Shown one piece after another: positions 1-64,000 of a stretch of DNA of 64,000 bases. The notes below the pieces were generated by a model. That model ran no database searches. It was not told where the DNA came from and was given only the letters and a program-made list of their open reading frames with translations. Position numbers and translations under genes: made by a program. The stretch covers positions 62,001 to 126,000 of the forward strand of contig CACWPM010000012.1 in the NCBI GenBank assembly GCA_902762795.1, written 5' to 3'. The stretch comes from Fibrobacter succinogenes. GTDB lineage: Bacteria; Fibrobacterota; Fibrobacteria; Fibrobacterales; Fibrobacteraceae. Positions within the stretch are counted from its first letter, which is position 1. Each line of letters begins with the position of its first letter.

Positions 1-248
1 ATGGCGAAACCATCCTGATCGACGAAGTGCTCACGCCGGACTCCAGCCGTTACTGGCCGGCCGACAAGTACCAGGTGGGCAAGAACCAGGAAAGCTTCGA
101 CAAGCAGTACGTTCGCGACTGGCTCGAAACGCTCGACTGGGGCAAGACCTATCCGGGTCCGGAAATTCCGCCGGAAGTCGTGAAGAACACGCTCGCCAAG
201 TACGAAGAAATCTTCGTGCGCCTCACCGGCAAGCAGCCCGAGCTTTAA
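1..248 (+). CDS. purC: SAICAR synthetase, C-terminal part (cut by window edge)
   Basis: Phosphoribosylaminoimidazole-succinocarboxamide synthase joins aspartate to CAIR in cytoplasmic purine synthesis. Only the last ~81 codons are present, read in the frame starting at base 3. The tail contains the family signature [14 protein letters not shown], followed by the conserved [12 protein letters not shown] stretch and a C-terminal helix ending in KQPEL. The stop is TAA at 246-248. The 5' part lies outside the window, so operon context upstream cannot be judged. A terminator lies about 135 bases downstream. Confidence 0.93.
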
Positions 249-249
249 T

Positions 250-378
250 AGACCGCTCGGCTCTATCGCATAAGCAAGAATGTGATTTCGCCTCGCTCTC
301 GCAACCACGCCTCGTTAATACGAGGCGTTTGTTGCTCACGGAGACCGCTCGACTCTATCGCATAAGCAAGAATGTGAT
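250..378. repeat. 37-bp direct repeat pair flanking a CGCCTCG hairpin
   Basis: Two 37-base copies (250-286 and 342-378) differ at one base and start GACCGCTCG. Between them is a perfect 8-bp hairpin, ACGCCTCG (307-314) and CGAGGCGT (321-328). The hairpin and the following TTTGTTGCTCACGG are an inverted relative of sequences at 43554-43591 and 43725-43751 beyond argJ. It begins two bases after the purC stop. Function unknown; it looks like a dispersed intergenic repeat. Confidence 0.75.
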
Positions 379-381
379 AAT

Positions 382-416
382 AAAAACGCGCAGACCTTCG
401 GGCCTGCGTTTTTTTC
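382..416. terminator. Terminator between purC and the converging lipoprotein gene
   Basis: GC-rich stem with a TTCG tetraloop (GCAGACC / GGCCTGC, one mismatch) flanked by an A-run on the left and a T-run on the right, so it can serve both converging genes. Confidence 0.8.
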
Positions 417-457
417 ATGTCGAAAAGCAATACCAATCGCGTCATGTTGAGAAGCCC

Positions 458-1732
458 TCACCATTCCAAGATATCATAATTCCTAGTAGCACGAACTTTT
501 TGCGGTTCCGTTACTTTCCACACAACATTTTTGCCGATGTTGCGGATGAGACGGAAACCGGCGTTCGCTCCACCATTGTAATTCGACTTGAAATATCCGT
601 AATTTATATCTTTCCATTCGGGAATTGTCGCATGAAAAATATTATTCTCATCTTTATTTAATAAAACTGTGTTGTCACCACCTTTTAAACAAGATGGACT
701 ATTTCTTAAAATTATGAATGGATTTCTTTCTTCAAAAAGAACATGCTCCCACACTAAGCCAAATATGTCATATAAACCATAGCCGTTAGGCAACAATTGA
801 CCAACAGGACTTGAATCGTAGAGGTCTTTACTCGTTCCAAATAAGGCGTAATCGAGTACATGTTTTAGTTTTGTATCTGCTGGATAATTACTCCATGGTG
901 CTTTATTTGTTTTGTCTCCGCCACGGGCTAACATCATCCATTCGTCATAATAGGGGAGACGATAACCATCAGATGTCGAATCCACAGAGACTTGAATAAA
1001 TTTCTTGTCATGATTTGTAAAATCAAAATATCCGATAACATATTTTCCCTTTGATATAATGCCTTGTTCTTTTTCGTTTGATTCTGAAAAGAGATAATAC
1101 GGTTTAAGTCCTTCGCGTACGCTTCGTGCGTTGGCGTATTCCATCGCCTGATACAAGAATACAGTATTTGCGGCGGAATCATGAGCATCGCATTTTTCAC
1201 TAGAAGTACGTTTTCTGGACAGCCACGCTGCATGGATTTCTTGTAAAATCATTGATTCAAAAGATGTCTGTGCTGGAACGCTATCCCACATCAGTTGCGT
1301 AAATTCGCAGTTTGTTACAGGATATTTATCCACCAGAAACGAACCCGTTATGTACGCAAGCCTTTTAGGATCTTTTTTGTTAAATCCTAATAGCACTTCT
1401 TCGTTCTTGAAATCAAGAAACTTCATGCCAACGGCTAAATTGATTTTATGCGAAATGCCGGAGTCGGGATATCTCACGCTAATGGTCGTGGCACCAATAA
1501 GCATCGGCGCTTGGATTTGCAAACACGAGTCGTTGAGGATTTTTGATTTTAACGAGGTTTCCCATGCGTGAACTTTCACATCCAAGCAAATCTTCACAGA
1601 ATCATTCTTTTCGATTTCGAGCCAAGTTTCTTCACCTAATGAATCGCGGCTTAATTCAACAGTTCTGATGCCATCAGAACATGCCAAGCAAAAGACGCAC
1701 AAAACATACAATGAGGTTTTGAAAAAATTCAT
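458..1732 (-). CDS. Lipoprotein with formylglycine-generating-enzyme-like (SUMF1) domain
   Basis: A 424-residue predicted lipoprotein: a hydrophobic leader ends in CLAC with Cys18 as the lipidation site. The C-terminal two thirds show the FGE-sulfatase fold landmarks in order: FLVDKYPVTNCEF near residue 130, YRLPYYDEWMMLARGG near 260, GLYDIFGLVWEHV near 320 and GGANAGFRLIRN near 390. True FGE enzymes oxidise a Cys to formylglycine; Fibrobacter has many lipoproteins with this fold whose activity is unproven, so I call it FGE-like only. It is probably exposed at an envelope membrane. The preceding 370 bases hold a dispersed hairpin repeat and no obvious strong Shine-Dalgarno. Confidence 0.8.
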   Translation of the reverse strand: MNFFKTSLYVLCVFCLACSDGIRTVELSRDSLGEETWLEIEKNDSVKICLDVKVHAWETSLKSKILNDSCLQIQAPMLIGATTISVRYPDSGISHKINLAVGMKFLDFKNEEVLLGFNKKDPKRLAYITGSFLVDKYPVTNCEFTQLMWDSVPAQTSFESMILQEIHAAWLSRKRTSSEKCDAHDSAANTVFLYQAMEYANARSVREGLKPYYLFSESNEKEQGIISKGKYVIGYFDFTNHDKKFIQVSVDSTSDGYRLPYYDEWMMLARGGDKTNKAPWSNYPADTKLKHVLDYALFGTSKDLYDSSPVGQLLPNGYGLYDIFGLVWEHVLFEERNPFIILRNSPSCLKGGDNTVLLNKDENNIFHATIPEWKDINYGYFKSNYNGGANAGFRLIRNIGKNVVWKVTEPQKVRATRNYDILEW

Positions 1733-1797
1733 CCAAACTCAATCCAAGCCAATATCTATATGGGAAAAATAGACAAAACAAAGGCTCGTCAACCACT

Positions 1798-2050
1798 TTT
1801 TTGCGATTTTGTGCTACCAAATTGTGCATTTTTTTAATTTTGGCAACACATTTTTTACTTTATCTACACCATTTTTACAAGGGTCCAGCGATTTTGTGCT
1901 ACCAAATTTGCATTTTTTCCACTTTTGGTAACACAAAACACCTCGAAAACCGTACGACAGCCCTCAAAAGTACTTAATTTGTCAAAAATTTGTGTTACCA
2001 AAAAGCTTCATTTCAAGATTTTAGTAGCACTTTTTCGTAAAAAGGCTATT
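1798..2050. repeat. Three-hairpin dispersed repeat, copy A
   Basis: Fills most of the 1733-2106 gap. Three imperfect palindromes of the form GTGYTACCAAA ... TTTGGYAACAC start at 1811, 1896 and 1992 (spacing 85 and 96). A second copy with the same order and almost identical spacing lies at 40860-41110; the outer pair is G-C here and A-T there. Flanking blocks such as GCGATTTT and ATTTTTTACTTT are also shared. No coding potential seen. Confidence 0.8.
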
Positions 2051-2106
2051 GTTACGCTCGAGAAAAAAGCAAATCGAGCTTTTGAACAACAGGCGTGAAG
2101 CGAAAA

Positions 2107-2916
2107 TCACTCCAGATAGCATTCCCGCAACGCATCTACAGTCGCCATGGGCACATGCATCCGCTGTGTAATGAAATTCAGAAGCGAACCACATTCCGCA
2201 TTGATGCGCTTGAGAGGTATTTCAAGATATTCGCGTTTGACGCTCACCAAGAAATGCAAAATTTCGAGCTGCTCTTCAGTCATCCCCGATTCGCAGCCTT
2301 TCTCAACCATGACTTCGAGCTGTTTGCGGTACGATTTTTCGGATTCCGTATAATCTTCTAAAATAGCGTTATCATCGGCACCGAGAGCAGCAAGCATCAA
2401 CGCCGAGCAAAAACCGGCACGGTCCTTACCCGAAGTGCAGTGCCATAGTACCGGCGCGCCTTTTTGCGCAAGAATCGTTTCAAAAACTTTCGCGTACTGT
2501 CTGTTCGCATAATCGCTATCGACAAAATAATTGTAGAGTTTATCCTTCAGCAGAGACGCCACTGGATGGCGAGCAATACCAAAAAGGAATTCCATAAAAT
2601 TCATGCCCGTCAAAGAAGGAATCTGTAATTTATTAAAAACATCGCCATGCACGATTTTATCGATAACAGGAATCGAGACCATCGACATTCCTTCAAGGAA
2701 CTTATCCGGCTTTTGCTTGTTTTCAAAATCCGAACGCAGATCAATCACTAAACGCACGTCAAAATCGTCACGCAAACGGAGCAAATCATGTTCCGACGCC
2801 TTAGACAAGTTCCCACTACGGAAAAGCAAGTTGTGCTTGACATAAGTACCACCCGCAGGAATCCCGCCGAGCTGTCGGGCATTGTCAATCGTTTCGAACT
2901 TTAAAACATTAGCCAT
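2107..2916 (-). CDS. Tyrosine/serine phosphatase-like protein (Y_phosphatase3 type)
   Basis: About 269 residues. The N-terminus NARQLGGIPAG, the LFRSGNLSKAS segment and the P-loop HCTSGKDR (residues 159-166) are the marks of the bacterial tyrosine-phosphatase family PF13350, in which Cys is the nucleophile and Arg binds phosphate; all are intact. Likely cytoplasmic, removing phosphate from protein Tyr/Ser or a phospholipid. I chose the ATG at 2916 because AAAGGGGGG lies just upstream; a start nine codons earlier (2943) is open but has no ribosome site. Lies alone, with its own upstream gap. Substrate not deducible. Confidence 0.85.
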   Translation of the reverse strand: MANVLKFETIDNARQLGGIPAGGTYVKHNLLFRSGNLSKASEHDLLRLRDDFDVRLVIDLRSDFENKQKPDKFLEGMSMVSIPVIDKIVHGDVFNKLQIPSLTGMNFMEFLFGIARHPVASLLKDKLYNYFVDSDYANRQYAKVFETILAQKGAPVLWHCTSGKDRAGFCSALMLAALGADDNAILEDYTESEKSYRKQLEVMVEKGCESGMTEEQLEILHFLVSVKREYLEIPLKRINAECGSLLNFITQRMHVPMATVDALRECYLE

Positions 2917-3036
2917 AGGCCCCCCTTTTATTGACTTTGTCATGCCCCAGAAAGCGAGTACATCCCATTCCTTTTTTTGAAAAGGGGTTTCCCGATTAAA
3001 TCGGGATTGACAATTTCTTCTTACAGTCTACTTCAT

Positions 3037-3729
3037 TCACTTTTTCACAATTCTCAGCACGCCCTGTTTATTGTATTCGGGCGAGTCTTTCGAAAAGAAC
3101 GTCTTGGATTCTTGACGAAGCACATAACGTTCGTCATCGCCCCAATCAATAACACTCCCCGACTTCGCCGGAACGCCATCTCCGAACAAGCTGTCGGCAG
3201 CCATCAAGAGTGCTTCTTCAGGATCTTCAATCGCTTTCGAGATGCACAAATCCGGCAAAGCAAACACGGCAAGCCCAAGCGTATAAAGAGTCTCGCCCGA
3301 ATCGATGATGTTGATCCACGCATCCATCGGGTATTCGCCATCTGCAAATTCTTCTTCGAATGCATCGGCTGTCCATGCGGTACCAGACTGTTGCATATAA
3401 ACGCCTATCGCCTTGGCTGCAAACATTTTCGAAATAGCAGCATTCACCATTTCAACGTCATCAAAGCTCTTCACGCATCCGAGCAGGAACAGAAGCGATT
3501 TATGCCCAACAATGGCCTTTTCCTCTTCTTCCGTCAAATCATTACGTTCCTTGAATATATCCAAGAGATCCGCAGAAGCACCCTGACGGACAATGTTAAA
3601 CTGCACGCTGCATCCAGGAATCATCAGCGTCTTGGTATCGGCCATCACCTTGACATTTTCGGTAATCACAAAAGGTTCATCAACAGCAACAGGAAGTGGG
3701 AAGGCAAGAACAAATTGATTCATATTCAT
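3037..3729 (-). CDS. Conserved hypothetical protein, possibly DUF4261-like
   Basis: 230 residues, no signal peptide or membrane segment, acidic. The segment AKAIGVYMQQSGTAWTADAF followed by a pattern of short beta strands (PMDAWINIIDSGETLYTLGL) recalls the DUF4261 family, but this is from memory and weak. The start ATG overlaps the stop of the upstream glycosyltransferase (ATGA at 3726-3729), with GAGAG ahead, so it is translated as part of that operon. A hairpin CCCGATTAAATCGGG at 2992-3006 follows the stop. Function unknown; coupling suggests a link to envelope glycan work or simple hitch-hiking. Confidence 0.75.
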   Translation of the reverse strand: MNMNQFVLAFPLPVAVDEPFVITENVKVMADTKTLMIPGCSVQFNIVRQGASADLLDIFKERNDLTEEEEKAIVGHKSLLFLLGCVKSFDDVEMVNAAISKMFAAKAIGVYMQQSGTAWTADAFEEEFADGEYPMDAWINIIDSGETLYTLGLAVFALPDLCISKAIEDPEEALLMAADSLFGDGVPAKSGSVIDWGDDERYVLRQESKTFFSKDSPEYNKQGVLRIVKK

Positions 3730-4967
3730 CTCTCTTTTATTTTTCGAACAATATTTTCAACAGCCGCACGTAGCAAATTCCCGTTTCCGAGTTTCGGCAT
3801 CCTGACACAATTTTCAAAAGCCTTAGTCAGAGTTTCCGCAGATAACTTATCTGCCGGAATTTCAACCGCATACCCCGCTTTCGACAAATCGCGCGCAAGA
3901 AAAACCTGTTCAAACTGTCCGGGTGTCGGTACAAATATACATTTTGCCCCGAGTTCAGCCATATCCATCACGGTGCTATAACCGCCTCGGCTAACGACAT
4001 AAGCGCTATGTTTCACGATATCCGCAAAAGCTTCACTGGCAAGGTGCGTATGGTACTCGATATTCCCTTCCGTCCAACATTTACGTCCCACCGAAGGTTT
4101 CCCGAGAAGCATGATATGGCGTCCGGGAATACTTAAAAGCGCATTGCGCAATTGCAGTTCAAACTGAGTACGAGCCGGTTCTACGCCCGATACTATAGCC
4201 GCGACTTTGTATCTCGTGACATTTCCCAAAGCATTCCATTCAACGCTCGCGGAACGCGCTAAAAATTCTGAAACGCTCATCAAATCCACATTATCGTCGA
4301 GATCGTCCATTCCAGAATTTTTTACAGACCCCGAAGCATCGGTCGCTTTTGCGTTCAAGGCGGCAGCATCGGTCTCTTCGCCCGCACATTCAGAAAATCT
4401 CGAAAGAGTTCCCACATAACGGAGCGGTTTACTGCCCGGGGTCGCTCCCGAATGCGAAAGAATCCCCGCATATCCCGGGAAAAATTCAATGTCGGGCACC
4501 CAGACTTCGTCAAACTTGCGCATCACTAATCCATGCCACATCACCCCTATGCCTTCAAACGCCGAAAAAGCTCGCGGAAACGCGATCCGACGTTGGTGAG
4601 TCATATAGATATTGTACGCTCTCTTGGAATAAAAAGCAAAACGGTTGTCTGAAAACAGAATGTCGTAACCGTGGCGCTCTACCATTTCCTCGGCAAAGTG
4701 ACGCTCATAGCGCATCACGGAGTTCAGGTGGATGCTATTTTTCAGCAACCAGAGCGCCATGTTATAACCGTGCTTTGGATAAACTATATTATAACTCGGC
4801 GCTAGACGCTGTCTGAGATCCGGAAACACTTCGCGGAAGAAATTCGCATTCGCCTTCACGACGGCAATTTCCACCTCGGCACCGGCCCGCAGGAACTCAC
4901 GTATAACGGGGACACAACGAGTTGCATGCCCAAGTCCCCAATCTAACGGAGCTACAAGGACTTTCAT
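3726..4967 (-). CDS. MurG-like glycosyltransferase (GT28 superfamily)
   Basis: 413 residues. The N-terminus MKVLVAPLDWGLGHATRC carries the Gly-rich GLGHATR loop of two-domain GT-B transferases that act on lipid-linked acceptors (MurG, diacylglycerol glucosyltransferase). The C-terminal domain has SRGGYSTVMDMAELGAKCIFVPTP around residue 330, the nucleotide-sugar site. Expected to act at the inner face of the cytoplasmic membrane; donor and acceptor unknown. Residues ~190-250 (SECAGEETDAAAL...) form an Ala/Asp-rich stretch between the domains that may be an inserted linker. Start and stop overlap both neighbours by ATGA, so it is co-translated with the membrane transferase and the unknown protein. 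Confidence 0.85.
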   Translation of the reverse strand: MKVLVAPLDWGLGHATRCVPVIREFLRAGAEVEIAVVKANANFFREVFPDLRQRLAPSYNIVYPKHGYNMALWLLKNSIHLNSVMRYERHFAEEMVERHGYDILFSDNRFAFYSKRAYNIYMTHQRRIAFPRAFSAFEGIGVMWHGLVMRKFDEVWVPDIEFFPGYAGILSHSGATPGSKPLRYVGTLSRFSECAGEETDAAALNAKATDASGSVKNSGMDDLDDNVDLMSVSEFLARSASVEWNALGNVTRYKVAAIVSGVEPARTQFELQLRNALLSIPGRHIMLLGKPSVGRKCWTEGNIEYHTHLASEAFADIVKHSAYVVSRGGYSTVMDMAELGAKCIFVPTPGQFEQVFLARDLSKAGYAVEIPADKLSAETLTKAFENCVRMPKLGNGNLLRAAVENIVRKIKER

Positions 4968-7504
4968 TTTTCAGCCTCTAGCCAGGCATCAGCCCAGTCG
5001 CCGTGATCACAATCCTTGTCATCGCCCATCAACACTCTCAAATTGATAGACTTTGCACCCTTGATATTCAATCGCAAGCGCTCCTTGTCAGTCGTATACA
5101 ATTTCTTGGAGTGGTATATTTCACGGCCATCCGCCTCTACGGCAAAGTAAGCACCATCGCCACAAGCGCTCTCGTCATCGAGTCCAATGACCACATTCAG
5201 CCAATCATAGCTACGGGAAAGAGCATATTCGATAGATGAATTTGCATGACTACCGATGCCATAGCGGAACGGTTCGCCATCGATAGTAATTTTATGATGG
5301 TCAACAGTCTCGTTCATCTGCGGATTTCCCCATTCCTGGAAGAACTTGTGCATCTTGAGTTTCGACAGGAGCGCCACATTCGGAGCATCGACAAAAAAAT
5401 CACGGTACGTCACGAGCGTGTCTTCATCAGGCATGTAGCAGCTTAGAACAACACGATTCATGCCGGCCCTTATCTTTGCAGAATCCAACAGCAGCGTATC
5501 CGCACTGTTCGAGACTAGCATTTCGCCTTGGTTTTTATCGTTCACCTTGTAATCGCAGGCAATGGATTCCGGGAAACGCTTGTTCACGACAATCATGCCG
5601 TTATCTTCATCGGTCACCATGAAGTTCTGTGCGTAATGAGAAACACCCTTCTTCGAAATAATCTTGTAAATGGCAAGCCCATAGCCAAACAGTCGAGCTT
5701 CCATCAACACGCGTTCATTTTTGAAATCACTAAGGATATCGTCAATCTGGTCTGTTGTCTTGAAGCCCACGACGCGGCTTGCACGATTGACTTTTCCGTA
5801 GCCGTCCTGACCACGAACAAGGTAAATATTTCCGCCTGACTTTTGCAACCATTCCGCAAACGTTTCCGTACTCCAGCTCTTAAACGAACTTTCACTAAAC
5901 GAAGTGTGCCCGGAAGCAAGCATTTGCCATGGTCTTGCATAAATAAATACGGAATTTTTCGGATATTTTGCAAGTTCCGTATTCAAGAAATCTTCTTCGG
6001 CCAATAGTTTATTCTTATAATAGAGCATGTTCGCCTTGTAGCTCGGGGCATGGTAAAGCATAAGGCCGACAGACAATGCACAAGCGACTCCCATGACGAT
6101 TTTTGCAGCAGCATCATCTTTCATCTTCGTCGTAAAGACAAGCGCGTCGTAAAGTCCAAGAGCCATCAAAAGTGCAAACAAAGGAAGTGCAACAAGTACA
6201 TAGCGTTGGTTGATATCAATCGTAAACGTTCCCGACACGTTCAAGAGGATTACAAAAATCTGTAAGCAGAACGTAATTCCTAGAACAAACCCGCGCACAT
6301 AACGGTGAGAATATATCATGCGGAACAGGAGCCACACCGTTGAAAGGAGCAAAATCACGGTGAACGTCGTATAGAACGGATTTTCCATGATGCCGCCAAA
6401 CGAAGCATCCGTCTTAAGATTCATCATGACTTCGATATTCGTCTTGAGGTTGAACCAAAAATTTTCAAGCGAGTGCGCCGCATGGGTTCCGCCCTGGAAA
6501 TCATACCCACGGTACGCAGCCATCGTATTGATAGAAGGCCAACTCACCGCAATCGCAGAAGCGACAAATGCCGGCAAACGGTAAGGCTTTTCAAGGAAAT
6601 AACGGTAATAGAAAAGCGCAAACGGGATAAACGCAAACACCGTTTCTTGGCGAGTCTGGGCAAAAAATCCAAGCAGCGGAACAGTCAAGAGGAAATGCTT
6701 CCAGGTGACCTTGTTCGTCGGCACAAAAGCGTACCACGCCATGAGAACCGCAAGTAAGAGTATGTAGAGGACTTCAGTCGAGGCCGATCGCGACTGCAAC
6801 AAATAAATCGGCATGCCCCCCAGGAACGCCGTTGCCGCAAGCGCAAGCTTATCGCTCTTGAACCATTTCGAGAGAGCGAGAAAAAACGCAATCAAGCTCA
6901 AGATATAGAACGGATAGTTCACCATCAAAGCCGTATCGCGATTAGGCGCCATGAAGTTGAACACAAGCGAATAGACAAACCCTAACGCCTTGCCCTTGAA
7001 GTTGTTCACTTCGGTCTTGCAGTCCAGGACGCCATCCGTCCAAACGCCCTCGTTACAGACACCGCCCGAATGCTGGAAATACATCTGGAGTCCCATCGAT
7101 TCCCAGCTCGTCTCGTCGCTCAAGACTCGGTGCGTATTGCCGATGTTTCCAAAGATGAATACCGAGAAGACGATAAGCAAAAGCGCAAGCCCGCAAAAGC
7201 TTTTTCCGCTCGGTAAAAATTCCCGGATATGTTTTGCCACAAATGGCGCATTGACAACAGCACCTGCCACGAGCAGCAAGAACGTGAGAAGGATAGAGTA
7301 GTAACCCCACTCTATATCCCAGTGACGCGCGTAAGATACGGACAAGTTGTTGAAGATAAGGAAAGCGGATACGAGTACAAACATCGTAACCGCCAACATA
7401 ATATTCTGAGGTTTATCCCACTGAAGGGTACTTTTCCATTCCATAAAGGATTGACGCAAAGACTTAGGCTTCACATCAACCCTTCCAAACTGTTCATTTT
7501 TCAT
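4964..7504 (-). CDS. Polytopic membrane glycosyltransferase (GT39-like) with C-terminal NPCBM domain
   Basis: 846 residues. After a short cytoplasmic N-terminus there are about a dozen hydrophobic segments to residue ~490, with an acidic first outer loop (SDETSWESMG), as in polyprenyl-phosphate-sugar transferases of the GT39/ArnT type. A soluble part follows, and the last ~125 residues (HKFFQEWGNPQMNETVDHHK..., GIGSHANSSIEYAL, WLNVVIGLDDES) match the NPCBM putative carbohydrate-binding module. Likely moves a sugar from a lipid carrier to an envelope glycan on the outer face. TATATTT lies 8 bases before the ATG, within the short gap after the upstream gene, so a promoter here and a nearly leaderless message are possible. 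Confidence 0.82.
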   Translation of the reverse strand: MKNEQFGRVDVKPKSLRQSFMEWKSTLQWDKPQNIMLAVTMFVLVSAFLIFNNLSVSYARHWDIEWGYYSILLTFLLLVAGAVVNAPFVAKHIREFLPSGKSFCGLALLLIVFSVFIFGNIGNTHRVLSDETSWESMGLQMYFQHSGGVCNEGVWTDGVLDCKTEVNNFKGKALGFVYSLVFNFMAPNRDTALMVNYPFYILSLIAFFLALSKWFKSDKLALAATAFLGGMPIYLLQSRSASTEVLYILLLAVLMAWYAFVPTNKVTWKHFLLTVPLLGFFAQTRQETVFAFIPFALFYYRYFLEKPYRLPAFVASAIAVSWPSINTMAAYRGYDFQGGTHAAHSLENFWFNLKTNIEVMMNLKTDASFGGIMENPFYTTFTVILLLSTVWLLFRMIYSHRYVRGFVLGITFCLQIFVILLNVSGTFTIDINQRYVLVALPLFALLMALGLYDALVFTTKMKDDAAAKIVMGVACALSVGLMLYHAPSYKANMLYYKNKLLAEEDFLNTELAKYPKNSVFIYARPWQMLASGHTSFSESSFKSWSTETFAEWLQKSGGNIYLVRGQDGYGKVNRASRVVGFKTTDQIDDILSDFKNERVLMEARLFGYGLAIYKIISKKGVSHYAQNFMVTDEDNGMIVVNKRFPESIACDYKVNDKNQGEMLVSNSADTLLLDSAKIRAGMNRVVLSCYMPDEDTLVTYRDFFVDAPNVALLSKLKMHKFFQEWGNPQMNETVDHHKITIDGEPFRYGIGSHANSSIEYALSRSYDWLNVVIGLDDESACGDGAYFAVEADGREIYHSKKLYTTDKERLRLNIKGAKSINLRVLMGDDKDCDHGDWADAWLEAEK

Positions 7505-7522
7505 AGTACGCTAAATATAACT

Positions 7523-10500
7523 TTATGCAGAAACTCCAAGGCGTTCCTTCGCGATTTTTTTGCCAGTTTGTACGTCAAATTTACCAGAACCAAGTTTCGG
7601 GAGTTCATCTAGCTTGAGAACAGCACCAGGAATCATCAATGCCGGGAGCCCAATTTGACGTAGCATGGTCTTGACATCGTCTTCAGGTTTATCTCCCGAA
7701 TAAAGAAGTACGATTTTTTCGCCTTTCGTTCCGTCCGGGACCGCGACCGCAAAATGGTCGATTTCATCGAATAAAGGATTTTCCGAAATTTTGAAATCAA
7801 CGGCACCGAGGCTCACCATTTCACCGCCGAGTTTTGCAAATCGGCTATAACGGTCCACGATTGTCAAAAAGCCGTCTTCGTCGATATGTCCCTTGTCGCC
7901 CGTCTTGTACCAGCGGCGTCCATTGAACATGGCGATTGCATTTTGAGTGCGTTCCGGATCGTTCAAATACCCCTTCATGATCTGTGCGCCACCGATCAAA
8001 ATCAAGCCATCCGTCCCAAGCGGGAGTTCTTCGAGAGTATCCGGATCCACAATGCGGAACTGACACCCCGGCATAGGCACGCCCACCGTTCCAGGCTTAT
8101 TACCAACTACAACAGTTTTAAAATCATCAAGCAAGAAATCCTTTGTATTGACGGAAGCCACCGGAGTCGTTTCGGTACAACCAAAGCCTTCGAAAATTTC
8201 AAGTTTAAACTTGGTTCTGTACAAATTGCGAATATCCTCGCGGATCTTTTCGGCACCCGCAAAAATGCAGCGCACATGTTCAAACATCAGTGGATGGATA
8301 TAGCGGCTCGTGCCCCACATGCGAAGGAACGTCCCTGTCGCAACCATAATCGTCACCTTGAATTCCGCGGCCATGCGGCCGATCAGGCGGATATCCGTCG
8401 GGTCCGGGCACGTTGCTACCGGAATGCCTTCGACCATGCAAAGCATCGTCGTAATCGAAAAACCAAACGCATGGAACATCGGCAAAAGCCCGAGGAACAC
8501 ATCTTCCGGCCCCACGTTGATAACGCTTGCACATTGTTTGATGTTACCCATCAAATTGAAATGCGTGAGCTCCACGCCCTTAGGTGTTCCTTCGGACCCC
8601 GAACTGAATATAATCGTCGCCACATCGTCAAGGTTCACTTTCTTGAAGAATCTCCTTTCGAGATACCAAGCGGGGAGCAACATCACACGCAAGAAGTTCA
8701 GAATAAGCTTGGGCTTTTTCACATACTGCTTGCCCAAATCTTCCATATAATAAACCTTATAGTTGCATAGCAGTTTCCCTTCGAGATCCACGCCTTTCTG
8801 TTTTAACTTATCTACAAACGCATGGGCGGTCACAATAGTCCTGACGTGAGCGACCTTGCAACAATAATCCATCGTCTCCGGCGAACTGGAATAATTCAGG
8901 TTGCAAACGGTCTTAGCCTTGATAAGCATCGCGAGGTTCGTAAAAATTCCAGGCCCAGAAGGAGGAATCAAAATTCCGACGCACTTTTCATCCCTGCCTA
9001 AAAGTTTGTCAAAAATATTGGCAAACGTGAGCGCTGCCGTTGCAAGCGAATATCCCGAAAAATGTTTTCCATCCGGACTAAACACCACCGGTGAACTTTT
9101 CCTGCGCTTGGCGGCCCGGATCCAGCTACTTGCAACCGGACGAAGCCTACGGATATACGCTTCCCAAGCCGTAATCGAGAGTTCCTGAATAGCGCGCATC
9201 ATCTGCACATTGCCGCAATCGACAGGCATGGGCATTCCAAACGCAACCGAAACAATGCGACCACCGCTGTGCACCGTATCTTGATAGCCTGCGCTTGCCA
9301 TGGAATAAGAACTTCCCCACAAGCCTTGCACGTACAAAGGAAGAAGCACAAGGTTCGGCACATCCTTGATTGCGGAACTATAATCCATACGGAAGCGGTT
9401 CACATTGCCCGTCGGGGAAAGCGCATTTTCGGGGAAAACCACGATAGCCTCGCCGCGTAAAAGCGACTCATGAGCCTCCTGCATAGCTCTTTCGGGGTGC
9501 GCCAGGTCCAGGTCGATGACATTCATCTGCGAAAGAATCAAACGCACATACCATTTTTCGTACGAACGGCGGCTCAACACAAAGCGGAGCGGTCGCGGAC
9601 TAGCCATCTGAATAAGAGCCCAGTCGATGTAGGATATATGGTTACTGACAAGGAAAACAGGGCCTTCCCACGGCAAATTCTTGAGACCGTTGACGATAAA
9701 CTTATAATGGAGCGAAAGCGTGGTGCGGAGCAACTGGCGCAACAGCGACTGCGGCATAATCCACAACGCCCAAATCGTAGCACCCGTGCAGAAAATTCCA
9801 AGCACAAAGAACAAGTCCATGCGGTCCAGTCCAAGCAACCGCATCGACAAAATCGCAAACACGTCGAACGCAATTACGCATACGTTCTGCACCATGTTGT
9901 TCACAGCTAGCACATGGCCCGCAGACCTCGGCTTCGAATTGTACAGGAGCAACGCAAACATCGGAAGCATGTACATGCCCGCGCAAAAGCCGAGCAACGC
10001 AAACGCAATCGCATTATAAGGCCTCGGGATAAAAGGTATCAGATAAATCAAAATAGCAGACCCCGCCGTCCCCATCGGCACAAGCCCGGTCTCTATAAAG
10101 TTGTTCGACATGCGCATGGCAAACGTAAAGCCGCCAATCAACCCAATAGCAGCTCCCAGAATCGCGTAATTCACCAGAGCATCCAAGCCGAAAAGCGAAC
10201 CCGAACAGAATTGGTCCTGTATGACAAAAACCATAAGGAAAATCAAGACCCAGAACATCGAAAGTCCGATAATGGACTGACGGATGCCGCGGTTGCTCCA
10301 CGCCTTCGAGAACTTGCGACGCGCAAAAACGAGGTTCCAGTAACGCTCCCACGGGAACTTCAAATCACGATCGTAACCACCAATTGCCGGAAGGCGCAAC
10401 GCAAAAAAAATCCCGAGCAACTGCAATACGCCCACTGCGACAAGAACGGGCCAGCACACATTGTACAAACTCGCAAAAGCAAGTCCAAGCCCCGTCAACA

Positions 10501-10945
10501 CAAATGCGCAAAAACTCACGATCATGAGGATTCCCGTCCCATAAGCGAGGTTTCTCACACCCATCAATTCCTTGAGGTAACCACCACGCGCCGGAGACTG
10601 GAATGCCTGCAAAATAAAGAAAAGTCCCACCGATGCAAGCACCAGCGGAACGCTTTTATCGTAAGTTCCAAAACAGAATAGCCCAAGCACAGGAATAGAC
10701 AACAACGTCGTGTATAATAGCACTTTTTCCTTGGGATACTTATCCGAGAAAAAACCCGCAGGCGTTAAAAGCAAAATGCAAGGCAATAAGAAAAGCAAAT
10801 GCAACAAGTAAAATTGCCAGGAACCGGTCGCCGTAAGTCCCATACGGCTAAAAGCCAATTCCATTGTTCCGATAATTATTGTAGAAATGGCCACTTGAGT
10901 AAAAGCAAGGCCATAATAGGAGAAGAAACCCTGGTTCTTTTTCAT
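7523..10945 (-). CDS. MFS lysophospholipid transporter / acyltransferase / acyl-ACP synthetase fusion
   Basis: 1140 residues with three modules. Residues ~1-400 are a major-facilitator domain of LplT type. Residues ~405-610 are a PlsC acyltransferase with the HisX4Asp motif in SNHISYIDW and a later FPENALSPTG block. Residues ~640-1140 are an AMP-forming ligase with IIFSSGSEGTPKGVELTH and YKTGDKGHIDEDG. This is the LplT-Aas arrangement that imports lysophospholipid and re-acylates it with ACP-bound fatty acid at the inner membrane; E. coli has it as two genes. All key residues visible are intact. GGAATGGG precedes the ATG. The next gene downstream starts only 18 bases after its stop. Confidence 0.9.
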   Translation of the reverse strand: MKKNQGFFSYYGLAFTQVAISTIIIGTMELAFSRMGLTATGSWQFYLLHLLFLLPCILLLTPAGFFSDKYPKEKVLLYTTLLSIPVLGLFCFGTYDKSVPLVLASVGLFFILQAFQSPARGGYLKELMGVRNLAYGTGILMIVSFCAFVLTGLGLAFASLYNVCWPVLVAVGVLQLLGIFFALRLPAIGGYDRDLKFPWERYWNLVFARRKFSKAWSNRGIRQSIIGLSMFWVLIFLMVFVIQDQFCSGSLFGLDALVNYAILGAAIGLIGGFTFAMRMSNNFIETGLVPMGTAGSAILIYLIPFIPRPYNAIAFALLGFCAGMYMLPMFALLLYNSKPRSAGHVLAVNNMVQNVCVIAFDVFAILSMRLLGLDRMDLFFVLGIFCTGATIWALWIMPQSLLRQLLRTTLSLHYKFIVNGLKNLPWEGPVFLVSNHISYIDWALIQMASPRPLRFVLSRRSYEKWYVRLILSQMNVIDLDLAHPERAMQEAHESLLRGEAIVVFPENALSPTGNVNRFRMDYSSAIKDVPNLVLLPLYVQGLWGSSYSMASAGYQDTVHSGGRIVSVAFGMPMPVDCGNVQMMRAIQELSITAWEAYIRRLRPVASSWIRAAKRRKSSPVVFSPDGKHFSGYSLATAALTFANIFDKLLGRDEKCVGILIPPSGPGIFTNLAMLIKAKTVCNLNYSSSPETMDYCCKVAHVRTIVTAHAFVDKLKQKGVDLEGKLLCNYKVYYMEDLGKQYVKKPKLILNFLRVMLLPAWYLERRFFKKVNLDDVATIIFSSGSEGTPKGVELTHFNLMGNIKQCASVINVGPEDVFLGLLPMFHAFGFSITTMLCMVEGIPVATCPDPTDIRLIGRMAAEFKVTIMVATGTFLRMWGTSRYIHPLMFEHVRCIFAGAEKIREDIRNLYRTKFKLEIFEGFGCTETTPVASVNTKDFLLDDFKTVVVGNKPGTVGVPMPGCQFRIVDPDTLEELPLGTDGLILIGGAQIMKGYLNDPERTQNAIAMFNGRRWYKTGDKGHIDEDGFLTIVDRYSRFAKLGGEMVSLGAVDFKISENPLFDEIDHFAVAVPDGTKGEKIVLLYSGDKPEDDVKTMLRQIGLPALMIPGAVLKLDELPKLGSGKFDVQTGKKIAKERLGVSA

Positions 10946-11232
10946 TACCCATTCCTGTAATTATATTCAGAAGAAAACTAATACATAAAAACAGGTAACG
11001 ATAATTAGTAATGTAAAAATAACTACGGTATGATATATGAGCTAAACATGTAAGTTTTACGAAATAAAAATTTCCAAAAATTCTATATAATACACCGCAC
11101 TTTTCCAAATTTAAATTTTGGGGTAAAAACAGCTACTTTGAATTTTTTTTTCAAGAATTCATTACAAATCAGATCCTTATTTTATTTATATTAAGTTGGA
11201 GAGTTCTTTATTAGACCTTGCGGGAGTTAAAA
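10946..11232. promoter_or_regulatory. AT-rich divergent promoter region
   Basis: This 287-base gap separates the leftward acyltransferase fusion from the rightward lipoprotein array. It is very AT-rich, with TATATAAT-like stretches (for example near 11082) and a TTGGAGAG-rich end, and must hold promoters for both directions. GGGAG at 11222-11226 serves the first lipoprotein. No repeat or RNA structure recognised. Confidence 0.45.
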
Positions 11233-11766
11233 ATGTTTTACAAACACTGGAAAAAGATATCGCTTGCTTTGACCGCATTTTTTTGGTCCAGCTGTAACAA
11301 CGCGACTACCACGGAACCGCCCCTTTACGGAGTGCAGCCCGACATTTCCAGCAGTTCAGCAGCTCCAGTATCCAGTGCGATAGAATCGAGTTCCAGCGAA
11401 ACGACCGCAAAATCATCTTCAAGCAATCAGGCACAAAGCTCCAGCAGCGAAGATAAAATTTCAAGCAGTTCTGAGCCAATGCCTATGCCCGCCTACGGAG
11501 TCGAAATGCATTGCGAAGTCGTCTCGGAACAGGATTCCACGATTACATGCGAAAACGGCAACACCTGCACAAAAAAAGTAACATTACGACTCAATCCCGA
11601 TTACGAAGGTCACCCTTGCCTAACCCACGATCCTGAAAAAGAAAAAAGAGGAATTATAGAAGTCTGCCCTGATTACGGAGTCATATATTACAGTGACACA
11701 AAATACGAATGCAGCGATGGCATCACCTACGATGAAAACACGTTTAAGAAGCATTATAAAAATTAA
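11233..11766 (+). CDS. rSAM-associated Ser-linker lipoprotein 1
   Basis: 177 residues. The leader MFYKHWKKISLALTAFFWSSC gives Cys21 as lipid site. It is followed by PLYGV, a poly-Ser linker (~residues 30-80), then a Cys-rich end with two further YGV motifs (MPAYGVEMHC, CPDYGV) and a final YECSDGITYDENTFKKHYKN. The KHW leader, YGV motifs and CxDG end recur in the next genes, so they form one paralogous family placed beside a radical SAM enzyme; I infer they are its substrates. GGGAG five to seven bases ahead supports this ATG rather than an earlier in-frame start at 11218. First gene of the run. Confidence 0.8.
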   Translation: MFYKHWKKISLALTAFFWSSCNNATTTEPPLYGVQPDISSSSAAPVSSAIESSSSETTAKSSSSNQAQSSSSEDKISSSSEPMPMPAYGVEMHCEVVSEQDSTITCENGNTCTKKVTLRLNPDYEGHPCLTHDPEKEKRGIIEVCPDYGVIYYSDTKYECSDGITYDENTFKKHYKN

Positions 11767-11855
11767 TAAAGCAATTAGTTATTAGTAAACAGGGCGGTAA
11801 AGCCGCGATTATAATTCCTAACCACTAACCACCAACCACTTCCTAACACCTAAAA
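11767..11855. repeat. Heptamer spacer between lipoprotein genes 1 and 2
   Basis: From about 11816 it reads as consecutive degenerate heptamers (CCTAACC ACTAACC ACCAACC ...) up to the next ATG, with no Shine-Dalgarno. The first half has a small CG-rich hairpin (GGCGGTAAAGCCGC). Confidence 0.6.
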
Positions 11856-12557
11856 ATGAACATCCGCAAGCACTTAAAAAATCTTTTGCTCACGACTACA
11901 GCCCTCTTCTGGGCTAGCTGCTCGAGCGAAAACGACAGCACGTTTCCGACTATCGGTCAGGACACGCCGCCCGCTGTTGATCACGGAGCAAGTTCCGACA
12001 GCAATATCGAAAGCTCTAGCGAAAACGCAGCCGAAAGCAGTTCTTCCGAAGCCAATGCGCCAAGTTCCAGCAGCGAGTTTACGCAAGTTATCAATCCAGA
12101 AGAATCGTCTAGTTCCGCAGCAGAAAGTTCCAGCAGTCAAGTATCTTGCATGATTGACGGAAACTCGTTCTTTTACAAGGACAGAAGCGAAAAATACACA
12201 GAAAGTCAAGCGATTTCCCATGCAACCACACAAGTCCAATGGGACGCTGCTAAAAAAATCGGATTAATGATCCAAAACGACCTTAAGTCAAAAGGAGTCC
12301 CCCAATGCCTTCAAGACATGCAAGACTCTCTCGAAAGAAGTTTTGTTGCATTATATGGAGCCCCGGGCACACCTATCCCAAGTCAATACACATGCAGCGA
12401 CGGCACTACGCGCCCAACAAAGGAATACCTCGAACAGCAGAAATTTGACGAAGAACAAGCAAAGAAAAAGCCTCAATACGACGAAAAATACAATGAGGTT
12501 TACAAAGAAGAGACCGAAAAATTCAACAAAAAAATCAATGATTGCTTGGGACAATAA
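11856..12557 (+). CDS. rSAM-associated Ser-linker lipoprotein 2
   Basis: 233 residues. Leader MNIRKHLKNLLLTTTALFWASC gives Cys22 as lipid site, followed by a linker rich in Ser, Glu and Ala (~residues 45-97). The mature part has few Cys, a charged helical region, an FVALYGAPGTP segment (YGA rather than YGV) and YTCSDGTTRPTKEYLEQQ near the end, aligned with the CxDG end of its paralogues. Its first ~90 codons are nearly identical in DNA to those of the next gene, a recent duplication. No Shine-Dalgarno; preceded by heptamer spacer. Likely envelope-anchored; function unknown, proposed rSAM substrate. Confidence 0.78.
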   Translation: MNIRKHLKNLLLTTTALFWASCSSENDSTFPTIGQDTPPAVDHGASSDSNIESSSENAAESSSSEANAPSSSSEFTQVINPEESSSSAAESSSSQVSCMIDGNSFFYKDRSEKYTESQAISHATTQVQWDAAKKIGLMIQNDLKSKGVPQCLQDMQDSLERSFVALYGAPGTPIPSQYTCSDGTTRPTKEYLEQQKFDEEQAKKKPQYDEKYNEVYKEETEKFNKKINDCLGQ

Positions 12558-12658
12558 CAGCCAGAACTTAAACATACAACCAAACACCTACCACCTAAAA
12601 CCTATAGCCTAATCACAAATCACTTCCTACCGACAACTTCCTACTTCCGACTTTAATT
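12558..12658. repeat. Heptamer spacer between lipoprotein genes 2 and 3
   Basis: Degenerate heptamers (ACCTACC ACCTAAA ACCTATA GCCTAAT, later CTTCCTA) fill most of the 101 bases; no ribosome site before the ATG at 12659. Confidence 0.6.
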
Positions 12659-13870
12659 ATGAACATCCGCAAGCACTGGAAAAACCTCTTGCTCACGACG
12701 ACGGCCCTCTTTTGGGCAAACTGCACAAGCGAAAACGACAGCACGTTCCCGACAATCGGTCAGGACACGCCACCCGCTGTTGATCCCGGAGCAAGTTCCG
12801 ACAGCAATATCGAAAGTTCTAGCGAAAACGCAGCCGAAAGCAGTTCATCCGAAACCAAAGCCCCAAGTTCCAACAGCGCTGCTGAGCCCAGTTCCAGTAG
12901 TTTAAATCCTAACGTCTACAGACTTGCAAGCAATCCAAGCGTCACTTGCACATCAAGCTATATCAATGGAGGCAAATGCCTCGACGATGATGACGCCAAA
13001 AGCAACAAAGAAGCAATTCAAAGAAAAATCGACGAGTACAAAAAAACAGTTGAAGAAAACCAGACTCTGACATTGAAACAGCTCGACTCACTCGAAGAAA
13101 AAATAAACGCAAATCTAAAAGAATGGCTTGATGCTGACTATAAAGCGTATAGAACACCCAAATCTCATTGTACACATGTAGATCCTGGAACGTTGGTATA
13201 TAATTGTTCAAACAACAAAAGCCATGAAGCCAGTACATTAGTAACCGATTACGACAATCATATTCTCTATACAAAAGAAGAACACAGAGCACAATTTCCT
13301 GAAAAATATCAATCCAGTTCAAGTTCGGAGCCGGAATCCAGCAGCAGCGCCACGCCTCCATCTCCGCTTTGTCAAAAAAGCGATTTTACCACAGAAGCCG
13401 ATTTCAATAAAGCGTGGGAAGATGACAAAAAAGAGCTTTTAGACATCGCCAAGAAAGAACTCGGAACAAACCTTGCAGAAAAAGACTCTATTTGCCTTGA
13501 CCGCGTAGAACGCACTTATTGGTCTCCATCCACAGATGTTATTGCTAAAAAGCAAACCTGCGACGGCGAAACAGTCGTGAATCCGCGCTATCAACAGGAA
13601 CTCGACTCACTCAAAGCATCGGTAAAAAAAATAATCGACAAATGTATAGAATATTCAAAAATAGAACAAATCGCATGTGATATCAGCGCGATGTGCCCCG
13701 AATACGGCGTAGATTCTAAATGCACTTATAAATACAGCTGCAATGACGGTCTTTCATGTCGAAGAACTGAAGGCGAACGCGATTTGAATTGCAGCAACAA
13801 GCAAGGCGAAAATTTCAAATACACCCAAGAGGAATTCGAAAAGAAATATTATACGAAATGCCGTTATTAG
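12659..13870 (+). CDS. rSAM-associated Ser-linker lipoprotein 3 (long form)
   Basis: 403 residues, the largest of the set. Same leader type (MNIRKHWKNLLLTTTALFWANC, Cys22) and the same TIGQDTPPAVDPGASSDSN linker start as gene 2. Two poly-Ser linkers (~residues 55-85 and ~220-235) separate three Cys-containing segments. The last holds CPEYGVDSKCTYKYSCNDG and ends FKYTQEEFEKKYYTKCRY, which closely matches the end of gene 5. The two-linker layout suggests fusion of two ancestral lipoproteins without the second leader. No Shine-Dalgarno. Proposed multi-site substrate of the adjacent radical SAM enzyme. Confidence 0.8.
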   Translation: MNIRKHWKNLLLTTTALFWANCTSENDSTFPTIGQDTPPAVDPGASSDSNIESSSENAAESSSSETKAPSSNSAAEPSSSSLNPNVYRLASNPSVTCTSSYINGGKCLDDDDAKSNKEAIQRKIDEYKKTVEENQTLTLKQLDSLEEKINANLKEWLDADYKAYRTPKSHCTHVDPGTLVYNCSNNKSHEASTLVTDYDNHILYTKEEHRAQFPEKYQSSSSSEPESSSSATPPSPLCQKSDFTTEADFNKAWEDDKKELLDIAKKELGTNLAEKDSICLDRVERTYWSPSTDVIAKKQTCDGETVVNPRYQQELDSLKASVKKIIDKCIEYSKIEQIACDISAMCPEYGVDSKCTYKYSCNDGLSCRRTEGERDLNCSNKQGENFKYTQEEFEKKYYTKCRY

Positions 13871-13927
13871 TCAATAGTCATTGGTCCACACCCCTACAAC
13901 CTATTACCTAAAACCTACAACCTAATT
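13871..13927. repeat. Heptamer spacer between lipoprotein genes 3 and 4
   Basis: CCTATTA CCTAAAA CCTACAA CCTAATT runs directly into the ATG at 13928. This spacer is part of an 86-bp block (13898-13983) repeated exactly at 14395-14480. Confidence 0.7.
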
Positions 13928-14362
13928 ATGTACAAGCACTGGAAAAAAATCGCACTTGCAATCGCAGCATTCTTTTGGAACGGTTGCGATGATTCTTCAT
14001 CGACGCCAAATGATTCAGCTCTCTGCGAATACGGAGTCGAAGTACCCGAAGAATCCAGTTCAAGTTCAACTCCGACTTCATCAAGTTCCAGCAAAGAACC
14101 AATAGAGTGTATGCTTAGCACCATGATTTTCGACACCATCGAGTGCGGTCACTACTCGACAACCTATAATTATTTCAATTGCGATGACGGATTTGAATGT
14201 AGCCATACTCCAGAATGCGACAGCAAAATTTATTGCACAGATAAACAAGGCCATAAAACTTCTTACACCGTAGAAGAATTTTATACTAAATATTCGACGC
14301 AAAACGGATACTGCGAAAAATTGGCTTCAGGCGAAAAAATATGCATTCTATCTAATCACTAA
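13928..14362 (+). CDS. rSAM-associated Ser-linker lipoprotein 4
   Basis: 144 residues. Leader MYKHWKKIALAIAAFFWNGC, Cys20 lipidated. CEYGVEVPEE comes before a short poly-Ser linker; the mature end is Cys-rich: FNCDDGFEC, CDSKIYCTDKQGHK and YTVEEFYTKYSTQNGYC, matching the shared end pattern CxDGxxC ... C.D.QG ... EEF. Its first 56 coding bases and the spacer before it are exactly duplicated in gene 5. Proposed envelope lipoprotein and rSAM substrate; no independent function visible. Confidence 0.8.
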   Translation: MYKHWKKIALAIAAFFWNGCDDSSSTPNDSALCEYGVEVPEESSSSSTPTSSSSSKEPIECMLSTMIFDTIECGHYSTTYNYFNCDDGFECSHTPECDSKIYCTDKQGHKTSYTVEEFYTKYSTQNGYCEKLASGEKICILSNH

Positions 14363-14424
14363 CCACCAACCACTCCCCACCACCTACCACCTAAAACCTA
14401 TTACCTAAAACCTACAACCTAATT
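14363..14424. repeat. Heptamer spacer between lipoprotein genes 4 and 5
   Basis: ACCACCA ACCACTC ... CCTAAAA CCTATTA CCTAAAA CCTACAA CCTAATT leads into the ATG at 14425; part of the exact 86-bp duplication. Confidence 0.7.
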
Positions 14425-14784
14425 ATGTACAAGCACTGGAAAAAAATCGCACTTGCAATCGCAGCATTCTTTTGGAACGGCTGTAGCGACAACTCGTCAT
14501 CGAGTGACGTAAAATACGCATGCTCCCTTAAGGTAGGAGTTTGTCCCGAATATGGAGTTGATTTCTACTATTGCGAAAATCCAGAAGATTACCAATCCCC
14601 AGACATGAACAAAAAATGTACATTCACTCCTCGTGACCCATGCTCCAATTATTACGAATGTGAAGATGGGGCCACCTGTACAACATACGATAATGAAACA
14701 ATTATGAGATGCATCGATGCTCAAGGCAACCAAATTACCCAAGAGGAATTCGAAAAGAATTATTATGAGGAAAACCGTTACTAG
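14425..14784 (+). CDS. rSAM-associated lipoprotein 5 (short, Cys-rich)
   Basis: 119 residues. Same leader as gene 4, Cys20 lipidated, with only a short SSSS linker. The mature part is the clearest form of the shared module: VGVCPEYGVDFYYC, YECEDGATC, MRCIDAQGNQITQEEFEKNY and a terminal ENRY, with eight Cys. It lies directly before the radical SAM gene. Even Cys number would allow disulfides in the periplasm; alternatively YGV/Cys are modification sites. Short, but leader, module and duplication show it is a real gene. Confidence 0.8.
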   Translation: MYKHWKKIALAIAAFFWNGCSDNSSSSDVKYACSLKVGVCPEYGVDFYYCENPEDYQSPDMNKKCTFTPRDPCSNYYECEDGATCTTYDNETIMRCIDAQGNQITQEEFEKNYYEENRY

Positions 14785-14928
14785 TTTAGTTATTAGTCAA
14801 TAGTCAATGAAAGTGGTTAGTAAACAGGAATGTAAAAGGAACGTTCTTATCGCAATCCTAGCCACTAAACACAAACCACCAACCACCCTTATCCACTACA
14901 ACCTATTACCTAAGCCCTATAACCTATT
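14785..14928. repeat. Heptamer-rich spacer before the radical SAM gene
   Basis: TTAGTTA TTAGTCA ATAGTCA in the first part and CCTATTA CCTAAGC CCTATAA CCTATT at the end, again running into the ATG. No terminator hairpin, so transcription from the lipoprotein genes can read into the enzyme gene. Confidence 0.6.
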
Positions 14929-16005
14929 ATGAAACTCTCTCTCAAAAAGAAACTCGCTCTCGAAGCTTACCGCCTTTACCGCCACAACGAAATCAAGGCG
15001 CACCCGCTGACTTACTTTTTCTGGGAATGTACGCTGCGCTGCAATTTGCACTGCCTGCACTGCGGTAGCGACTGCGTGAAAGATGCCATCCCGGACATGC
15101 CCCGCGAAGACTTCATGAACGTACTCGACAAGCTCGCCCCGCACATTGACCCCAAACGCTTCATCGTGGTGATTACCGGCGGCGAACCACTCATGCGCCC
15201 CGACCTCGAAGAATGCGGTCAAGAAATCAAGAAACGCGGCTATCCCTGGGGCATGGTCACGAACGGACTTGCAATGACGCCCGAACGCTACACGCGACTC
15301 CTGAACGCAGGGCTGCGTTCGCTCACCATCAGCCTCGACGGCCTCGAAGCGAACCACAACCATTTCCGTGGCGACCCGCATAGCTTTGAACGCGCCCTCC
15401 GCGCCATCGACATGGCCGCCCATACCGATGGCCTCACTTTCGACGTGATGACTTGCGTAAACCGAGAAAACCTGAAGGAACTTCCGAAAATTCTCGACTT
15501 GCTTTTGAAAATCGGCGTGAAACGTTGGCGTGTCGCGACCGTGTTTCCGAAAGGACGTGCGAAAGACAATCCTCTGTTCCAGATGACAAACCAGGAATTC
15601 CGTCAAGTGTTCGACTTCATCCGTGAAGTGAAAAAGCTGAACGTCATTAACGTGAACTACGGCTGCGAAGGCTTCCTCGGCAGCTACGAAAAAGACGCTC
15701 GCAACTACCCGTTCTTCTGCCGTGCCGGCGTGAACGTATCCTCTGTGCTTTGCGATGGCAGCATCTCGGCATGCCCGAGCCTGCGCGGCGACTACATCCA
15801 GGGTAACATCTACAAAGACGACCTGTGGGATGTATGGCAGAACCGCTACCAGGTGATGCGCGACCACAGTTGGGCTAAAATCGGCGACTGCAAAAAATGC
15901 AAATACTGGCGCTACTGCGAAGGCTCCAGCTTGCACCTCCGTGATGAAAAGACGAAGGAATTAGCTTACTGCCATGTAGCGAGATTAGAAGCTGCTGGAG
16001 CGTAA
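14929..16005 (+). CDS. Radical SAM/SPASM enzyme of the rSAM/lipoprotein system
   Basis: 358 residues. The radical SAM [4Fe-4S] motif CNLHCLHC is at 38-45, with extra Cys at 34 and 49; GGEPLMRPDLEECG is the SAM-binding GGE block. The C-terminal SPASM region is complete: FFCRAGVNVSSVLCDGSISACPS, then CKKCKYWRYCEGSSLHLRD and a last Cys in AYCHV. Overall wording (YFFWECTLRC, GYPWGMVTNG, NVNYGCEGFLGSYE) agrees closely with my recollection of the TIGR04133 radical SAM family of Bacteroidetes, which is encoded beside small lipoproteins (TIGR04134). SPASM proteins usually modify ribosomal peptides. It acts in the cytoplasm, so any modification should precede export of the neighbours. Confidence 0.9.
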   Translation: MKLSLKKKLALEAYRLYRHNEIKAHPLTYFFWECTLRCNLHCLHCGSDCVKDAIPDMPREDFMNVLDKLAPHIDPKRFIVVITGGEPLMRPDLEECGQEIKKRGYPWGMVTNGLAMTPERYTRLLNAGLRSLTISLDGLEANHNHFRGDPHSFERALRAIDMAAHTDGLTFDVMTCVNRENLKELPKILDLLLKIGVKRWRVATVFPKGRAKDNPLFQMTNQEFRQVFDFIREVKKLNVINVNYGCEGFLGSYEKDARNYPFFCRAGVNVSSVLCDGSISACPSLRGDYIQGNIYKDDLWDVWQNRYQVMRDHSWAKIGDCKKCKYWRYCEGSSLHLRDEKTKELAYCHVARLEAAGA

Positions 16006-16066
16006 ATTCTTAAGTTCGAAGGAAAAGTATCCAGTCAAGTCCTAAACAAAAAGGAGAAGTTTATTT

Positions 16067-16585
16067 ATGATTTCATTTATCCGCAAGCATTGGGGAAACC
16101 TGGCTTTCGCCCTTGCCTCTTTCCTTTGGGCGGGGTGCACCGACGATGCGCAGCCCATGTATGGAGTCGTTCAAGCTCCAAACGAAAGTTCCAGCAGTTC
16201 CGTCGAATCTAGCAGTTCTGTAGCATCCAGCAGCTCTGTAACGTCAAGCTCTAGCGAAGGTATTCCGCGTATGTCAGCAACCGAATACGGCATCATGCCC
16301 GTCGATTGCTACACCACCTCCGTAAAAGATAGCAAAGGCACTTCTTATGATATTTTCGAATGCGACAACGGAAGGAGATTCCTTAAAAATTACCGCGTTT
16401 ACTCGGATAACGTAAAAGAAAAACTTCCCAACGACATTCTGTGGAGCGAACCATACCAAGGCGTCGAAGGCAAAAACTGCAACTTCAACGGAACTCCTCT
16501 TTGCGTGGATAAGGTGGACAAGCAAGGGCGCCGTAGCGGAGGATGCAGACCCACCATCGAATGTCCTTACAAGTCCGAAGATTAG
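16067..16585 (+). CDS. rSAM-associated Ser-linker lipoprotein 6
   Basis: 172 residues. Leader ends LASFLWAGC (Cys24), then QPMYGVVQAPNE, a poly-Ser linker (~residues 41-64) and ATEYGIMPVDC. The mature domain has FECDNGRRF, the equivalent of the CxDG motif, and a CNFNGTPLC ... CRPTIEC tail, but not the EEFEKxYY end. It is the only copy after the enzyme gene and, like gene 1, has a good Shine-Dalgarno (AAGGAG). The MYGV-after-lipobox arrangement is the one most like the Bacteroidetes partners. Proposed substrate of the radical SAM enzyme. Confidence 0.8.
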   Translation: MISFIRKHWGNLAFALASFLWAGCTDDAQPMYGVVQAPNESSSSSVESSSSVASSSSVTSSSSEGIPRMSATEYGIMPVDCYTTSVKDSKGTSYDIFECDNGRRFLKNYRVYSDNVKEKLPNDILWSEPYQGVEGKNCNFNGTPLCVDKVDKQGRRSGGCRPTIECPYKSED

Positions 16586-16637
16586 CGATATTTCTCCGAA
16601 GCGGACCCAGAACTTACCAAACAACGAGCAAAAAAAA

Positions 16638-16672
16638 GCGCCCGGTTCACAAAGAACCGAGCGTCTTTTATT
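16638..16672. terminator. Bidirectional terminator
   Basis: Stem GCGCCCGGTTC / GAACCGAGCGT with an A-run before and TTTTATTTT after; ends the rSAM/lipoprotein run and the converging lipoprotein gene. Confidence 0.85.
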
Positions 16673-16691
16673 TTAAACTATATTCGAGAAG

Positions 16692-17588
16692 TTACTTGGC
16701 TTCGAAATAGTAAGTCTGGACAGTCTTTCCATCCTGGGAGAGCTGGATAATCTGCTTGCCCTTCGGAAGGGTGCCCGTAATCTTGAAGAGGTTTTCAGCA
16801 ACGTATTCGACCTTGAGATCGGTTGCCTTGTCCTTGACCGGGAACACACCGTTCGTTTCGCCTGCGCCAAAGCCCTTGCAGTCCTTGTGAGATGCAATCG
16901 GAGCAACGACTGCCGGATAAGTCTTAGCAATAAGCGGAGTCGTCACGGAAGATGCATTGCGGAAGAACACTTCAAGCTTGCTATCGACCACGCGCGGTTC
17001 CGGGAGGTTCGTGACCTGAGCGGCAACCTGAGCAACGGCCTTCTTAGCCTTCTTGCCTTTCTTACCCTTCTGCGGAACGCCAATCTTTTCGGCAATACTT
17101 GCAGTAGAATTTCCACTCTGCTGCGGCATTGTCAAACGGTAACCGGCAATGGATTCATTGCAGTTCGTAGAATAGACAACCCACTTGTTATCAATCTTGA
17201 GCGGGCCTTCCGAAGTGCCCTGATAAAGACCCGGATCGACCTGGGCGCTGTAAATGTAAAGACGAAGCGTTGCATTCGGATTCTGTTCAGTCGTTTCGAT
17301 GCGCATACGGGTCTTCACGTACTTGGAGCGACCTGCATAAACTCTATAGGAACCAACCGGAACCTTGACAAACTTGAACTTACCCTTGCGGAGTTCCTGG
17401 TTGAATTCGTACTTCTTGGAAAGAGTGGTGTAAATCGTGGAATCCATACCGACGGTAGGCATTTCCAACGGCTTACCGGTGAAAGCATCGCAAACTTCAC
17501 CTTCGATAGTACCAGTTTTACCGCTATCACAAGCAGTCATAGCGAGAGCAATGATGGCAGCGGCACAAATGCTAAGTTTCTTTTTCAT
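16692..17588 (-). CDS. Lipoprotein with carboxypeptidase-regulatory-like domain
   Basis: 298 residues. Leader MKKKLSICAAAIIALAMTAC, Cys20 lipidated. Residues ~25-100 (GTIEGEVCDAFTGKPLEMP ... GKFKFVKVPVGSYRVYAG) form a CarboxypepD_reg-like beta sandwich. A Lys-rich linker (KKGKKGKKAKKA, ~175-190) leads to a second domain without a recognised match. No catalytic motif. It probably sits in the envelope as a structural or binding protein. Own transcription unit between two terminators. It faces the lipoprotein/rSAM locus but shares none of its motifs. Confidence 0.75.
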   Translation of the reverse strand: MKKKLSICAAAIIALAMTACDSGKTGTIEGEVCDAFTGKPLEMPTVGMDSTIYTTLSKKYEFNQELRKGKFKFVKVPVGSYRVYAGRSKYVKTRMRIETTEQNPNATLRLYIYSAQVDPGLYQGTSEGPLKIDNKWVVYSTNCNESIAGYRLTMPQQSGNSTASIAEKIGVPQKGKKGKKAKKAVAQVAAQVTNLPEPRVVDSKLEVFFRNASSVTTPLIAKTYPAVVAPIASHKDCKGFGAGETNGVFPVKDKATDLKVEYVAENLFKITGTLPKGKQIIQLSQDGKTVQTYYFEAK

Positions 17589-17611
17589 TTTGCGTCCTCT
17601 AGGGTTAATAA

Positions 17612-17640
17612 GACAAAAGCCTCCCTAATTAGGGAGGCCC
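17612..17640 (-). terminator. Terminator downstream of rpmE
   Basis: Perfect palindrome GCCTCCCTAATTAGGGAGGC followed on the minus strand by TTTTGT, 16 bases past the L31 stop. Confidence 0.85.
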
Positions 17641-17655
17641 TAAACTTTAAGAAGA

Positions 17656-17918
17656 TTAAGCTTCTTCTTCAGTCTTGACCGGAGCAGCCTTACGAGTCTT
17701 ACGCTTTGCAGAGGTGATGTTAGCACCGCCGCCATAGCGCTTGTTGAAGCTGTCGATACGGCCAGCCGTATCCACGCGATGCTGCTTACCCGTCCAGAAC
17801 GGATGGGTATCAGCCGTAATTTCCAAGGAAATTACGCTATATTCAACACCATCGATAGTCTTCTTTTCGGCGGAAGACTTCGTGGAGGTTGATAATTAGG
17901 GTGGATACCTTCTTTCAT
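17656..17918 (-). pseudogene. rpmE: Ribosomal protein L31 (type B), broken by an internal deletion/frameshift
   Basis: The start [10 protein letters not shown] (17918-17889) is a normal L31 N-terminus. The rest of L31, [16 protein letters not shown] ... [12 protein letters not shown] ... SFNKRYGGG, is intact but in another frame from 17886 to the TAA at 17656. Compared with type B L31 the stretch that should read roughly VVFxDxSxxxxF (~16 residues, about 46 bases) is absent at the junction. The downstream frame has no start codon and an in-frame TAA just upstream, so no full protein can be made as written. A true deletion, a strain defect or an assembly error are all possible. Confidence 0.85.
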
Positions 17919-18014
17919 TATAAAACTTCCTGTGAAGTAATTGTTGAGAGTCTAAATTTAGTTGTTTTTTAGGATTTTGGCAAGTTGCAACATCATTTTT
18001 AGTATTTTTATAAC

Positions 18015-18602
18015 ATGAAATTTTTATTGATGCTCATCACATTATTTTTGTTCGCTTGCGGAAACGACCATCCGACCATTAAGATCATCGAGATCGACAA
18101 GCGTATGGTTCTCGAAGAATGGCCTGATAGCAATTATATCGCCTCGTTAGACTCTATTTTGGCGCTCGAGCCAGTCAAAAAAGGCAAAGACACCGCCGAT
18201 GTAAACCTCAAGATGAACGCATTCAAGGCCCCCACGTTCAAGCTTCCGCCATCCGTGACAGGAGCAAAGAGCACAAGCCACAAACCAAAGTCCGAAAAGC
18301 AAGGCAAGTCCGTCAGGCAAGTTGCGGAGCCGGCCAAACCAAGCAACAATGCCGAAAATTTCGTCGGCAAGTTCACGAACGCGCTCTCAGCATTGCAATC
18401 CGATCCGTCCAACAAGAGTCTATACAAGGTCGTCACCGCAAACGACGGCGAAGACTTGTTCAAGCTACTCCGCAGAACATACGGCGCAGGCACACAGAAC
18501 CTCCCCCGTTTTTACGTGCTTTCGGCACTACAATCAGTAAACCCAGGCATCATGCTCGAGCATCTCAACGTAGGCGATAAAGTGCGCGTTCCGAGGTTGT
18601 AG
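18015..18602 (+). CDS. Lipoprotein with C-terminal LysM-like domain
   Basis: 195 residues. Leader MKFLLMLITLFLFAC, Cys15 lipidated. A charged, Pro/Lys/Ser-rich middle (~60-120) looks disordered. The last ~60 residues (YKVVTANDGEDLFKLLRRTYG ... VLSALQSVNPGIMLEHLNVGDKVRVPRL) have the LysM layout: an opening strand, a helix, NPG and the closing GDKVRVP strand. LysM modules bind peptidoglycan, so this likely links outer membrane and cell wall. No neighbours in the same direction. No clear Shine-Dalgarno; TATTTTTATAAC precedes the ATG. Confidence 0.78.
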   Translation: MKFLLMLITLFLFACGNDHPTIKIIEIDKRMVLEEWPDSNYIASLDSILALEPVKKGKDTADVNLKMNAFKAPTFKLPPSVTGAKSTSHKPKSEKQGKSVRQVAEPAKPSNNAENFVGKFTNALSALQSDPSNKSLYKVVTANDGEDLFKLLRRTYGAGTQNLPRFYVLSALQSVNPGIMLEHLNVGDKVRVPRL

Positions 18603-18640
18603 TTGGCAGTAGGCAGTAGGCGGTAGACAGTAGGAAGTGG
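18602..18640. repeat. TAGGCAG-type heptamer run
   Basis: TTGGCAG TAGGCAG TAGGCGG TAGACAG TAGGAAG: five heptamers directly after the LysM-lipoprotein stop. The rest of the gap to 18780 has inverted ACTAG-rich stretches (GTTACTAG ... CTAGTAAC). Confidence 0.75.
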
Positions 18641-18887
18641 TTTTGGGTATAACAGTTACTAGTTCAGAGTTACTAGAGAATTTCATATAATGAATTCTAT
18701 TAACTAGCCCGAAGGGCGAAGTAACTATTAACTAGTATCTAGTAACGACCACCCACAAGCCCAGCACCTATTAACAGCCTTGATTTTACTGTTAGTGAGA
18801 TATTCTATCAAAAAAAATGAATGATTAACAGAGAGAGAATATAGCGTCGGCCAAGGATGGGGAGGGTGCAGGGAGGGGCCCGTGCGG

Positions 18888-19001
18888 CCTTCGCAAAAGT
18901 GCGCAAAATGAGTGTCGCGGGAGGCTGCTTGCAGACTCACATGACTGAATGCAGCCACGGACGCATAAGCGTCAACTCCGAGCTCTCGCCCCGCCCGCAT
19001 G
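18888..19001 (-). repeat. Dispersed CG-rich repeat (also at 35515-35605)
   Basis: Read on the minus strand it begins CATGCGGGCGGGGCG and goes on to a TCAGTCATGT block, GCAAGC and CCCGCGACACTC. The plus strand at 35515-35605 has the same order of blocks. An open frame of 98 codons across it (18728-19024) is therefore probably not a gene. The remainder of the 18603-19035 gap holds nothing else recognised. Confidence 0.6.
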
Positions 19002-19035
19002 ACGTACTTTTCTTGCTTTTTCAAAAGCTCTTTTC

Positions 19036-20421
19036 TTAAAACAGCGTCTTCACACCAAAGCCAAGCACCCCATCCAAATAATCGCCCCCATTGCGAAGCG
19101 CATAGTAAATGCTAAAGCTCCACGACTTGCGGTACTGCGTAAAACCGATGCCATAATCGTGTTCACTCGCCCATCCGTGGAAAGGTGCTATCCGTCGATA
19201 AAGTCCCGGCTGGTAGAAAAGTTCAATCGACAAATCGTAACCGTCTTGCCAAAGGAACGCCGCTTGCGAAAAGCCATACGCGCGCGTCCTCATAAAGCCA
19301 TACATCATGCCCTTGAACGAATTGATTCCACCGAGTGCAAACAAATCATCGCGTGCAAACGAGCCTCCCGATGGGAGCATGGCACCCGCCGCCGCCGAAT
19401 AACGCACGATAAAGTTTTTCCAAAGCGGCACGTAATGCACAAACGATGTTTCCAACCGCAAAAAACTATCAAGCGAATCAGGTCGATCCATCAACCATGA
19501 AAGCGATACTTCCAACAAAGTTCCGCTCCGAGGTAACACGCGACGGTCAAACGAAACATACGATAGTTCAAAAGTCGAACTTTTTTCGTCATTGCCAATT
19601 CCCAAAAAAACAGAAAGCTCAAAATTAAAACCAATATTCCGCGATACGCCTAGTTCAAACCGCGAATTGCGCGACAAAGAATCATCTTCAAAGAACCCGC
19701 GCACAACAACATTCCACAGAGAGCCAAAGATAAACCTTTCACGATACAAGCCTTCAATTCTGCGCGAACTTTCCTGCGAATAACCTTCCAATAGCAAATC
19801 ACGCCCCGTCCCTAAAATGTTGTACAAAACAAGATTAATTTTACCTTCCCAAACATTATCGTCGCTAGAATACGAGAGGAACCCTTCCGCCGCAGAAATC
19901 GGGACGGCCCGCATGGAATACGCCGGAATCACACGATTGCGAACAGGATCCCTGAACAAGCGAACTTTCGATGTCATCTCGTAATACCCCAAACACGACA
20001 GCATCCTTTCTGAACTTTCCAAATCAGAAAGCGACACGTCCCCGCCAACTTCGAGTCCAGTCAATTTCCTAAAGACATCGGAGTCCGTTGTCCCCGAATC
20101 CAGATTCTCAGGTTCCGCCCAGACCCAACCATTTCCACGTTCGAACTTGCAACGCATAACCCCAGCACTATCAACGTCCACTTGCATTTTTGCGCCAAGA
20201 AATCCATGGTCTTCATAATAACGCAAAATTTTCCTTTTTACATCATGCCAGGAATCGCAAGGCGCACCGACCAGCACATTCATCGAGATTTCATCAAATT
20301 CGCTATGGTCGCCAACCCATTCAATCCGTTCAATGCGGCAAACAGACGCAAAGCTCAGGCTAAAGCCAAACGCAATAGCAACAAAGACGCAGAATAAAGT
20401 ATTTTGAATCCAATGTTTCAT
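19036..20421 (-). CDS. Omp85-superfamily outer-membrane protein (POTRA plus beta-barrel)
   Basis: 461 residues from the ATG at 20421. The signal peptide is residues ~1-25 (CVFVAIAFGFSLSFAS). A POTRA-like region (IERIEWVGDHSEFDEISM ... KILRYYEDHGFLGAKMQVDVD) is followed by beta strands to a terminal Phe (GFGVKTLF) as in outer-membrane barrels; DDLFALGGINSFKGM resembles the conserved GG..SFRG motif of BamA/TamA/TpsB. It should insert or export a partner, most simply the large barrel encoded just upstream. I chose this start because the stop of the upstream gene lies one base before it; an earlier in-frame start would overlap heavily. Last gene of a probable five-gene operon. Confidence 0.82.
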   Translation of the reverse strand: MKHWIQNTLFCVFVAIAFGFSLSFASVCRIERIEWVGDHSEFDEISMNVLVGAPCDSWHDVKRKILRYYEDHGFLGAKMQVDVDSAGVMRCKFERGNGWVWAEPENLDSGTTDSDVFRKLTGLEVGGDVSLSDLESSERMLSCLGYYEMTSKVRLFRDPVRNRVIPAYSMRAVPISAAEGFLSYSSDDNVWEGKINLVLYNILGTGRDLLLEGYSQESSRRIEGLYRERFIFGSLWNVVVRGFFEDDSLSRNSRFELGVSRNIGFNFELSVFLGIGNDEKSSTFELSYVSFDRRVLPRSGTLLEVSLSWLMDRPDSLDSFLRLETSFVHYVPLWKNFIVRYSAAAGAMLPSGGSFARDDLFALGGINSFKGMMYGFMRTRAYGFSQAAFLWQDGYDLSIELFYQPGLYRRIAPFHGWASEHDYGIGFTQYRKSWSFSIYYALRNGGDYLDGVLGFGVKTLF

Positions 20422-20422
20422 A

Positions 20423-23296
20423 CTAGAAATACGCCTTCGCCTCGCTCGCCAATTTTTGGAACACATTCTCTTCGGCATCGCCAAAACGCAAAACATAACG
20501 GATAGACAACGATAAAAAATGATTGATTTCCATAGAAGCCATAGCCTCAAGCCTATACGTCACACCATCGCCAAAACCGGACATCATCTGGTACGGAATT
20601 TCGCCATCGCGCTTTTTCATTTGTATGGACGCAAATGAGATATGCCCATCAACCACGCCTTCCTTCTCGTACCCCAAACGAAGTTCCTCTTCCCAAAGGT
20701 TTGCGGCAAACGCCGACTTTAAATCGTCCTCACCGGAACCATCCCTATAACGCACGCGCGGTTCCAAACGGAATCCGAAGGGCAACTTCCAGGAATACCG
20801 CCCCGTAATTTCCCAAATATTCCAATCTAGCTTTTGCAAGGCGGTCAAGTTTACCGTTTCAAGGACATTATCGATACCAATGTAATGATTTTCATTTATT
20901 TTAAATCCGGCTGTAATTTTATGATCAAATTTATCTTGATAATATCCGGTAGAAGACATTTTCTTTTCGTAGCTTGCACTCGGACTATATTCCGCCGACA
21001 ATCCGGAAGGATGTTCCCAGATAAGGCTAGCCTCCCACGAGACGGTTCCCGCAGTCACAGCCTTTAATCCCGATGGAATGACCGGAGGGAAATAGATTTT
21101 TTTTCCAGTCGTATCTTCAGCTTCGGAACGATACGAAGCGCTTAGCGTTATATCGCGTAACAGGCCTTGAGTAATTCCCAACGAAACACCGGGATTCCAT
21201 TCTAGCGAAGCTTCGAACGAGGCATTTGACGAAAGTACGGCGCCCACGGAATCATTGCGTCCCATGCCTTCATAGACAAAATCTCCATTATCCACGCCTT
21301 CGATAAAAGTTCCTGTAAGGCTATCGTAACGCACATCGCCGGTGCCTTTTGCCACAGCCTTGTAAATCGTCGTATAAGTCTGCTCCGAAGTCATCCCGAA
21401 ACGATAAGCGATAGAACCTTGCACGCCCAAATCTTCATCGCCAAAATCCATGTTCAAATCACCCACCCACGAATCCGAGGCGCCAAGCGAATCCGCCACC
21501 GCATGGGAATATTGTAAAAGGTGAGACAAATTAAACTTGCGAAAAGAGGCTTCGGCCGATTGTGTCCACGTCACAAGATTTACGGAATCGCGCCAACGAT
21601 CATCATGGGAATGGCGCACGGTAAGCGTCCCGATGGTTTCCTTCATGTTCCACAGCTCACCGTTCAACGTAGCACCGGCAGATGTCTTCGCATAAATGCG
21701 CTCCGTCTTAGAGCCCAGTGAATCGCGGACAGAATAGCGCACATCGCCGCTACCGAACGGCCTAAAGAACCCCCGCAAGAACATCGATGAAAAAGCCCCC
21801 TGGTAACGTTTCTGGTCCACCTTTTGCGAACTCGAAACATACGATGCCATAAATTCACTCGTCGCATCCGGCACGCGATGCACAAAAGACAGTTCTGACC
21901 GCGAAGAATTCCAACGTTCGCCATCCCCACGGCGGTAGCCCCATTTTGCCACGCCAAACCAGTCTTTACCCAGCTTAATCCGGAGAGCAAGTTCGTCGTG
22001 ACGCAAGAGACCTTTCAAAAGCGCGCTATCCAGATCCCATTCATTTCTAAGCGTATAAGCATCCCAGTCCCGTTCACTCCCTGTGAATTGCGAAACAGCA
22101 AAACCGTTTTGAATAAAGTTCCCGTACACCGAGAACGCAACCGGGAACGAGCGCATTTCTTGCGTCGAGTCCGTTGTCACATACCACCTAAAAGCTCGTC
22201 CGCTCGGGCCGTCAACGTTATTCGAAACTGTATTCGAATCCATGCGATTGAGCCCCAGTTCTACATCGGCATAGAAGCAGTGCTCCGCCTGCAGGCGGAG
22301 CCTAAGCCCCAAGCGTTCCGACATTTTCGGACGATGCAATTCGCGAAGCGAAGACGAATCACGTAAATTTTCACCGCGATCGTTTTTCAAGCGCTCGTAA
22401 TCAGCACTGTCAAGCGAACTTTTTCGCATGCGGTCCACATCATTTTCCAAATGGAAACCGGACACGTCAAAGAACACATTTTCAAAACGCAAGCTACCGC
22501 GAACGGCATACATCGTATAAATATCATCGTTCAAGTAAGCATCGTACTCAACCGAAATGACATCGTCCGTCCCCGGAATAATTCCATTTTTAAAATTCAA
22601 AAGACCACCGGCATAATTCACTTCGTAATCGCGATTACGGACAAGTTCAACACCATTCAACCAGACTTTTTCGGAATTCGGCACAATTGAAATAAAGCTA
22701 CCCGTTTCGTCCAGGTAATAGCCCTCGCGCTGCCCCTGCACACCGCTAAACGAACGCGAATAGCGAGTGACCTCGTCTGTTCCCCACGCACCGCTTATTT
22801 CGGCCCCACCGTAACGCAGGCTCGCCATAGCACCGAGCGTCGAACGGCTAAACGACGAAAGCATCATGGAATTGTCATTCCAAGAAAAATCGCCCAAATG
22901 GAGCATCGCAAATGGAGACTCTACGCGGAAATATACTTGATCCACCTCCTGAAGCGTTGCTGTCGTCTGCTCCCCCGCCTTGCGGTCCACATCCGACAAA
23001 AGAGCATCAATGTAAACGCTGTCCGAAAGGCGCCCTTGTATCGAAAGACGCAGTTCCTGATCGACTTGGGTTCCGCCATCGCCCACAGTCACTTGCATCG
23101 TTTTATAGCCGTGAGTTTCGATTTCGGCATGCGATGAATCGGACGCATCCGTTGTTGCGACAAGATCCGCCGTTTCCGGCGCATTTTCTAAAGCATTTTT
23201 TTCAAGAATGGAAGGATTCCAAACAGGGAGCGAATCGATATCCAAAGCAAAGGCTAAGCCGACAAACAGCAGGCCCAGACCAAGAATAGACCGCAT
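20423..23296 (-). CDS. Large outer-membrane beta-barrel protein of unknown function
   Basis: 957 residues with signal peptide MRSILGLGLLFVGLAFA. The N-terminal third is beta-rich and includes LRLSIQGRLSDSVYIDALLSD and a domain reading VWLNGVELVRNRDYEVNYAG, followed by NGIIPGTDDVISVEY. The remaining ~650 residues alternate aromatic and polar residues like a barrel and end in AKAYF. I do not know a named family. It is translationally close to the Omp85-type protein that follows (one base) and to the DUF2914-like gene before it (six bases). It may be a surface adhesin or export channel working with the MglA/roadblock pair, which is inference from position. Confidence 0.72.
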   Translation of the reverse strand: MRSILGLGLLFVGLAFALDIDSLPVWNPSILEKNALENAPETADLVATTDASDSSHAEIETHGYKTMQVTVGDGGTQVDQELRLSIQGRLSDSVYIDALLSDVDRKAGEQTTATLQEVDQVYFRVESPFAMLHLGDFSWNDNSMMLSSFSRSTLGAMASLRYGGAEISGAWGTDEVTRYSRSFSGVQGQREGYYLDETGSFISIVPNSEKVWLNGVELVRNRDYEVNYAGGLLNFKNGIIPGTDDVISVEYDAYLNDDIYTMYAVRGSLRFENVFFDVSGFHLENDVDRMRKSSLDSADYERLKNDRGENLRDSSSLRELHRPKMSERLGLRLRLQAEHCFYADVELGLNRMDSNTVSNNVDGPSGRAFRWYVTTDSTQEMRSFPVAFSVYGNFIQNGFAVSQFTGSERDWDAYTLRNEWDLDSALLKGLLRHDELALRIKLGKDWFGVAKWGYRRGDGERWNSSRSELSFVHRVPDATSEFMASYVSSSQKVDQKRYQGAFSSMFLRGFFRPFGSGDVRYSVRDSLGSKTERIYAKTSAGATLNGELWNMKETIGTLTVRHSHDDRWRDSVNLVTWTQSAEASFRKFNLSHLLQYSHAVADSLGASDSWVGDLNMDFGDEDLGVQGSIAYRFGMTSEQTYTTIYKAVAKGTGDVRYDSLTGTFIEGVDNGDFVYEGMGRNDSVGAVLSSNASFEASLEWNPGVSLGITQGLLRDITLSASYRSEAEDTTGKKIYFPPVIPSGLKAVTAGTVSWEASLIWEHPSGLSAEYSPSASYEKKMSSTGYYQDKFDHKITAGFKINENHYIGIDNVLETVNLTALQKLDWNIWEITGRYSWKLPFGFRLEPRVRYRDGSGEDDLKSAFAANLWEEELRLGYEKEGVVDGHISFASIQMKKRDGEIPYQMMSGFGDGVTYRLEAMASMEINHFLSLSIRYVLRFGDAEENVFQKLASEAKAYF

Positions 23297-23302
23297 ACAG
23301 AA

Positions 23303-23776
23303 CTACCGGGAAGGAGACACTACGCGGAACTGCCTACTGGCAAGCAATTTGCGGCCAGCCACCAAATCGACACTCCATTCACCGAGTTCGACCAGATCCG
23401 ACGCAAGCTTCGAACTGCAAACGTCTCCAGTAAGGTTGCAAGGTTCGACAAAAATCGTATCGATTCCTAAAAACCAGATATGGACAAGCGTGTCTTCTTG
23501 ATAACGTGCAGAATTTGTAATAGACGAAAACACATAAAGTCTCGTATTTTCTTCGAAAACGCTATCGGAACCAAAGGGTTCTCCATTCACAATATGTCGG
23601 CAAACCACGCTATTCGCAGGAGAGAGCTCGATGTCGGAATTGTCGGTAAAACGAACTTCGTCATCAATAAAGAACATGACAAAGCGGTGCGCAAAGAAAC
23701 CGAGAAAGACGACTATCGCTAAAAGGGTCGTCTTACGCAAATTTCTCAGTGGCGGAAACCGGCCTGCCACAAGCAC
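23303..23776 (-). CDS. DUF2914-like membrane-anchored protein
   Basis: 157 residues. One transmembrane segment near the N-terminus (TTLLAIVVFLGFFAHRFVMFF) and a periplasmic domain. That domain has CRHIVNGEPFGSDSVF, LYVFSSITN, VHIWFLGIDTIFVEPCNL and GEWSVDLVAGRKLLASRQFRV, the strand pattern of DUF2914. The family's role is unknown. Two bases separate its start from the stop of the roadblock gene, so it is surely co-transcribed. Possible inner-membrane link between a cytoplasmic GTPase module and the envelope proteins downstream. Confidence 0.7.
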   Translation of the reverse strand: MLVAGRFPPLRNLRKTTLLAIVVFLGFFAHRFVMFFIDDEVRFTDNSDIELSPANSVVCRHIVNGEPFGSDSVFEENTRLYVFSSITNSARYQEDTLVHIWFLGIDTIFVEPCNLTGDVCSSKLASDLVELGEWSVDLVAGRKLLASRQFRVVSPSR

Positions 23777-23779
23777 CTC

Positions 23780-24205
23780 CTAGCGGACGAGACTGCTCGT
23801 ATTCTGCGTAAATGCAGGAACGGCGTCCTCCAGCTTTTCCACTAGCAAGCGGTTAAAATCTTCAATGCGGTTCGGGAGACGCCCCCCGTTAAACACCTGA
23901 ACAAGCAAGAGAGACTGGTCTACAGGAGAAATATAGACTGAACGATTTTCACCCGTAAAAGAAACAGACTGGAACTTCTCGCCACCAAGCATGACGCCTA
24001 TCTGACGCGATGAATCAAATGCAGCAATACTCAAAACAGCAAGAGGCGTTGCATCAAGATCGGAACCAAGGGAACCGACTTCGGCAATAATGTTTCCATC
24101 GCGATGGCAAAGAACAACATATTCGCACTTGACACTTGCCTGGTATGCAGCCATCAAGCGACGCACTTTGTTTGCATCATCAGAATAAATTGTATAATCG
24201 CTCAT
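23780..24205 (-). CDS. Roadblock/LC7 domain protein (MglB-like)
   Basis: 141 residues. VKCEYVVLCHRDGNIIAEVGSLG, then LAVLSIAAFDSSRQIGVMLG and VYISPVDQSLLLVQVFNGG, is the roadblock/LC7 fold. In MglB this fold is the GTPase-activating partner of MglA, controlling polarity and surface motility. It is next to an MglA-like GTPase gene (28-base gap), which supports pairing. Cytoplasmic. No catalytic residue is expected, since MglB acts by reshaping the GTPase active site. Confidence 0.85.
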   Translation of the reverse strand: MSDYTIYSDDANKVRRLMAAYQASVKCEYVVLCHRDGNIIAEVGSLGSDLDATPLAVLSIAAFDSSRQIGVMLGGEKFQSVSFTGENRSVYISPVDQSLLLVQVFNGGRLPNRIEDFNRLLVEKLEDAVPAFTQNTSSLVR

Positions 24206-24233
24206 ATTACACTACGAACCTTTATAGAACTAC

Positions 24234-25172
24234 TTATCCTTTCGGCTTGTACGGACGCAAGACAATTTCATCGTCATCCGATTCAGCCGGTTTGTCAACA
24301 GCGCGACCGAATGTCGGCATTCTAGGAACAGCGGTCGACACGCGCGGACGCGCGAACGGCGACGACATGGCGCCCTTCTGGAACAAGCCTGAACCAGCAC
24401 CGCCGGAATTAGCCATATTCGCTTGAGGCTTTGCAGCAAACGACGGCATACGGAACGGAGATGACGGCTGCTGCGGAGCGGTAGCCTCATTCTGCGGTTT
24501 GCCCACCTCTGCATTTTCGACAGGAGCTTCAGTCGGTGCCGGGGCCGCGGCACTTGCATTACCGGCCGCCTTGCGCAAGAATCCCTGCTTCACATTGAAC
24601 TTTTCGATGACCAGCATGGCAATCGTCTTGAGCGTTGTCACAACGCCTTTCCCGTTGTGGGCGGTCGCTGGGAAAAACTGGATTTTCTTGTCGGGATTGA
24701 GTTGCTCGTTCATCTCATCCAGAGTAAAGACGTTTTCCATATCGCGCTTGTTGTACTGTAACACAAACGGGATATCATCCAAGTTCATGCCGTAATCCAT
24801 CAAGTTCTGGCGCAAGTTCTGGAGGCTTTCCAAATTTTCGGCCTGACGGGAACGTTGGGAATCAGCCACAAAGACAATTCCATCTACACCTCGAAGAACG
24901 AGCTTGCGGGTGCTGTTGTAATAGACCTGACCAGGAACAGTGTAAAGCTGGAAACGAGTCTTGAAACCCTTGATGTCGCCCAAGTTCAGAGGCAAGAAGT
25001 CAAAAAACAAGGTTCGATCACCTTCAGTCGCAAGCGACACCATGTCAGTGCGCTTGTCTTGAGGCATTTTCTGGTGAATTACCTGAAGATTCGTGGTTTT
25101 ACCACTTAGACCAGGACCATAGTAAACGACCTTACAACTTATTTCTCTAGTAGCAAAATTAATAGACGACAT
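24234..25172 (-). CDS. MglA-like small GTPase with disordered C-terminal tail
   Basis: 312 residues. G1 loop GPGLSGKTT at 19-27, the MglA-type G3 YTVPGQ in place of DxxG near residue 78, and NKRD as G4 near 140, so nucleotide binding should work. Standard MglA ends near residue 195; here about 110 more residues rich in Pro, Ala, Gln and Met follow (APAPTEAPVENAE..., FRMPSFAAKPQ), likely disordered and perhaps a targeting tail. First gene of the leftward run GTPase, roadblock, DUF2914-like, barrel, Omp85. Likely controls polarity or surface machinery in the cytoplasm. Confidence 0.87.
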   Translation of the reverse strand: MSSINFATREISCKVVYYGPGLSGKTTNLQVIHQKMPQDKRTDMVSLATEGDRTLFFDFLPLNLGDIKGFKTRFQLYTVPGQVYYNSTRKLVLRGVDGIVFVADSQRSRQAENLESLQNLRQNLMDYGMNLDDIPFVLQYNKRDMENVFTLDEMNEQLNPDKKIQFFPATAHNGKGVVTTLKTIAMLVIEKFNVKQGFLRKAAGNASAAAPAPTEAPVENAEVGKPQNEATAPQQPSSPFRMPSFAAKPQANMANSGGAGSGLFQKGAMSSPFARPRVSTAVPRMPTFGRAVDKPAESDDDEIVLRPYKPKG

Positions 25173-25407
25173 TATAAATCCTTGAAACCCAATACTTAAT
25201 CTAGTAAAAAAGTTTCGTAATCAAAAAAAAATTTTCTTTTTTGGGCTTTTTTTAAGTAAAATCACAATTTTTTCGCTAAATTGCCGCCTAAAAACGCTCC
25301 CGACGGCATTTCAATATAATTTTATCACTAGTTTTAAATAACAAAACAGACCGATATACTTTCGCATATCGGCACCATATTGTCTAAAAACTGTAAGAAG
25401 TTCTTAA
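25173..25407. other. AT-rich gap with the rpsT terminator
   Basis: CCGATAT (25351-25357) pairs with ATATCGG (25366-25372), followed on the minus strand by a T-rich stretch, and ends rpsT. The rest is AT-rich and should contain the promoter of the MglA operon, but no clear box stands out. Confidence 0.5.
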
Positions 25408-25668
25408 TTAAGCGAGGCCGTTAATGACCTTGGCAACCTTGGCCTTGTAGTTGGCAGCACGGTTGGCGCAGAAACCTGCACGGTGAGAAACGGCAGCCTT
25501 GTCGAGCATGCTGAAAAGCTTCGGCATTTCTTCGAGGGCAGCGGCTTTCGTAGCAGCAGTGCGGATAACCTTGAGGCTAGCACGGATAGCGCTACGAGTG
25601 GAACGGTTCATTGCGTTGGCCTTTTCGGCCTGGAGCAAACGCTTTTTGCAAGACTTGTGTTGAGGCAC
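25408..25668 (-). CDS. rpsT: 30S ribosomal protein S20
   Basis: 86 residues, the usual S20 length, rich in Lys, Arg and Ala. The start MPQHKSCKKRLLQAEKANAM corresponds to the common KSAxKRxRQxExRRxxN opening and the end AANYKAKVAKVINGLA to the KAAR(K/A)KSRLxxxLN end. It binds 16S rRNA in the small subunit. Single gene with its own terminator; the upstream 170 bases lead into the large heptamer array. Confidence 0.9.
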   Translation of the reverse strand: MPQHKSCKKRLLQAEKANAMNRSTRSAIRASLKVIRTAATKAAALEEMPKLFSMLDKAAVSHRAGFCANRAANYKAKVAKVINGLA

Positions 25669-25838
25669 CTTAAAATCTCCGGGTGAAAACCTACTTAAAA
25701 AATGTTAGCACAAAGATAGTAAAAGTTTGGAAGTTGTCAAGGGGTGCGGCAAAGCCGCAGTTGGCAGATTTTAGTTGGCAGAACTTAGCCCGCTTCGCTC
25801 TTAGAACTTAGTTTTTTTTCTTTTAGAGAGAAGAGATA

Positions 25839-26213
<375 letters not shown>

Positions 26214-26216
<3 letters not shown>

Positions 26217-26220
26217 ATTT
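26214..26220 (+). promoter_or_regulatory. TATATTT box 6 bases before the ATG
   Basis: TATATTT then ACCCGC then ATG. A -10 type element this close implies a leaderless or very short-leader message; the same box at the same spacing precedes genes at 28295 (minus) and 32888. Confidence 0.55.
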
Positions 26221-26226
26221 ACCCGC

Positions 26227-27312
26227 ATGATTCCGTTCATCAATGTACGTGCGCAGCGCGAAGCCTATAAATCCGAATTTTTACAAGCCGAACAAGATGT
26301 ACTCGACAGCGGGTGCTACATCGGCGGTCCGGTGATCCAGAGATTCGAAGCGGAACTTGCCGCATTTACAGAAGCAAATAACGTTGTTACCTGCGGAAGC
26401 GGAACGGACGCCATCACCATCGCGCTTTTAGCGCTCGGGCTTGAACCAGGCGACGAAGTCATCGTCCCTGACTTTACTTTTATCGCCCCCGCCGAATGCG
26501 TGATGCGTCTCGGTGGCATCCCTAAATTTGCGGACATCGATGCCGGAACGCTCCAGATTAGCGCAGAAAGCGTTGAAACCTTAATCGGAGAAAAAACGCG
26601 CGGAATCATCGCTGTCAATTTGTTCGGCCAGTGCGCCCCCTATCGGGAAATCCAGAAAGTCGCCAAAGCCCACGGGCTATGGCTGATCGAGGATTCCGCA
26701 CAAGCATTCGGGGCTACGCAATGCGGGCAAAACGCATGCACATTCGGGGACATTTCCATCACGAGCTTTTACCCGGCAAAGCCGCTCGGCTGCTACGGAG
26801 ACGGTGGTGCACTTTTCACCGTAAACGATGAACTCGCACAAAAAATTCGCCTCATCGCAAACCACGGAAGCTGCACACGCTACGTTCACGAAATCTGCGG
26901 TATGAACAGCAGGCTCGACGCAATACACGCTGCAGTCCTCCGCGTGAAGCTCCGCCATTTCAAGGACGAACTGAAAAAGCGCAGCGAGAACGCAAGCAAA
27001 TACAACGAGTTTTTCGGTGCAATTCCGGGAATCGCGCCACAAAAAATCGCAGACGGCAACACGAACACGTACGCGCAATACACGCTGCTCGTCGAAGACC
27101 GCAAATCATTTATCGAAAAACTAGACGCCACGGAAATTCCGTACTGCATCCACTATCCCAAGCCGCTGCACGAGCAACCGTGCTTCAAGGAACAGGTCCA
27201 AGCGCGCGGAAATACCAACGCCACCGAGGCCTCCCAAAAAGTCGTAAGCCTCCCCTTCTGCGCCTTCACGGACGTGGAAGAGATTATTGCGGGACTTAAG
27301 AAAGTAATGTAG
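26227..27312 (+). CDS. DegT/DnrJ/EryC1-family sugar aminotransferase
   Basis: 361 residues. PLP-dependent transferase of nucleotide-sugar biosynthesis: IPFINVRAQREAYKSE, GSGTDAITIALLALG, DEVIVPDFTFIAPAE, then IEDSAQAFGA with the Asp that contacts the pyridine ring. Next is the PLP-lysine block SFYPAKPLGCYGDGG, with Lys in PAKPL, and the NSRLDAIHAAVLRVKL signature. The overall pattern resembles WbpE-type enzymes making 3-amino-glucuronate sugars for surface polysaccharide, but substrate is not certain. No Shine-Dalgarno; the start follows the heptamer array and a TATATTT box. Confidence 0.88.
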   Translation: MIPFINVRAQREAYKSEFLQAEQDVLDSGCYIGGPVIQRFEAELAAFTEANNVVTCGSGTDAITIALLALGLEPGDEVIVPDFTFIAPAECVMRLGGIPKFADIDAGTLQISAESVETLIGEKTRGIIAVNLFGQCAPYREIQKVAKAHGLWLIEDSAQAFGATQCGQNACTFGDISITSFYPAKPLGCYGDGGALFTVNDELAQKIRLIANHGSCTRYVHEICGMNSRLDAIHAAVLRVKLRHFKDELKKRSENASKYNEFFGAIPGIAPQKIADGNTNTYAQYTLLVEDRKSFIEKLDATEIPYCIHYPKPLHEQPCFKEQVQARGNTNATEASQKVVSLPFCAFTDVEEIIAGLKKVM

Positions 27313-27449
27313 GTATGGGGTATGAGCACGGGCCTACGGCCCTTTCAGGTCTGAGGTTTGGGCACGGTCGCCGATGAGTTCCTTTGAGATTATTGTAATT
27401 AGAAACGCTCAAAGCCTTGCAAAGCAAGGCGACCCCATAGCCCAAAGCC

Positions 27450-28295
27450 CTACAGCACAAATTTCTCGATAACTTCCGTAATTCCAGAGTGGTTGTTGTC
27501 GCGTTCTGTTACGTAATTGGCAACAGCCTTCGCCGCCGGTGACGCATTAGCCATCGCCACACCAACGCCAGCCGCCTCGATCATCGGGCAATCGTTTTCT
27601 TCATCGCCCACGGCAATCGTATTCTCGATCGGTTCGTGATAGAAGTCCGCCATGAAGCGCACGGCAGCACCTTTGTTCGAAAGCATGTGCGAGAACTCGA
27701 GCATTTCGGGCTTGCTGAAAACATCGAACAGCTTGCCCGCCGTAAAAGTCCGCATCTCGGCGCGGAAATCCACGAGACTCGAATGTTCAAACGGCGTAAT
27801 GACGTTCACCTTGATTGGCGGCTTGACCACCACATTGATTGGACCGTCATTGCAATTAACCCCACCATAATAATTGCGGATATCATCTACAACAACATAA
27901 TCCATTTTCATCAAGCGGCAATACGTCTTGAGCTGTTCCGTCTCGTATTCCGAAACAACCAAGTCCCCCGCATACGTGTGCGCATGCATCCCGCGCTTGT
28001 GCGCCTCGTCCATGATGAACTTCACCTGATCCACAGCGATGCGGCGCGTCAAAATCGGCTGCTCCGTTCCGCAGTCGTAAATGAGCCCGCCATTAAAGCT
28101 CACCAGAAAATATCCCGGCTTCAAGAAGCCGTACTTTTCGGCAATGTGCTTTACGCTTGTGAGTGGACGGCCCGTCGTCATCACGAACTTGTGTCCAGCA
28201 TCAATCATAGCCTGTATTGAAGCCATGTCCGCTTGGCTAATATTCTTTTCGTCGTCGAGGAGCGTACCGTCTAAATCAGTAAATAAGAGTTTCAT
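27450..28295 (-). CDS. HAD-family (Cof-type) sugar-phosphate phosphatase
   Basis: 281 residues. Motif I FTDLDGTLLDD near the N-terminus with the two catalytic Asp, motif II in MTTGRP, motif IV as VGDEENDCPMIEAAG, and a type IIB (Cof) cap between. Hydrolyses small phosphorylated metabolites in the cytoplasm; substrate unknown. I take ATG 28295 because the family begins directly with the strand before motif I and TATATTT lies six bases upstream; a TTG seven codons earlier is open. A small hairpin GCCTTGCAAAGCAAGGC at 27414-27430 lies after the stop. Confidence 0.87.
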   Translation of the reverse strand: MKLLFTDLDGTLLDDEKNISQADMASIQAMIDAGHKFVMTTGRPLTSVKHIAEKYGFLKPGYFLVSFNGGLIYDCGTEQPILTRRIAVDQVKFIMDEAHKRGMHAHTYAGDLVVSEYETEQLKTYCRLMKMDYVVVDDIRNYYGGVNCNDGPINVVVKPPIKVNVITPFEHSSLVDFRAEMRTFTAGKLFDVFSKPEMLEFSHMLSNKGAAVRFMADFYHEPIENTIAVGDEENDCPMIEAAGVGVAMANASPAAKAVANYVTERDNNHSGITEVIEKFVL

Positions 28296-28369
28296 CGCGC
28301 AAAATATAGAAACCAACTCGACCTGCTAAAAAAAATTATTTACTTTTCTATCGAATGAAGGAGTTCCCT

Positions 28370-29320
28370 ATGCAAATTGATGATTTACTAAGACCTATAA
28401 AAACAGTTGCCATTTTCGGTCACGTTCGCCCCGATGGAGACTGCGTGGGTTCAACGCTTGGACTTTACAATTACATCTGCGACAATTACCCAACCATCCG
28501 GGTTAAGCTTTTTTTGGAACGTTTTCCCGAAAGCTATAAAATCCTCTCCCGTTCAAACGAAACGTACGAAATATACGACGATAATTCAAATTCCGTCGAT
28601 TTAGCGTTCCTTGTGGACGCCCCTTCATTCGAACGGATCGGAGCAAACGGTCAAAACTGTTTCAAGTCGGCACGCACAACCTGCAATATCGACCACCACA
28701 TCAGCAACAAACTGGATCTCTGCACCCATAATTTCGTTGACGCCAAAGCTAGTTCCGCATGTGAAGTTCTCTACTTCTTAATGGATCCGGATAAAATAAG
28801 CAAGGACACCGCCGAATGCCTTTACCTGGGAATAGTGCATGACACGGGTGCATTCAAATTCAGTTGTACCGGGCAAAAAACGATGATTGCCATAGGAGAC
28901 TTGCTCCAAAAGGGTATCGACTTTACGCGGATTATCAACGAGACTTATTACACAAGAACATATATCCAGACGCTAGTCACTGGACATGTCATGCAAAGTT
29001 GCAAACTTGCGCTCGACGGGAAAGTTGTCTACAGTTACCTCACCCCAGAAGACATGGATCGCTATTCCGTGACCCCGGTCGAATTGAGCAATGTCATCGA
29101 TACATTACGCGAAGTGAGCGGCACGGAAGTAGCCATATTCCTCTATCCCGTCAACGGGGAGTATAAAATCAGTTTACGTAGTAATTATGTTGTCGATGTC
29201 AACAAAGTTGCAGGATTCTTTGGCGGAGGCGGTCACGTTCGCGCTGCCGGCGGAAGTTCTAAAGAAGGTCCAGAAGAGACAATCCTAAAACTTCTGAAGT
29301 TGATTCAGGAACAGCTTTAG
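28370..29320 (+). CDS. DHH-family phosphoesterase, NrnA-like oligoribonuclease/pAp phosphatase
   Basis: 316 residues. FGHVRPDGDCVGSTLG (DHH motif I), LVDAP (motif II), NIDHHISN (the DHH triad, motif III) and LGIVHDTGAFKF (motif IV) bind two Mn ions. The DHHA1 C-terminus has FFGGGGHVRAAGGSS. NrnA-type enzymes degrade 2-5 base RNA fragments and convert pAp to AMP in the cytoplasm. AAGGAG six bases before this ATG fixes the start; the frame is open for five more codons upstream. Faces the HAD gene divergently. Confidence 0.87.
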   Translation: MQIDDLLRPIKTVAIFGHVRPDGDCVGSTLGLYNYICDNYPTIRVKLFLERFPESYKILSRSNETYEIYDDNSNSVDLAFLVDAPSFERIGANGQNCFKSARTTCNIDHHISNKLDLCTHNFVDAKASSACEVLYFLMDPDKISKDTAECLYLGIVHDTGAFKFSCTGQKTMIAIGDLLQKGIDFTRIINETYYTRTYIQTLVTGHVMQSCKLALDGKVVYSYLTPEDMDRYSVTPVELSNVIDTLREVSGTEVAIFLYPVNGEYKISLRSNYVVDVNKVAGFFGGGGHVRAAGGSSKEGPEETILKLLKLIQEQL

Positions 29321-29351
29321 CAAGGTCGCGATTTAAAAGCTCGAAAGAAAA

Positions 29352-30134
29352 TCAAACGAAAAAAAGCGCTACCGCCAAGAAGACGAACACAGCACCACTG
29401 AACCAGTTCAGATTGCGGTTCGCCTTCGGCGATGTCAAAAGGAACTTCTTGACCGTTCCCGCAAGGATGGCTATGGAGCCAAACACAATCATCGTAGCCA
29501 AGATAAATTCGCCGCCGAAAATGGCCATCTGCATACTCGGGTGAATCGGGCGGTCCAAACGCACCGCCGGAGGAATCAACGAAAGCACAAAAAGAATCAC
29601 CTTCGGATTCGTAAGGTTCATGATAATGCCCCGCATGTAAAGGCTACGAGCAGAAGGAACGCCGCTTAGCGACTCCGAACTTTGCTCTCCGCTCAGGTTG
29701 ACCCTGGTGGAGTTTGCACGCATCTTGCTACCTGCGTCCCTTTCGTCTTTGACGCCTTCGGCGTCAGGTGCTGAGTTTCGGTCATGCCGATGAGTAAACT
29801 CATCGTCGCGACACTCAACTTGCAGCTTACTCGTCTCTCGTCTTTCGTCTAATTGAACAACGCCGGCCTTCACCCCGAAACTTTTGTACGCTAAATAGAG
29901 CAAATAAGCCGCACCTAAGCACTGGATTACGAAAAAAGCCTTCGGGCTTGCCGCAATCAACGCCGAAACGCCCGCCACAAGCAGGCAAGTATGAACGGCT
30001 ATTCCCGTGCAAAGTCCAAGAATGATGCAAAAACCGAGACGAGCCCCGTAAGTGGCGCTCTGGGCAAGCACAAAAAGGTTATCAGGCCCAGGAGCAATCC
30101 CGATGACAAGCGCAGCAACGAAAAATTCAAGCAT
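29352..30134 (-). CDS. LysE/RhtB-family exporter with repeat-derived loop
   Basis: 260 residues; the family is normally ~205. Residues 1-93 hold the first three membrane segments (FVAALVIGIAPGPDNLFVLAQS is the family start) and 164-260 the last three (MNLTNPKVILFVLSLIPP). Between lie ~70 hydrophilic residues (DERRETSKLQVECRDDEFTHR ... SGVPSARS) that no exporter I know of has, encoded by DNA related to intergenic repeats. The frame is open throughout, so the protein may be made with an enlarged cytoplasmic loop. Likely exports amino acids or similar small molecules; substrate unknown. Confidence 0.83.
   Translation of the reverse strand: MLEFFVAALVIGIAPGPDNLFVLAQSATYGARLGFCIILGLCTGIAVHTCLLVAGVSALIAASPKAFFVIQCLGAAYLLYLAYKSFGVKAGVVQLDERRETSKLQVECRDDEFTHRHDRNSAPDAEGVKDERDAGSKMRANSTRVNLSGEQSSESLSGVPSARSLYMRGIIMNLTNPKVILFVLSLIPPAVRLDRPIHPSMQMAIFGGEFILATMIVFGSIAILAGTVKKFLLTSPKANRNLNWFSGAVFVFLAVALFFV
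29646..29855. repeat. Repeat-like insert inside the LysE-like gene
   Basis: Contains three TCGTCT heptamers (29830-29850), a GACGCCTTCGGCGTC palindrome and TCGCGAC ... GGCATGACCGA blocks shared with the intergenic repeat at 36505-36612. Length is a multiple of three, so the reading frame survives. Confidence 0.65.
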
Positions 30135-30142
30135 TTTCAGAT

Positions 30143-30170
30143 TATAGGTTACAGGTTATAGGTTTTAGGT
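30143..30170. repeat. AGGTTAT heptamer run
   Basis: ATAGGTT ACAGGTT ATAGGTT TTAGGT upstream of the LysE-like gene. The inverse form (CCTACTA CCTAAAA CCTAAC) lies at 30246-30266 before the next gene's stop. Confidence 0.75.
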
Positions 30171-30273
30171 TCGTCAAGTAGCATAATTCAGCATAAGATT
30201 TGCGAACTTATCGAACTACACCAACTTTAGCAGAGATTATATTCCTAACCCCTACTACCTAAAACCTAACTCC

Positions 30274-30654
30274 TTATAGTTTACTCAAGAACGCGTCCAC
30301 GTCGAGGTCTGCAAGGTCTTTTTGCAGAGAATCAAGCACATCATCCGTAATCGCAGTGTGATTCTGCTCACGTTCGTCGGCACGGGCATTCGATACATCG
30401 ACTAGCTTTTTGAGAGCATTGGCAACCTCGCCCACAGTGCCGTCCTGGCGCATCACGACGTTCAAAACCTTCGAAAGCCTCTGACGCAATTTGGCAAACT
30501 CTTCGCGGTCAAGCTCAGATACTTCCCCGTGATAGCACATCAAGGGAGTCTGGCACCTTGCACACGGAAATACCATCATATTCGAGAAATCTCCGTCTAC
30601 CTGGACCTTAAATTTCGTTCCGCAATGCGGGCATTCGATATCCATTTCACTCAT
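30274..30654 (-). CDS. Small zinc-ribbon protein of unknown function
   Basis: 126 residues. The N-terminus has two Cys pairs, CPHC (residues 8-11) and CARC (31-34), spaced as in MJ0042/zinc-ribbon sensor-like domains. The remainder is helical and acidic (LAKLRQRLSKVLNVVMRQDG, later DVLDSLQKDLADLDVDAFLSKL). No membrane segment. It probably binds Zn through the four Cys and acts as a small regulatory or adaptor protein; role not deducible. Single gene between heptamer-bearing gaps. Confidence 0.75.
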   Translation of the reverse strand: MSEMDIECPHCGTKFKVQVDGDFSNMMVFPCARCQTPLMCYHGEVSELDREEFAKLRQRLSKVLNVVMRQDGTVGEVANALKKLVDVSNARADEREQNHTAITDDVLDSLQKDLADLDVDAFLSKL

Positions 30655-30755
30655 ATTCTAAAATCTAGAATTTTTTTCAATTCCTAGCCAAATACAGCAA
30701 CAATATTTTATCTTTGCACAGTCCATCTCGTTTTGCGCTCTCGCTATATTTTTTC

Positions 30756-30790
30756 CTATTACCTAAAACCTATTACCTAAAACCTAAAAT
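30756..30790. repeat. CCTAAAA heptamer run before mraY
   Basis: CCTATTA CCTAAAA CCTATTA CCTAAAA CCTAAAA runs into the mraY ATG with no Shine-Dalgarno. Confidence 0.8.
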
Positions 30791-31939
30791 ATGCTCTGCC
30801 ACTGGCTATATCAAACAACTCACATTGACCTTTTTGACGGTCGTCTGTTCCGTGCGGGTGTTGCCGCCATGCTCTCCATTATCCTGGTACTTTTCTTCAT
30901 GCCGAAGTACATTCGTTTTTTGCAGAGGCTGGACGCCACGAGCGATTTCGACAAAGACGGAAAGACTAAATCCCCTCCGATTATGGGCGGCCTCCTCCTC
31001 GTGATTGTCGTTGAAGTAGTATCGTTGCTCGTTTGCCAGATGAACGGCTACACCATCTCGACGCTTGTGATTTTGGCTTTGTTCAGCGCCGTTGGAGCCA
31101 CCGACGACATGGCCAAAGTCCGCGCCAAGCGCCTCGTAAACCAGGGCAAGCTCAAAGCCGCCGATTACATGGACAAAGCAGATGGTATTTCCAGCTCGCT
31201 CAGACTTTTCCTCTACTTTTTGTTCAGCTTTGTCGTTGCCGTGTTCTGCTACAAGTTCATCCCGGAACTGAAGGGCGATTTGACCATTCCGTTCTGCCCG
31301 ATTGACGTGTTCCAGATACACCTCCCCAACTGGATTTTCGTTGCATTCATGACGTTCGTCATCGCGGCATCCGCAAACGGAACGAACTTCACGGACGGTC
31401 TCGACAGCCTCGTTTCGGTGCCGATTCTTACCAGCATGTTCTTTGTGGGCCTTGTCGCCTACGTGAGCGGCAACTTCATCTTTAGCCAGTACCTGAGCGT
31501 ACCGTACCTCCCCGGCTGCGACGAACTCTTCCCACTCGCGACCTCCATTGCAGGCGCATTGCTCGCTTACCTTTGGTTCAACAGCCCTCCGGCAGAAATC
31601 TATATGGGCGATGCCGGCTCCGTTGGCTTTGGCGCCACTATCGGCATCATGTTCATCTTGGTGCAGGCAGGGCTTTTCCTCCCCATCGTTTGCATTATCA
31701 TCATCGCAGAAGCTTGCTCCGTATTGATGCAAATCACCTGGTTCAAGATTACTAAAAGAACAACCGGCACAGGCAAGCGCATCTTCCTTTGCGCACCGCT
31801 CCACCACCACTACCAAAAGAAGTGGGACGGACGCTTCCCGAGCAAGCCTCTCATGAACTCCAAGATTGTATGGCGCATGCACTTGGTGAGCATCTTCGCG
31901 CTCATTTTCAGCATGGTCGTGTTCTTTGGAATTAGGTAG
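30791..31939 (+). CDS. mraY: Phospho-N-acetylmuramoyl-pentapeptide transferase
   Basis: 382 residues, typical length, about ten membrane segments. It makes lipid I by attaching UDP-MurNAc-pentapeptide to undecaprenyl phosphate. Conserved blocks: KSPPIMGG, ATDDMAKV with the Asp pair that binds Mg, NGTNFTDGLDSL, AEIYMGDAGSVGFGA and the HHHYQKKWDG loop. All catalytic Asp and His residues are present. In most bacteria mraY lies in the mur/fts cluster; here it stands alone with unrelated neighbours. Preceded by a heptamer run rather than a ribosome site. Confidence 0.95.
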   Translation: MLCHWLYQTTHIDLFDGRLFRAGVAAMLSIILVLFFMPKYIRFLQRLDATSDFDKDGKTKSPPIMGGLLLVIVVEVVSLLVCQMNGYTISTLVILALFSAVGATDDMAKVRAKRLVNQGKLKAADYMDKADGISSSLRLFLYFLFSFVVAVFCYKFIPELKGDLTIPFCPIDVFQIHLPNWIFVAFMTFVIAASANGTNFTDGLDSLVSVPILTSMFFVGLVAYVSGNFIFSQYLSVPYLPGCDELFPLATSIAGALLAYLWFNSPPAEIYMGDAGSVGFGATIGIMFILVQAGLFLPIVCIIIIAEACSVLMQITWFKITKRTTGTGKRIFLCAPLHHHYQKKWDGRFPSKPLMNSKIVWRMHLVSIFALIFSMVVFFGIR

Positions 31940-31965
31940 TAGAAAGTAGGAAGTAGACGGTAGGA

Positions 31966-31985
31966 AGTCCCGCAATATCGGGACT
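31966..31985. terminator. Terminator between mraY and converging lipoprotein gene
   Basis: AGTCCCG / CGGGACT stem followed by TTTCTT; preceded by TAGGAAG-type heptamers (31935-31965) that continue into the left arm. Confidence 0.7.
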
Positions 31986-31988
31986 TTC

Positions 31989-32780
31989 TTACTTTGACAA
32001 CGAACTCGGGATTTTTTCATCCTTGACGCAGCGGACCGAGAAGGCCAACGAAAAACGATAGGCAAGCTCTTGCAATACGCCAAGCTGATCCGGAGCAGTA
32101 TATGTACTGTCATCCTCGCATGAACTCAAGGCCATAAAATACGTTCTGGAATCATCAAGATCCGTTGAACTCCAGAAGAATGTGAAATTTCCCTGATCAC
32201 TGGAATATAGGGACTTTACCGTTTCTTGAGGAGGAGCATCCCAATAATTAACAACCCCAAAGCCAGCAGGCAACGCAGAAAACAAATAAAGGTCCACGCC
32301 ATTGCCACACCCCTCTTTGCCATTGTAGTTCCATCCAATTGTAGCTTTAAGCTTTTTTGCAGCCATTTTCGGACCACCCACAAAAGCAACCAAAGTATCC
32401 CATTCTGCTTTGCTAGGTAAATGCCAGCCTTCAGGGCACACACCACGAACATTTCCCGACACCCTGCAAGAACTATCAGAACTGAAATCAAGGGGTTTAT
32501 TGCCAGGAACCAGCCCCGCGATGTCCATGGCGGCATTGCGCAGATAAAAGCGTCCGTACTTGGAACAGCTGTCGGCTGCGTTATTGTAGCAATAACTAGA
32601 AGAATCCCCCTTAGCCTGCGGTTCATACCTGTAATTCAGGTTCTGCGCCATCCAAGTCTGGTTTCCTATATTAACAATCCGATACACTTGATTGTCACGA
32701 GAATCTACGAAAGTATTTCCACAGGCAATCAAGCACATGAAGGAAACAAGCAATGCACAAAAAACAATTATTTTTTTCAT
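31989..32780 (-). CDS. Lipoprotein with Fibrobacter major paralogous domain (TIGR02145 type)
   Basis: 263 residues from ATG 32780, chosen because GGAG lies 7 bases ahead; the frame is open 19 codons further. Leader MKKIIVFCALLVSFMCLIAC, Cys20 lipidated. The mature protein is one TIGR02145 domain: VYRIVNIGNQTWMAQNLNYR, YGRFYLRNAA, CPEGWHLPSKAEWDTLVAFVGG, FSALPAGFG, FFWSSTD and a terminal SVRCVKD. This fold is related to FGE/C-type-lectin-like domains and is expanded in Fibrobacter; function unproven, likely surface binding. Separate transcription unit facing mraY. Confidence 0.85.
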   Translation of the reverse strand: MKKIIVFCALLVSFMCLIACGNTFVDSRDNQVYRIVNIGNQTWMAQNLNYRYEPQAKGDSSSYCYNNAADSCSKYGRFYLRNAAMDIAGLVPGNKPLDFSSDSSCRVSGNVRGVCPEGWHLPSKAEWDTLVAFVGGPKMAAKKLKATIGWNYNGKEGCGNGVDLYLFSALPAGFGVVNYWDAPPQETVKSLYSSDQGNFTFFWSSTDLDDSRTYFMALSSCEDDSTYTAPDQLGVLQELAYRFSLAFSVRCVKDEKIPSSLSK

Positions 32781-32887
32781 GTTAATCTCCATTCTACATA
32801 CAAAATTTAACATAAAAACATATGTATGCGGATTCAAAAAAAATAATCCATCGTAACAAGTCCGAGCAACATTCTATATTTCACCGT

Positions 32888-34225
32888 ATGAACATCATCG
32901 AAACTTTGAACGCCGCAGGCCAGCAAGAATTGGCCCAACATCTTGAAACTTTGACGGGAGAAGCCCGCGCCAACCTCGAACGCGATATTTTGAGCCAGGA
33001 CTGGCAAGAACTGAAGGCTCTCCATGCCGAAAAATCCGCAGCCAGCTTGAGCGACAACGTTTCTGCAGACCTCACGCCGATGCCGTGGAAACTAGCGACC
33101 GACGATCTCCGTTACGATTTTTGGAAAGAGACGGGCGAAATCCTTTTGGGCAAGGGTCAAGTGGCCGCATTCCTCGTTGCGGGCGGTCAAGGTTCGCGTC
33201 TCGGTTTCGACGGTCCAAAGGGCATGTTCGACATAGGCCTTCCGAGCCACAAGAGCTTGTTCCAGTTGCAGGCCGAACGCTTGCGCAACTTGGGAGCACG
33301 CGTCGGGCACGCAATTCCGTGGTGCATCATGACAAGTCCCTTGAACCACGAAGCAACGGTCAACTTTTTCAGCGAAAACAATTTCTTTGGATTAAACCGC
33401 GAAGATATCCGATTCTTCCAGCAAGGAACGATTTGCGCACTCACCGCAGACGGCAAGGCAGTCCGCGATGGCGAAGACCATTTGGCACTTGTGCCCGATG
33501 GAAACGGCGGTTGCTTCCGTGCACTCGCCCAGAGCGGAACGCTCGCCTGGCTTGTGGAACGTGGCGTGCAATACGTATTCCTCTACAGCGTCGATAACGC
33601 CCTCTGCCGTATTTGCGATCCGGCATTCATTGGCGCACTCGCCGAAAAAGGCACCATCCTCAGCGCATCGAAGGTCGTCCACAAAGCCGGCCCGAACGAA
33701 AAAGTCGGTATTTTCGCCTTCCAGAACAAGAAGCCGGGCGTTGTAGAATACAGCGACCTTCCGGAAAACTTCCGCGACATGACGAACGCCGATGGCAGCC
33801 TCACGTTCGACGGCGGCAACATCGCGATCCACTTGTTTAAAATCAGCGGACTTCGCAAGCTGCAGACAAGCAAACTCCCATGGCACACCGCACGCAAAAC
33901 CGTTTGCGGCATCGAAAAATGCTTCAAGTTCGAACAGTTCCTCTTTGACGCCTTCCCACAGCTCGGTTCCATGCTCCCGTTCGGCGTTGTGCGCGAAGAA
34001 GAATTCAGCCCCGTCAAGAACGCCGAAGGCAACGATTCCCCGAAGACCGCACGCATCATGATCGGCAAGCTCCACCGCGATTGGCTCCGCAAAGCGCACA
34101 TCAAAATCGACGAGAAAAAGTTGTACGAAATCTCGCCGACAATCAGCTACGCAGGCGAAGGACTCAAGCAGAGCGTCTTCGACCGAGAACTCGGAAGAAA
34201 CATCCTGGAATTTGAAGAGGATTAG
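32888..34225 (+). CDS. UDPGP-family uridylyltransferase, UAP1-like (UDP-GlcNAc pyrophosphorylase)
   Basis: 445 residues. The loop AFLVAGGQGSRLGFDGPKGM is the eukaryote-like UDP-sugar pyrophosphorylase signature. LVPDGNGG, VDNALCRICDP and GGNIAIHLF, plus KVVHKAGPNEKVG, follow in the UAP order. It forms a UDP-sugar (UDP-GlcNAc or UDP-GalNAc most likely) from UTP and sugar-1-phosphate in the cytoplasm, for wall and surface glycans. The start used has TATATTT six bases upstream; the frame continues 22 codons upstream over the neighbouring promoter region. Divergent from the TIGR02145 lipoprotein gene. Confidence 0.87.
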   Translation: MNIIETLNAAGQQELAQHLETLTGEARANLERDILSQDWQELKALHAEKSAASLSDNVSADLTPMPWKLATDDLRYDFWKETGEILLGKGQVAAFLVAGGQGSRLGFDGPKGMFDIGLPSHKSLFQLQAERLRNLGARVGHAIPWCIMTSPLNHEATVNFFSENNFFGLNREDIRFFQQGTICALTADGKAVRDGEDHLALVPDGNGGCFRALAQSGTLAWLVERGVQYVFLYSVDNALCRICDPAFIGALAEKGTILSASKVVHKAGPNEKVGIFAFQNKKPGVVEYSDLPENFRDMTNADGSLTFDGGNIAIHLFKISGLRKLQTSKLPWHTARKTVCGIEKCFKFEQFLFDAFPQLGSMLPFGVVREEEFSPVKNAEGNDSPKTARIMIGKLHRDWLRKAHIKIDEKKLYEISPTISYAGEGLKQSVFDRELGRNILEFEED

Positions 34226-34235
34226 CATTTTATAG

Positions 34236-34412
34236 TTGGTAGAACTTAGTTGGCAGAACTTAGATAGATTGCCGCGCTTCGCTCGCAATGACGTGGGAGC
34301 CGAATACAGCGACAAGTTTACTTGTTCATTGTTGAGGCGAACCAGTCATGCGCTCTGCGCAATGACGTTTTTCTAAGTTCTAAGCTCTAAGTTCTAAGCT
34401 CTAAGTTCTATT
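34236..34412. repeat. Mixed heptamer and hairpin repeat before the LpxL-like gene
   Basis: TAGAACT TAGTTGG heptamers, then a GATTGCCGCGCTTCGCTCGC-AATGACG block and its relatives, then TTCTAAG CTCTAAG heptamers (34374-34410) up to the ATG. The GATTGC...GCAATGACG block recurs inside the next coding region at 34605. Confidence 0.7.
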
Positions 34413-34413
34413 A

Positions 34414-35484
34414 ATGTACAGAATTAAAGTAGCTACATACAAGTTCCTAGTCAACATTCTGCTGCGTTTGCCGGATGCGTTCTATGCGGTTCTTTTCGCC
34501 GTCGGTTTCCCAGTTTACAAGGCTTTGCACAAGAAGCGTGCGTATGGGCGTGTGGAAAAGCACTTGGAATTTGCGCGAAATTATATTACAAAAAAAAATA
34601 CGATAGATTGCTTCGCACCCTTACAGGGGTCTCGCAATGACGAACAAGGTTATACAGCGCGGGAGCTTGCTCACGCATTGGATAACCGCAGTGTCATGAG
34701 CTTGCTCAATGACGAGGAAGCAGAAAGTCGCAGCATAAAGCCATTAGAACACACAACGGCTCGCGACACATTCCGTGGTATTTTCTGGAACGCGCTGGAA
34801 TCTTACCGAGGCCTCGCCCGTTTCAAGAGCGTCGAGCGCCGCATCGTCTACGAAAACGAACACATCATCCGAGATGCCATTGCCGAATGCGCAAAAGCTA
34901 ACGCACCCATCGCAGGCATCAGCATACACCAGGGCGCATTCGAGCTTATGCACCGCGCACTCTGCCGCTACAGCGAGCACGTCCACCTCATGACCGACTC
35001 CGTCGGCGACATCGCATTCCGCGAAGTCCTCAAAGAACTCCGCAGCGATCCGCATCTGACCGAATACCATCCCGATGAAACAGGCTGCCTTATCCGCGAA
35101 CTGTTCCGCACCAAAGGCATCCTTGCGATGGTCATCGACCAAGGCAAGCACACCAAAGGGAACACCGTCTCGCTATTCGGGCGACCCAGCACGCTCTACT
35201 TGCGACTCCCGCAAAAAATAAACCAAATGGGAGCAGGCATCGTCACATTCCGCACCTGGAGCGAAAAAAAGCGCATCGTCATCCGCTTCGAAAGCTATTA
35301 CCCGCCCAAATACGATATACAACATTGCGGCGAGAAGTCCGCCAGATTATACGGCCAGAGAGCAGAAAATGCAGCGCAATCAGAAAGTCCGCTCGTCACA
35401 GCCATTGCATGCGAAATCGAAACGTGGATTGCCGAGCACCCCGAGCAATGGAGCTGGAACTACCACGGGAATTTCATTGGGTAA
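34414..35484 (+). CDS. Lipid A acyltransferase-like protein (LpxL/HtrB family) with repeat-derived insert
   Basis: 356 residues. A hydrophobic N-terminal anchor is followed from residue ~115 by the LpxL core: RGIFWNALESYRGLARF, IAGISIHQGAFELMHRAL (in place of the usual HxxxxD/E), GILAMVIDQGKHTKGNTVSLFGRP and a terminal HPEQWSWNYHGNFIG. Should transfer an acyl chain to a lipid A precursor at the inner membrane. Residues ~60-113 (NTIDCFAPLQGSRNDEQGYT ...) are low-complexity and encoded by DNA like the intergenic repeat just upstream. Frame is intact. No ribosome site. Confidence 0.83.
   Translation: MYRIKVATYKFLVNILLRLPDAFYAVLFAVGFPVYKALHKKRAYGRVEKHLEFARNYITKKNTIDCFAPLQGSRNDEQGYTARELAHALDNRSVMSLLNDEEAESRSIKPLEHTTARDTFRGIFWNALESYRGLARFKSVERRIVYENEHIIRDAIAECAKANAPIAGISIHQGAFELMHRALCRYSEHVHLMTDSVGDIAFREVLKELRSDPHLTEYHPDETGCLIRELFRTKGILAMVIDQGKHTKGNTVSLFGRPSTLYLRLPQKINQMGAGIVTFRTWSEKKRIVIRFESYYPPKYDIQHCGEKSARLYGQRAENAAQSESPLVTAIACEIETWIAEHPEQWSWNYHGNFIG
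34591..34752. repeat. Repeat-like insert inside the LpxL-like gene
   Basis: Has AGATTGCTTCGC ... CTCGCAATGACG and GAGCTTGCTC ... GCTTGCTCAATGACG, the same word order as the intergenic block at 34268-34370. 162 bases, divisible by three. Confidence 0.55.
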
Positions 35485-35514
35485 AAATCTTTATTTAAAT
35501 GTAAATAGCACATC

Positions 35515-35605
35515 ATGCGGGCGGGGCGTCAGCGGCTTCACTCGGTCATGTACGCCAGCAAGCTGTCGCCCGCGACTCTCGTTTTGCACGCTACAGCGAA
35601 GAAAA
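35515..35605 (+). repeat. Dispersed CG-rich repeat (second copy)
   Basis: Starts CATGCGGGCGGGGCG and shares successive blocks with the minus strand of 18888-19001. It is followed by a CATGACCACACAAGCATGGTC hairpin region (35639-35660). The rest of the 35485-35817 gap is AT-rich, with TATATTT at 35790-35796 before the Smr gene. Confidence 0.6.
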
Positions 35606-35817
35606 TTCCTGGCGCAAGCGCCAACCTTACGGCTCGACCATGACCACACAAGCATGGTCGCGGCACTCACCTTTTAAGGTTGTGGCCGATGCTTTTATTA
35701 TCAATACGATTCTTTTCATTTTTTCTAATTTAACAGTTTTTCCCGCTTTTACTGTTTATAAAATTCAACAAATTTGAGATTGCATTTTTTATATTTCGCT
35801 AAAAAGAAGGAAAGACA

Positions 35818-36276
35818 ATGCCTTTAAACGCAGAAGAAGAGTTTCAACTAGAGTGGATCAAGAACCACCCTATGCAAGACAAGGATGAACTTGCCGAAAT
35901 CCAGGCCGAGACTGAAGCCGAAGCTAGACCGCGAACCCGAGCCATCCGAGGCAAGAAAATGCGCCGAAACCCCGCCGCCTGGGAACTCCCGAACCCTGAA
36001 GATGAAATTGACCTCCACGGTCTCACCTCAGAAGAAGCCGCCGAAGCCGTCGAACGCCGAATCGACGATTTGCTCATCGCGGGCCTCAGCGTACTACGGG
36101 TCATCCACGGCGGCGGTAACCCCGAATACGGCAACGTCAAACGCATCATCGACCGAAAAGTCCGCTCCGAATGGAAAAATCGAGTTCTATTCTACAAAAT
36201 CGAACCCGATAACGCCGGTTCCAGCATCATGAAAATCGGAAAACCCCGCCCGCAACTTCAGAAAAGGAAGAAATAA
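35818..36276 (+). CDS. Smr-domain protein
   Basis: 152 residues. A charged N-terminal part (IQAETEAEARPRTRAIRGKK) precedes a stand-alone Smr domain: EIDLHGLTSEEAAEAVERRI, LSVLRVIHGGGNPEYGN with the conserved HGxG loop (here HGGG). Smr domains are nucleases or nucleic-acid-binding modules of MutS2 and small proteins, acting in the cytoplasm on stalled ribosomes or DNA. GAAGGAAAG precedes the ATG. Monocistronic before the tRNA gene. Confidence 0.87.
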   Translation: MPLNAEEEFQLEWIKNHPMQDKDELAEIQAETEAEARPRTRAIRGKKMRRNPAAWELPNPEDEIDLHGLTSEEAAEAVERRIDDLLIAGLSVLRVIHGGGNPEYGNVKRIIDRKVRSEWKNRVLFYKIEPDNAGSSIMKIGKPRPQLQKRKK

Positions 36277-36332
36277 TCAATTTTTTTCACTTTTTTCAAC
36301 ATCTACCCCTTTAAAATCCAATCGAAATTAAC

Positions 36333-36340
36333 TATAATTG
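36333..36340 (+). promoter_or_regulatory. tRNA-Pro promoter -10 box
   Basis: TATAATTG followed by TGCGCGTC, the same downstream sequence as the tRNA-Ala promoter. The -35 position (36310-36315, TTTAAA) is weak. Confidence 0.55.
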
Positions 36341-36371
36341 TGCGCGTCAACGACAAACCGTCAAGACAAAA

Positions 36372-36445
36372 CGGAATATAGCTCAGCCTGGTAGAGCGCT
36401 TGCTTCGGGAGCAAGAGGTCGTGAGTTCGAATCTCGCTATTCCGA
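36372..36445 (+). tRNA. tRNA-Pro (anticodon CGG)
   Basis: Cloverleaf: acceptor CGGAATA / TATTCCG, D-arm with AGCTCAGCCTGGTAGAGC, anticodon stem CTTGC / GCAAG around loop TTCGGGA, T-arm GTGAGTTCGAATCTCGC. Discriminator A; no encoded CCA. Confidence 0.95.
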
Positions 36446-36454
36446 CTAAAACAA

Positions 36455-36482
36455 AGAAGACTCCTTTACGGAGTCTTTTTTG
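36455..36482 (+). terminator. Terminator after tRNA-Pro
   Basis: AAGACTCC / GGAGTCTT stem with TTTAC loop and a six-T tail. Confidence 0.9.
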
Positions 36483-36504
36483 TTTTATACAGAATTTTCG
36501 CAAG

Positions 36505-36612
36505 ACGAGAACTCACGAAGTGAGTTCGAGTAGCAGCGAGGCGAGCGTCGCGACAGACCGCTTGCGAGATGGCATGACCGAGCCGATGCAGCGGACGCCG
36601 TAGGCGTCCATC
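36505..36612. repeat. Intergenic repeat related to the LysE-gene insert
   Basis: Starts with an AGACGAG heptamer, then ACTCACGAAGTGAGT, GTCGCGAC, GGCATGACCGA and GACGCCGTAGGCGTC; the same blocks occur in the same order (reverse strand) at 29740-29800. It ends beside the stop of the radical SAM gene. Confidence 0.65.
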
Positions 36613-36618
36613 ATCTCG

Positions 36619-37653
36619 CTACGCGCCACTCCCAAATCGTCTTTCAGGATCAGGGCAATGGTCCTCATGACCGTCAGGCCAAACCCACACTTCATCTGTA
36701 AACGGGCACGCGACACCACACACACCACCCATCGCGCAACCACCATTATGGGAACCCACAAAAAACAAACTCCCTTCATGCTTCACATGCGAAGCAGAAA
36801 GCGCTCCCGTCCGAAGTTCCCTGCGCAACAATTCTAGCAACGCATCATCCATCGCATACATTTCACGGAGTTCTCGCGGAGCTCCATTCAAAAGCACCAC
36901 TTTATTCCACTTGATCCTATCAATCCCAATTGCAGAAGCCCACGACACAATCTCCGGCACTTCCTGCAAATTTTTTTGATGCAACGTCACTTGTAGAGAG
37001 ACCGTCGCGACTCTCGAAACAGCAGCCTTCGACTTTGCAGTTTCCGCGCATTCCACACCAGCGCCCCCCGCGCAATCAATTTTCGCGCAGTCCCCTTCAA
37101 CACCCGCGCAATCAGCATTCTCGCGCATTCTATCGCGCACCCGAACCAATTTTTCGACGTTCGCTTTCCACCCGTCAAACTGTTCCGAAGCCAAATAGCT
37201 TACCTTGATGTCGCTGCACGAGCGCAGCAACAATTCCATCGCAGCATCGCTTCCCCACTTTCCCGGAAACGTTCCATTCGTCGTGATATTTAGCGGTAGC
37301 CCCATCCCCGCGCACAACTTCAACAAATCATCAAAATACGAATAAAATAACGGTTCACCCATCGTCGAAGGGATAATTTCGCGTAGCACCCGCATCCCCG
37401 AAGCATCACGTTCTGCGGCATATTTTTCAATCGCCGCCCGAGCGATTTCGAAAGGCATCTCGCCCACACCAAACGCGCGGCGTTCCCTATTACAATTCGA
37501 AAGGCTTCCCCTACTACTATCCGGCAAGCTTTCCCGATTATCATCCCTTGCATTTGGTGTATCACAATTAAGCAAAGCCCGCTGGTTCATAAAACACAGC
37601 GGACAATGCAAATTGCAAACGTCAGGATTTGTGAGTAAAGTAATGCGTCGCAT
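36619..37653 (-). CDS. Radical SAM protein with SPASM-like Cys-rich end
   Basis: 344 residues from ATG 37653. The cluster motif CNLHCPLC is at 13-20 and STMGEPLF gives the SAM-binding GEP block; a late Cys cluster (GGCAMGGVCGVACPF ... EDHCPDPE) resembles an auxiliary-cluster domain. Two low-complexity stretches (~27-60 with NCDTPNARDDNRESL; ~178-212 with DCAGVEGDCAKIDCAGGAG) interrupt the fold and look like repeat-derived inserts. The last residues (RRFGSGA) run into an intergenic repeat, so the native C-terminus may be altered. Substrate unknown. The start 20 codons upstream lies in heptamers and is unlikely. Confidence 0.78.
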   Translation of the reverse strand: MRRITLLTNPDVCNLHCPLCFMNQRALLNCDTPNARDDNRESLPDSSRGSLSNCNRERRAFGVGEMPFEIARAAIEKYAAERDASGMRVLREIIPSTMGEPLFYSYFDDLLKLCAGMGLPLNITTNGTFPGKWGSDAAMELLLRSCSDIKVSYLASEQFDGWKANVEKLVRVRDRMRENADCAGVEGDCAKIDCAGGAGVECAETAKSKAAVSRVATVSLQVTLHQKNLQEVPEIVSWASAIGIDRIKWNKVVLLNGAPRELREMYAMDDALLELLRRELRTGALSASHVKHEGSLFFVGSHNGGCAMGGVCGVACPFTDEVWVWPDGHEDHCPDPERRFGSGA

Positions 37654-37767
37654 GTTAGGGGATAGGTTACAGGTTATAGGTTTTAGGACAAACATTTCAT
37701 GCGCTTTGCGCATCTACAAAGGGCGGCATCGCCGCGATTTATTCGCCTAATACCTACCCCCTAATCC

Positions 37768-38634
37768 CTACTCTCTATGTTCTCTCAGGTACTTGATCGC
37801 AGCGAGGCCCGCAATAGCGCCTTCGCCAACGGCTACTGCCACTTGGAGAGTACCACCCGTGCAATCGCCCGCAGCAAAGAGCCCAGGGACAGTCGTCTGG
37901 AAATCCTTATCAAGCACGAGCTTTCCGGCATCGAACGCAGCGCCCGCCTTCAACGCCAAATCCGTAGCATTCGCGCTACCCATCGCAACGAACAAACCGT
38001 CAAAACAAGCTTCAAGGCCATCGTCAAAACGCACGCCTTCAAACTGTCCTGCGCCCTTGAGGCCTGTAATCTTACGGGTTTCAATTTTCACGTTTTCCGG
38101 GAACTTCGCCGTAATATCAGCCCCGTTCGTCAAAAGAGTGACGCTGTTGACTACAGACAAAAGTTCAGTCGCTTCGTGCAAAGCGTACTCGCCCGAACCA
38201 AGCACCGCCACATTCTTTTTACGATAAAAGAACGCATCGCACACAGCGCAGTAGCTTACACCATGACCTTCCATCTCGGCCATACCTGGGAGCGGAGTCT
38301 TTTTGCGAGCGGCACCGGTAGCCATCACGCAGACCTTTCCGCGGTACGTACCCTTCAAGCCAGTCGCTACAAAACCAAAGCCGTCGAACATGAGATCCGT
38401 CACCTCATCGTCCTCGATTCGCGCTCCCAAAGCAAGCGCCTGCTTTTTACCCACCTCAGCCAGTTCAGCCCCCGTGAGCGGTTCTTTCAACCCAAAATAA
38501 TTTTCAATTTTGTGAGCCTTGGCAAGCGCTCCCACATCTTTTCCAACCAGCAAGACATCTAGTCCAGCACGTAATCCATAAAGAGCCGCCGAGATTCCAG
38601 CCGGTCCATAACCTAAAATCAATATATCTGACAT
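37768..38634 (-). CDS. Thioredoxin-reductase-like FAD/NAD(P) oxidoreductase
   Basis: 288 residues. FAD-binding LGYGPAGISAALYGLRAG at the N-terminus, redox pair CAVC in HGVSYCAVCDAFFYRKK, the NAD(P) loop AVLGSGEYALHEA and the C-terminal FAD block GLFAAGDCTGG. The CxxCD site is as in thioredoxin reductase, but GSGEYA and missing HRR-type residues for NADPH make a ferredoxin- or NADH-dependent variant possible. Cytoplasmic. GGAGG before ATG 38634 fixes the start. Heptamers (37663-37690 and 37745-37775) lie downstream. Confidence 0.83.
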   Translation of the reverse strand: MSDILILGYGPAGISAALYGLRAGLDVLLVGKDVGALAKAHKIENYFGLKEPLTGAELAEVGKKQALALGARIEDDEVTDLMFDGFGFVATGLKGTYRGKVCVMATGAARKKTPLPGMAEMEGHGVSYCAVCDAFFYRKKNVAVLGSGEYALHEATELLSVVNSVTLLTNGADITAKFPENVKIETRKITGLKGAGQFEGVRFDDGLEACFDGLFVAMGSANATDLALKAGAAFDAGKLVLDKDFQTTVPGLFAAGDCTGGTLQVAVAVGEGAIAGLAAIKYLREHRE

Positions 38635-38702
38635 AAAAACCTCCACAAAAAAGATACGAATTTATTTATTTTAAAATATGTAATAAAAACGGAACTTTGG
38701 AA

Positions 38703-39827
38703 ATGAGGATAATGTTGCAACGCTACCCGACGCGTGATTTATTTGTTGAAGCTGGATATGGTCCAAATTTTGCGGACCAGCTTATTCAGAATGCCTATAG
38801 CAAACTTTTTGAGGGCGATCCGATTGACGAGAGGATCTATTTCGAAGCGTCCGACGATATGGCATACATCATCGACATCGGGCACGACGACATCCGTTCA
38901 GAAGGCATGAGCTATGGCATGTACATTGCCGCGCTGACAGACCACGAAGTCACGTTCGACAAGCTTTGGAACTTTGCCAAACATTTTGCCCGTAATAACG
39001 AAGGACCGCACAAGGGTTATTTTTCATGGCAGATTAACATCACCAATTTTTCCATGATGGATCCCGGAGCCGCACCGGACAGCGAAGAATACTTTGCCGC
39101 AGCGCTCCTTATCGCCGCCAAGAGATTTCACCGCGAAGACCTCCTCCGCGATGCAATAGAGCTCATCAACAGCATTAAGTACAAAGAACAAAACGAACTA
39201 GTCGGTCCAATCATCGATCCAGAAACTAAACTTATCAAGTTCTCGCCCGTTCTCGGGAACGACTTCACCAATCCGAGTTACCATACGATGGCTTTTTACC
39301 GCATGTTCGCCGAAGCCACGGGCGACGAATCCTGGCTTGATATCGCACAGGCGAGCATCGATTTTCTACAAAAGGCGGCACATCCGGTCACAGGACTTTG
39401 TGCCGATTACGCCGAATACGACGGAACCCCCAAAGCCATGCCCTGGTTCCCCGAAAGCAACAATTTTAGCGGAGACGCTTGGCGCGTAGCGCTCAACTTG
39501 AGCCTCGACTATGCCATATTCCGCGGACACGAAAGCGAAAAAGAAATCTGTGAACGCATCTTGCACTTTTTCTCGAACTGCAATCCCTACCTCTCGGACT
39601 ATGCTGTCGATGGAGGTCCGTACCCGCATGAAGGAAGAAACGCAACACCGGGGCTTATCGCCATGAACGCCGCGGCAACGCAAGTGCTCCCGCCGGACGA
39701 CCCGCGCATAACGCCTTTTGTAAGGCGACTGGCCGCGCTCTCCGTGCCCTACCGTTTTTGGCGTTACTATGATGGGATGTTGTACATGATCGGCATTCTC
39801 GCCACCGCGGGAAAAATCACACTCTAA
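38703..39827 (+). CDS. Intracellular glycoside hydrolase family 8, Rex-like
   Basis: 374 residues. The GH8 signature IRSEGMSYGMYIAAL carries the acid Glu; YFSWQIN, GAAPDSEEYFAAALLIAA and SGDAWRVALNL with the second catalytic Asp follow in family order. There is no signal peptide, and length and wording match reducing-end xylose-releasing exo-oligoxylanases rather than secreted cellulases. It would trim imported xylo-oligosaccharides in the cytoplasm. ATG 38703 is used; ATG 38712, with GAGG just ahead, and TTG 38697 are alternatives. Ten bases before the next gene, so possibly co-transcribed. Confidence 0.85.
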   Translation: MRIMLQRYPTRDLFVEAGYGPNFADQLIQNAYSKLFEGDPIDERIYFEASDDMAYIIDIGHDDIRSEGMSYGMYIAALTDHEVTFDKLWNFAKHFARNNEGPHKGYFSWQINITNFSMMDPGAAPDSEEYFAAALLIAAKRFHREDLLRDAIELINSIKYKEQNELVGPIIDPETKLIKFSPVLGNDFTNPSYHTMAFYRMFAEATGDESWLDIAQASIDFLQKAAHPVTGLCADYAEYDGTPKAMPWFPESNNFSGDAWRVALNLSLDYAIFRGHESEKEICERILHFFSNCNPYLSDYAVDGGPYPHEGRNATPGLIAMNAAATQVLPPDDPRITPFVRRLAALSVPYRFWRYYDGMLYMIGILATAGKITL

Positions 39828-39837
39828 GGAGAATCGC

Positions 39838-40755
39838 ATGAAACACCTACCATTCATCCTATTCATCACGGCTGGCTCTATCGCTTTCACCGCCTGCGAC
39901 GATGTTCGTGTTGAAAAATATCCGAACGGGAACGTCCGTTTCGAAGCCACCTACGTAAACGACAAGAAGGAAGGCCTAGAAAAGGAATTCTATGATGACG
40001 GAACACTCAAGCGAGAGTCGAACTACGTGAACGACCGGCGCGAAGGATTGACAAAAGAATACTACAAGGACGGGACGCTCCAGACGGAACTGTCTTATGC
40101 AAACGGCTATGTTGAAGGAACCGTCATCCGCTACCACAAGAACGGTAAGGTCGCCTCCAAGGCAGAGTACAAACAAAATAAGCAAATCTCATTTGGGGAA
40201 ACGTTCAACGAAGACGGCTCTCCGGCTACAAGCGGCAACTACAAGGATCCGCGCGACGGAAACTCCTACGAATGGATTGTCATTGGCGACCAACTCTGGA
40301 CAGCAGAAAACATGAACTTCGCCACTCCGTCCGGTGCAATTTGTGCACAATGCAACCATTGGGGACGCCTCTACGATTTTGAAAATGCAAAGAAAGCTTG
40401 CCTCGAAGGTTTCCACATGCCAAGCAAGGCGGAATGGAACAAACTTCTCAAAATCGCAGGCAAAAAGCCGGGTGTCGTACTCAAGGCTGGTTACGGCTGG
40501 GACCCGATCAAGCCAGACTCTCCCATTTTCGGAAACGGCAAAGATGAACTCGGCTTTGGAGCAAAAGCCGGCGGAGCACATTTTGCCAAAAGCGATGTCG
40601 CTATAAAGGATCGCAAGTTCGATGAAGCCGGCAAGAAAGCTTACTTCTGGACAAGCGAAGGCGAAGTCCTCATATTCTTCCACGACAAGGATATCGCTAA
40701 ATTCGAAAAGTTCAATCCAGAATTCGGAGCAAGTCTCCGCTGCATTAAAGACTAA
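39838..40755 (+). CDS. Lipoprotein with MORN-like repeats and TIGR02145 domain
   Basis: 305 residues. Leader MKHLPFILFITAGSIAFTAC, Cys20 lipidated. Residues ~25-125 contain four to five YwqK/MORN-type repeats (YPNGNVRFEATYVNDKKEG, YDDGTLKRESNYVNDRREG, YKDGTLQTELSYANGYVEG). The second half is the Fibrobacter paralogous domain (WIVIGDQLWTAENMNFATP, GFHMPSKAEWNKLLKIAG, AYFWTSEGE, GASLRCIKD). Likely exposed on the outer membrane; function unknown. AAGGAG seven bases before the ATG. Position after the GH8 gene suggests co-transcription but not necessarily shared function. Confidence 0.85.
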   Translation: MKHLPFILFITAGSIAFTACDDVRVEKYPNGNVRFEATYVNDKKEGLEKEFYDDGTLKRESNYVNDRREGLTKEYYKDGTLQTELSYANGYVEGTVIRYHKNGKVASKAEYKQNKQISFGETFNEDGSPATSGNYKDPRDGNSYEWIVIGDQLWTAENMNFATPSGAICAQCNHWGRLYDFENAKKACLEGFHMPSKAEWNKLLKIAGKKPGVVLKAGYGWDPIKPDSPIFGNGKDELGFGAKAGGAHFAKSDVAIKDRKFDEAGKKAYFWTSEGEVLIFFHDKDIAKFEKFNPEFGASLRCIKD

Positions 40756-40776
40756 TTAGCTATTGGCTTATTGTCA

Positions 40777-40812
40777 AATCCCGGTTCCATCGCAGGAAAC
40801 GGGATTTTTTTG
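40777..40812 (+). terminator. Terminator after the TIGR02145 lipoprotein
   Basis: AATCCCGGTTCC pairs with GGAAACGGGATT (one mismatch), followed by seven T. Confidence 0.85.
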
Positions 40813-40859
40813 CAAAAACAAGAGGCAAAACGGCGAAAACGGGCAGCACAACGTGCTGT

Positions 40860-41110
40860 TTTCGCGATTTTATGTTACCAAAATCAGCTTTTTGCTCCTT
40901 TTGGTAGTATATTTTTTACTTTGTTTGAACAAAATTTGAGTATAAGTCCATTTTCCATGCTACCAAAATAGCTAATTTCACACTTTTGGCAGCATAAAGC
41001 AAACAGACAAACTCATATTTCAGTCATTTTTAGTTAATTTGCCCAAATTTTATGCTACCAAATTACGATTTTTTTTGCATTTGGTAGCATATTTTCGCAT
41101 TTCGAGGCTT
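40860..41110. repeat. Three-hairpin dispersed repeat, copy B
   Basis: Palindromes ATGYTACCAAA ... TTTGGYARYAT start at 40872, 40957 and 41052 (spacing 85 and 95). The third is a perfect 12-bp palindrome (41052-41063 and 41079-41090). Copy A at 1798-2050 has the same layout with G-C in place of A-T at the outer pair. It sits between two converging genes, so it is not a promoter. Confidence 0.82.
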
Positions 41111-41135
41111 ATCTGGGGTTTATCTGCTCAAAAAA

Positions 41136-42311
41136 CTATAACGTGGCGTGAGCAGCAATCGTGTAAATCGAAGTCACGTCCTTCGCTTTGAGCGGCACGA
41201 AGCCCCAACCATCGCCCGGATTCAGCTTTTCCACAAGCGTCGGAATGTCTTCTTCTTTTGCGCCAAGTTCAGAGAAATTGATGGGCATGCCGATGGAATG
41301 CAAAAAACGGCGGAACGCGCGGATGCCCTCGAGGGCGGTCGCTTTCGGATTTTCAAAATTCATTTGACAGCCGAACACGCGCGTTGCCATCTGCGCAAAA
41401 CGCATCACGTTGTGGTCCACCACGTATTCCATCCACGCCGGCATAATGACTGCTAGGCCCGCGCCATGGGCGCAGTCGTAGAGCCCAGAGAGTTCATGTT
41501 CAATCGCGTGGCTGTTCCAGTCCTGACTGCGCCCGCAGCCCACAAGGCCATTGTGTGCAACCGTACCCGCCCACATGATGTTCGCACGAACCTCGTAATT
41601 GTCGGGTTCGGCCATGGCGCGCGGACCTTCCTTGAGCATCGTGATGAGCAACGCCTCGCAAAGGCGGTCCGTCGTCTCGACCTCGAGCGTATTCGTGAAG
41701 TAACGTTCAAAAACGTGGGCCATGATGTCGGTAATGCCGCAGGCCGTCTGGTAAGGCGGCAAAGTGCACAACAATGCCGGATTCTGCACCGCAAACCTCG
41801 GGCGTATCACGTCAGCACCAATGTCACGCTTGAGCATTCCCTCTTCCTTGGTCACGACAGAGTCGCCGCTGCCTTCGGAACCGGCTGCAGCAATCGTCTG
41901 CACCACGCCAATCGGGAGCGCCTTCGTGACCGGGAGCTTATGCGCATAAAAATCCCAGAAATCTCCATCGTAAAGAGCGCCCACGGCAATTCCCTTGGAG
42001 CTATCAATGACAGAGCCGCCACCGACGGCAAGGATGAAATCGACACCGTTCGCACGCACCATCTCAATGCCCTTGTAAATCAAGGTATCGCGTGGGTTTG
42101 GCTTCACGCCGCCGAGTTCCACAAACGAAACTCCCGCGGCGTCGAGCGAGGCCTTGACGCGGTCGATCAAGCCGGAGCGCACCGCGGAACCGCCGCCGTA
42201 ATGAATCAGCACCTTCGTGCCGCCATACTTTTTAACGAGTTCACCACACTCGTTTTCGCGATCCTTGCCAAATACAAATTCCGTGGGGCTGTAGAAATTG
42301 AAATTGTCCAT
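41136..42311 (-). CDS. Iron-containing alcohol dehydrogenase (BdhA/YqhD-like)
   Basis: 391 residues. NAD(P)-binding VGGGSVIDSSKGIA. The metal site spans the ITDIMAHVFERYF segment and AIEHELSGLYDCAHGAGLAVI, with Asp and three His of the family, and the third His occurs in the late SIYTIAAHA part or EYVVDHN. It reduces aldehydes or oxidises alcohols in the cytoplasm, typical of butanol dehydrogenase/YqhD enzymes that cope with aldehydes. Single gene. A 7-bp nested hairpin (42340-42382, GCCCG ... TCCCGCA/TGCGGGA ... CGGGC) lies upstream of the start. Confidence 0.9.
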   Translation of the reverse strand: MDNFNFYSPTEFVFGKDRENECGELVKKYGGTKVLIHYGGGSAVRSGLIDRVKASLDAAGVSFVELGGVKPNPRDTLIYKGIEMVRANGVDFILAVGGGSVIDSSKGIAVGALYDGDFWDFYAHKLPVTKALPIGVVQTIAAAGSEGSGDSVVTKEEGMLKRDIGADVIRPRFAVQNPALLCTLPPYQTACGITDIMAHVFERYFTNTLEVETTDRLCEALLITMLKEGPRAMAEPDNYEVRANIMWAGTVAHNGLVGCGRSQDWNSHAIEHELSGLYDCAHGAGLAVIMPAWMEYVVDHNVMRFAQMATRVFGCQMNFENPKATALEGIRAFRRFLHSIGMPINFSELGAKEEDIPTLVEKLNPGDGWGFVPLKAKDVTSIYTIAAHATL

Positions 42312-42528
42312 ATTCCATCCTTTTTCAACCGAGCAGGAGATGCCCGCCGGAATTTATCCCGCACTTGATGCGGGACGGGCATGACAAACAGCTGCATAAA
42401 TTTTGTTTTTATAAAAATACAAGAAAATCCCACCCAGCGGCAGGATCTTAACAATTTTTTTGTTCTCTAGAAGAAACACTTAAGCCTTGCAAAGCCCATC
42501 ACAAAAGGCAAATCAGAGAACCATCCAA

Positions 42529-43272
42529 CTAGAACTTAAGCGAAACGCCTACATGCGGAACAACCTGAAATCCGGAAAAGACATGATCGAGCTTATAATC
42601 GATTGTTTCAAAATCATCGGAATAGCCATAACGAGATTCTCTCTTTCCAAAACCGAACAAATTCACAGTCACATCTACACCCGCATTAATTCCTAGCCTT
42701 TCCGTAATTCGATACCCCAAAACAATATCGCCACCTCCAACAAAATTAAACAGCAACGTTGAATATTCTTGAGTGAAATCCTCCATCGGATAAGATTCCC
42801 CCAAGTATTTCATGTCACCACCCAAAATAGCATGCACAACAAATATGAAATCATTGATAAATGGAGCAAAGCCTAATCCAACTTTTGCATTCAAATCAAA
42901 ACGTGAATCAATTTGATTCAAATGCGCATACGGATCAAAATAAGAATATTTTTTGGATTCATTCACAGGGATATTAACAAAACCAATTCCTGCACCAACC
43001 TCAAAAGACAAACCACTTTGAAAAACTAGATCACGAGTCCACTTCAATTGAAGTCCCATGATCATATCCATTTTTAAATCACGATCACGAGTAAATTTAT
43101 TTTCGTATTTTAAATTGCTATACTGTTCCCACGTTCCGCCCCAATCCATCGGGAGTGCAATGCTAAATGAATGGAAAACAATATTTTTCTTCTGTATTCC
43201 TTCACTCTGAGCAAAAGACGTTAATGCCAAGAGCATCACAGCAGCAAGCACAATTTTTATTGAATTAGACAT
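42529..43272 (-). CDS. Small outer-membrane beta-barrel protein
   Basis: 247 residues from ATG 43272, chosen for the GGAG six bases ahead. The signal peptide MSNSIKIVLAAVMLLALTSF ends near AQS. The mature chain alternates hydrophobic and polar residues in ~10 strands (FQSGLSFEVGAGIGFVNIPV, FDLNAKVGLGFAPFIND, LGINAGVDVTVNLFGFG) and finishes with VPHVGVSLKF, a terminal Phe as in outer-membrane barrels. It resembles the general OmpA/OmpW-like barrel superfamily with no specific role visible. Stands alone between two repeat-rich gaps. Confidence 0.75.
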   Translation of the reverse strand: MSNSIKIVLAAVMLLALTSFAQSEGIQKKNIVFHSFSIALPMDWGGTWEQYSNLKYENKFTRDRDLKMDMIMGLQLKWTRDLVFQSGLSFEVGAGIGFVNIPVNESKKYSYFDPYAHLNQIDSRFDLNAKVGLGFAPFINDFIFVVHAILGGDMKYLGESYPMEDFTQEYSTLLFNFVGGGDIVLGYRITERLGINAGVDVTVNLFGFGKRESRYGYSDDFETIDYKLDHVFSGFQVVPHVGVSLKF

Positions 43273-43369
43273 TCCATTCTCCATCAAGAATTTATACGAA
43301 AAGATAAATATATTTTAATCAAAAACATCTCTAGATTCTTCGAAATCAAAGATTTCTCAGAATGACAAA

Positions 43370-43400
43370 AAAAATCCTCGGCATAACCGAGGAATTTTAA
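43370..43400 (-). terminator. Terminator for the leftward argJ transcript
   Basis: TCCTCGG / CCGAGGA stem followed by a T8 run on the minus strand. No gene lies between it and the argJ stop at 43890; the span holds repeats. Confidence 0.8.
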
Positions 43401-43553
43401 AAAGGCGCCCCCGTCCCCATTCGCGAATCATGACCACGTAAGCGATAAATCGCAAGTGGTCAAAGGCAACAAGTGCGGGGTGACAGCTTCAGCGGCATAG
43501 CCAAAGAATTTTTGTTAGACAAACACAGTCTACTGCCTACTTCCTACTACGTT

Positions 43554-43660
43554 GTACCGTGAGCACAAAACGCCTCGTATCAACGAGGCGTAATCGCGAG
43601 AGAATCCGCCAACCAGCATATTTCAGCCAGATTCTAGCGGATTCGGTCTCATATTTAAGG
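43554..43660. repeat. CGCCTCG-hairpin repeat unit 1
   Basis: GTACCGTGAGCACAAA leads to a 9-bp hairpin ACGCCTCGT/ACGAGGCGT (43570-43591), then a second stem AATCCGC (43603-43609) / GCGGATT (43637-43643). Unit 2 at 43725 repeats the 27-base start with one mismatch and has a matching second stem with swapped pairs. Confidence 0.75.
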
Positions 43661-43687
43661 AGGGCGGAGCCTTCCCTAGTAAGAAAA

Positions 43688-43716
43688 AACGACTTGCGTT
43701 AAGCAAGTCGTTTTAA
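43688..43716. terminator. Strong 12-bp stem, terminator-like
   Basis: AAAACGACTTGC / GCAAGTCGTTTT with GTTAA loop; symmetrical A and T runs allow use in either direction. It lies between the two repeat units. Confidence 0.7.
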
Positions 43717-43724
43717 ATCAGGTC

Positions 43725-43905
43725 GTACCGTGAGCACAAAGCGCCTCGTATTGCAATGCGATTGCATAAACCAGCGCCTCAACAATAGAAACAAGTAAAC
43801 TTGTTTCTGCTGTATTCGGCTTAGGTTTATTTAACGAGGCGTGTGTGCGAGATAATCGGCTTCTTAAAGTTCTTATTAACTCTAGCCGATTAGGTCGTAT
43901 ACTCA
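43725..43905. repeat. CGCCTCG-hairpin repeat unit 2, with enlarged loop
   Basis: Same 27-base start as unit 1, but the arms GCGCCTCG (43741-43748) and CGAGGCG (43835-43841) are separated by ~86 bases containing AAACAAGTAAACTTGTTT. The second stem is AATCGGC (43854-43860) / GCCGATT (43885-43891), its right arm overlapping the argJ stop codon. Confidence 0.7.
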
Positions 43906-45107
43906 GCGTTGATCTTCACGTAGCCGTAGCTCAAGTCGCAAGTGAATGCGCTTGCAGAAGCCTGGCCGATGTTCAACACGAGCGTTACTTTGTATTCACG
44001 CTGACGGACCACGGCGTGCAGTGCAGCAGTCTGCTTTTCGTCCAGCTGTACCGGACGGCCACCTTCAAGAACCTTGACTTCACCGAAGTAGAGATCCGTG
44101 TGTTCTGCGACCATGTTGCAGCCGCTAGAACCGGCACTGCTGAGGATGCGGCCCCAGTTCGGATCTTCACCGAACATAGCGCACTTCGCGAGGTTAGACG
44201 TACCGATAAAGCGTGCCATGCGGAGAGCTTCTTCGTGGCTTTCGGCTTTTTCGATGCGGAGTTCGATAAGCTTCGTTGCACCTTCGCCGTCACGCACGAT
44301 ATCCTTTGCAAGGCTCTGCATCACGAGCATCAATGCCGCACGGAATTCGCCCTGTTCGCTGAGCGAGAGATCTTCGTACTTGATGCCGCTCATGCCGTTA
44401 GCGAGCATGATGCAAGTGTCGTTCGTGCTGGTATCGCCATCGACCGTAATCGCATTGAAGGAATCCGCAATGTCGGCGCGGAATTCAGCAAAGAAATCTA
44501 TCGGCAAAGCAAGGTCCGTCGTGATGAAGGCAAGCATCGTTGCCATGTTCGGGTGGATCATGCCAGAACCCTTGCAGGCGCCACCAATCGTCACTACACC
44601 CTTTTCCGTCTTGATTTCCACGGCATGGCTCTTGAGAGCAAGGTCTGTCGTGAGGATCGCGCGGCCAAATTCTTCGGAAGCATCTTCGTGGAGCTTTTCA
44701 ACAAGCTTCGGGATGCCGGCTTCAATCTTGTCCATCGGCATCAGGTGGCCAATTACGCCCGTGCTGCAAACGAGCACGCTCTTCGGCGTAAGCTTCAAGG
44801 CTTCTTCGGTAAGCACAGCCATGCGTTCGGCATCGGCATAGCCCTTTTCGCCCGTGCAAGCATTGGCATTACCGCTGTTCACGATCACGGCAGAAGCAAA
44901 GTGGGCATGTTCGAGGGCAGCCTTGTCGTAAAGGACCGGGGCGGCCTTCACCTTATTGGTGGTAAAAACGGCGAAGCAGCGGGCAGCCTTTTCGCTCTTG
45001 AGAAGAGCCATATCGGCATTGCCGCTGGCCTTGATTCCGGCGCAAATTCCAGATGCGGTAAAGCCCTTGGGGGAGCAAACGCCGCCTTTTTCCAACACAG
45101 TGTACAT
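43890..45107 (-). CDS. argJ: Bifunctional ornithine acetyltransferase / N-acetylglutamate synthase
   Basis: 405 residues. It recycles the acetyl group from N-acetylornithine to glutamate in arginine synthesis. ArgJ precursors cut themselves before the Thr in the sequence KGSGMIHPNMATMLAF, which is present and intact (with His where Ala is usual); NSGNANACTG, STGVIG and VDGDTSTNDT are further family blocks. Start at ATG 45107 has AGGAG seven bases ahead; the frame is open 15 codons upstream. Cytoplasmic. No other arg gene nearby; divergent from greA. Confidence 0.93.
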   Translation of the reverse strand: MYTVLEKGGVCSPKGFTASGICAGIKASGNADMALLKSEKAARCFAVFTTNKVKAAPVLYDKAALEHAHFASAVIVNSGNANACTGEKGYADAERMAVLTEEALKLTPKSVLVCSTGVIGHLMPMDKIEAGIPKLVEKLHEDASEEFGRAILTTDLALKSHAVEIKTEKGVVTIGGACKGSGMIHPNMATMLAFITTDLALPIDFFAEFRADIADSFNAITVDGDTSTNDTCIMLANGMSGIKYEDLSLSEQGEFRAALMLVMQSLAKDIVRDGEGATKLIELRIEKAESHEEALRMARFIGTSNLAKCAMFGEDPNWGRILSSAGSSGCNMVAEHTDLYFGEVKVLEGGRPVQLDEKQTAALHAVVRQREYKVTLVLNIGQASASAFTCDLSYGYVKINAEYTT

Positions 45108-45181
45108 AGTATCTCCTAAAAAGAAGCTTTCTTTGCGATTCGGGGCTCGCAACGCCCGTTAAAATTTTTACCTTGTAGAGC

Positions 45182-45649
45182 ATGGAAAAGATCATGTTTA
45201 CACAAGAGGCTTACGACAAGCTCGTTAAGGACCTTGAAAATTTAAAAAATGTTGAACGTCCCCGCGTCCTTCAAGAATTAGTTGATGCCCGTGCGCAAGG
45301 CGATTTGAGTGAAAACGCAGAATATCATGCAGCCAAGGAGCGCCTCGCCGCTATCGACAACATCGAAATGCCGAAGCTCCAGGACCAGCTCGCCCGCGCC
45401 CAGGTGATTGCTTTTGATACGAATTCCGATACCATCAAGTTCGGCGCAACCGTTACCGCCAAGAACTTGAAGACCAAGCGCGATATCGTCTACCAGCTCG
45501 TCTCTCCCGAAGAAGCCGACGCCCTCAACGGCAAGATCAGCTTCAAGAGCCCGATTGGCGCAGCACTCATGGGCAAAAAACGCGGCGATGTCGTTGAAGT
45601 CGTAACGCCCAAGGGCAAGAACCAGTTCGAAATCATCGATTTCAAGTAA
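45182..45649 (+). CDS. greA: Transcription elongation factor GreA
   Basis: 155 residues, normal GreA length. The N-terminal coiled coil (FTQEAYDKLVKDLENLKNVE) ends in the tip DLSENAEYHAAKE, whose acidic residues reach the polymerase active site to stimulate RNA cleavage. The C-terminal FKBP-like domain shows ISFKSPIGAALMGKKRGDVVEV. Start 45182 is taken; a Met four codons later with GGAAAAG ahead is possible. Four bases separate its stop from holA, implying one transcript. Confidence 0.95.
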   Translation: MEKIMFTQEAYDKLVKDLENLKNVERPRVLQELVDARAQGDLSENAEYHAAKERLAAIDNIEMPKLQDQLARAQVIAFDTNSDTIKFGATVTAKNLKTKRDIVYQLVSPEEADALNGKISFKSPIGAALMGKKRGDVVEVVTPKGKNQFEIIDFK

Positions 45650-45652
45650 CCC

Positions 45653-46621
45653 ATGTTCGTAACGCTCATCGGCAAAGACCAGTTCAGCAAGGACAAGCGA
45701 ATCGAAAAGTTCCTGTCCGAGACTCTTGGCGACCGGATTTCAGATCCGATGGCCAAGCAGGTGCTGTACGCCACCGATACCAATATCGCATCCATCTCCG
45801 ATGTCATCATCGAAGCCTGCGATTCCGTGTCGATGTTCTCGCCGGAACAGGTCATCGTCGTACGCAAAGCCGAAGCCATGAAGACCGACGATTGCAAGGC
45901 AATCGCCAAATGGCTCCCCCATGCAGCAAGTGGCAAAGTGCTCTTTGACTTCGAAACGCTCCTCGCCTCCAGCGAACTTTACAAGGCGCTTTCGAAAGTC
46001 TGCAAAGTCGAAAAGTACGACGTGCCGAAGCAGTACGAAATGGCCGACTGGATTTCAGCCGTTGTCCCGACGCACTTTAACAAGGCAATCGAGCCTGCGG
46101 CATCGCAGTACCTCGCCGAAGCGCTCGGCAACGACACCAAGCTCGTGAGCGAAGAAGTCGAAAAAATACTCCTCTACGCTCCGGACTGCAAAAAAATTAC
46201 GCTCGACCTCGTGAAAACGATGGTCGTCTCCCAGCGCGACATCCCCACCTACGAAATCGAAGGTTTCTTCGGGATGCAAGACGCCAAAGCCTACGTCCAG
46301 AAGCTGAACGAACTTTTGAACAGCGGAGTCGATGCTATCCGCATTTCGAACACGCTTTATAGCTATGCGCTCTCGCTCTTGAACTACGCCTCGCTTACCG
46401 CAAAGGGCGTCTCGCCCGAAGAAGCGGCCAAGAAAATCGGCAAGAACTACTACATGTTCGTCAAGAAAGGTCAAGCAGCCGAATGCTGCCGCCGTTGGCG
46501 CAAGCCGCTCCTGATCCGCGTACTCCGCCGCCTCGCCGACCTCAATTACGAAATGAAAAGCGGCAAGTGCCCCACCCGCATGAGCCAGGAACTCGCCCTC
46601 GCAGCACTCGTCGTGCGATAA
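45653..46621 (+). CDS. holA: DNA polymerase III subunit delta
   Basis: 322 residues, usual length. HolA opens the sliding clamp in the clamp loader. The N-terminal part FVTLIGKDQFSKDKRIEKF, the MFSPEQVIVVRKAE block with later KWLPHAASGKVLFDFE, and the helical end (AVVPTHFNKAIEPAASQYL ... LRRLADLNYEMKSGKCPT) follow the delta layout. As in the family there is no working ATPase site. Follows greA directly; a terminator lies ~110 bases downstream. Confidence 0.87.
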   Translation: MFVTLIGKDQFSKDKRIEKFLSETLGDRISDPMAKQVLYATDTNIASISDVIIEACDSVSMFSPEQVIVVRKAEAMKTDDCKAIAKWLPHAASGKVLFDFETLLASSELYKALSKVCKVEKYDVPKQYEMADWISAVVPTHFNKAIEPAASQYLAEALGNDTKLVSEEVEKILLYAPDCKKITLDLVKTMVVSQRDIPTYEIEGFFGMQDAKAYVQKLNELLNSGVDAIRISNTLYSYALSLLNYASLTAKGVSPEEAAKKIGKNYYMFVKKGQAAECCRRWRKPLLIRVLRRLADLNYEMKSGKCPTRMSQELALAALVVR

Positions 46622-46721
46622 GCGCGCATATCATCAATACGCAACAAGCCTATTTTTGAGCCGAGCATTTGGTTCGGCAGAACAAAGAACGTCGCTATAC
46701 GACTACAAACGAGAAGCGAAA

Positions 46722-46750
46722 AAAAGAAGCCCTGGCAGAGCCAGGGTTTT
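46722..46750 (+). terminator. Terminator after holA
   Basis: CCCTGGC AGA GCCAGGG stem with TTTT following and an A-run ahead. Confidence 0.85.
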
Positions 46751-46765
46751 CGCGTTAAAAAAACA

Positions 46766-46790
46766 AAGGCCGGACCTAAGTCCGGCACAT
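46766..46790 (-). terminator. Terminator after pilQ
   Basis: GCCGGAC (46769-46775) / GTCCGGC (46780-46786), with TTTGTTTTTTT following on the minus strand. Confidence 0.8.
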
Positions 46791-46795
46791 GTTAA

Positions 46796-48265
46796 TTACT
46801 GATTCCAGCTATCGTCGTGGGAATTTTCAGGAACAGGAGCTTCAGGAGTTTCACCAGTAGCAACCGGGGCCTCTTCTATTTTCGGGTCCACCGGTTTAAG
46901 TTCCGGAGCGACAACGCTAGATGTTTCTTCAGACTTTTCAGAAATATCGACGTTACCAATGTAGTTGCGAATAATTCTCGGCGTCACAAAGATTACAAGG
47001 TCCTTCTTTGCAATCGACTTACGCGTGTACTTGAAGAGGTTGCCAAGAAGAGGAATATCCTTGAGGAACGGAATGCCACTTTCACTTTCCGTATTTTCGT
47101 TACGGGTAAGGCCACCAATTACCACGGTTTCACCGTCAGCCACAACAACCTTGGTCTTTGCTTCCTGAGTCGAAATCACGACTTCGCCCTTTTCGTCATA
47201 GCCATAGGAATTGTTTTCCGGATGGAGGTCAAGCAAAATGCGGTTGTCGCCAGAGACATGCGGCGTCACAGTCAGCTTGATACCCGTTTCCACCATCTTC
47301 GTGGAAGATTCTCCGTTATCGTCAATCACGCGGATAGAGACCTTGTCGCCCATGAACACTTGAGCTTCCGTGTTGTCAAGCGTCGAGACCTGCGGGCTCG
47401 CCAGCACTTCAGTAGAAGCATCCCCCATCAAGTTCGAAATCGCAATCTGGAGATTGTTGTCGAGGAGGCTTGCCGTAATGGCTGTATTTGCCTTAGCCAC
47501 AGCCGGAGAAGCGCCGTTCGGGAATGAACTGATAGCACCACTAATGCGGCTAGAGCCAGCGGCCGCACCAGCTGCAGGCAAAGCCGTTCCCGGAGTAAGC
47601 GTAGCCGATCCCACGGCAGCAGTCCAATCCACACCTAATTCACGAGCAAGTTCACTGTTCACGACAACGAGCTTTGCCGTAATCATGATCTGAAGCGTCT
47701 CTACGTCAAGTTCAGTCAACGCATTTCCCATCTGTTCGATCTTGCTTTCCGTATCGTATACGATGATGGAGTTCGTGCGTTCCACAACGGAAATCTTGCC
47801 ACGGTTGGACTTCATGTTTTCAAGCACCTTGACAAGCTCATCAGCCTTAGCATGGTGAACCTGGAAGTTCTTACGAACAAGCGGTGCACTCTGTTCCGCC
47901 AAATTTTCTTCGTCAGCAATCTTCTTTTGCTTGGCGAGGTAAGTGCTCAAACGCTGGATGGAAATGTACTTGTCCTGAATCACCCACGTGAGGTCATTCA
48001 TATTACAAATAATATCCAAGGTCTCTTGCCAAGTTTTCTTGGTCACGTGCAAACTGATTTTACCCTTGACATCAGGAGCAATCAAGATGTCCACACCGGC
48101 AATCACCGACACGGAACGGAATATGGCTTCATAGTCCATGTTGACGAAATTGAAGTCATATAACTTCTTATTCGGGGCAACAGACCCCTCGGCAGGAGCA
48201 GCCCACGCGGTAGCAAAACTTGCCACCATGATAAGAATCGTCAGAATTTTAGTCAGCTTTTTCAC
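46796..48265 (-). CDS. pilQ: Type IV pilus secretin PilQ
   Basis: 489 residues with a signal peptide (KILTILIMVASFATAWA). YDFNFVNMDYEAIFRSVSVI is the STN/N-domain, the NMKSNRGKISVVERTNSIIV segment the second N-domain, and TEVLASPQVSTLDNTEAQVF plus VVIGGLTRNENTESESGIP form the secretin core that makes the outer-membrane pore. A Pro/Glu-rich tail follows. Shorter than Proteobacterial PilQ because the AMIN part is apparently on the preceding protein. Starts with GTG overlapping the stop of that gene (48262-48265). Last gene of pilMNOPQ. Confidence 0.93.
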   Translation of the reverse strand: MKKLTKILTILIMVASFATAWAAPAEGSVAPNKKLYDFNFVNMDYEAIFRSVSVIAGVDILIAPDVKGKISLHVTKKTWQETLDIICNMNDLTWVIQDKYISIQRLSTYLAKQKKIADEENLAEQSAPLVRKNFQVHHAKADELVKVLENMKSNRGKISVVERTNSIIVYDTESKIEQMGNALTELDVETLQIMITAKLVVVNSELARELGVDWTAAVGSATLTPGTALPAAGAAAGSSRISGAISSFPNGASPAVAKANTAITASLLDNNLQIAISNLMGDASTEVLASPQVSTLDNTEAQVFMGDKVSIRVIDDNGESSTKMVETGIKLTVTPHVSGDNRILLDLHPENNSYGYDEKGEVVISTQEAKTKVVVADGETVVIGGLTRNENTESESGIPFLKDIPLLGNLFKYTRKSIAKKDLVIFVTPRIIRNYIGNVDISEKSEETSSVVAPELKPVDPKIEEAPVATGETPEAPVPENSHDDSWNQ

Positions 48266-49929
48266 TTTTGACCCCCAAATTTATCGGGAAGACCCATAGA
48301 GTAGCGACGGCTCACCCCGAATTCTTGAATCAAGAAGGGATTCTTGGTTTCGACGAGGATAGCCACCGGCTCCTCGGCTTCCCAAATGATACCCACCAAT
48401 TCAACCTGATCGATGTTGATGCCTTCTTCGACCAAGCCCTTGATTTCAACAAACGGGTCACGACGTCCAAAGGAACTGTAAGTCACACGGTCTTCGTAAA
48501 GCTCGTCAAGAGCACTCCCGACCGGTTTCATTCCCTGCGTGAGCATTTCACCGCGTTCCTGGTCAACCTTCTTGAGGCGTTCCATTTGTACCGCGGAAAG
48601 TTCATCGGTAAAGCTTACGGCACGACGATTCACGTAACCAATCTTATTGCCCACCTGAACCTTGCGATAAAGACCATTCAAGTCCATATTCACAAGACGG
48701 TCGCCAAAGACCACTCGCTGCATAACCTGAGCCTTTTCACTCGGAGCGGCATAGAATTCCGTCTCGTCGGCAACAACAATCAGCTCACGAAGAACCGGGC
48801 GCAAGTGGAATGTCTGAATGCTAGACACGACTTTTTTACTTTCCTTTTCATAAGTCTTGACAAATTCAGAAAATTCCGGAACCGGATCAGGCGACTTCAT
48901 CCAATCGCGGACGTAAATGCCATTCGGACGAGCGCTCCAAAAAACAAAGCCATCGCGACGGATTGCATTTTCGGAAGTCTGCAAGATCAAGGCGCCATCC
49001 TGCACCAATATAACCGGACGAGCTCCCACCGAAAGCTGTATATTGAGACCGTTCGGATCCCAGAAAACGGACTTCACAAGAGAGCCTGCGCTCACCTTGA
49101 AAACCGGGGATCTTTCCGGACCACCGATCTTGATGGTCATCAAGGAAGATCCGTTCGGATCGGACACTGAACTTATATTCAAGCGCGTATTAGCAACCAG
49201 ACGGAACTGTTCCATTCCGGAACCGATAAGGACCGTCATTTCCTTCAAACCAGGAAGTAAAGCCGAAGCTCCCCCCGTTGAAGCGGCAGCTTGCGCGATA
49301 TTATTGCGGACCGCCTTTTCTGCAGCCTTGCGTTCAGCAGCCATGCGTTTTTCTTCTTCACGGAGAGCCTTACGTTCAAGAGCAGCCTGTTTCTCAGCAG
49401 CCTTACGATCCAACAAAGCCTGTTTTTCGGCGGCTTTGCGTTCTGCGGCCAAGCGTTTTTCCTCTTCACGTAAAGCCTTGGCTGCTGCAGCTTTCTTATT
49501 CGCAAACAACTTCGAAAGCGTCCAGGACTTGCCATTCTTCGTTCCGAACTTCAAAAGGAAGCTGGACTTATCCAAGCCAATGCCGTTCTTGTCCGAACTG
49601 ATGGAATTGCCCACATCCATTTCTATCTTCAAGAAGTTCATCCCGCGATACGGTTCCTTGAAGACTCTCATGGAACGCACTAGCGCAGAAGACTGATCGA
49701 TATCGAAGCTTCCGAGTCCAAGAGCGAAATCCGATTCGGAAAAACCGACCGTCAATTTCTTTGAGGCATTATCGTATTTTTGGAAGAACGTCGGCAAGTT
49801 CTTGTCGGAAGCGAACTGGAATACCATCTGGCAATCCTTCGCCCCGCAATCAAGCCGAACATCCTTAATAAGCGCGGCCTGCAAGGCAACAGCGCTAGAT
49901 AACAGCATAAGAAGGAACTTGCATTTCAT
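48262..49929 (-). CDS. PilP-position pilus protein with AMIN-like, coiled-coil, SH3-like and PilP-like regions
   Basis: 555 residues, much longer than PilP (~170). The signal peptide ends near LQA. Residues ~20-130 (KDVRLDCGAKDCQMVFQFAS ... FLKIEMDVGN) look like an AMIN domain. A run of ~75 Ala/Lys/Glu/Arg residues (EEEKRLAAERKAAEKQ) forms a coiled coil. Residues ~385-440 (ETEFYAAPSEKAQVMQRVVF, IGYVNRRAV) look like bacterial SH3. The C-terminus YSSFGRRDPFVEIKG ... ELVGIIWEAEEPVAILVE matches PilP. It likely couples the secretin to peptidoglycan and the PilNO inner-membrane complex in the periplasm. Confidence 0.82.
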   Translation of the reverse strand: MKCKFLLMLLSSAVALQAALIKDVRLDCGAKDCQMVFQFASDKNLPTFFQKYDNASKKLTVGFSESDFALGLGSFDIDQSSALVRSMRVFKEPYRGMNFLKIEMDVGNSISSDKNGIGLDKSSFLLKFGTKNGKSWTLSKLFANKKAAAAKALREEEKRLAAERKAAEKQALLDRKAAEKQAALERKALREEEKRMAAERKAAEKAVRNNIAQAAASTGGASALLPGLKEMTVLIGSGMEQFRLVANTRLNISSVSDPNGSSLMTIKIGGPERSPVFKVSAGSLVKSVFWDPNGLNIQLSVGARPVILVQDGALILQTSENAIRRDGFVFWSARPNGIYVRDWMKSPDPVPEFSEFVKTYEKESKKVVSSIQTFHLRPVLRELIVVADETEFYAAPSEKAQVMQRVVFGDRLVNMDLNGLYRKVQVGNKIGYVNRRAVSFTDELSAVQMERLKKVDQERGEMLTQGMKPVGSALDELYEDRVTYSSFGRRDPFVEIKGLVEEGINIDQVELVGIIWEAEEPVAILVETKNPFLIQEFGVSRRYSMGLPDKFGGQK

Positions 49930-50534
49930 TATTTGCCAACCTTCTTGGATGTATAAGTGGTCAAGTTAAAGTTCACCGACATGGTAATCGGCGTCCAACC
50001 GTGGGTTTCAGCTTTCTGTACTTCGGCAGCGATACCGGAGTAGCGCGAAAGCCTCAAGTTCGAAATAGCAGTCGGATAATTGAAGTTCGCAATTTCAGCA
50101 AACAAATACCCGAGCATGTGGTAACCGGAATTGACCGCAATGGAATAGCGGTTTTCAATATAGTGTTCTCTTTCGGAACGACCTTCCGGATTGAATTTCT
50201 GGATTTGCACGCCAGAGCTACGGAGCACAGAATACAAATCCTGCAAACGCAGCGGAACCTTTTCTTCTTCCGGGAACATTTCCTTTAACTTCTGGAAATC
50301 CTTTTCCGACTGGGCGAGCTGCATTTCAAGTTCGGCGACGCGATGCTTCTTGGACTCGATCTTGTCAAGTTCCTTCTGCGAAGCCTCCAACTGACGCACA
50401 AGATCCTTATAATCGGAATCAAACGGCTTCCACATATAAGTATAACCGGAATATAGCGCCACTAAGAACACTACAATCATGGTGATACAATATATGTTCT
50501 TTTTATCTTTAAAATCAATATTAAGGTTGCCCAT
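49929..50534 (-). CDS. pilO: Type IV pilus assembly protein PilO
   Basis: 201 residues from ATG 50534, which has GAGGAGG ahead and starts two bases after the pilN stop. One transmembrane segment (IYCITMIVVFLVALYSGYTY), a coiled coil (LVRQLEASQKELDKIESKK), then the ferredoxin-like domain with LRSSGVQIQKFNPEG and LRLSRYSG. PilO pairs with PilN in the inner membrane to align the machine. The last base of its TAA is shared with the next gene's ATG. Confidence 0.88.
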   Translation of the reverse strand: MGNLNIDFKDKKNIYCITMIVVFLVALYSGYTYMWKPFDSDYKDLVRQLEASQKELDKIESKKHRVAELEMQLAQSEKDFQKLKEMFPEEEKVPLRLQDLYSVLRSSGVQIQKFNPEGRSEREHYIENRYSIAVNSGYHMLGYLFAEIANFNYPTAISNLRLSRYSGIAAEVQKAETHGWTPITMSVNFNLTTYTSKKVGK

Positions 50535-50535
50535 A

Positions 50536-51147
50536 TCAACCCTCCTCACCGAGGTCGCGCTTGAGTTCGACCTTGAGTGTAAAGTTATAGGCTTCGTCGC
50601 CATCCACCTTCGTCGTAGAGATGGTCACAAGCGAGACCTTATTTACACTGATCTGCTTTTCAAGCTTAACCATGTATTCAGCCACTTCGGAAAAGTCGAA
50701 CGTAGTACCCTTCATTTCGAGATTGTATTCCCCAACCTGCGAAACACTCGTGAGCCACATGTTCGGAGGCAATACCGAGGAAATGTTCTCGAAAAGCACC
50801 ACCCAGCGTTTTTTGCTGATTTGGATAGACTTGAGAGCATTTATCTTGGTATTGATAATGGACTGGTTTTTCTCGAGTTCGCTGATTTTCTTGAGCAGCG
50901 GGCGTTCGCGTTCAACAGCAGCACGCACAGACTGAAGTTCAGCAGTTTTACTGGAAATCTGCTCCAGCGTATACGCATAAACAAACAAGGCTGCAAAAAT
51001 CGTAAGGATAATAAGAATAGTGGGCCAAACAACACGTCGGTCAGTAAGCCACGTCAAATCCTTTTGCTTCTTGCGGTGTTCACCGGGCAAAAGGTTGATT
51101 GTAATCGCCAGCGCCTTGTTGGCACCTTTATTTTTCTTTGTAGCCAT
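50536..51147 (-). CDS. pilN: Type IV pilus assembly protein PilN
   Basis: 203 residues. A cytoplasmic N-terminus with ITINLLPGEHRKK, the INLLP motif that binds PilM, is followed by one membrane segment (VVWPTILIILTIFAALFVYA), a coiled coil and a periplasmic fold (MWLTSVSQVGEYNLEMKGTT). Start and stop touch pilM and pilO, so translation is coupled. Forms a heterodimer with PilO. Confidence 0.9.
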   Translation of the reverse strand: MATKKNKGANKALAITINLLPGEHRKKQKDLTWLTDRRVVWPTILIILTIFAALFVYAYTLEQISSKTAELQSVRAAVERERPLLKKISELEKNQSIINTKINALKSIQISKKRWVVLFENISSVLPPNMWLTSVSQVGEYNLEMKGTTFDFSEVAEYMVKLEKQISVNKVSLVTISTTKVDGDEAYNFTLKVELKRDLGEEG

Positions 51148-52295
51148 TAGAACTTCCTCATTGCAAGTCCCAAAGCCGGGGCATAAATGTTAGACAGGGC
51201 AACCGACATGCCTTCCTTGTCGACCACGCTAGAATCGCATTCCACGGAACGGAACGGATTGACCGTACCCGTTTCAATTCCAGTCTTTTCGGCGATATAG
51301 TCCAAAAGACCAGGAACAGCGGCACCACCGCCACCAATCAAGATCCGTTCAAGCGGACGGGAATCTTCGGCAGAGGAATGATAGCGAATACCAAACGTTA
51401 TTTGAGACATGAGCTCTTCGAAGGCGACCTTCATCGCATCTTCAAGAACCGAGATGGCAACATCGTCAATAACCTTCAAATCATTTTTCTCGAACATTTC
51501 ATGGCATTTTTCAGCGGAAATATCGAGACTGGAAGATAATTTGTTAATAATAACATTCAACGAACCGCCATTCATGGATCTAACCGAATGGAACGTTCCA
51601 TCTTGAATAAAGCCAACGCTCATCTTGTTATCGCCTATATTGAAGATAGCCGTAGTCTTCTTACGTTCTTCATCCGTAGCGGTCATAACAAATGAATTCA
51701 AAAGGCCAAAGATATCGACATCCAGCGCCGAAAGCTTGATGCCCTTACGCGTAAAGAACTGAGCCCAGGAATCAAGCATGAAGCTTTTCGCAGCAACCAC
51801 GTTGACCTTGACATCTTCACCTTCACGAGAAACGACCTCGTAGTCCAGAACGTTGTCCTGGTCATCAAACGGCGGACGGGACTGAGCAGTCTGAACGATA
51901 ATAGCATCTTCATTACCGTTCTTCGGGACCTTGATCGAGAGACGATCCACAAGAACGCCTCCTTCGCCGGCACCGCAGTTCACCGAAGCCACAACATCCA
52001 CATTTTCATCAATCGGGTGACGAAGCATCAATTTGGAGAAAGCCTCGCCCAACTTGTCGAAGCCGTCCTTCTCTTTCTTCGCGCCTTTCTCTGTGGCCAA
52101 ATCGTCGGAATCACGTCTTTGGATAAGACCATTGATGATGGAGCCTGCCGGAACAGGTTCCAAGTCCACTTCGCGCACGATCCTTTTACCGTTAGCATCA
52201 TGATAGACCTTAACGTACTTGATGCTGTAGTGGCCAACATCTATGCCAACGGTTTCGCGCTCACCACGAATTCTAGCAATCAACCCTAAAGCCAA
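51147..52295 (-). CDS. pilM: Type IV pilus actin-like protein PilM
   Basis: 382 residues. FtsA/MreB-like fold: ETVGIDVGHYSIKYVKV is the first phosphate loop, TTAIFNIGDNKMSVGFIQDG the second, and ERILIGGGGAAVPGLLDYIAEKTG the adenosine part. It sits on the inner face of the membrane and binds the PilN tail. The start is TTG (MALGLIAR...) with GGAG seven bases ahead. First gene of pilMNOPQ; 91 bases separate it from the PilZ gene, enough for its own promoter. Confidence 0.92.
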   Translation of the reverse strand: MALGLIARIRGERETVGIDVGHYSIKYVKVYHDANGKRIVREVDLEPVPAGSIINGLIQRRDSDDLATEKGAKKEKDGFDKLGEAFSKLMLRHPIDENVDVVASVNCGAGEGGVLVDRLSIKVPKNGNEDAIIVQTAQSRPPFDDQDNVLDYEVVSREGEDVKVNVVAAKSFMLDSWAQFFTRKGIKLSALDVDIFGLLNSFVMTATDEERKKTTAIFNIGDNKMSVGFIQDGTFHSVRSMNGGSLNVIINKLSSSLDISAEKCHEMFEKNDLKVIDDVAISVLEDAMKVAFEELMSQITFGIRYHSSAEDSRPLERILIGGGGAAVPGLLDYIAEKTGIETGTVNPFRSVECDSSVVDKEGMSVALSNIYAPALGLAMRKF

Positions 52296-52386
52296 AATAA
52301 AACTCCGATAGGAAACAATACTATGTAAATTTTACTTTCATAAACATCGAATGTCAAGCGAAAAATCAACTCTAAATCATATAAAT

Positions 52387-53418
52387 CTAAGTTGGAACGT
52401 CATTTGGCGCTATTTTCTTCACTTTTGTTTTACGAGTGGACTCAAAAATGTATTGTAGAACACGTTCCTGAGTCCATGCATATGATCCGGTAAACACGGC
52501 TGATATGGAATTATATAACGGAAAATCGGGATTTCTATGCCCAAGATTGTTCAAAACCCGAACTTCCACGTTTTGCATACCGAACGTCGGAAGTTCAAAG
52601 GAAATGGAAAAATGCTGCTCCGGCTTGCAATCCTCGATAAGCCCAAGCAAAATACCGCCAGCCGAAAGGTCGTAGAGCACGCCCGAATGGGTTTCACCGT
52701 TTGAAAACGTTGCGACAACGGGAAAATCGACAATTTGACGGATCCACTTACGCAATTGCTCCTTGTCCAACTGGTCGCTATGGGTAAAGACGACTTTATC
52801 CGGGGTAGCGGCAAGCACCGGGAGCTTGATCGAATAAACAGCGTCATTCATGCGGGTCCAGCGAATAAGCACACGCGAACCCGTCAGCATTTTGGCTATC
52901 GTCTCGGAACCGTCGATTTTTACACTCCAAGTCTTTTCGGAACGGGTCAAAATTTTCGAATGCTTAAAAATTTGCCCACCGTCAAGTTCCAGGTCCACAC
53001 GATCGCCAACATTGAACTGCCTTGTCGAACAGACCATCGTCAGAGGATTGGACCCCGTAAAGTCCATCTTGCGTCTGAGAGAAGCGACGGCCTCCAACGT
53101 CTCGTCACGGACAGAGAACACGTTACGGATACGGTAAAACTCCGAGACAGCGATTTCAAAAAGTCCGGAAGAATTCAGCACGGCATCCTTGTTCTCGAAC
53201 TTGGACGACCGAACCAGCTTTTCCAGTGTACGCACTTCCTTGGGCGTAAACTCGAACGCCTTGATTTTCTCGTTGAACGCATCCGTACCAAACATCACTT
53301 CATTTTCGCGACGGTTGTACATAAGCTGAATTTCAATCAGCACAAGCGCTACAAACGGGAGCACCGGAAGGATATAGTACTGGAACATTTTCCAGATTTC
53401 TTGAAAGACGCTAGCCAT
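52387..53418 (-). CDS. Membrane-anchored PilZ-domain protein (c-di-GMP sensor)
   Basis: 343 residues from ATG 53418. One membrane segment near the N-terminus (YYILPVLPFVALVLIEIQLM) is followed by a helical region. Then comes a YcgR-like domain (FNVGDRVDLELDGGQIFKHS) and a PilZ domain with RKWIR (RxxxR) and DLSAGG (DxSxxG), both c-di-GMP contact motifs intact. Lies 14 bases after the pyrC' stop and just before pilM, so it is transcribed with the pyr genes and could tune pilus or adhesion output to c-di-GMP. Confidence 0.85.
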   Translation of the reverse strand: MASVFQEIWKMFQYYILPVLPFVALVLIEIQLMYNRRENEVMFGTDAFNEKIKAFEFTPKEVRTLEKLVRSSKFENKDAVLNSSGLFEIAVSEFYRIRNVFSVRDETLEAVASLRRKMDFTGSNPLTMVCSTRQFNVGDRVDLELDGGQIFKHSKILTRSEKTWSVKIDGSETIAKMLTGSRVLIRWTRMNDAVYSIKLPVLAATPDKVVFTHSDQLDKEQLRKWIRQIVDFPVVATFSNGETHSGVLYDLSAGGILLGLIEDCKPEQHFSISFELPTFGMQNVEVRVLNNLGHRNPDFPLYNSISAVFTGSYAWTQERVLQYIFESTRKTKVKKIAPNDVPT

Positions 53419-53432
53419 CGACGCCCACCTGG

Positions 53433-54692
53433 TTATAAAACAGTCCAAGCTCCGTTGATGTAAGAAGCCAGGATGGATGACGGCAGTCTCATGTTCATAA
53501 GCGGAGAATTGCAGACATGACCGGCAAAGTCACCTTCAACGACCACATGCGGTCTATCTGGAGCAAACACGACTACGTTGTCATGAGCCGAGTCCGCACC
53601 TGCCAGACGGGCAGGAGCAATCGAGAGAAGTTCAATTGCACGTGCCTCGCCCACCTTAGCAACAAGCTTGTTCCAAATAGCGGGGAGAGCGACCTCCAGC
53701 GACAGAGCTCCCGGCACGGAATCTTCGAAGTTCACGACCGTATCCTGTCGAAGCACCGGCGTGTGGTTCATGCTAATCGCATTGACCGTTCCATCGGCAA
53801 GGCCTTGCCACAAGGCTTCGCAATCATCCGCCGAGCGGATTGGCGGAAGAATGTGGTATGCCGAATCGAGCTTTTCTAGGCTGGAATCGTCAAGTAGCAG
53901 GTGGTAAAGTCCGACATCGCAAGTGACGTCCATGCCTTGTCGGCGCGCATTGCGGACAAGTTCCAACGTTTCACCGCAGGTGACCTGCTTGAAGTGCACC
54001 GGCACCTGAAGAAAACGAGCCGTTTCGAGAACCGTGTAGGCGGCAATCGTTTCCGCGATACGCGGAATGCCCTTCATGCCAAGCATGTCGGAATAAGCGC
54101 CTTCGTGAACACAACCGCTGTGACGGAGAGTCTTGTCCATCGGCTGAAAGAAAAAACGCTTGCCAGTCATCTTGCCATATTCCATCGCCAAACGGAGAAA
54201 GCGAGAATGCGGAATAGCACCATTACCATCGCCAAAACCGGCAACGCCTGCTTCGGCAAGTTCAATCATTTCGGCCAAACTATCCGTGCCAAAGCCTTTA
54301 CTGTAAGCACCGAGGAACTTTATATCAAAAGCGGATTCGCCACGTTCTTCGGACTTGAATCGGTTCACCATTGCAGTAAACTTGTCTGCATCATCGATCG
54401 GGTTTGCTGCGCTTTCGTAAAGGCCACCGTAGAAACCGCCCTTGCGCAAGGCTTCGAATCCATCGTCAAACGTATAGACGTCATCGCGGAGCGGTTCCAT
54501 AAAGTCAAGGCCAAGGCCAAAGAGGGCCGGCATCACAAGCGCGCCATTGCAGTCAAATTCAACCGTTTCGGCATTGGCGCAAGCGTCCAGGCGAACTTCA
54601 CGCTCCAGTTCAAAAGACTTACCGTTCCAGAACTTTGCATTTTTCAGAACAACATTCACAAGACGACCCTTACAAGGTTTACGCATTTTCAT
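53433..54692 (-). CDS. Dihydroorotase-like protein lacking catalytic residues (PyrC')
   Basis: 419 residues from ATG 54692, which has GGAGG ahead and overlaps the end of pyrB by 14 bases. The fold order is that of type I dihydroorotase, but zinc ligands are lost. The usual DxHxHxREP block reads FGLGLDFMEP, and the terminal DHAPH reads MNHTPV; a later PPIRS block remains. Catalysis is therefore unlikely. In Pseudomonas a similarly inactive PyrC' is needed for assembly of the PyrB dodecamer, and the overlap with pyrB supports the same role here. A working dihydroorotase must lie elsewhere. Confidence 0.85.
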   Translation of the reverse strand: MKMRKPCKGRLVNVVLKNAKFWNGKSFELEREVRLDACANAETVEFDCNGALVMPALFGLGLDFMEPLRDDVYTFDDGFEALRKGGFYGGLYESAANPIDDADKFTAMVNRFKSEERGESAFDIKFLGAYSKGFGTDSLAEMIELAEAGVAGFGDGNGAIPHSRFLRLAMEYGKMTGKRFFFQPMDKTLRHSGCVHEGAYSDMLGMKGIPRIAETIAAYTVLETARFLQVPVHFKQVTCGETLELVRNARRQGMDVTCDVGLYHLLLDDSSLEKLDSAYHILPPIRSADDCEALWQGLADGTVNAISMNHTPVLRQDTVVNFEDSVPGALSLEVALPAIWNKLVAKVGEARAIELLSIAPARLAGADSAHDNVVVFAPDRPHVVVEGDFAGHVCNSPLMNMRLPSSILASYINGAWTVL

Positions 54693-55620
54693 TGTTGCGA
54701 CCTCCAGCCAAAAGGAAGAGAACAGCCATACGGACAGCCACACCGTTGGTCACCTGATCAAGAATAACAGAATGTTCACCATCGGCGATGTCGGAATCAA
54801 GTTCCACACCCCGATTGATTGGCCCCGGATGCATGATGATAACCTTGTCCTTAGCGCATTCGAGAAGCTCATCCGTGATGCCGAACGTGTTGCGGTATTC
54901 GCGCATGCTCGGGAGGAGGGCGTCATCCATGCGTTCTTTCTGCAAGCGGAGCGCAATGATGGCATCGGCGTTCGCGACAGCCTTCTTCACATCCGGTTCC
55001 CACGTCACGTGGTCCATGAGGTCCGTATTGCGCGGCACAAGCGTCGAAGGTCCGCAGAGCGTCACGTGGGCGCCCATCGTGGACATGCCCCAAAGGTTAC
55101 TGCGGGCCACGCGGCTGTGACGGATATCGCCAATGATCGTGACGTTCTTGCCTTCAAGCGTTCCAAGCTTTTCTTCTATCGTGAGCATGTCGAGGAGCGC
55201 CTGCGTCGGGTGTTCGTGCGCACCGTCGCCCGCATTCACGATAATCGCTTTGCTGTTGTCTGCAAGGAACTTCGGCACGCCTGTCCCCTTATGACGGACT
55301 ACCACGATATCGATCTTCATCGCTTCGATATTCCTGAGCGTATCGACGAGCGTTTCGCCCTTCTTGACGCTCGAATTCGAGCTTGCGAAGTTCACCGTGT
55401 CGGCGGAGAGGCGCTTTTCGGCGAGCTCAAAACTTGTGCGCGTGCGAGTACTGTTCTCAAAGAACAAGTTCACGACCGTCATGCCCCGGAGGCTAGGCAC
55501 CTTCTTGACCGGACGTTCAAGAATTTCGCGGAACTGTTTTGCATGGTCCAAAATCAGTCGGATATCATGCTTGGATACCCCACGGAGTCCAAACAAGTGT
55601 TTAATTTCCAAAGCGCTCAC
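54679..55620 (-). CDS. pyrB: Aspartate carbamoyltransferase catalytic subunit
   Basis: 313 residues, normal length. It forms carbamoyl-aspartate in pyrimidine synthesis. Carbamoyl-phosphate loop FENSTRTRTSFELAEKRL, HEHPTQALLD, and the aspartate-binding end with MHPGPINRGVE are intact. The start is GTG (55620), two bases after the pyrR stop, with GGAGG ahead. Sits between pyrR and pyrC', the order seen in Pseudomonas-type pyr operons. Confidence 0.95.
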   Translation of the reverse strand: MSALEIKHLFGLRGVSKHDIRLILDHAKQFREILERPVKKVPSLRGMTVVNLFFENSTRTRTSFELAEKRLSADTVNFASSNSSVKKGETLVDTLRNIEAMKIDIVVVRHKGTGVPKFLADNSKAIIVNAGDGAHEHPTQALLDMLTIEEKLGTLEGKNVTIIGDIRHSRVARSNLWGMSTMGAHVTLCGPSTLVPRNTDLMDHVTWEPDVKKAVANADAIIALRLQKERMDDALLPSMREYRNTFGITDELLECAKDKVIIMHPGPINRGVELDSDIADGEHSVILDQVTNGVAVRMAVLFLLAGGRNNENA

Positions 55621-55621
55621 T

Positions 55622-56179
55622 TTACGCCTCCACTTCTACGAGATAAACGGAATTTTCTTTATCAATGGGATCGATAGAAACACGGACTTCCTGGTTCTTT
55701 GCCGTCTCGACCGTCAGCCCGACGCAGTCGGGCGCAATCGGAAGTTCACGATGACCACGATCGACAAGCACGCAAAGGCGAATTGCAGCCGGACGTCCCA
55801 AGTCCAAAATAGCACGCATGGCAGCTAGCGAGGAACGACCCGTATAGAGCACGTCATCGACAAGAATAACGGTCTTGCCTTCCACCGAAGCAGGCATTTC
55901 GGTAAAACGCATTTCTGTCGCCACCTTCTTGCGGTAGTGGAAGTCGTCACGGTAATACGTGGCATCGAGGCTACCCATTTCGATAGGCTTGCCAAATTTC
56001 TGGGTCATGCGTTCGGTGAGCTTTTTTGCCAGCGGAATGCCGCGGCTAGCCATGCCGAGTACAATCATGTTATCGGCGGACGGATGCATTTTAGCAATCT
56101 TCGCCGCCATTTCGTCCAGCGCAAATTCCATCGTCTGCGCTGTAAGAAGCTCGCTTACTTTTTTGCAGTTATCGTTCAT
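55622..56179 (-). CDS. pyrR: PyrR: pyr regulator / uracil phosphoribosyltransferase
   Basis: 185 residues. The PRPP-binding motif VILVDDVLYTGRSSLAAMRAI and the LCVLVDRGHRELPIAPD block are typical of PyrR. PyrR binds pyr mRNA in Gram-positives and attenuates transcription when UMP is high; it also makes UMP from uracil and PRPP. I see no PyrR-binding consensus in the upstream 170 bases, so the regulatory role here is open. First gene of the leftward pyr operon; heptamers lie immediately upstream. Confidence 0.93.
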   Translation of the reverse strand: MNDNCKKVSELLTAQTMEFALDEMAAKIAKMHPSADNMIVLGMASRGIPLAKKLTERMTQKFGKPIEMGSLDATYYRDDFHYRKKVATEMRFTEMPASVEGKTVILVDDVLYTGRSSLAAMRAILDLGRPAAIRLCVLVDRGHRELPIAPDCVGLTVETAKNQEVRVSIDPIDKENSVYLVEVEA

Positions 56180-56183
56180 ATTA

Positions 56184-56260
56184 ATAGTAGGAAGTAGACA
56201 GTAGGAAGTAGTCAGTTGTTAATGGTTAATAAAGACAGTAGGAAGTTGTCAGTGATTAGG
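56184..56260. repeat. TAGGAAG heptamer run before pyrR
   Basis: TAGTAGG AAGTAGA CAGTAGG AAGTAGT CAG, then a broken second stretch with AGACAGTAGGAAGTTGTCAG. Occupies the place where a pyr leader would be. Confidence 0.75.
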
Positions 56261-56345
56261 TTTCAGTTCTAGAATATAGAGTTCAGAACTTAAATGAGTC
56301 ATCCTCGACCGTGAGGGAGGGGATCCATACTGTTCTAGAAGGACT

Positions 56346-56412
56346 ACATTCATTTTCATTCCTCAGTCATAACAAAAATACCTGATGACAGAAAGAATGT
56401 AGTTTTTTTAGG
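56346..56412 (+). other. Stem-loop with T-run (terminator or small RNA end)
   Basis: CTACATTC pairs with GAATGTAG across ~45 bases, with an inner GTCAT/ATGAC stem and TTTTTTT after. No gene ends just before it. The remaining gap to 56575 shows TATATTT-like AT-rich sequence (56452) and a GGGGCAAAGCCCC hairpin (56535-56547). Confidence 0.45.
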
Positions 56413-56575
56413 GGCTATTTGATGCAACAAGTTGTAAAACACCCGCTATATTTGTATATATAGGCAAAACATTGCGTTACGTAGAGAAACCGCAAAAATA
56501 TTTTTGCCCGTAGCTCAAAGCGTAGCGACCTCACAGGGGCAAAGCCCCGACATTAAACCATTCAAGGAGCCCCAA

Positions 56576-57127
56576 ATGGCATTTAATCAGCTAGACAAAC
56601 CGCAGGCCGGCGAAACCATAGCCATCATGAAAACCAACCACGGAACCATGAAACTCCGCCTTTTCGAAGAAATCGTTGGTGAATGCGCCACAAACTTCAT
56701 TGAACTTGCAAAGCAGGGCAAGTACGACGGAGCCCCGTTCCACCGTATCATCAAGGATTTCATGATCCAGGGCGGTGACTTCACCCGCAAAAACGGTACC
56801 GGCGGTCACGCCGCTCAAGGTCCAGGCTCAACCATCGGCGACAAGTACGATAGCCGCCTCACCCACGTCCGCGGCGCTCTGAGCTGGGCAAAGACAGCCA
56901 TGCCGCATAGCATCGGCAGCCAGTTCTTCATCGTCCACGGCAACAACGTACACTTCCTCGACCACGACCAGTGCGGCCCGGGCCCGGCAGACGGTTACTC
57001 CGTATTCGGTCAGCTTTACGAAGGCTTCGAAGTGCTCGATGAAATCGCTGGCGTCGATACCGACCGCATGGACCGCCCGTACGATGACGTGATCATCGAA
57101 TCCGTCACAATTGAAAAGGCTGTTTAG
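56576..57127 (+). CDS. Cyclophilin-type peptidyl-prolyl isomerase
   Basis: 183 residues. TNHGTMKLRLFEE, the catalytic FHRIIKDFMIQGGDFTRKNGTGG with Arg/Phe/Gln of the active site, and GSQFFIVHGNNVHFLDH, YSVFGQLYEGFEVLDEI are full cyclophilin blocks. No signal peptide, so a cytoplasmic protein-folding enzyme. AAGGAG seven bases before ATG 56576 fixes the start; 24 further upstream codons are open but non-conserved. Single gene; a heptamer inverted repeat follows. Confidence 0.92.
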   Translation: MAFNQLDKPQAGETIAIMKTNHGTMKLRLFEEIVGECATNFIELAKQGKYDGAPFHRIIKDFMIQGGDFTRKNGTGGHAAQGPGSTIGDKYDSRLTHVRGALSWAKTAMPHSIGSQFFIVHGNNVHFLDHDQCGPGPADGYSVFGQLYEGFEVLDEIAGVDTDRMDRPYDDVIIESVTIEKAV

Positions 57128-57207
57128 ACGAAAGACGAGAGACGAAAGACGAAAGATATTTTTTTGACTTGTGCGAAGCACCATTAATCCTCTTTCGTCT
57201 TTCGTCT
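57128..57207. repeat. GACGAAA heptamers forming a 17-bp inverted repeat
   Basis: GACGAAA GACGAGA GACGAAA GACGAAA after the cyclophilin stop; AGACGAAAGACGAAAGA (57140-57156) is exactly complementary to 57191-57207. With 34 bases between, it could act as a terminator, though no T-run follows the right arm. Confidence 0.8.
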
Positions 57208-57274
57208 ATAGGCTCGCAGAGCCGTTCTTTCGTCTACCAGTAATTTTTTTTTCAAAAAAATTCACTGGTAACCC

Positions 57275-57305
57275 TTGACACGTACAGCTATTCATTCTAT
57301 ATTTG
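57275..57305 (+). promoter_or_regulatory. tRNA-Ala promoter
   Basis: TTGACA (57275-57280), 17-base spacer, TATATTTG (57298-57305), then TGCGCGTC before the tRNA. Confidence 0.85.
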
Positions 57306-57316
57306 TGCGCGTCCTC

Positions 57317-57389
57317 GGGGTTATAGCTCAGTTGGTAGAGCGCCTGCATGGCATGCAGGAGGTCAGGAGTTCGACTCTCCTTAGCTCCA
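57317..57389 (+). tRNA. tRNA-Ala (anticodon GGC)
   Basis: Acceptor GGGGTTA / TAGCTCC, D-arm AGCTCAGTTGGTAGAGC, anticodon stem CCTGC / GCAGG around ATGGCAT, T-arm with GTTCGACTC. Discriminator A; CCA not encoded. Confidence 0.95.
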
Positions 57390-57393
57390 TTAA

Positions 57394-57423
57394 AAAGACT
57401 CGCTAAAAGCGGGTCTTTTTTTT
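57394..57423 (+). terminator. Terminator after tRNA-Ala
   Basis: AAAGACTCGC / GCGGGTCTTT stem (one G-T pair), TAAAA loop, T-run. Confidence 0.88.
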
Positions 57424-57495
57424 ACCCCAAAATAGCCCCATACGCAACATTTAGCCGTCATTATAAAATAATAATTTTGTATTTTATCCAATACT

Positions 57496-59508
57496 ATGGT
57501 CAGGCTTACAAAAATTTCGTCACTCATTCTCACCGCCGGGAGCGCTTTAGCCATTGCCGGCACGGGCTCGAACACCATCTGCGATGCATCTAAGATGGAC
57601 GCATTCGCTTACGAGGATTGCATTGCTGTCCAGAGAGGAGCAAAACTCGACAACACGGATTTTTCCGAAAGGACAGCCCCGCCTGCAGAACTGATTTCAG
57701 AATCATATGTGGAGCCGTTCTTATACGACCCGTTCAATCGCGACGCCTACCTTACATCTTCATTCGGAGAAAACCGTGGCACACGTTACCACGCCGGCAT
57801 CGATTATTCCACACAAATGGAAGAGGGCTGGGCAATCTTCGCCCCGGAAAACGGATACGTCAAAGAAATCAAGACCTCGCCTTTCGGATACGGCAAAGTA
57901 ATGTTTTTTGAAGGCGAAAGCGGAAAGACCTGGGTTTTCGCGCACCAGAGCAGCTTCACCCCCGCTATAGAAAAGCTAGTGCGCCAAAAGCAGTACGCCA
58001 CACAAAGTAACGACATTTCAATCAAGCCCAACATCAGATTCCGCAAAGGCGATACACTCACATTCTCGGGAAGCACCGGCATTGGAAACCCGCACCTGCA
58101 CCTCGAAGTGCGTTTGAACAAAGACGAAATCACATCGCCTTGTCAACTGGGAGTCAAGTGCCTCGACACGATTGCCCCTCAAATTTTTGGCGTAGCCGTA
58201 TGGCAAGGGAACGAACTAGCCCTCACCACGGACGACGCGTTTCGCAGGGGCTGCGTCGAAACCCCCGTCAAAAATGAATTTAACTTGTCCATGGCCATAA
58301 AAATTGCAGACTACAGCCGTGAACCCAAAGAAAATCCTATGGCCATCCGCAGGCTAGAACTGTGGCGCTATGACGACAAGATCTATAGTAAAGTAATGGA
58401 CAATCTGAGCTATAAAAAAATGATTGACATCCGCAATGAATTACTATGGGCAGAAGAAGCGGACACAGCCGGTGATTGGCACTATATAAACGCAAAGCTC
58501 GGTCCAATATCCACTTATAGGCTCGAAATCGAAGACTTCAGCGGGCATGTCATCCGGCGAGAGTTCAACTTCCACAAATCATGCAACAACAATGGGAATA
58601 TAATTCTCACCAAGAACCAGAATACGCCTCTTTACACATTCTTGAGCAAGAGTATGCTTGATATTTACCGCTGCGAATCCGGCTACAAGTTTATTGCGCT
58701 GAACAAGGATGAACAAATTATCAACAACGATCTTTGCAAAATTTTCGACCACAATAAACCGCTCCCCATCGGGAAAATCGTCGAGACCTTCCCCGAGACT
58801 CGATTTATCCGCTACAGTGCGGACGCATCTTCTACCGGCACAGGCCGCAGCGTGAACGAGAAAATTTCCATTTACCCTTACGGAAAATACAAGACAAGCA
58901 TCAACTGGTTCACGCAAATTGGACATGCAAAAATTTCTCAAAAGATTTCTGGCATTCCTGCAGTCGGAGACACGTCGCAGCGCGTACTAGCCGTGACACG
59001 AAACCAAACCGACAGCGTGGACATCTACGAATTCCATCCCAAAGGTTTGCAGTTCTATGGCAAATGGAACGTTTGCATCGAAAATGACAACAATCCAGCC
59101 CCGCTCTATTGGCTTGGCGAAACAACTCGCAGATGGTTCTATTTCGAAAAACAAACCGGAGGGAAAAACCGCTGCGTTACAACAAATGAACTTAGAGACC
59201 TCGCAAATATTTCTGACGAAGACGGCATCACGCTAGGCTTTCCTTATTGGGCAGAAGCATTGGTAGGAGGAACGTACCAGGCCGCGCTAAAAATTCCACT
59301 CTATTCAAGATACGCCGGCATCCCGGACGGTAATGCCATCACCGTCAAAGCCGACAACAAGTGGATCGCCGCGGAATACGATTCCGAGCCGCGTGAAATC
59401 ATCGTTCTTGGCGAAGCACTCCCCGATGCCGGTGAAACGATCACCGTTGAAATTACGGACGATTCCAAACGCAAGACAACGAAAGAATTCATTGTTCCTG
59501 GATTTTAA
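57496..59508 (+). CDS. Secreted M23-family peptidase-like protein
   Basis: 670 residues. The signal peptide lies in the first ~22 residues (LILTAGSALAIAG). Residues ~80-210 form the LytM/M23 domain: YLTSSFGENRGTRYHAGIDY with the His and Asp ligands, the FAHQSS segment, and GIGNPHLHLEVRL with the HxH ligand, so the zinc site is complete. The remaining ~450 residues are beta-rich with few Cys and unknown role, possibly wall or substrate binding. It should cut peptidoglycan peptides in the periplasm or outside. No Shine-Dalgarno; starts ~70 bases after the tRNA terminator. Confidence 0.83.
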   Translation: MVRLTKISSLILTAGSALAIAGTGSNTICDASKMDAFAYEDCIAVQRGAKLDNTDFSERTAPPAELISESYVEPFLYDPFNRDAYLTSSFGENRGTRYHAGIDYSTQMEEGWAIFAPENGYVKEIKTSPFGYGKVMFFEGESGKTWVFAHQSSFTPAIEKLVRQKQYATQSNDISIKPNIRFRKGDTLTFSGSTGIGNPHLHLEVRLNKDEITSPCQLGVKCLDTIAPQIFGVAVWQGNELALTTDDAFRRGCVETPVKNEFNLSMAIKIADYSREPKENPMAIRRLELWRYDDKIYSKVMDNLSYKKMIDIRNELLWAEEADTAGDWHYINAKLGPISTYRLEIEDFSGHVIRREFNFHKSCNNNGNIILTKNQNTPLYTFLSKSMLDIYRCESGYKFIALNKDEQIINNDLCKIFDHNKPLPIGKIVETFPETRFIRYSADASSTGTGRSVNEKISIYPYGKYKTSINWFTQIGHAKISQKISGIPAVGDTSQRVLAVTRNQTDSVDIYEFHPKGLQFYGKWNVCIENDNNPAPLYWLGETTRRWFYFEKQTGGKNRCVTTNELRDLANISDEDGITLGFPYWAEALVGGTYQAALKIPLYSRYAGIPDGNAITVKADNKWIAAEYDSEPREIIVLGEALPDAGETITVEITDDSKRKTTKEFIVPGF

Positions 59509-59547
59509 AAATTACATACCTTTATAAACAAAGCAAAAGGAGATTTT

Positions 59548-59919
59548 ATGAACATTTTAAAAATGGGACCGTTATTAGCCTTGACCGTAACATTTGGACT
59601 AACTGCCTGCAGCGATAGCAGTTCAAGCGACAATTCTTGTCAAGTGCTTTCCCAAGATCCGCTTGTCATCGAATCTATCCAACAGGGAAACAAGACCGAA
59701 ACAACCCTCATACTGAAAGACAACAAAGTCATCGAAACCATTAAAGCAGACCAAAACATTCCAGACGATGTTTGCATGCTCTACAAAAACGATTCCGATT
59801 ATGGCCATGTCGATTGCACCGGGAACACCATCACGGCAACCAGCAAAGAAAGCTACAGTGAAAGTGATTTCGCGTCTTTAAAAAAACAATTTATACATTC
59901 GTGCCAAGCAAACAACTAA
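59548..59919 (+). CDS. Small lipoprotein of unknown function
   Basis: 123 residues. Leader MNILKMGPLLALTVTFGLTAC, Cys21 lipidated, followed by SDSSSSD, a short form of the poly-Ser linker. The mature part is acidic with four Cys (NSCQVL, DDVCML, VDCTG, HSCQANN), allowing two disulfides. AAAAGGAG precedes the ATG. Its TAA shares bases with the TAG of the converging deacetylase-like gene. Possibly co-transcribed with the M23 gene 39 bases upstream; no motif gives a role. Confidence 0.78.
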   Translation: MNILKMGPLLALTVTFGLTACSDSSSSDNSCQVLSQDPLVIESIQQGNKTETTLILKDNKVIETIKADQNIPDDVCMLYKNDSDYGHVDCTGNTITATSKESYSESDFASLKKQFIHSCQANN

Positions 59920-60671
59920 AGTTCGCTATAGTGGACTAGCTTACGGTTGTTGTCCAGCGCCTCACGGATTGTATCGCAAACAACATCACGCATTCGCGGA
60001 TAATCCACGGGATGGACAGCAAGTCTAGGAAGTCCCACCGGGAGTCTCATGATAAAGGCCGCATAAGCGATGGCGGCCTTTTCTGTAACCTTCGGGATGC
60101 CAGCAAAACTTGCCACAGGCGAAGCATAACGCACGCCACCTGCAGTCGTGATCGAAAAGCGGTCTTCGTACAACATTTTTTCTGCACGGACTTGCCCCGG
60201 CAAGAATTTGTTACTGAACCACGTCGGTGGAACAAAAGCGACCGGTCTAAAACCATCTTTTTGCAAAGCTTTTTCAGCGCCACACTTTTCTTGCGGAAAA
60301 TAAAAAAGCGTATTCCACGCCACGAGTGCAGCTTGCAAAAGACGGCTAGATTCATATTCACTAAGCCCAGCAAATTCAGCCTCGCCTCCCGTGAGGTTCA
60401 TGCCCACGAGGCCTGCATAACTGCGGCCCTGGCTAAATTCGGCCTTGTGCTTAAAGCCATGAAGAGCAAGTTCAAATCCTTCCGATTTTAGACAAGCAAG
60501 CGTGCGACGAAAGTCATCTATAGCATCTGCCGTCGCATTTTCCGTATCGGGAATCACCAAGACACTGAATGGCCTCCCCGCCAATTCTTTGAGTTCTTCA
60601 AGAATCGGGGTCACTTTTTGGTAATTCCAAACGCTAAAATCATGAAAACAAAGAAGGAATCGCTTGTGCAT
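59916..60671 (-). CDS. Polysaccharide-deacetylase-like protein (DUF2334 type)
   Basis: 251 residues from ATG 60671. LLCFHDFSVWN gives the H-D pair typical of the deacetylase/DUF2334 barrel start, FSVLVIPDTEN the next strand, and FELALHGFKHKAEF the HxxxH-like metal motif. FVPPTWFSN and LAVHPVDYPRMRD are later barrel strands. Likely a cytoplasmic or membrane-associated carbohydrate esterase; substrate unknown. The open frame extends 28 codons upstream through a hydrophobic stretch but over heptamer DNA, so I reject that start. Ends by overlapping the converging small lipoprotein gene by four bases. Confidence 0.75.
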   Translation of the reverse strand: MHKRFLLCFHDFSVWNYQKVTPILEELKELAGRPFSVLVIPDTENATADAIDDFRRTLACLKSEGFELALHGFKHKAEFSQGRSYAGLVGMNLTGGEAEFAGLSEYESSRLLQAALVAWNTLFYFPQEKCGAEKALQKDGFRPVAFVPPTWFSNKFLPGQVRAEKMLYEDRFSITTAGGVRYASPVASFAGIPKVTEKAAIAYAAFIMRLPVGLPRLAVHPVDYPRMRDVVCDTIREALDNNRKLVHYSEL

Positions 60672-60691
60672 GATAAGAATTATAGAAAAAA

Positions 60692-60790
60692 GAAGTAGAC
60701 AGGAGACAGTAGGCAGTAGACAGGAAATAGCGAAAAAAACGCACCAAATTAGCAAAACACTTCCTACCTCCTACATCCTACTTCCTAGTA
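60692..60790. repeat. TAGACAG heptamers with inverted partner before uppP
   Basis: TAGACAG GAGACAG TAGGCAG TAGACAG on the left and TTCCTAC CTCCTAC ATCCTAC TTCCTAG on the right are opposite orientations of the same family. Confidence 0.75.
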
Positions 60791-60810
60791 AAAGCTACAT
60801 TTACCTTACT

Positions 60811-61653
60811 ATGTTCGAATCTATCATTCTCGGCCTGTTGCAGGGCCTCGCTGAATTCCTTCCGATCTCCAGCTCCGGACACCTTGTGCTTGGGCACGAA
60901 CTTTTAGGCATGAACGAAGCTGGCATGTTCTTCGACATCATGCTCCACGCAGGCACGCTGCTTTCAATCTTTGTGGTGTTCCACAAGAAGATTACGGACA
61001 TCATCGTCGGATGCCTCCGCCGTGACCGAGAACAGCTCCGCGAAGCGGGCTACATTATTCTCGCAAGCATCCCGACAGCGCTCATCGGCCTCGGCTTCAA
61101 GGACGCACTCGAAAGTCTGTTCGAAAACCCGCGCGCCGTCTGCGTTGCAGAACTTTTCACCGGTCTTTTACTTTTCACATCGCAGTGGGGCCCGACCGGC
61201 GCCAAGCACCCGGATAACGTTGGCGTCAAGATGAACTGGTGGCGCGCTCTCGTGACCGGCACCGTGCAGGGCATCGCCTGCATCCCGGGCATCAGCCGCA
61301 GCGGCTCTACCATCAGCGCCATGATGTTCATGGGCGTGAACCGCAAATACGCCGGCGAATTCAGCTTTCTCATGAGTATTCCTGCCGTTGGCGGTGCAGC
61401 GTTTCTCGATTGCATCAAGTGGATCAAGTGCCAGACAATGACTCCGGAAAAAGCGCTCCTCAACCCGGAAAAGGCTTTGAAGTGCGTCGATGCTGGCGGC
61501 TTCACCCCGGAACTCCTGGTCGGCATGATTGTCGCATTTATCTTTGGAGTAATCGCCCTCAAGTGGCTCATGAACTTTGTCCAGAAGGGCAAGTTCCAAC
61601 ACTTCGCTTGGTACGTCTGGGCCGTTGGCATCTTGGGATTGATTTTCCTTTAA
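60811..61653 (+). CDS. uppP: Undecaprenyl-diphosphatase UppP (BacA)
   Basis: 280 residues, about eight membrane segments. GLLQGLAEFLPISSSGHLVL contains the Glu-rich and SSSGH motif, and CIPGISRSGSTISAMM the PGxSRSG phosphatase motif; both intact. It regenerates undecaprenyl phosphate for peptidoglycan and surface glycan synthesis. The start 60811 begins directly with the conserved segment; the 49 upstream codons of open frame cross heptamers. TACATTT lies eight bases ahead and there is no Shine-Dalgarno. Confidence 0.94.
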   Translation: MFESIILGLLQGLAEFLPISSSGHLVLGHELLGMNEAGMFFDIMLHAGTLLSIFVVFHKKITDIIVGCLRRDREQLREAGYIILASIPTALIGLGFKDALESLFENPRAVCVAELFTGLLLFTSQWGPTGAKHPDNVGVKMNWWRALVTGTVQGIACIPGISRSGSTISAMMFMGVNRKYAGEFSFLMSIPAVGGAAFLDCIKWIKCQTMTPEKALLNPEKALKCVDAGGFTPELLVGMIVAFIFGVIALKWLMNFVQKGKFQHFAWYVWAVGILGLIFL

Positions 61654-61677
61654 TCATTTAATCCATTGATAAAACAA

Positions 61678-61712
61678 AAGCGGCACACCCTCACGGGCGT
61701 GCCATTTTTTGA
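61678..61712. terminator. Terminator after uppP
   Basis: GGCACACCC / GGGCGTGCC stem (61682-61703), A-run ahead and TTTTTT after; can serve both directions. Confidence 0.85.
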
Positions 61713-61736
61713 CGCAGATTTTCTTTTAAAATTCGA

Positions 61737-62156
61737 TTACGCCTCCGGAAAAGTCACGACGATATACCATTTGCCGTTGTCACATCGATACATCCAATGA
61801 CCGTCAATTACAACCGAAGAACCAGCCGTGCACGTTTACTCAACTTTTCTCCAGAAACCGTTTCGGCAAACGTAAACATCGTCCGTCTCGCAATCCGGAG
61901 CAGTCGTCCCTTCTTCGGAACAAACGGGAATCTGATAACTAACTTGTTCAGATTCTTCAAAATGCGGCATGTGAACGCATCCATCTGTAGATTGAGACGA
62001 ACCGGGAATCGATTCGGAACTAGAACTTTTTGCAACAACAGAAGAGGAGCTTTCGACAACAACAGAGCTAGGAGTATCGTCACCGCAAGCAACAAGACCA
62101 AAAGAAGCCGTCAAAGCAACAACTCTTATTTTTTTAAACAACATTTTTCTATTCAT
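61737..62156 (-). pseudogene. Cys-module lipoprotein interrupted by an in-frame TAA
   Basis: Leader MNRKMLFKKIRVVALTASFGLVAC, Cys24 lipidated, poly-Ser linker to ~residue 55. It is followed by a first Cys module ending YVCRNGFWRKVE, then TAA at 61838-61836. In the same frame the next 32 codons read TCTAGSSVVIDGHWMYRCDNGKWYIVV and end at TAA 61737. That is a second module of the same type (C...YRCDNGKW), as in the neighbouring gene. So either the 106-residue form is a recent truncation, or the stop is read through, or the base is a sequence error. The leader is intact, so the short form could still be made. Confidence 0.7.
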
Positions 62157-62174
62157 ATAGTTTCTCCAGAAAAG

Positions 62175-63317
62175 TTACTGAACCGCAGGCATCACAAAAA
62201 CATACTCACCGTTGCGGCACTTGAAAGCACATTCACCCGAACTAATTTCCTTGGGAGAGTTTTCGTCACAAGGGGTTCTATTAACCGGATGCATCCTGCA
62301 TTTTTGTAAAGCACTGAAATCACCTTCATATTCAGCCCATTTGCCATTGGAGCACAAGTAAATCGCCCCCACAAAACGGCCATTCAATTGCGCATTTCTG
62401 GCATCATGATATTCATTTTCAACAAGGCAAACTTCACCTATAACGGGTTCGACATTCACCCAATATCCTCTTCTACAAGCATATTCCTCTCGCGTTATAC
62501 AATCGACCGCCTTAGAACCATCATCGACATCACACGTTCTTTCGCGGGGGTCATCCACATCAGTAATGTGCATACAAGTTTCCGACGATTTCAAGAGAGT
62601 CCAATACCCTTCCGTACAGGCATATGTGTCGCCACTCTTGCAGTCAATTACAGTTTTCGGATTAATCGAGCCGCAAAGCTGCCGACCACAACTATCCGCA
62701 CCTTGTTCGCATTTGGTGTATGCAACATTCAAACATTGATCCCCTTCCATTCGCCAGAATCGATTAGAGCAGGTGTAAACCCCACCAGTTCTGCAATCCA
62801 CGGCTTTTACCCCCTCCCCTTCAAAACACTCATTGCAGGGCCGATAAGACTCGCGCGCATAAGGGCCATTGTACGCGGGGCACATTCGAGCGAAGTCCAT
62901 ACAACGTTCCAAAAATTCCACAGAGCTGGACGAACGCATTTGACTGGAACTGGACAAAGCCCCCGACGAAGAACTTTGCGTAAGGCAATACCGCTTTTGC
63001 CCCATTTCACAGAGTTGCTCCGCCGTCCACCCGCATGCGGTATCCATAGAAAGGCAATTTGCCGAACTAGACCGTATAATAGACGAAGAACTTTCTAAGA
63101 CTACAGACGAAGATGAAACAACTGTATCGGGATTTGCAATAGAGCTACTCGATGGGCGAATGTCACTCGAAGATTGAATCGCCCCCATTCCGCCGCTAGA
63201 AGATTCAGCCACATTGGCCGGGCCGTTCGGTGCACAGGAACAATCGTCACTGCAAGCCGCAAGCCCCCAAATGGTAAATACAGTCAAAAAAACAAATTTT
63301 TTCAACAGAATATTCAT
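62175..63317 (-). CDS. Ser-linker lipoprotein with repeated Cys/CxxGYW modules
   Basis: 380 residues. Leader MNILLKKFVFLTVFTIWGLAAC, Cys22 lipidated, then ~115 residues of Ser-rich linker broken by one Cys segment. The rest is about five modules with a shared pattern: VDCRTGGVYTCSNRFW, IDCKSGDTYACTEGYW, VDCITREEYACRRGYW, GAIYLCSNGKW and ECAFKCRNGEY. Each has paired Cys, so a disulfide-stabilised envelope or surface protein is likely; carbohydrate or surface binding is a guess. The interrupted gene just downstream (18 bases) carries the same module, indicating duplication. No radical SAM gene nearby. Confidence 0.8.
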   Translation of the reverse strand: MNILLKKFVFLTVFTIWGLAACSDDCSCAPNGPANVAESSSGGMGAIQSSSDIRPSSSSIANPDTVVSSSSVVLESSSSIIRSSSANCLSMDTACGWTAEQLCEMGQKRYCLTQSSSSGALSSSSQMRSSSSVEFLERCMDFARMCPAYNGPYARESYRPCNECFEGEGVKAVDCRTGGVYTCSNRFWRMEGDQCLNVAYTKCEQGADSCGRQLCGSINPKTVIDCKSGDTYACTEGYWTLLKSSETCMHITDVDDPRERTCDVDDGSKAVDCITREEYACRRGYWVNVEPVIGEVCLVENEYHDARNAQLNGRFVGAIYLCSNGKWAEYEGDFSALQKCRMHPVNRTPCDENSPKEISSGECAFKCRNGEYVFVMPAVQ

Positions 63318-63576
63318 TTAATGAGTTCCTTTTTCTCCTAAAAAATATACTATCATTTTTTTGAAAATCAAGTACTTTATGCAACAAAATTACGATTTTC
63401 TGTAAATTTTAACAATATTTAAAAAAATTAATACATTTTCGTATCCATATGCAACACCCTGTAGCATAAAGAAAAAACGTTTCGTCTCGTAGCGAATTTC
63501 AATCTTGGTTCCTGCCAAACGGCATTCAATATAACAGCAGCAGTCAAGCCTCAAAGAGGAATGATGTCATGGCGGA
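63318..63576. other. AT-rich gap with no gene recognised
   Basis: Promoter side of the Cys-module lipoprotein. The segment ATGCAACAAAATTACGATTTT near 63379 faintly resembles one hairpin of the three-hairpin repeat, but no full unit is present. GGCGGAT/ATCCGCC hairpin at 63571-63587 touches the parA remnant. Confidence 0.4.
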
Positions 63577-63750
63577 TCAGATCCGCCATCTAAGTTCTAA
63601 ATTCAATTTCTCCATATTCAATATTTCCTCGGCGAGTTTCATGTACGACTGCGAGCCCGTACTTTGCACATCGTAAAAAATGACCAGTTTTCCGTGGGAC
63701 GGGGCTTCAGAGAGTTTTACGTTACGCGGAATCATTGTTTGGAAAACTAT
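63577..63750 (-). pseudogene. parA/soj C-terminal remnant
   Basis: The minus-strand frame reads VFQTMIPRNVKLSEAPSHGK, then LVIFYDVQSTGSQSYMKLAEEIL, which is the last ~45 residues of ParA/Soj ATPases (IPRNVRLSEAPSHGK is diagnostic). The Walker A, A' and B parts are missing and an in-frame TAA lies ~12 codons upstream of the match. The tail after EEIL is fused to repeat-like sequence. It is a leftover of a duplicated or rearranged chromosome-partition gene; an intact parA should be elsewhere. Confidence 0.85.
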
Positions 63751-63848
63751 AGAATTACTTTAACGACAAAGCTTTTTACTTCGCAATAAACATGTCAAAA
63801 TAAGACATTAAAAGATTATACATTTAGCAAATAACAAGGTAGTTCAAA

Positions 63849-64000
63849 ATGCAAGAAACATATTCCGAAAACGATATTCCGCAATCTTTGCGATGGCAAA
63901 ACGTTGACAAGTTCTTGAAGAAATTCCTACACCGATTTGTCAGCGAAGTAATCCCAATCGATACCGTTATTGATGAACACGGCAATGAAATCAAAAAAGT
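63849..64000 (+). CDS. Unknown protein, N-terminal part (cut by window edge)
   Basis: The first 50 codons are visible: MQETYSENDIPQSLRWQNVD, then KFLKKFLHRFVSEVIPIDTV and an acidic end. No signal peptide. Not recognised. TATACATTT lies upstream at 63816-63824; AAGGTAG is a weak ribosome site. Too short to assign. Confidence 0.6.
   Translation, partial: MQETYSENDIPQSLRWQNVDKFLKKFLHRFVSEVIPIDTVIDEHGNEIKK

Follow-up and report, generated by a model that had tools for sequence, protein, structure and literature searches.

A locus of Fibrobacter succinogenes probably pairs a splicease-like radical SAM/SPASM enzyme with dedicated lipoprotein substrates that, judging from sequence, would be edited before their export. 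The locus occupies positions 11233 to 16585 of the window (the whole 64,000-nucleotide stretch of DNA that we analyzed) and comprises seven genes, all on the same strand: six for lipoproteins and one for a radical SAM/SPASM enzyme. An earlier note on this DNA had proposed that the enzyme modifies the lipoproteins by an unknown chemistry. The enzyme family and the conserved linkage described below agree with that proposal, and the putative chemistry can be narrowed: a conserved, Tyr-specific X-Tyr-Gly (XYG) motif in the lipoproteins, which the earlier note left unremarked, points to a named reaction, the excision of tyramine.

A seven-gene run of lipoproteins and a radical SAM/SPASM enzyme

Checking the open reading frames placed all seven genes where they had been reported, with five tandem lipoproteins, the enzyme, and a sixth lipoprotein running in one direction. 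The features are as follows; each lipoprotein entry rests on its ORF, signal, and XYG position or positions.

11233-11766, + strand, lipoprotein 1, 177 aa, three XYG sites (PLYGV, PAYGV, PDYGV)
11323-11331, + strand, XYG site L-Y-G, lipoprotein 1
11491-11499, + strand, XYG site A-Y-G, lipoprotein 1 (Y and G invariant, X varies in 12 aligned domains)
11671-11679, + strand, XYG site D-Y-G, lipoprotein 1 (Y and G invariant, X varies in 12 aligned domains)
11856-12557, + strand, lipoprotein 2, 233 aa, one XYG site (ALYGA)
12351-12359, + strand, XYG site L-Y-G, lipoprotein 2
12659-13870, + strand, lipoprotein 3, 403 aa, one XYG site (PEYGV)
13700-13708, + strand, XYG site E-Y-G, lipoprotein 3
13928-14362, + strand, lipoprotein 4, 144 aa, one XYG site (CEYGV)
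14027-14035, + strand, XYG site E-Y-G, lipoprotein 4
14425-14784, + strand, lipoprotein 5, 119 aa, one XYG site (PEYGV)
14548-14556, + strand, XYG site E-Y-G, lipoprotein 5
14929-16005, + strand, radical SAM/SPASM enzyme, TIGR04133, 358 aa (TIGR04133 profile, Cys conservation, AlphaFold)
16067-16585, + strand, lipoprotein 6, 172 aa, two XYG sites (PMYGV, TEYGI)
16157-16165, + strand, XYG site M-Y-G, lipoprotein 6
16283-16291, + strand, XYG site E-Y-G, lipoprotein 6
16639-16663, bidirectional (strand.), terminator-like hairpin at the end of the gene run (terminator scan)

The genes are separated by gaps of 89, 101, 57, 62, 144, and 61 bases, and a single transcript for the run is plausible from this arrangement. 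In line with the earlier note, which saw no terminator before position 16638, the terminator-like hairpin at 16639-16663 closes the run, and the only same-strand candidate inside it is a weak 5-pair hairpin at 11794-11806, in a scan whose terminator-like sites were overall no commoner than in shuffles.

All six lipoproteins share one type of signal sequence (KHWKK...FFWxxC), and they are indeed the multiplied partners with poly-Ser linkers and many Cys that had been described, being Ser-rich in their linkers with 5 to 16 Cys apiece. Their expected membership in TIGR04134 (lipo_with_rSAM, cut-off 39.8 bits) was not borne out by the proposed HMM search, which gave no match at an E value of ≤1 for any of the six, and Pfam and NCBIfam profiles offered no meaningful name for them. 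A TIGR04134 search of the whole genome returned nothing over the cut-off; its weak matches elsewhere were set aside as falling below it, and none of those examined was an XYG partner. A lipoprotein domain with the pattern C-x-D-G-x-x-Y, for which a Kazal-like reading was considered, gave a poor AlphaFold model (pLDDT 66).

The enzyme belongs to TIGR04133

The same proposed HMM check upheld the assignment of the enzyme to TIGR04133 (rSAM_w_lipo), with 619 bits against a curated cut-off of 425 and a match over positions 1 to 350 of 350. TIGR04133 is a curated family of the model kind "hypoth_equivalog," to which no reaction is attached. Both Pfam Radical_SAM and SPASM were matched, and the CxxxCxxC motif is formed by C38, C42, and C45. 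The SPASM region contains C246, C264, C282, C321, C324, C330, and C348. The full SPASM Cys set claimed earlier holds insofar as the last six of these are invariant among 70 enzymes compared; it fails at the final Cys of CX2CX5CX3C, which this enzyme lacks (the sequence reads C330-EGSS), and the same comparison shows C246 as an additional invariant Cys. The AlphaFold model of the enzyme is confident (pLDDT 92), and a fold search retrieved SuiB, SkfB, BlsE, PqqE, and anSME as the closest solved folds.

The XYG motif is enriched, Tyr specific, and conserved

X-Tyr-Gly occurs in all the lipoproteins of the locus (6/6), at nine sites in total, and the next residue is in each case Val, Ile, or Ala. 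Nine YG dipeptides compare with 2.8 expected, a number reached in 28 of 20,000 shuffles, and the presence of YG in all six proteins was matched in 71 of 20,000. Across Fibrobacterota, 148 ORFs called as lipoproteins adjoining TIGR04133 enzymes contain 368 Tyr-Gly pairs against 86 expected, with at least one in 136 of them, and GY, FG, and YA are rarer than expected in the same set. The X residue is unconstrained (L, K, E, D, V, A, M, and others), and the residue following Gly is nearly always V, I, A, P, C, or T. Conservation of 95% was reached by 9 of 12 YG columns versus 148 of 670 other columns, and Y and G are invariant in an alignment of 12 domain sequences. Individual proteins carry up to six or seven copies. 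The motif is missing from 4 of 117 lipoproteins with the KHW signal, and the enzyme-adjoining ones without YG include L074_9754 and L105_6783. As a neighbor control, some TIGR04053/AhbD loci also have an ORF with a YG motif, mostly inside large unrelated proteins.

The motif might instead be the site of other radical chemistry, such as a three-residue cyclophane joining the Tyr ring to the post-Gly residue, an ether or a thioether that links Tyr to a Cys close by, or epimerization. We regard this as rather unlikely. In its favor, the residue after Gly almost always offers the beta-carbon C-H that a cyclophane needs, many substrates are Cys rich, and the nearest solved folds, including SuiB and SkfB, are general peptide-modifying SPASM enzymes. 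Three-residue cyclophane (triceptide) synthases are likewise radical SAM/SPASM enzymes acting on short aromatic-containing motifs, but the known ones tolerate a range of aromatics, and their middle residue is variable. No such tolerance was found here: in the context [PA]x(aromatic)G[VIP] of the Fibrobacterota linked lipoproteins, the aromatic is Tyr 191 times and Phe, Trp, or His 0 times, although Phe is common in these proteins otherwise, and Gly directly follows Tyr in 191 of 207 instances. XYG is, moreover, exactly the published requirement of a splicease.

Linkage and motif persist across two phyla

The majority of Fibrobacter genomes have TIGR04133, as do many Bacteroidota from the rumen, the gut, and other habitats, and the enzyme-lipoprotein linkage is conserved in both Fibrobacterota and Bacteroidota. 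Two Fibrobacter loci (L106 and L107) hold about 13 lipoproteins and two enzymes, far above the six found here. The single lipoprotein said to sit beside the enzyme in Bacteroidetes proved not to be general, since several Bacteroidota loci (L155, L168, L170, L172, L176, and L185) have two or three. In all 41 Bacteroidota/Neomarinimicrobiota loci examined, an XYG protein is adjacent to the enzyme or one gene away. Two of these multi-lipoprotein loci, L168 and L172, were considered as exceptions on account of an XYG-less lipoprotein adjoining the enzyme and then dismissed, as XYG is present in the next gene upstream; in addition, the paralogue without XYG does not have the conserved n-region of the signal.

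XYG is retained across partner folds: TIGR04134 proteins, TIGR04134 proteins with a T9SS tail, T9SS-like proteins, and the Fibrobacter type. This bears on whether XYG is only a recognition or structural element and the target of the enzyme lies elsewhere, in the signal region or at other lipoprotein residues such as Cys or Ser. The strongly conserved signal n-region, which tracks with the system, and the Cys columns, 29 of 33 of which reach 95% conservation, would fit such a role, but partners from other lineages (e.g., L063, L065, and L067) share XYG and not the Cys-rich domains, poly-Ser, or lipobox, and six or seven copies per protein are expected of sites of action. We judge it improbable.

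Co-occurrence across Fibrobacter genomes, a check suggested in the earlier note, also came out in favor of a functional pairing. Unlinked lipoproteins with the KHW signal, sought by DNA pattern alone in three enzyme-positive genomes (G063, G104, and G136), all carry XYG where found, and none with this signal was found in the two near-complete enzyme-negative Fibrobacter genomes (G088 and G091). That the lipoproteins are not substrates, and that neighborhood and YG motif merely coincide with a separate envelope function, is very improbable: the intergenic spacing permits separate transcripts, but the linkage spans two phyla with unrelated partner folds, and the lipoprotein type is absent from the enzyme-negative genomes examined.

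Relation to known systems

The closest parallel to the proposed splicease activity is PlpX/PlpY of the Pleurocapsa spliceotides. PlpX is presumably a TIGR04103 protein (IPR026482, nif11-class maturase 3). The enzyme here lies outside that sequence family, scoring 139 bits against a TIGR04103 cut-off of 725, and differs from the PlpX type in one SPASM Cys. In a phylogenetic tree, TIGR04133 and the TIGR04103-like enzymes fall on one side and TIGR04053/AhbD on the other, with support of 97/87. Since the three profile scores are nearly the same (139, 139, and 138 bits for TIGR04103, TIGR04053, and AhbD), the kinship with PlpX rests on this one tree, in which PlpX itself is not included. TIGR04133 is thus, on these comparisons, a relative of the TIGR04103-like enzymes and not a member, and we limit our claim to "works like a splicease."

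Both systems combine a radical SAM/SPASM enzyme with a substrate that bears several XYG sites, in which X is preceded by Pro or Ala and Gly is followed by a hydrophobic residue. They differ in that the Pleurocapsa substrates are Nif11-leader peptides and those here are predicted exported lipoproteins, and in that PlpX works with PlpY, whereas no PlpY-like gene was noticed on inspection of those adjoining the enzyme. PlpXY removes tyramine at XYG, including in tags such as PIRPLYGLPI, and does not need the leader (PMC10533398); XYG can direct several events per precursor, and the resulting beta-residues confer potent protease inhibition (PMC10373908).

The locus also resembles the TIGR04133/TIGR04134 system of NCBIfam in that its enzyme exceeds the family cut-off and adjoins lipoprotein genes, and the TIGR04134 proteins examined also bear XYG, after the lipobox Cys. 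The window lipoproteins, by contrast, are multiplied, Ser rich, and Cys rich, with no similarity to TIGR04134. The literature searched does not name TIGR04133 or TIGR04134, and a Bacteroidales RiPP survey mentions neither lipoproteins nor spliceases; a prior description of the family in a splicease survey (Scott et al. 2022, Chem) is possible.

The same genome contains a second system (G000:C27) in which a TIGR04103-like radical SAM/SPASM enzyme adjoins a protein with 11 XYG repeats, with up to 21 in relatives. It differs in enzyme subfamily and in its partner, which is no lipoprotein and has a weakly chagasin-like N terminus. This lead comes from one Pfam match (E = 0.016) in an orthologue only; the partner in this genome has no Pfam chagasin match and no PDB match by profile. 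TIGR04103-like loci have an adjoining XYG protein in 12 of 13 and 8 of 8 cases, with sites such as VVRPLYGVFI and IAIAMYGVVF.

Proposed mechanism and implications

In the proposed splicease-like pathway, the enzyme would edit the lipoproteins at XYG prior to export, and the conserved signal region (KHWKK...) may have a second role as its docking site or leader. On the cell surface, each mature protein would then present one or more electrophilic ketoamides, held out on a Ser-rich stalk. A weaker further step is that the edited lipoproteins are perhaps covalent traps for Ser or Cys proteases, with X (Leu, Lys, Glu, Asp, Val, Ala, or Met) as P1 and the preceding Pro or Ala as P2. Most tentatively, and with rather more doubt than confidence, backbone editing could make multiheaded covalent protease inhibitors of whole families of outer-surface lipoproteins: their Ser-rich stalks would present series of ketoamide warheads that differ in P1, and the enzyme would use the lipoprotein signal peptide as its leader. 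Such a scheme would be common to Fibrobacterota and Bacteroidota through TIGR04133, with the chagasin-like XYG-repeat system as a parallel in the same genome.

The splicease-like reading carries a single-number signature, a loss of 135.07 Da (-135.07 Da, C8H9NO) per XYG, which is checkable even in existing Fibrobacter envelope proteomes, and, if true, it explains why standard searches would miss peptides spanning XYG sites. If the partners are splicease substrates, backbone editing would be common in surface lipoproteins, beyond small peptide natural products, and a rumen bacterium would bear surface proteins with reactive, rewritten backbones.

The locus and its enzyme

The gene order reported in the earlier note is borne out by our analysis: five lipoprotein genes, a radical SAM/SPASM enzyme gene, and a sixth lipoprotein gene lie in the same direction and are spaced 57 to 144 bases apart. 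A bidirectional terminator-like hairpin follows the sixth lipoprotein gene, and inside the run the coding strand has just one weak hairpin. Transcription of the seven genes as a single unit is plausible from this arrangement.

Features of the locus in the window
11233-11766 (+), lipoprotein 1
11818-11840, 7-base array
11856-12557 (+), lipoprotein 2
12570-12612, 7-base array
12659-13870 (+), lipoprotein 3
13893-13925, 7-base array
13928-14362 (+), lipoprotein 4
14382-14422, 7-base array
14425-14784 (+), lipoprotein 5
14862-14887, 7-base array
14929-16005 (+), radical SAM/SPASM enzyme
16067-16585 (+), lipoprotein 6
16639-16663 (both strands), bidirectional terminator-like hairpin (hairpin scan)

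The intergenic tandem arrays (ACCTAAA/ACCTACA and the like) lie upstream of lipoprotein genes and of the enzyme gene, in positions that show no clear Shine-Dalgarno sequence. Elsewhere in the window, the ACCTA pattern appears only near 30159-30786 (10 matches, 0.15 expected).

The enzyme is a TIGR04133 member, as previously proposed (score 619 bits, cut-off 425), with Pfam matches to Radical_SAM and SPASM. Its cysteines, which had been read as a full SPASM set, are mostly textbook, but the CX2CX5CX3C stretch lacks the final Cys and C246 is an invariant extra. The solved folds closest to its confident AlphaFold model (pLDDT 92) are SPASM enzymes, mostly peptide-modifying (SuiB and SkfB; also BlsE, PqqE, and anSME). 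The anticipated membership of the six lipoproteins in TIGR04134, the family paired with TIGR04133 in NCBIfam, did not hold for any of them, and Pfam and NCBIfam profile searches gave no convincing match to another named family.

Distribution of TIGR04133

TIGR04133 enzymes score above the cut-off in 89 of 168 Fibrobacterota genomes, many of which carry two paralogues; the 89 include 71 of the 80 genomes of the window's own genus (count from table). The second enzyme of the window's genome (G000:C1:6304-7353) is 83% identical and has its own lipoproteins.

L048:6292-10133, second TIGR04133 locus of the window's genome, three XYG lipoproteins with the KHW signal (KHWKK...FFWxxC in the window's six lipoproteins)

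A scan of named genomes recovered at least 581 relatives, and about half of the best 80 are from Bacteroidota. Within the genus, orthologues of the window enzyme are approximately 93 to 98% identical; the lipoproteins, unlike the enzyme, vary widely in length and content except in signal and motif.

A Tyr-Gly motif shared by the partner proteins

Side-by-side listing of the partners reveals a recurrent string, x-[PA]-X-Tyr-Gly-[Val/Ile/Pro/Ala]. We assessed it in 148 enzyme-chained ORFs called as lipoproteins by rule and chosen without reference to the motif. The set contains 368 YG, compared with 86.1 in composition shuffles, and 136 of the 148 ORFs contain at least one YG against 59.7 expected, although these counts are not independent events because the set holds a handful of false lipoproteins and many related sequences. 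GY, FG, YA, and YS are rarer than expected. The window's six lipoproteins contain nine YG (2.8 expected; nine reached in 28 of 20,000 shuffles), with YG present in all six (matched in 71 of 20,000).

Within [PA]x(aromatic)G[VIP], Tyr fills the aromatic position in all 191 cases, with no Phe, Trp, or His, even though Phe is more than half as frequent as Tyr. Gly follows Tyr in 191 of 207 cases, while X is unconstrained across 210 distinct contexts (Leu 91, Lys 29, Glu 24, Asp 18, Val 13, Ala 8, Met 7, others fewer). In aligned orthologue groups, conservation reaches 95% or more in 9 of 12 YG columns, compared with 148 of 670 other columns. Both sites of the lipoprotein 1 domain have invariant Tyr and Gly and a varying X in 12 diverged sequences, and single proteins carry up to six or seven sites.

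The motif extends across partner folds. In more distant Fibrobacterota, XYG was found wherever the flank was readable (the contigs of L051 and L057 hold too little); a TIGR04134 lipoprotein adjoins the enzyme in loci L050 and L064, the L066 partner matches TIGR04134, ends in a T9SS tail, and shows no obvious lipobox, and the L063 and L067 partners are secreted proteins with T9SS-tail-like ends. The XYG partners at L066:9146-9961 and L067:10174-10947 bear T9SS-type C-terminal sorting tails, and the surface-anchoring route has apparently switched within one radical SAM system. An XYG protein lies next to the enzyme or one gene away in all 41 Bacteroidota or Neomarinimicrobiota loci, usually with the motif directly after the lipobox Cys (EYGTP, EYGVP). 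Some of these partners are tiny lipoproteins with XYG as the sole recognisable feature, one ending NNPIAMYGVRPTQK. In two of the 41 loci, the enzyme-adjacent gene lacks both XYG and the usual signal n-region, and the preceding gene has both.

TIGR04134-like paralogues adjoining the enzyme, without XYG or the conserved signal n-region
L168:4551-4979, upstream neighbour keeps both
L172:4566-4991, upstream neighbour keeps both

In the window's genome, a pattern search locates KHW lipoproteins only at the two enzyme loci. Enzyme-distant ones, each containing XYG, occur in three genomes that have the enzyme (G063, G104, and G136); no KHW lipoprotein was seen in G088 and G091, two near-complete genomes that lack it. 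These patterns suggest a role for the signal region in recognition.

Comparison with spliceases and TIGR04103

XYG characterises PlpX-type spliceases, which excise tyramine and leave a ketoamide. PlpXY naturally targets MYG and LYG sites, does not need the leader, and has been assayed on tags such as PIRPLYGLPI and GAVAAGYGVVFPG (PMC10533398). This reaction has been reported widely among bacteria, and its beta-residues confer potent protease inhibition (PMC10373908; PMC11117315). The 939 predicted splicease systems quoted in PMC10533398 may include TIGR04133. Partner sites such as VVPLYGIEPI and IAAKYGVIRP are laid out like the PlpX-type tags, and the TIGR04133 enzyme probably performs splicease-type chemistry. 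A different reaction at the same motif is the less likely alternative. Specificity for Tyr and Gly fits an excision that requires the phenol and speaks against cyclophane synthases, which take several aromatics.

The second-best NCBIfam model for the window enzyme is TIGR04103 (nif11-class maturase 3; 139 bits), and kinship is undecided by scores alone because TIGR04053 and AhbD fall within 2 bits of it. A maximum-likelihood tree, built with few available outgroups and without PlpX, separates TIGR04133 and TIGR04103-like enzymes from TIGR04053, AhbD, and other enzymes (support 97/87), and both groups share a CxAG...CPSL...GNI arrangement around the SPASM cysteines. An XYG ORF adjoins the TIGR04103-like enzyme in 8 of 8 Fibrobacter loci and 12 of 13 from another phylum, with neighbours containing VVRPLYGVFI and IAIAMYGVVF; TIGR04053/AhbD control loci gave matches in 8 of 17, nearly all within large unrelated proteins. 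In large genomes of another phylum, TIGR04103-like enzymes (L234-L237, L226-L230) adjoin XYG proteins or short GG-leader peptides, the latter with KYGIPP or IYGLPPPP close to their ends.

The window's genome also encodes a further radical SAM/SPASM enzyme whose nearest family is TIGR04103; the adjacent protein contains 11 YG sites, mostly K-Y-G (up to 21 in relatives).

G000:C27:83688-84692 and L223:6765-7547, TIGR04103-like enzyme and YG-repeat protein (orthologues L213-L220, L225)

The N terminus of this protein weakly resembles chagasin, a protease inhibitor, a likeness that a PDB profile search did not confirm; we regard it as a lead toward a protease-inhibitor role.

Proposed mechanism

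Enzyme family, lipoprotein linkage, and XYG motif are read directly from the sequences. We propose that the enzyme would bind each lipoprotein in the cytoplasm through its signal region and XYG and cut out tyramine at every site, after which the edited lipoprotein would undergo export and lipidation before being displayed. Ketoamides trap Ser and Cys proteases reversibly through a covalent bond. If X is taken as P1 and Pro/Ala as P2, these sites would resemble inhibitor loops, and the varied X would address several protease types; alternatively, a surface ketone may serve otherwise, for example in cross-linking to amines. The locus itself is real, as the earlier note held, and offers a good example of TIGR04133, a widespread family whose chemistry has so far been unassigned.
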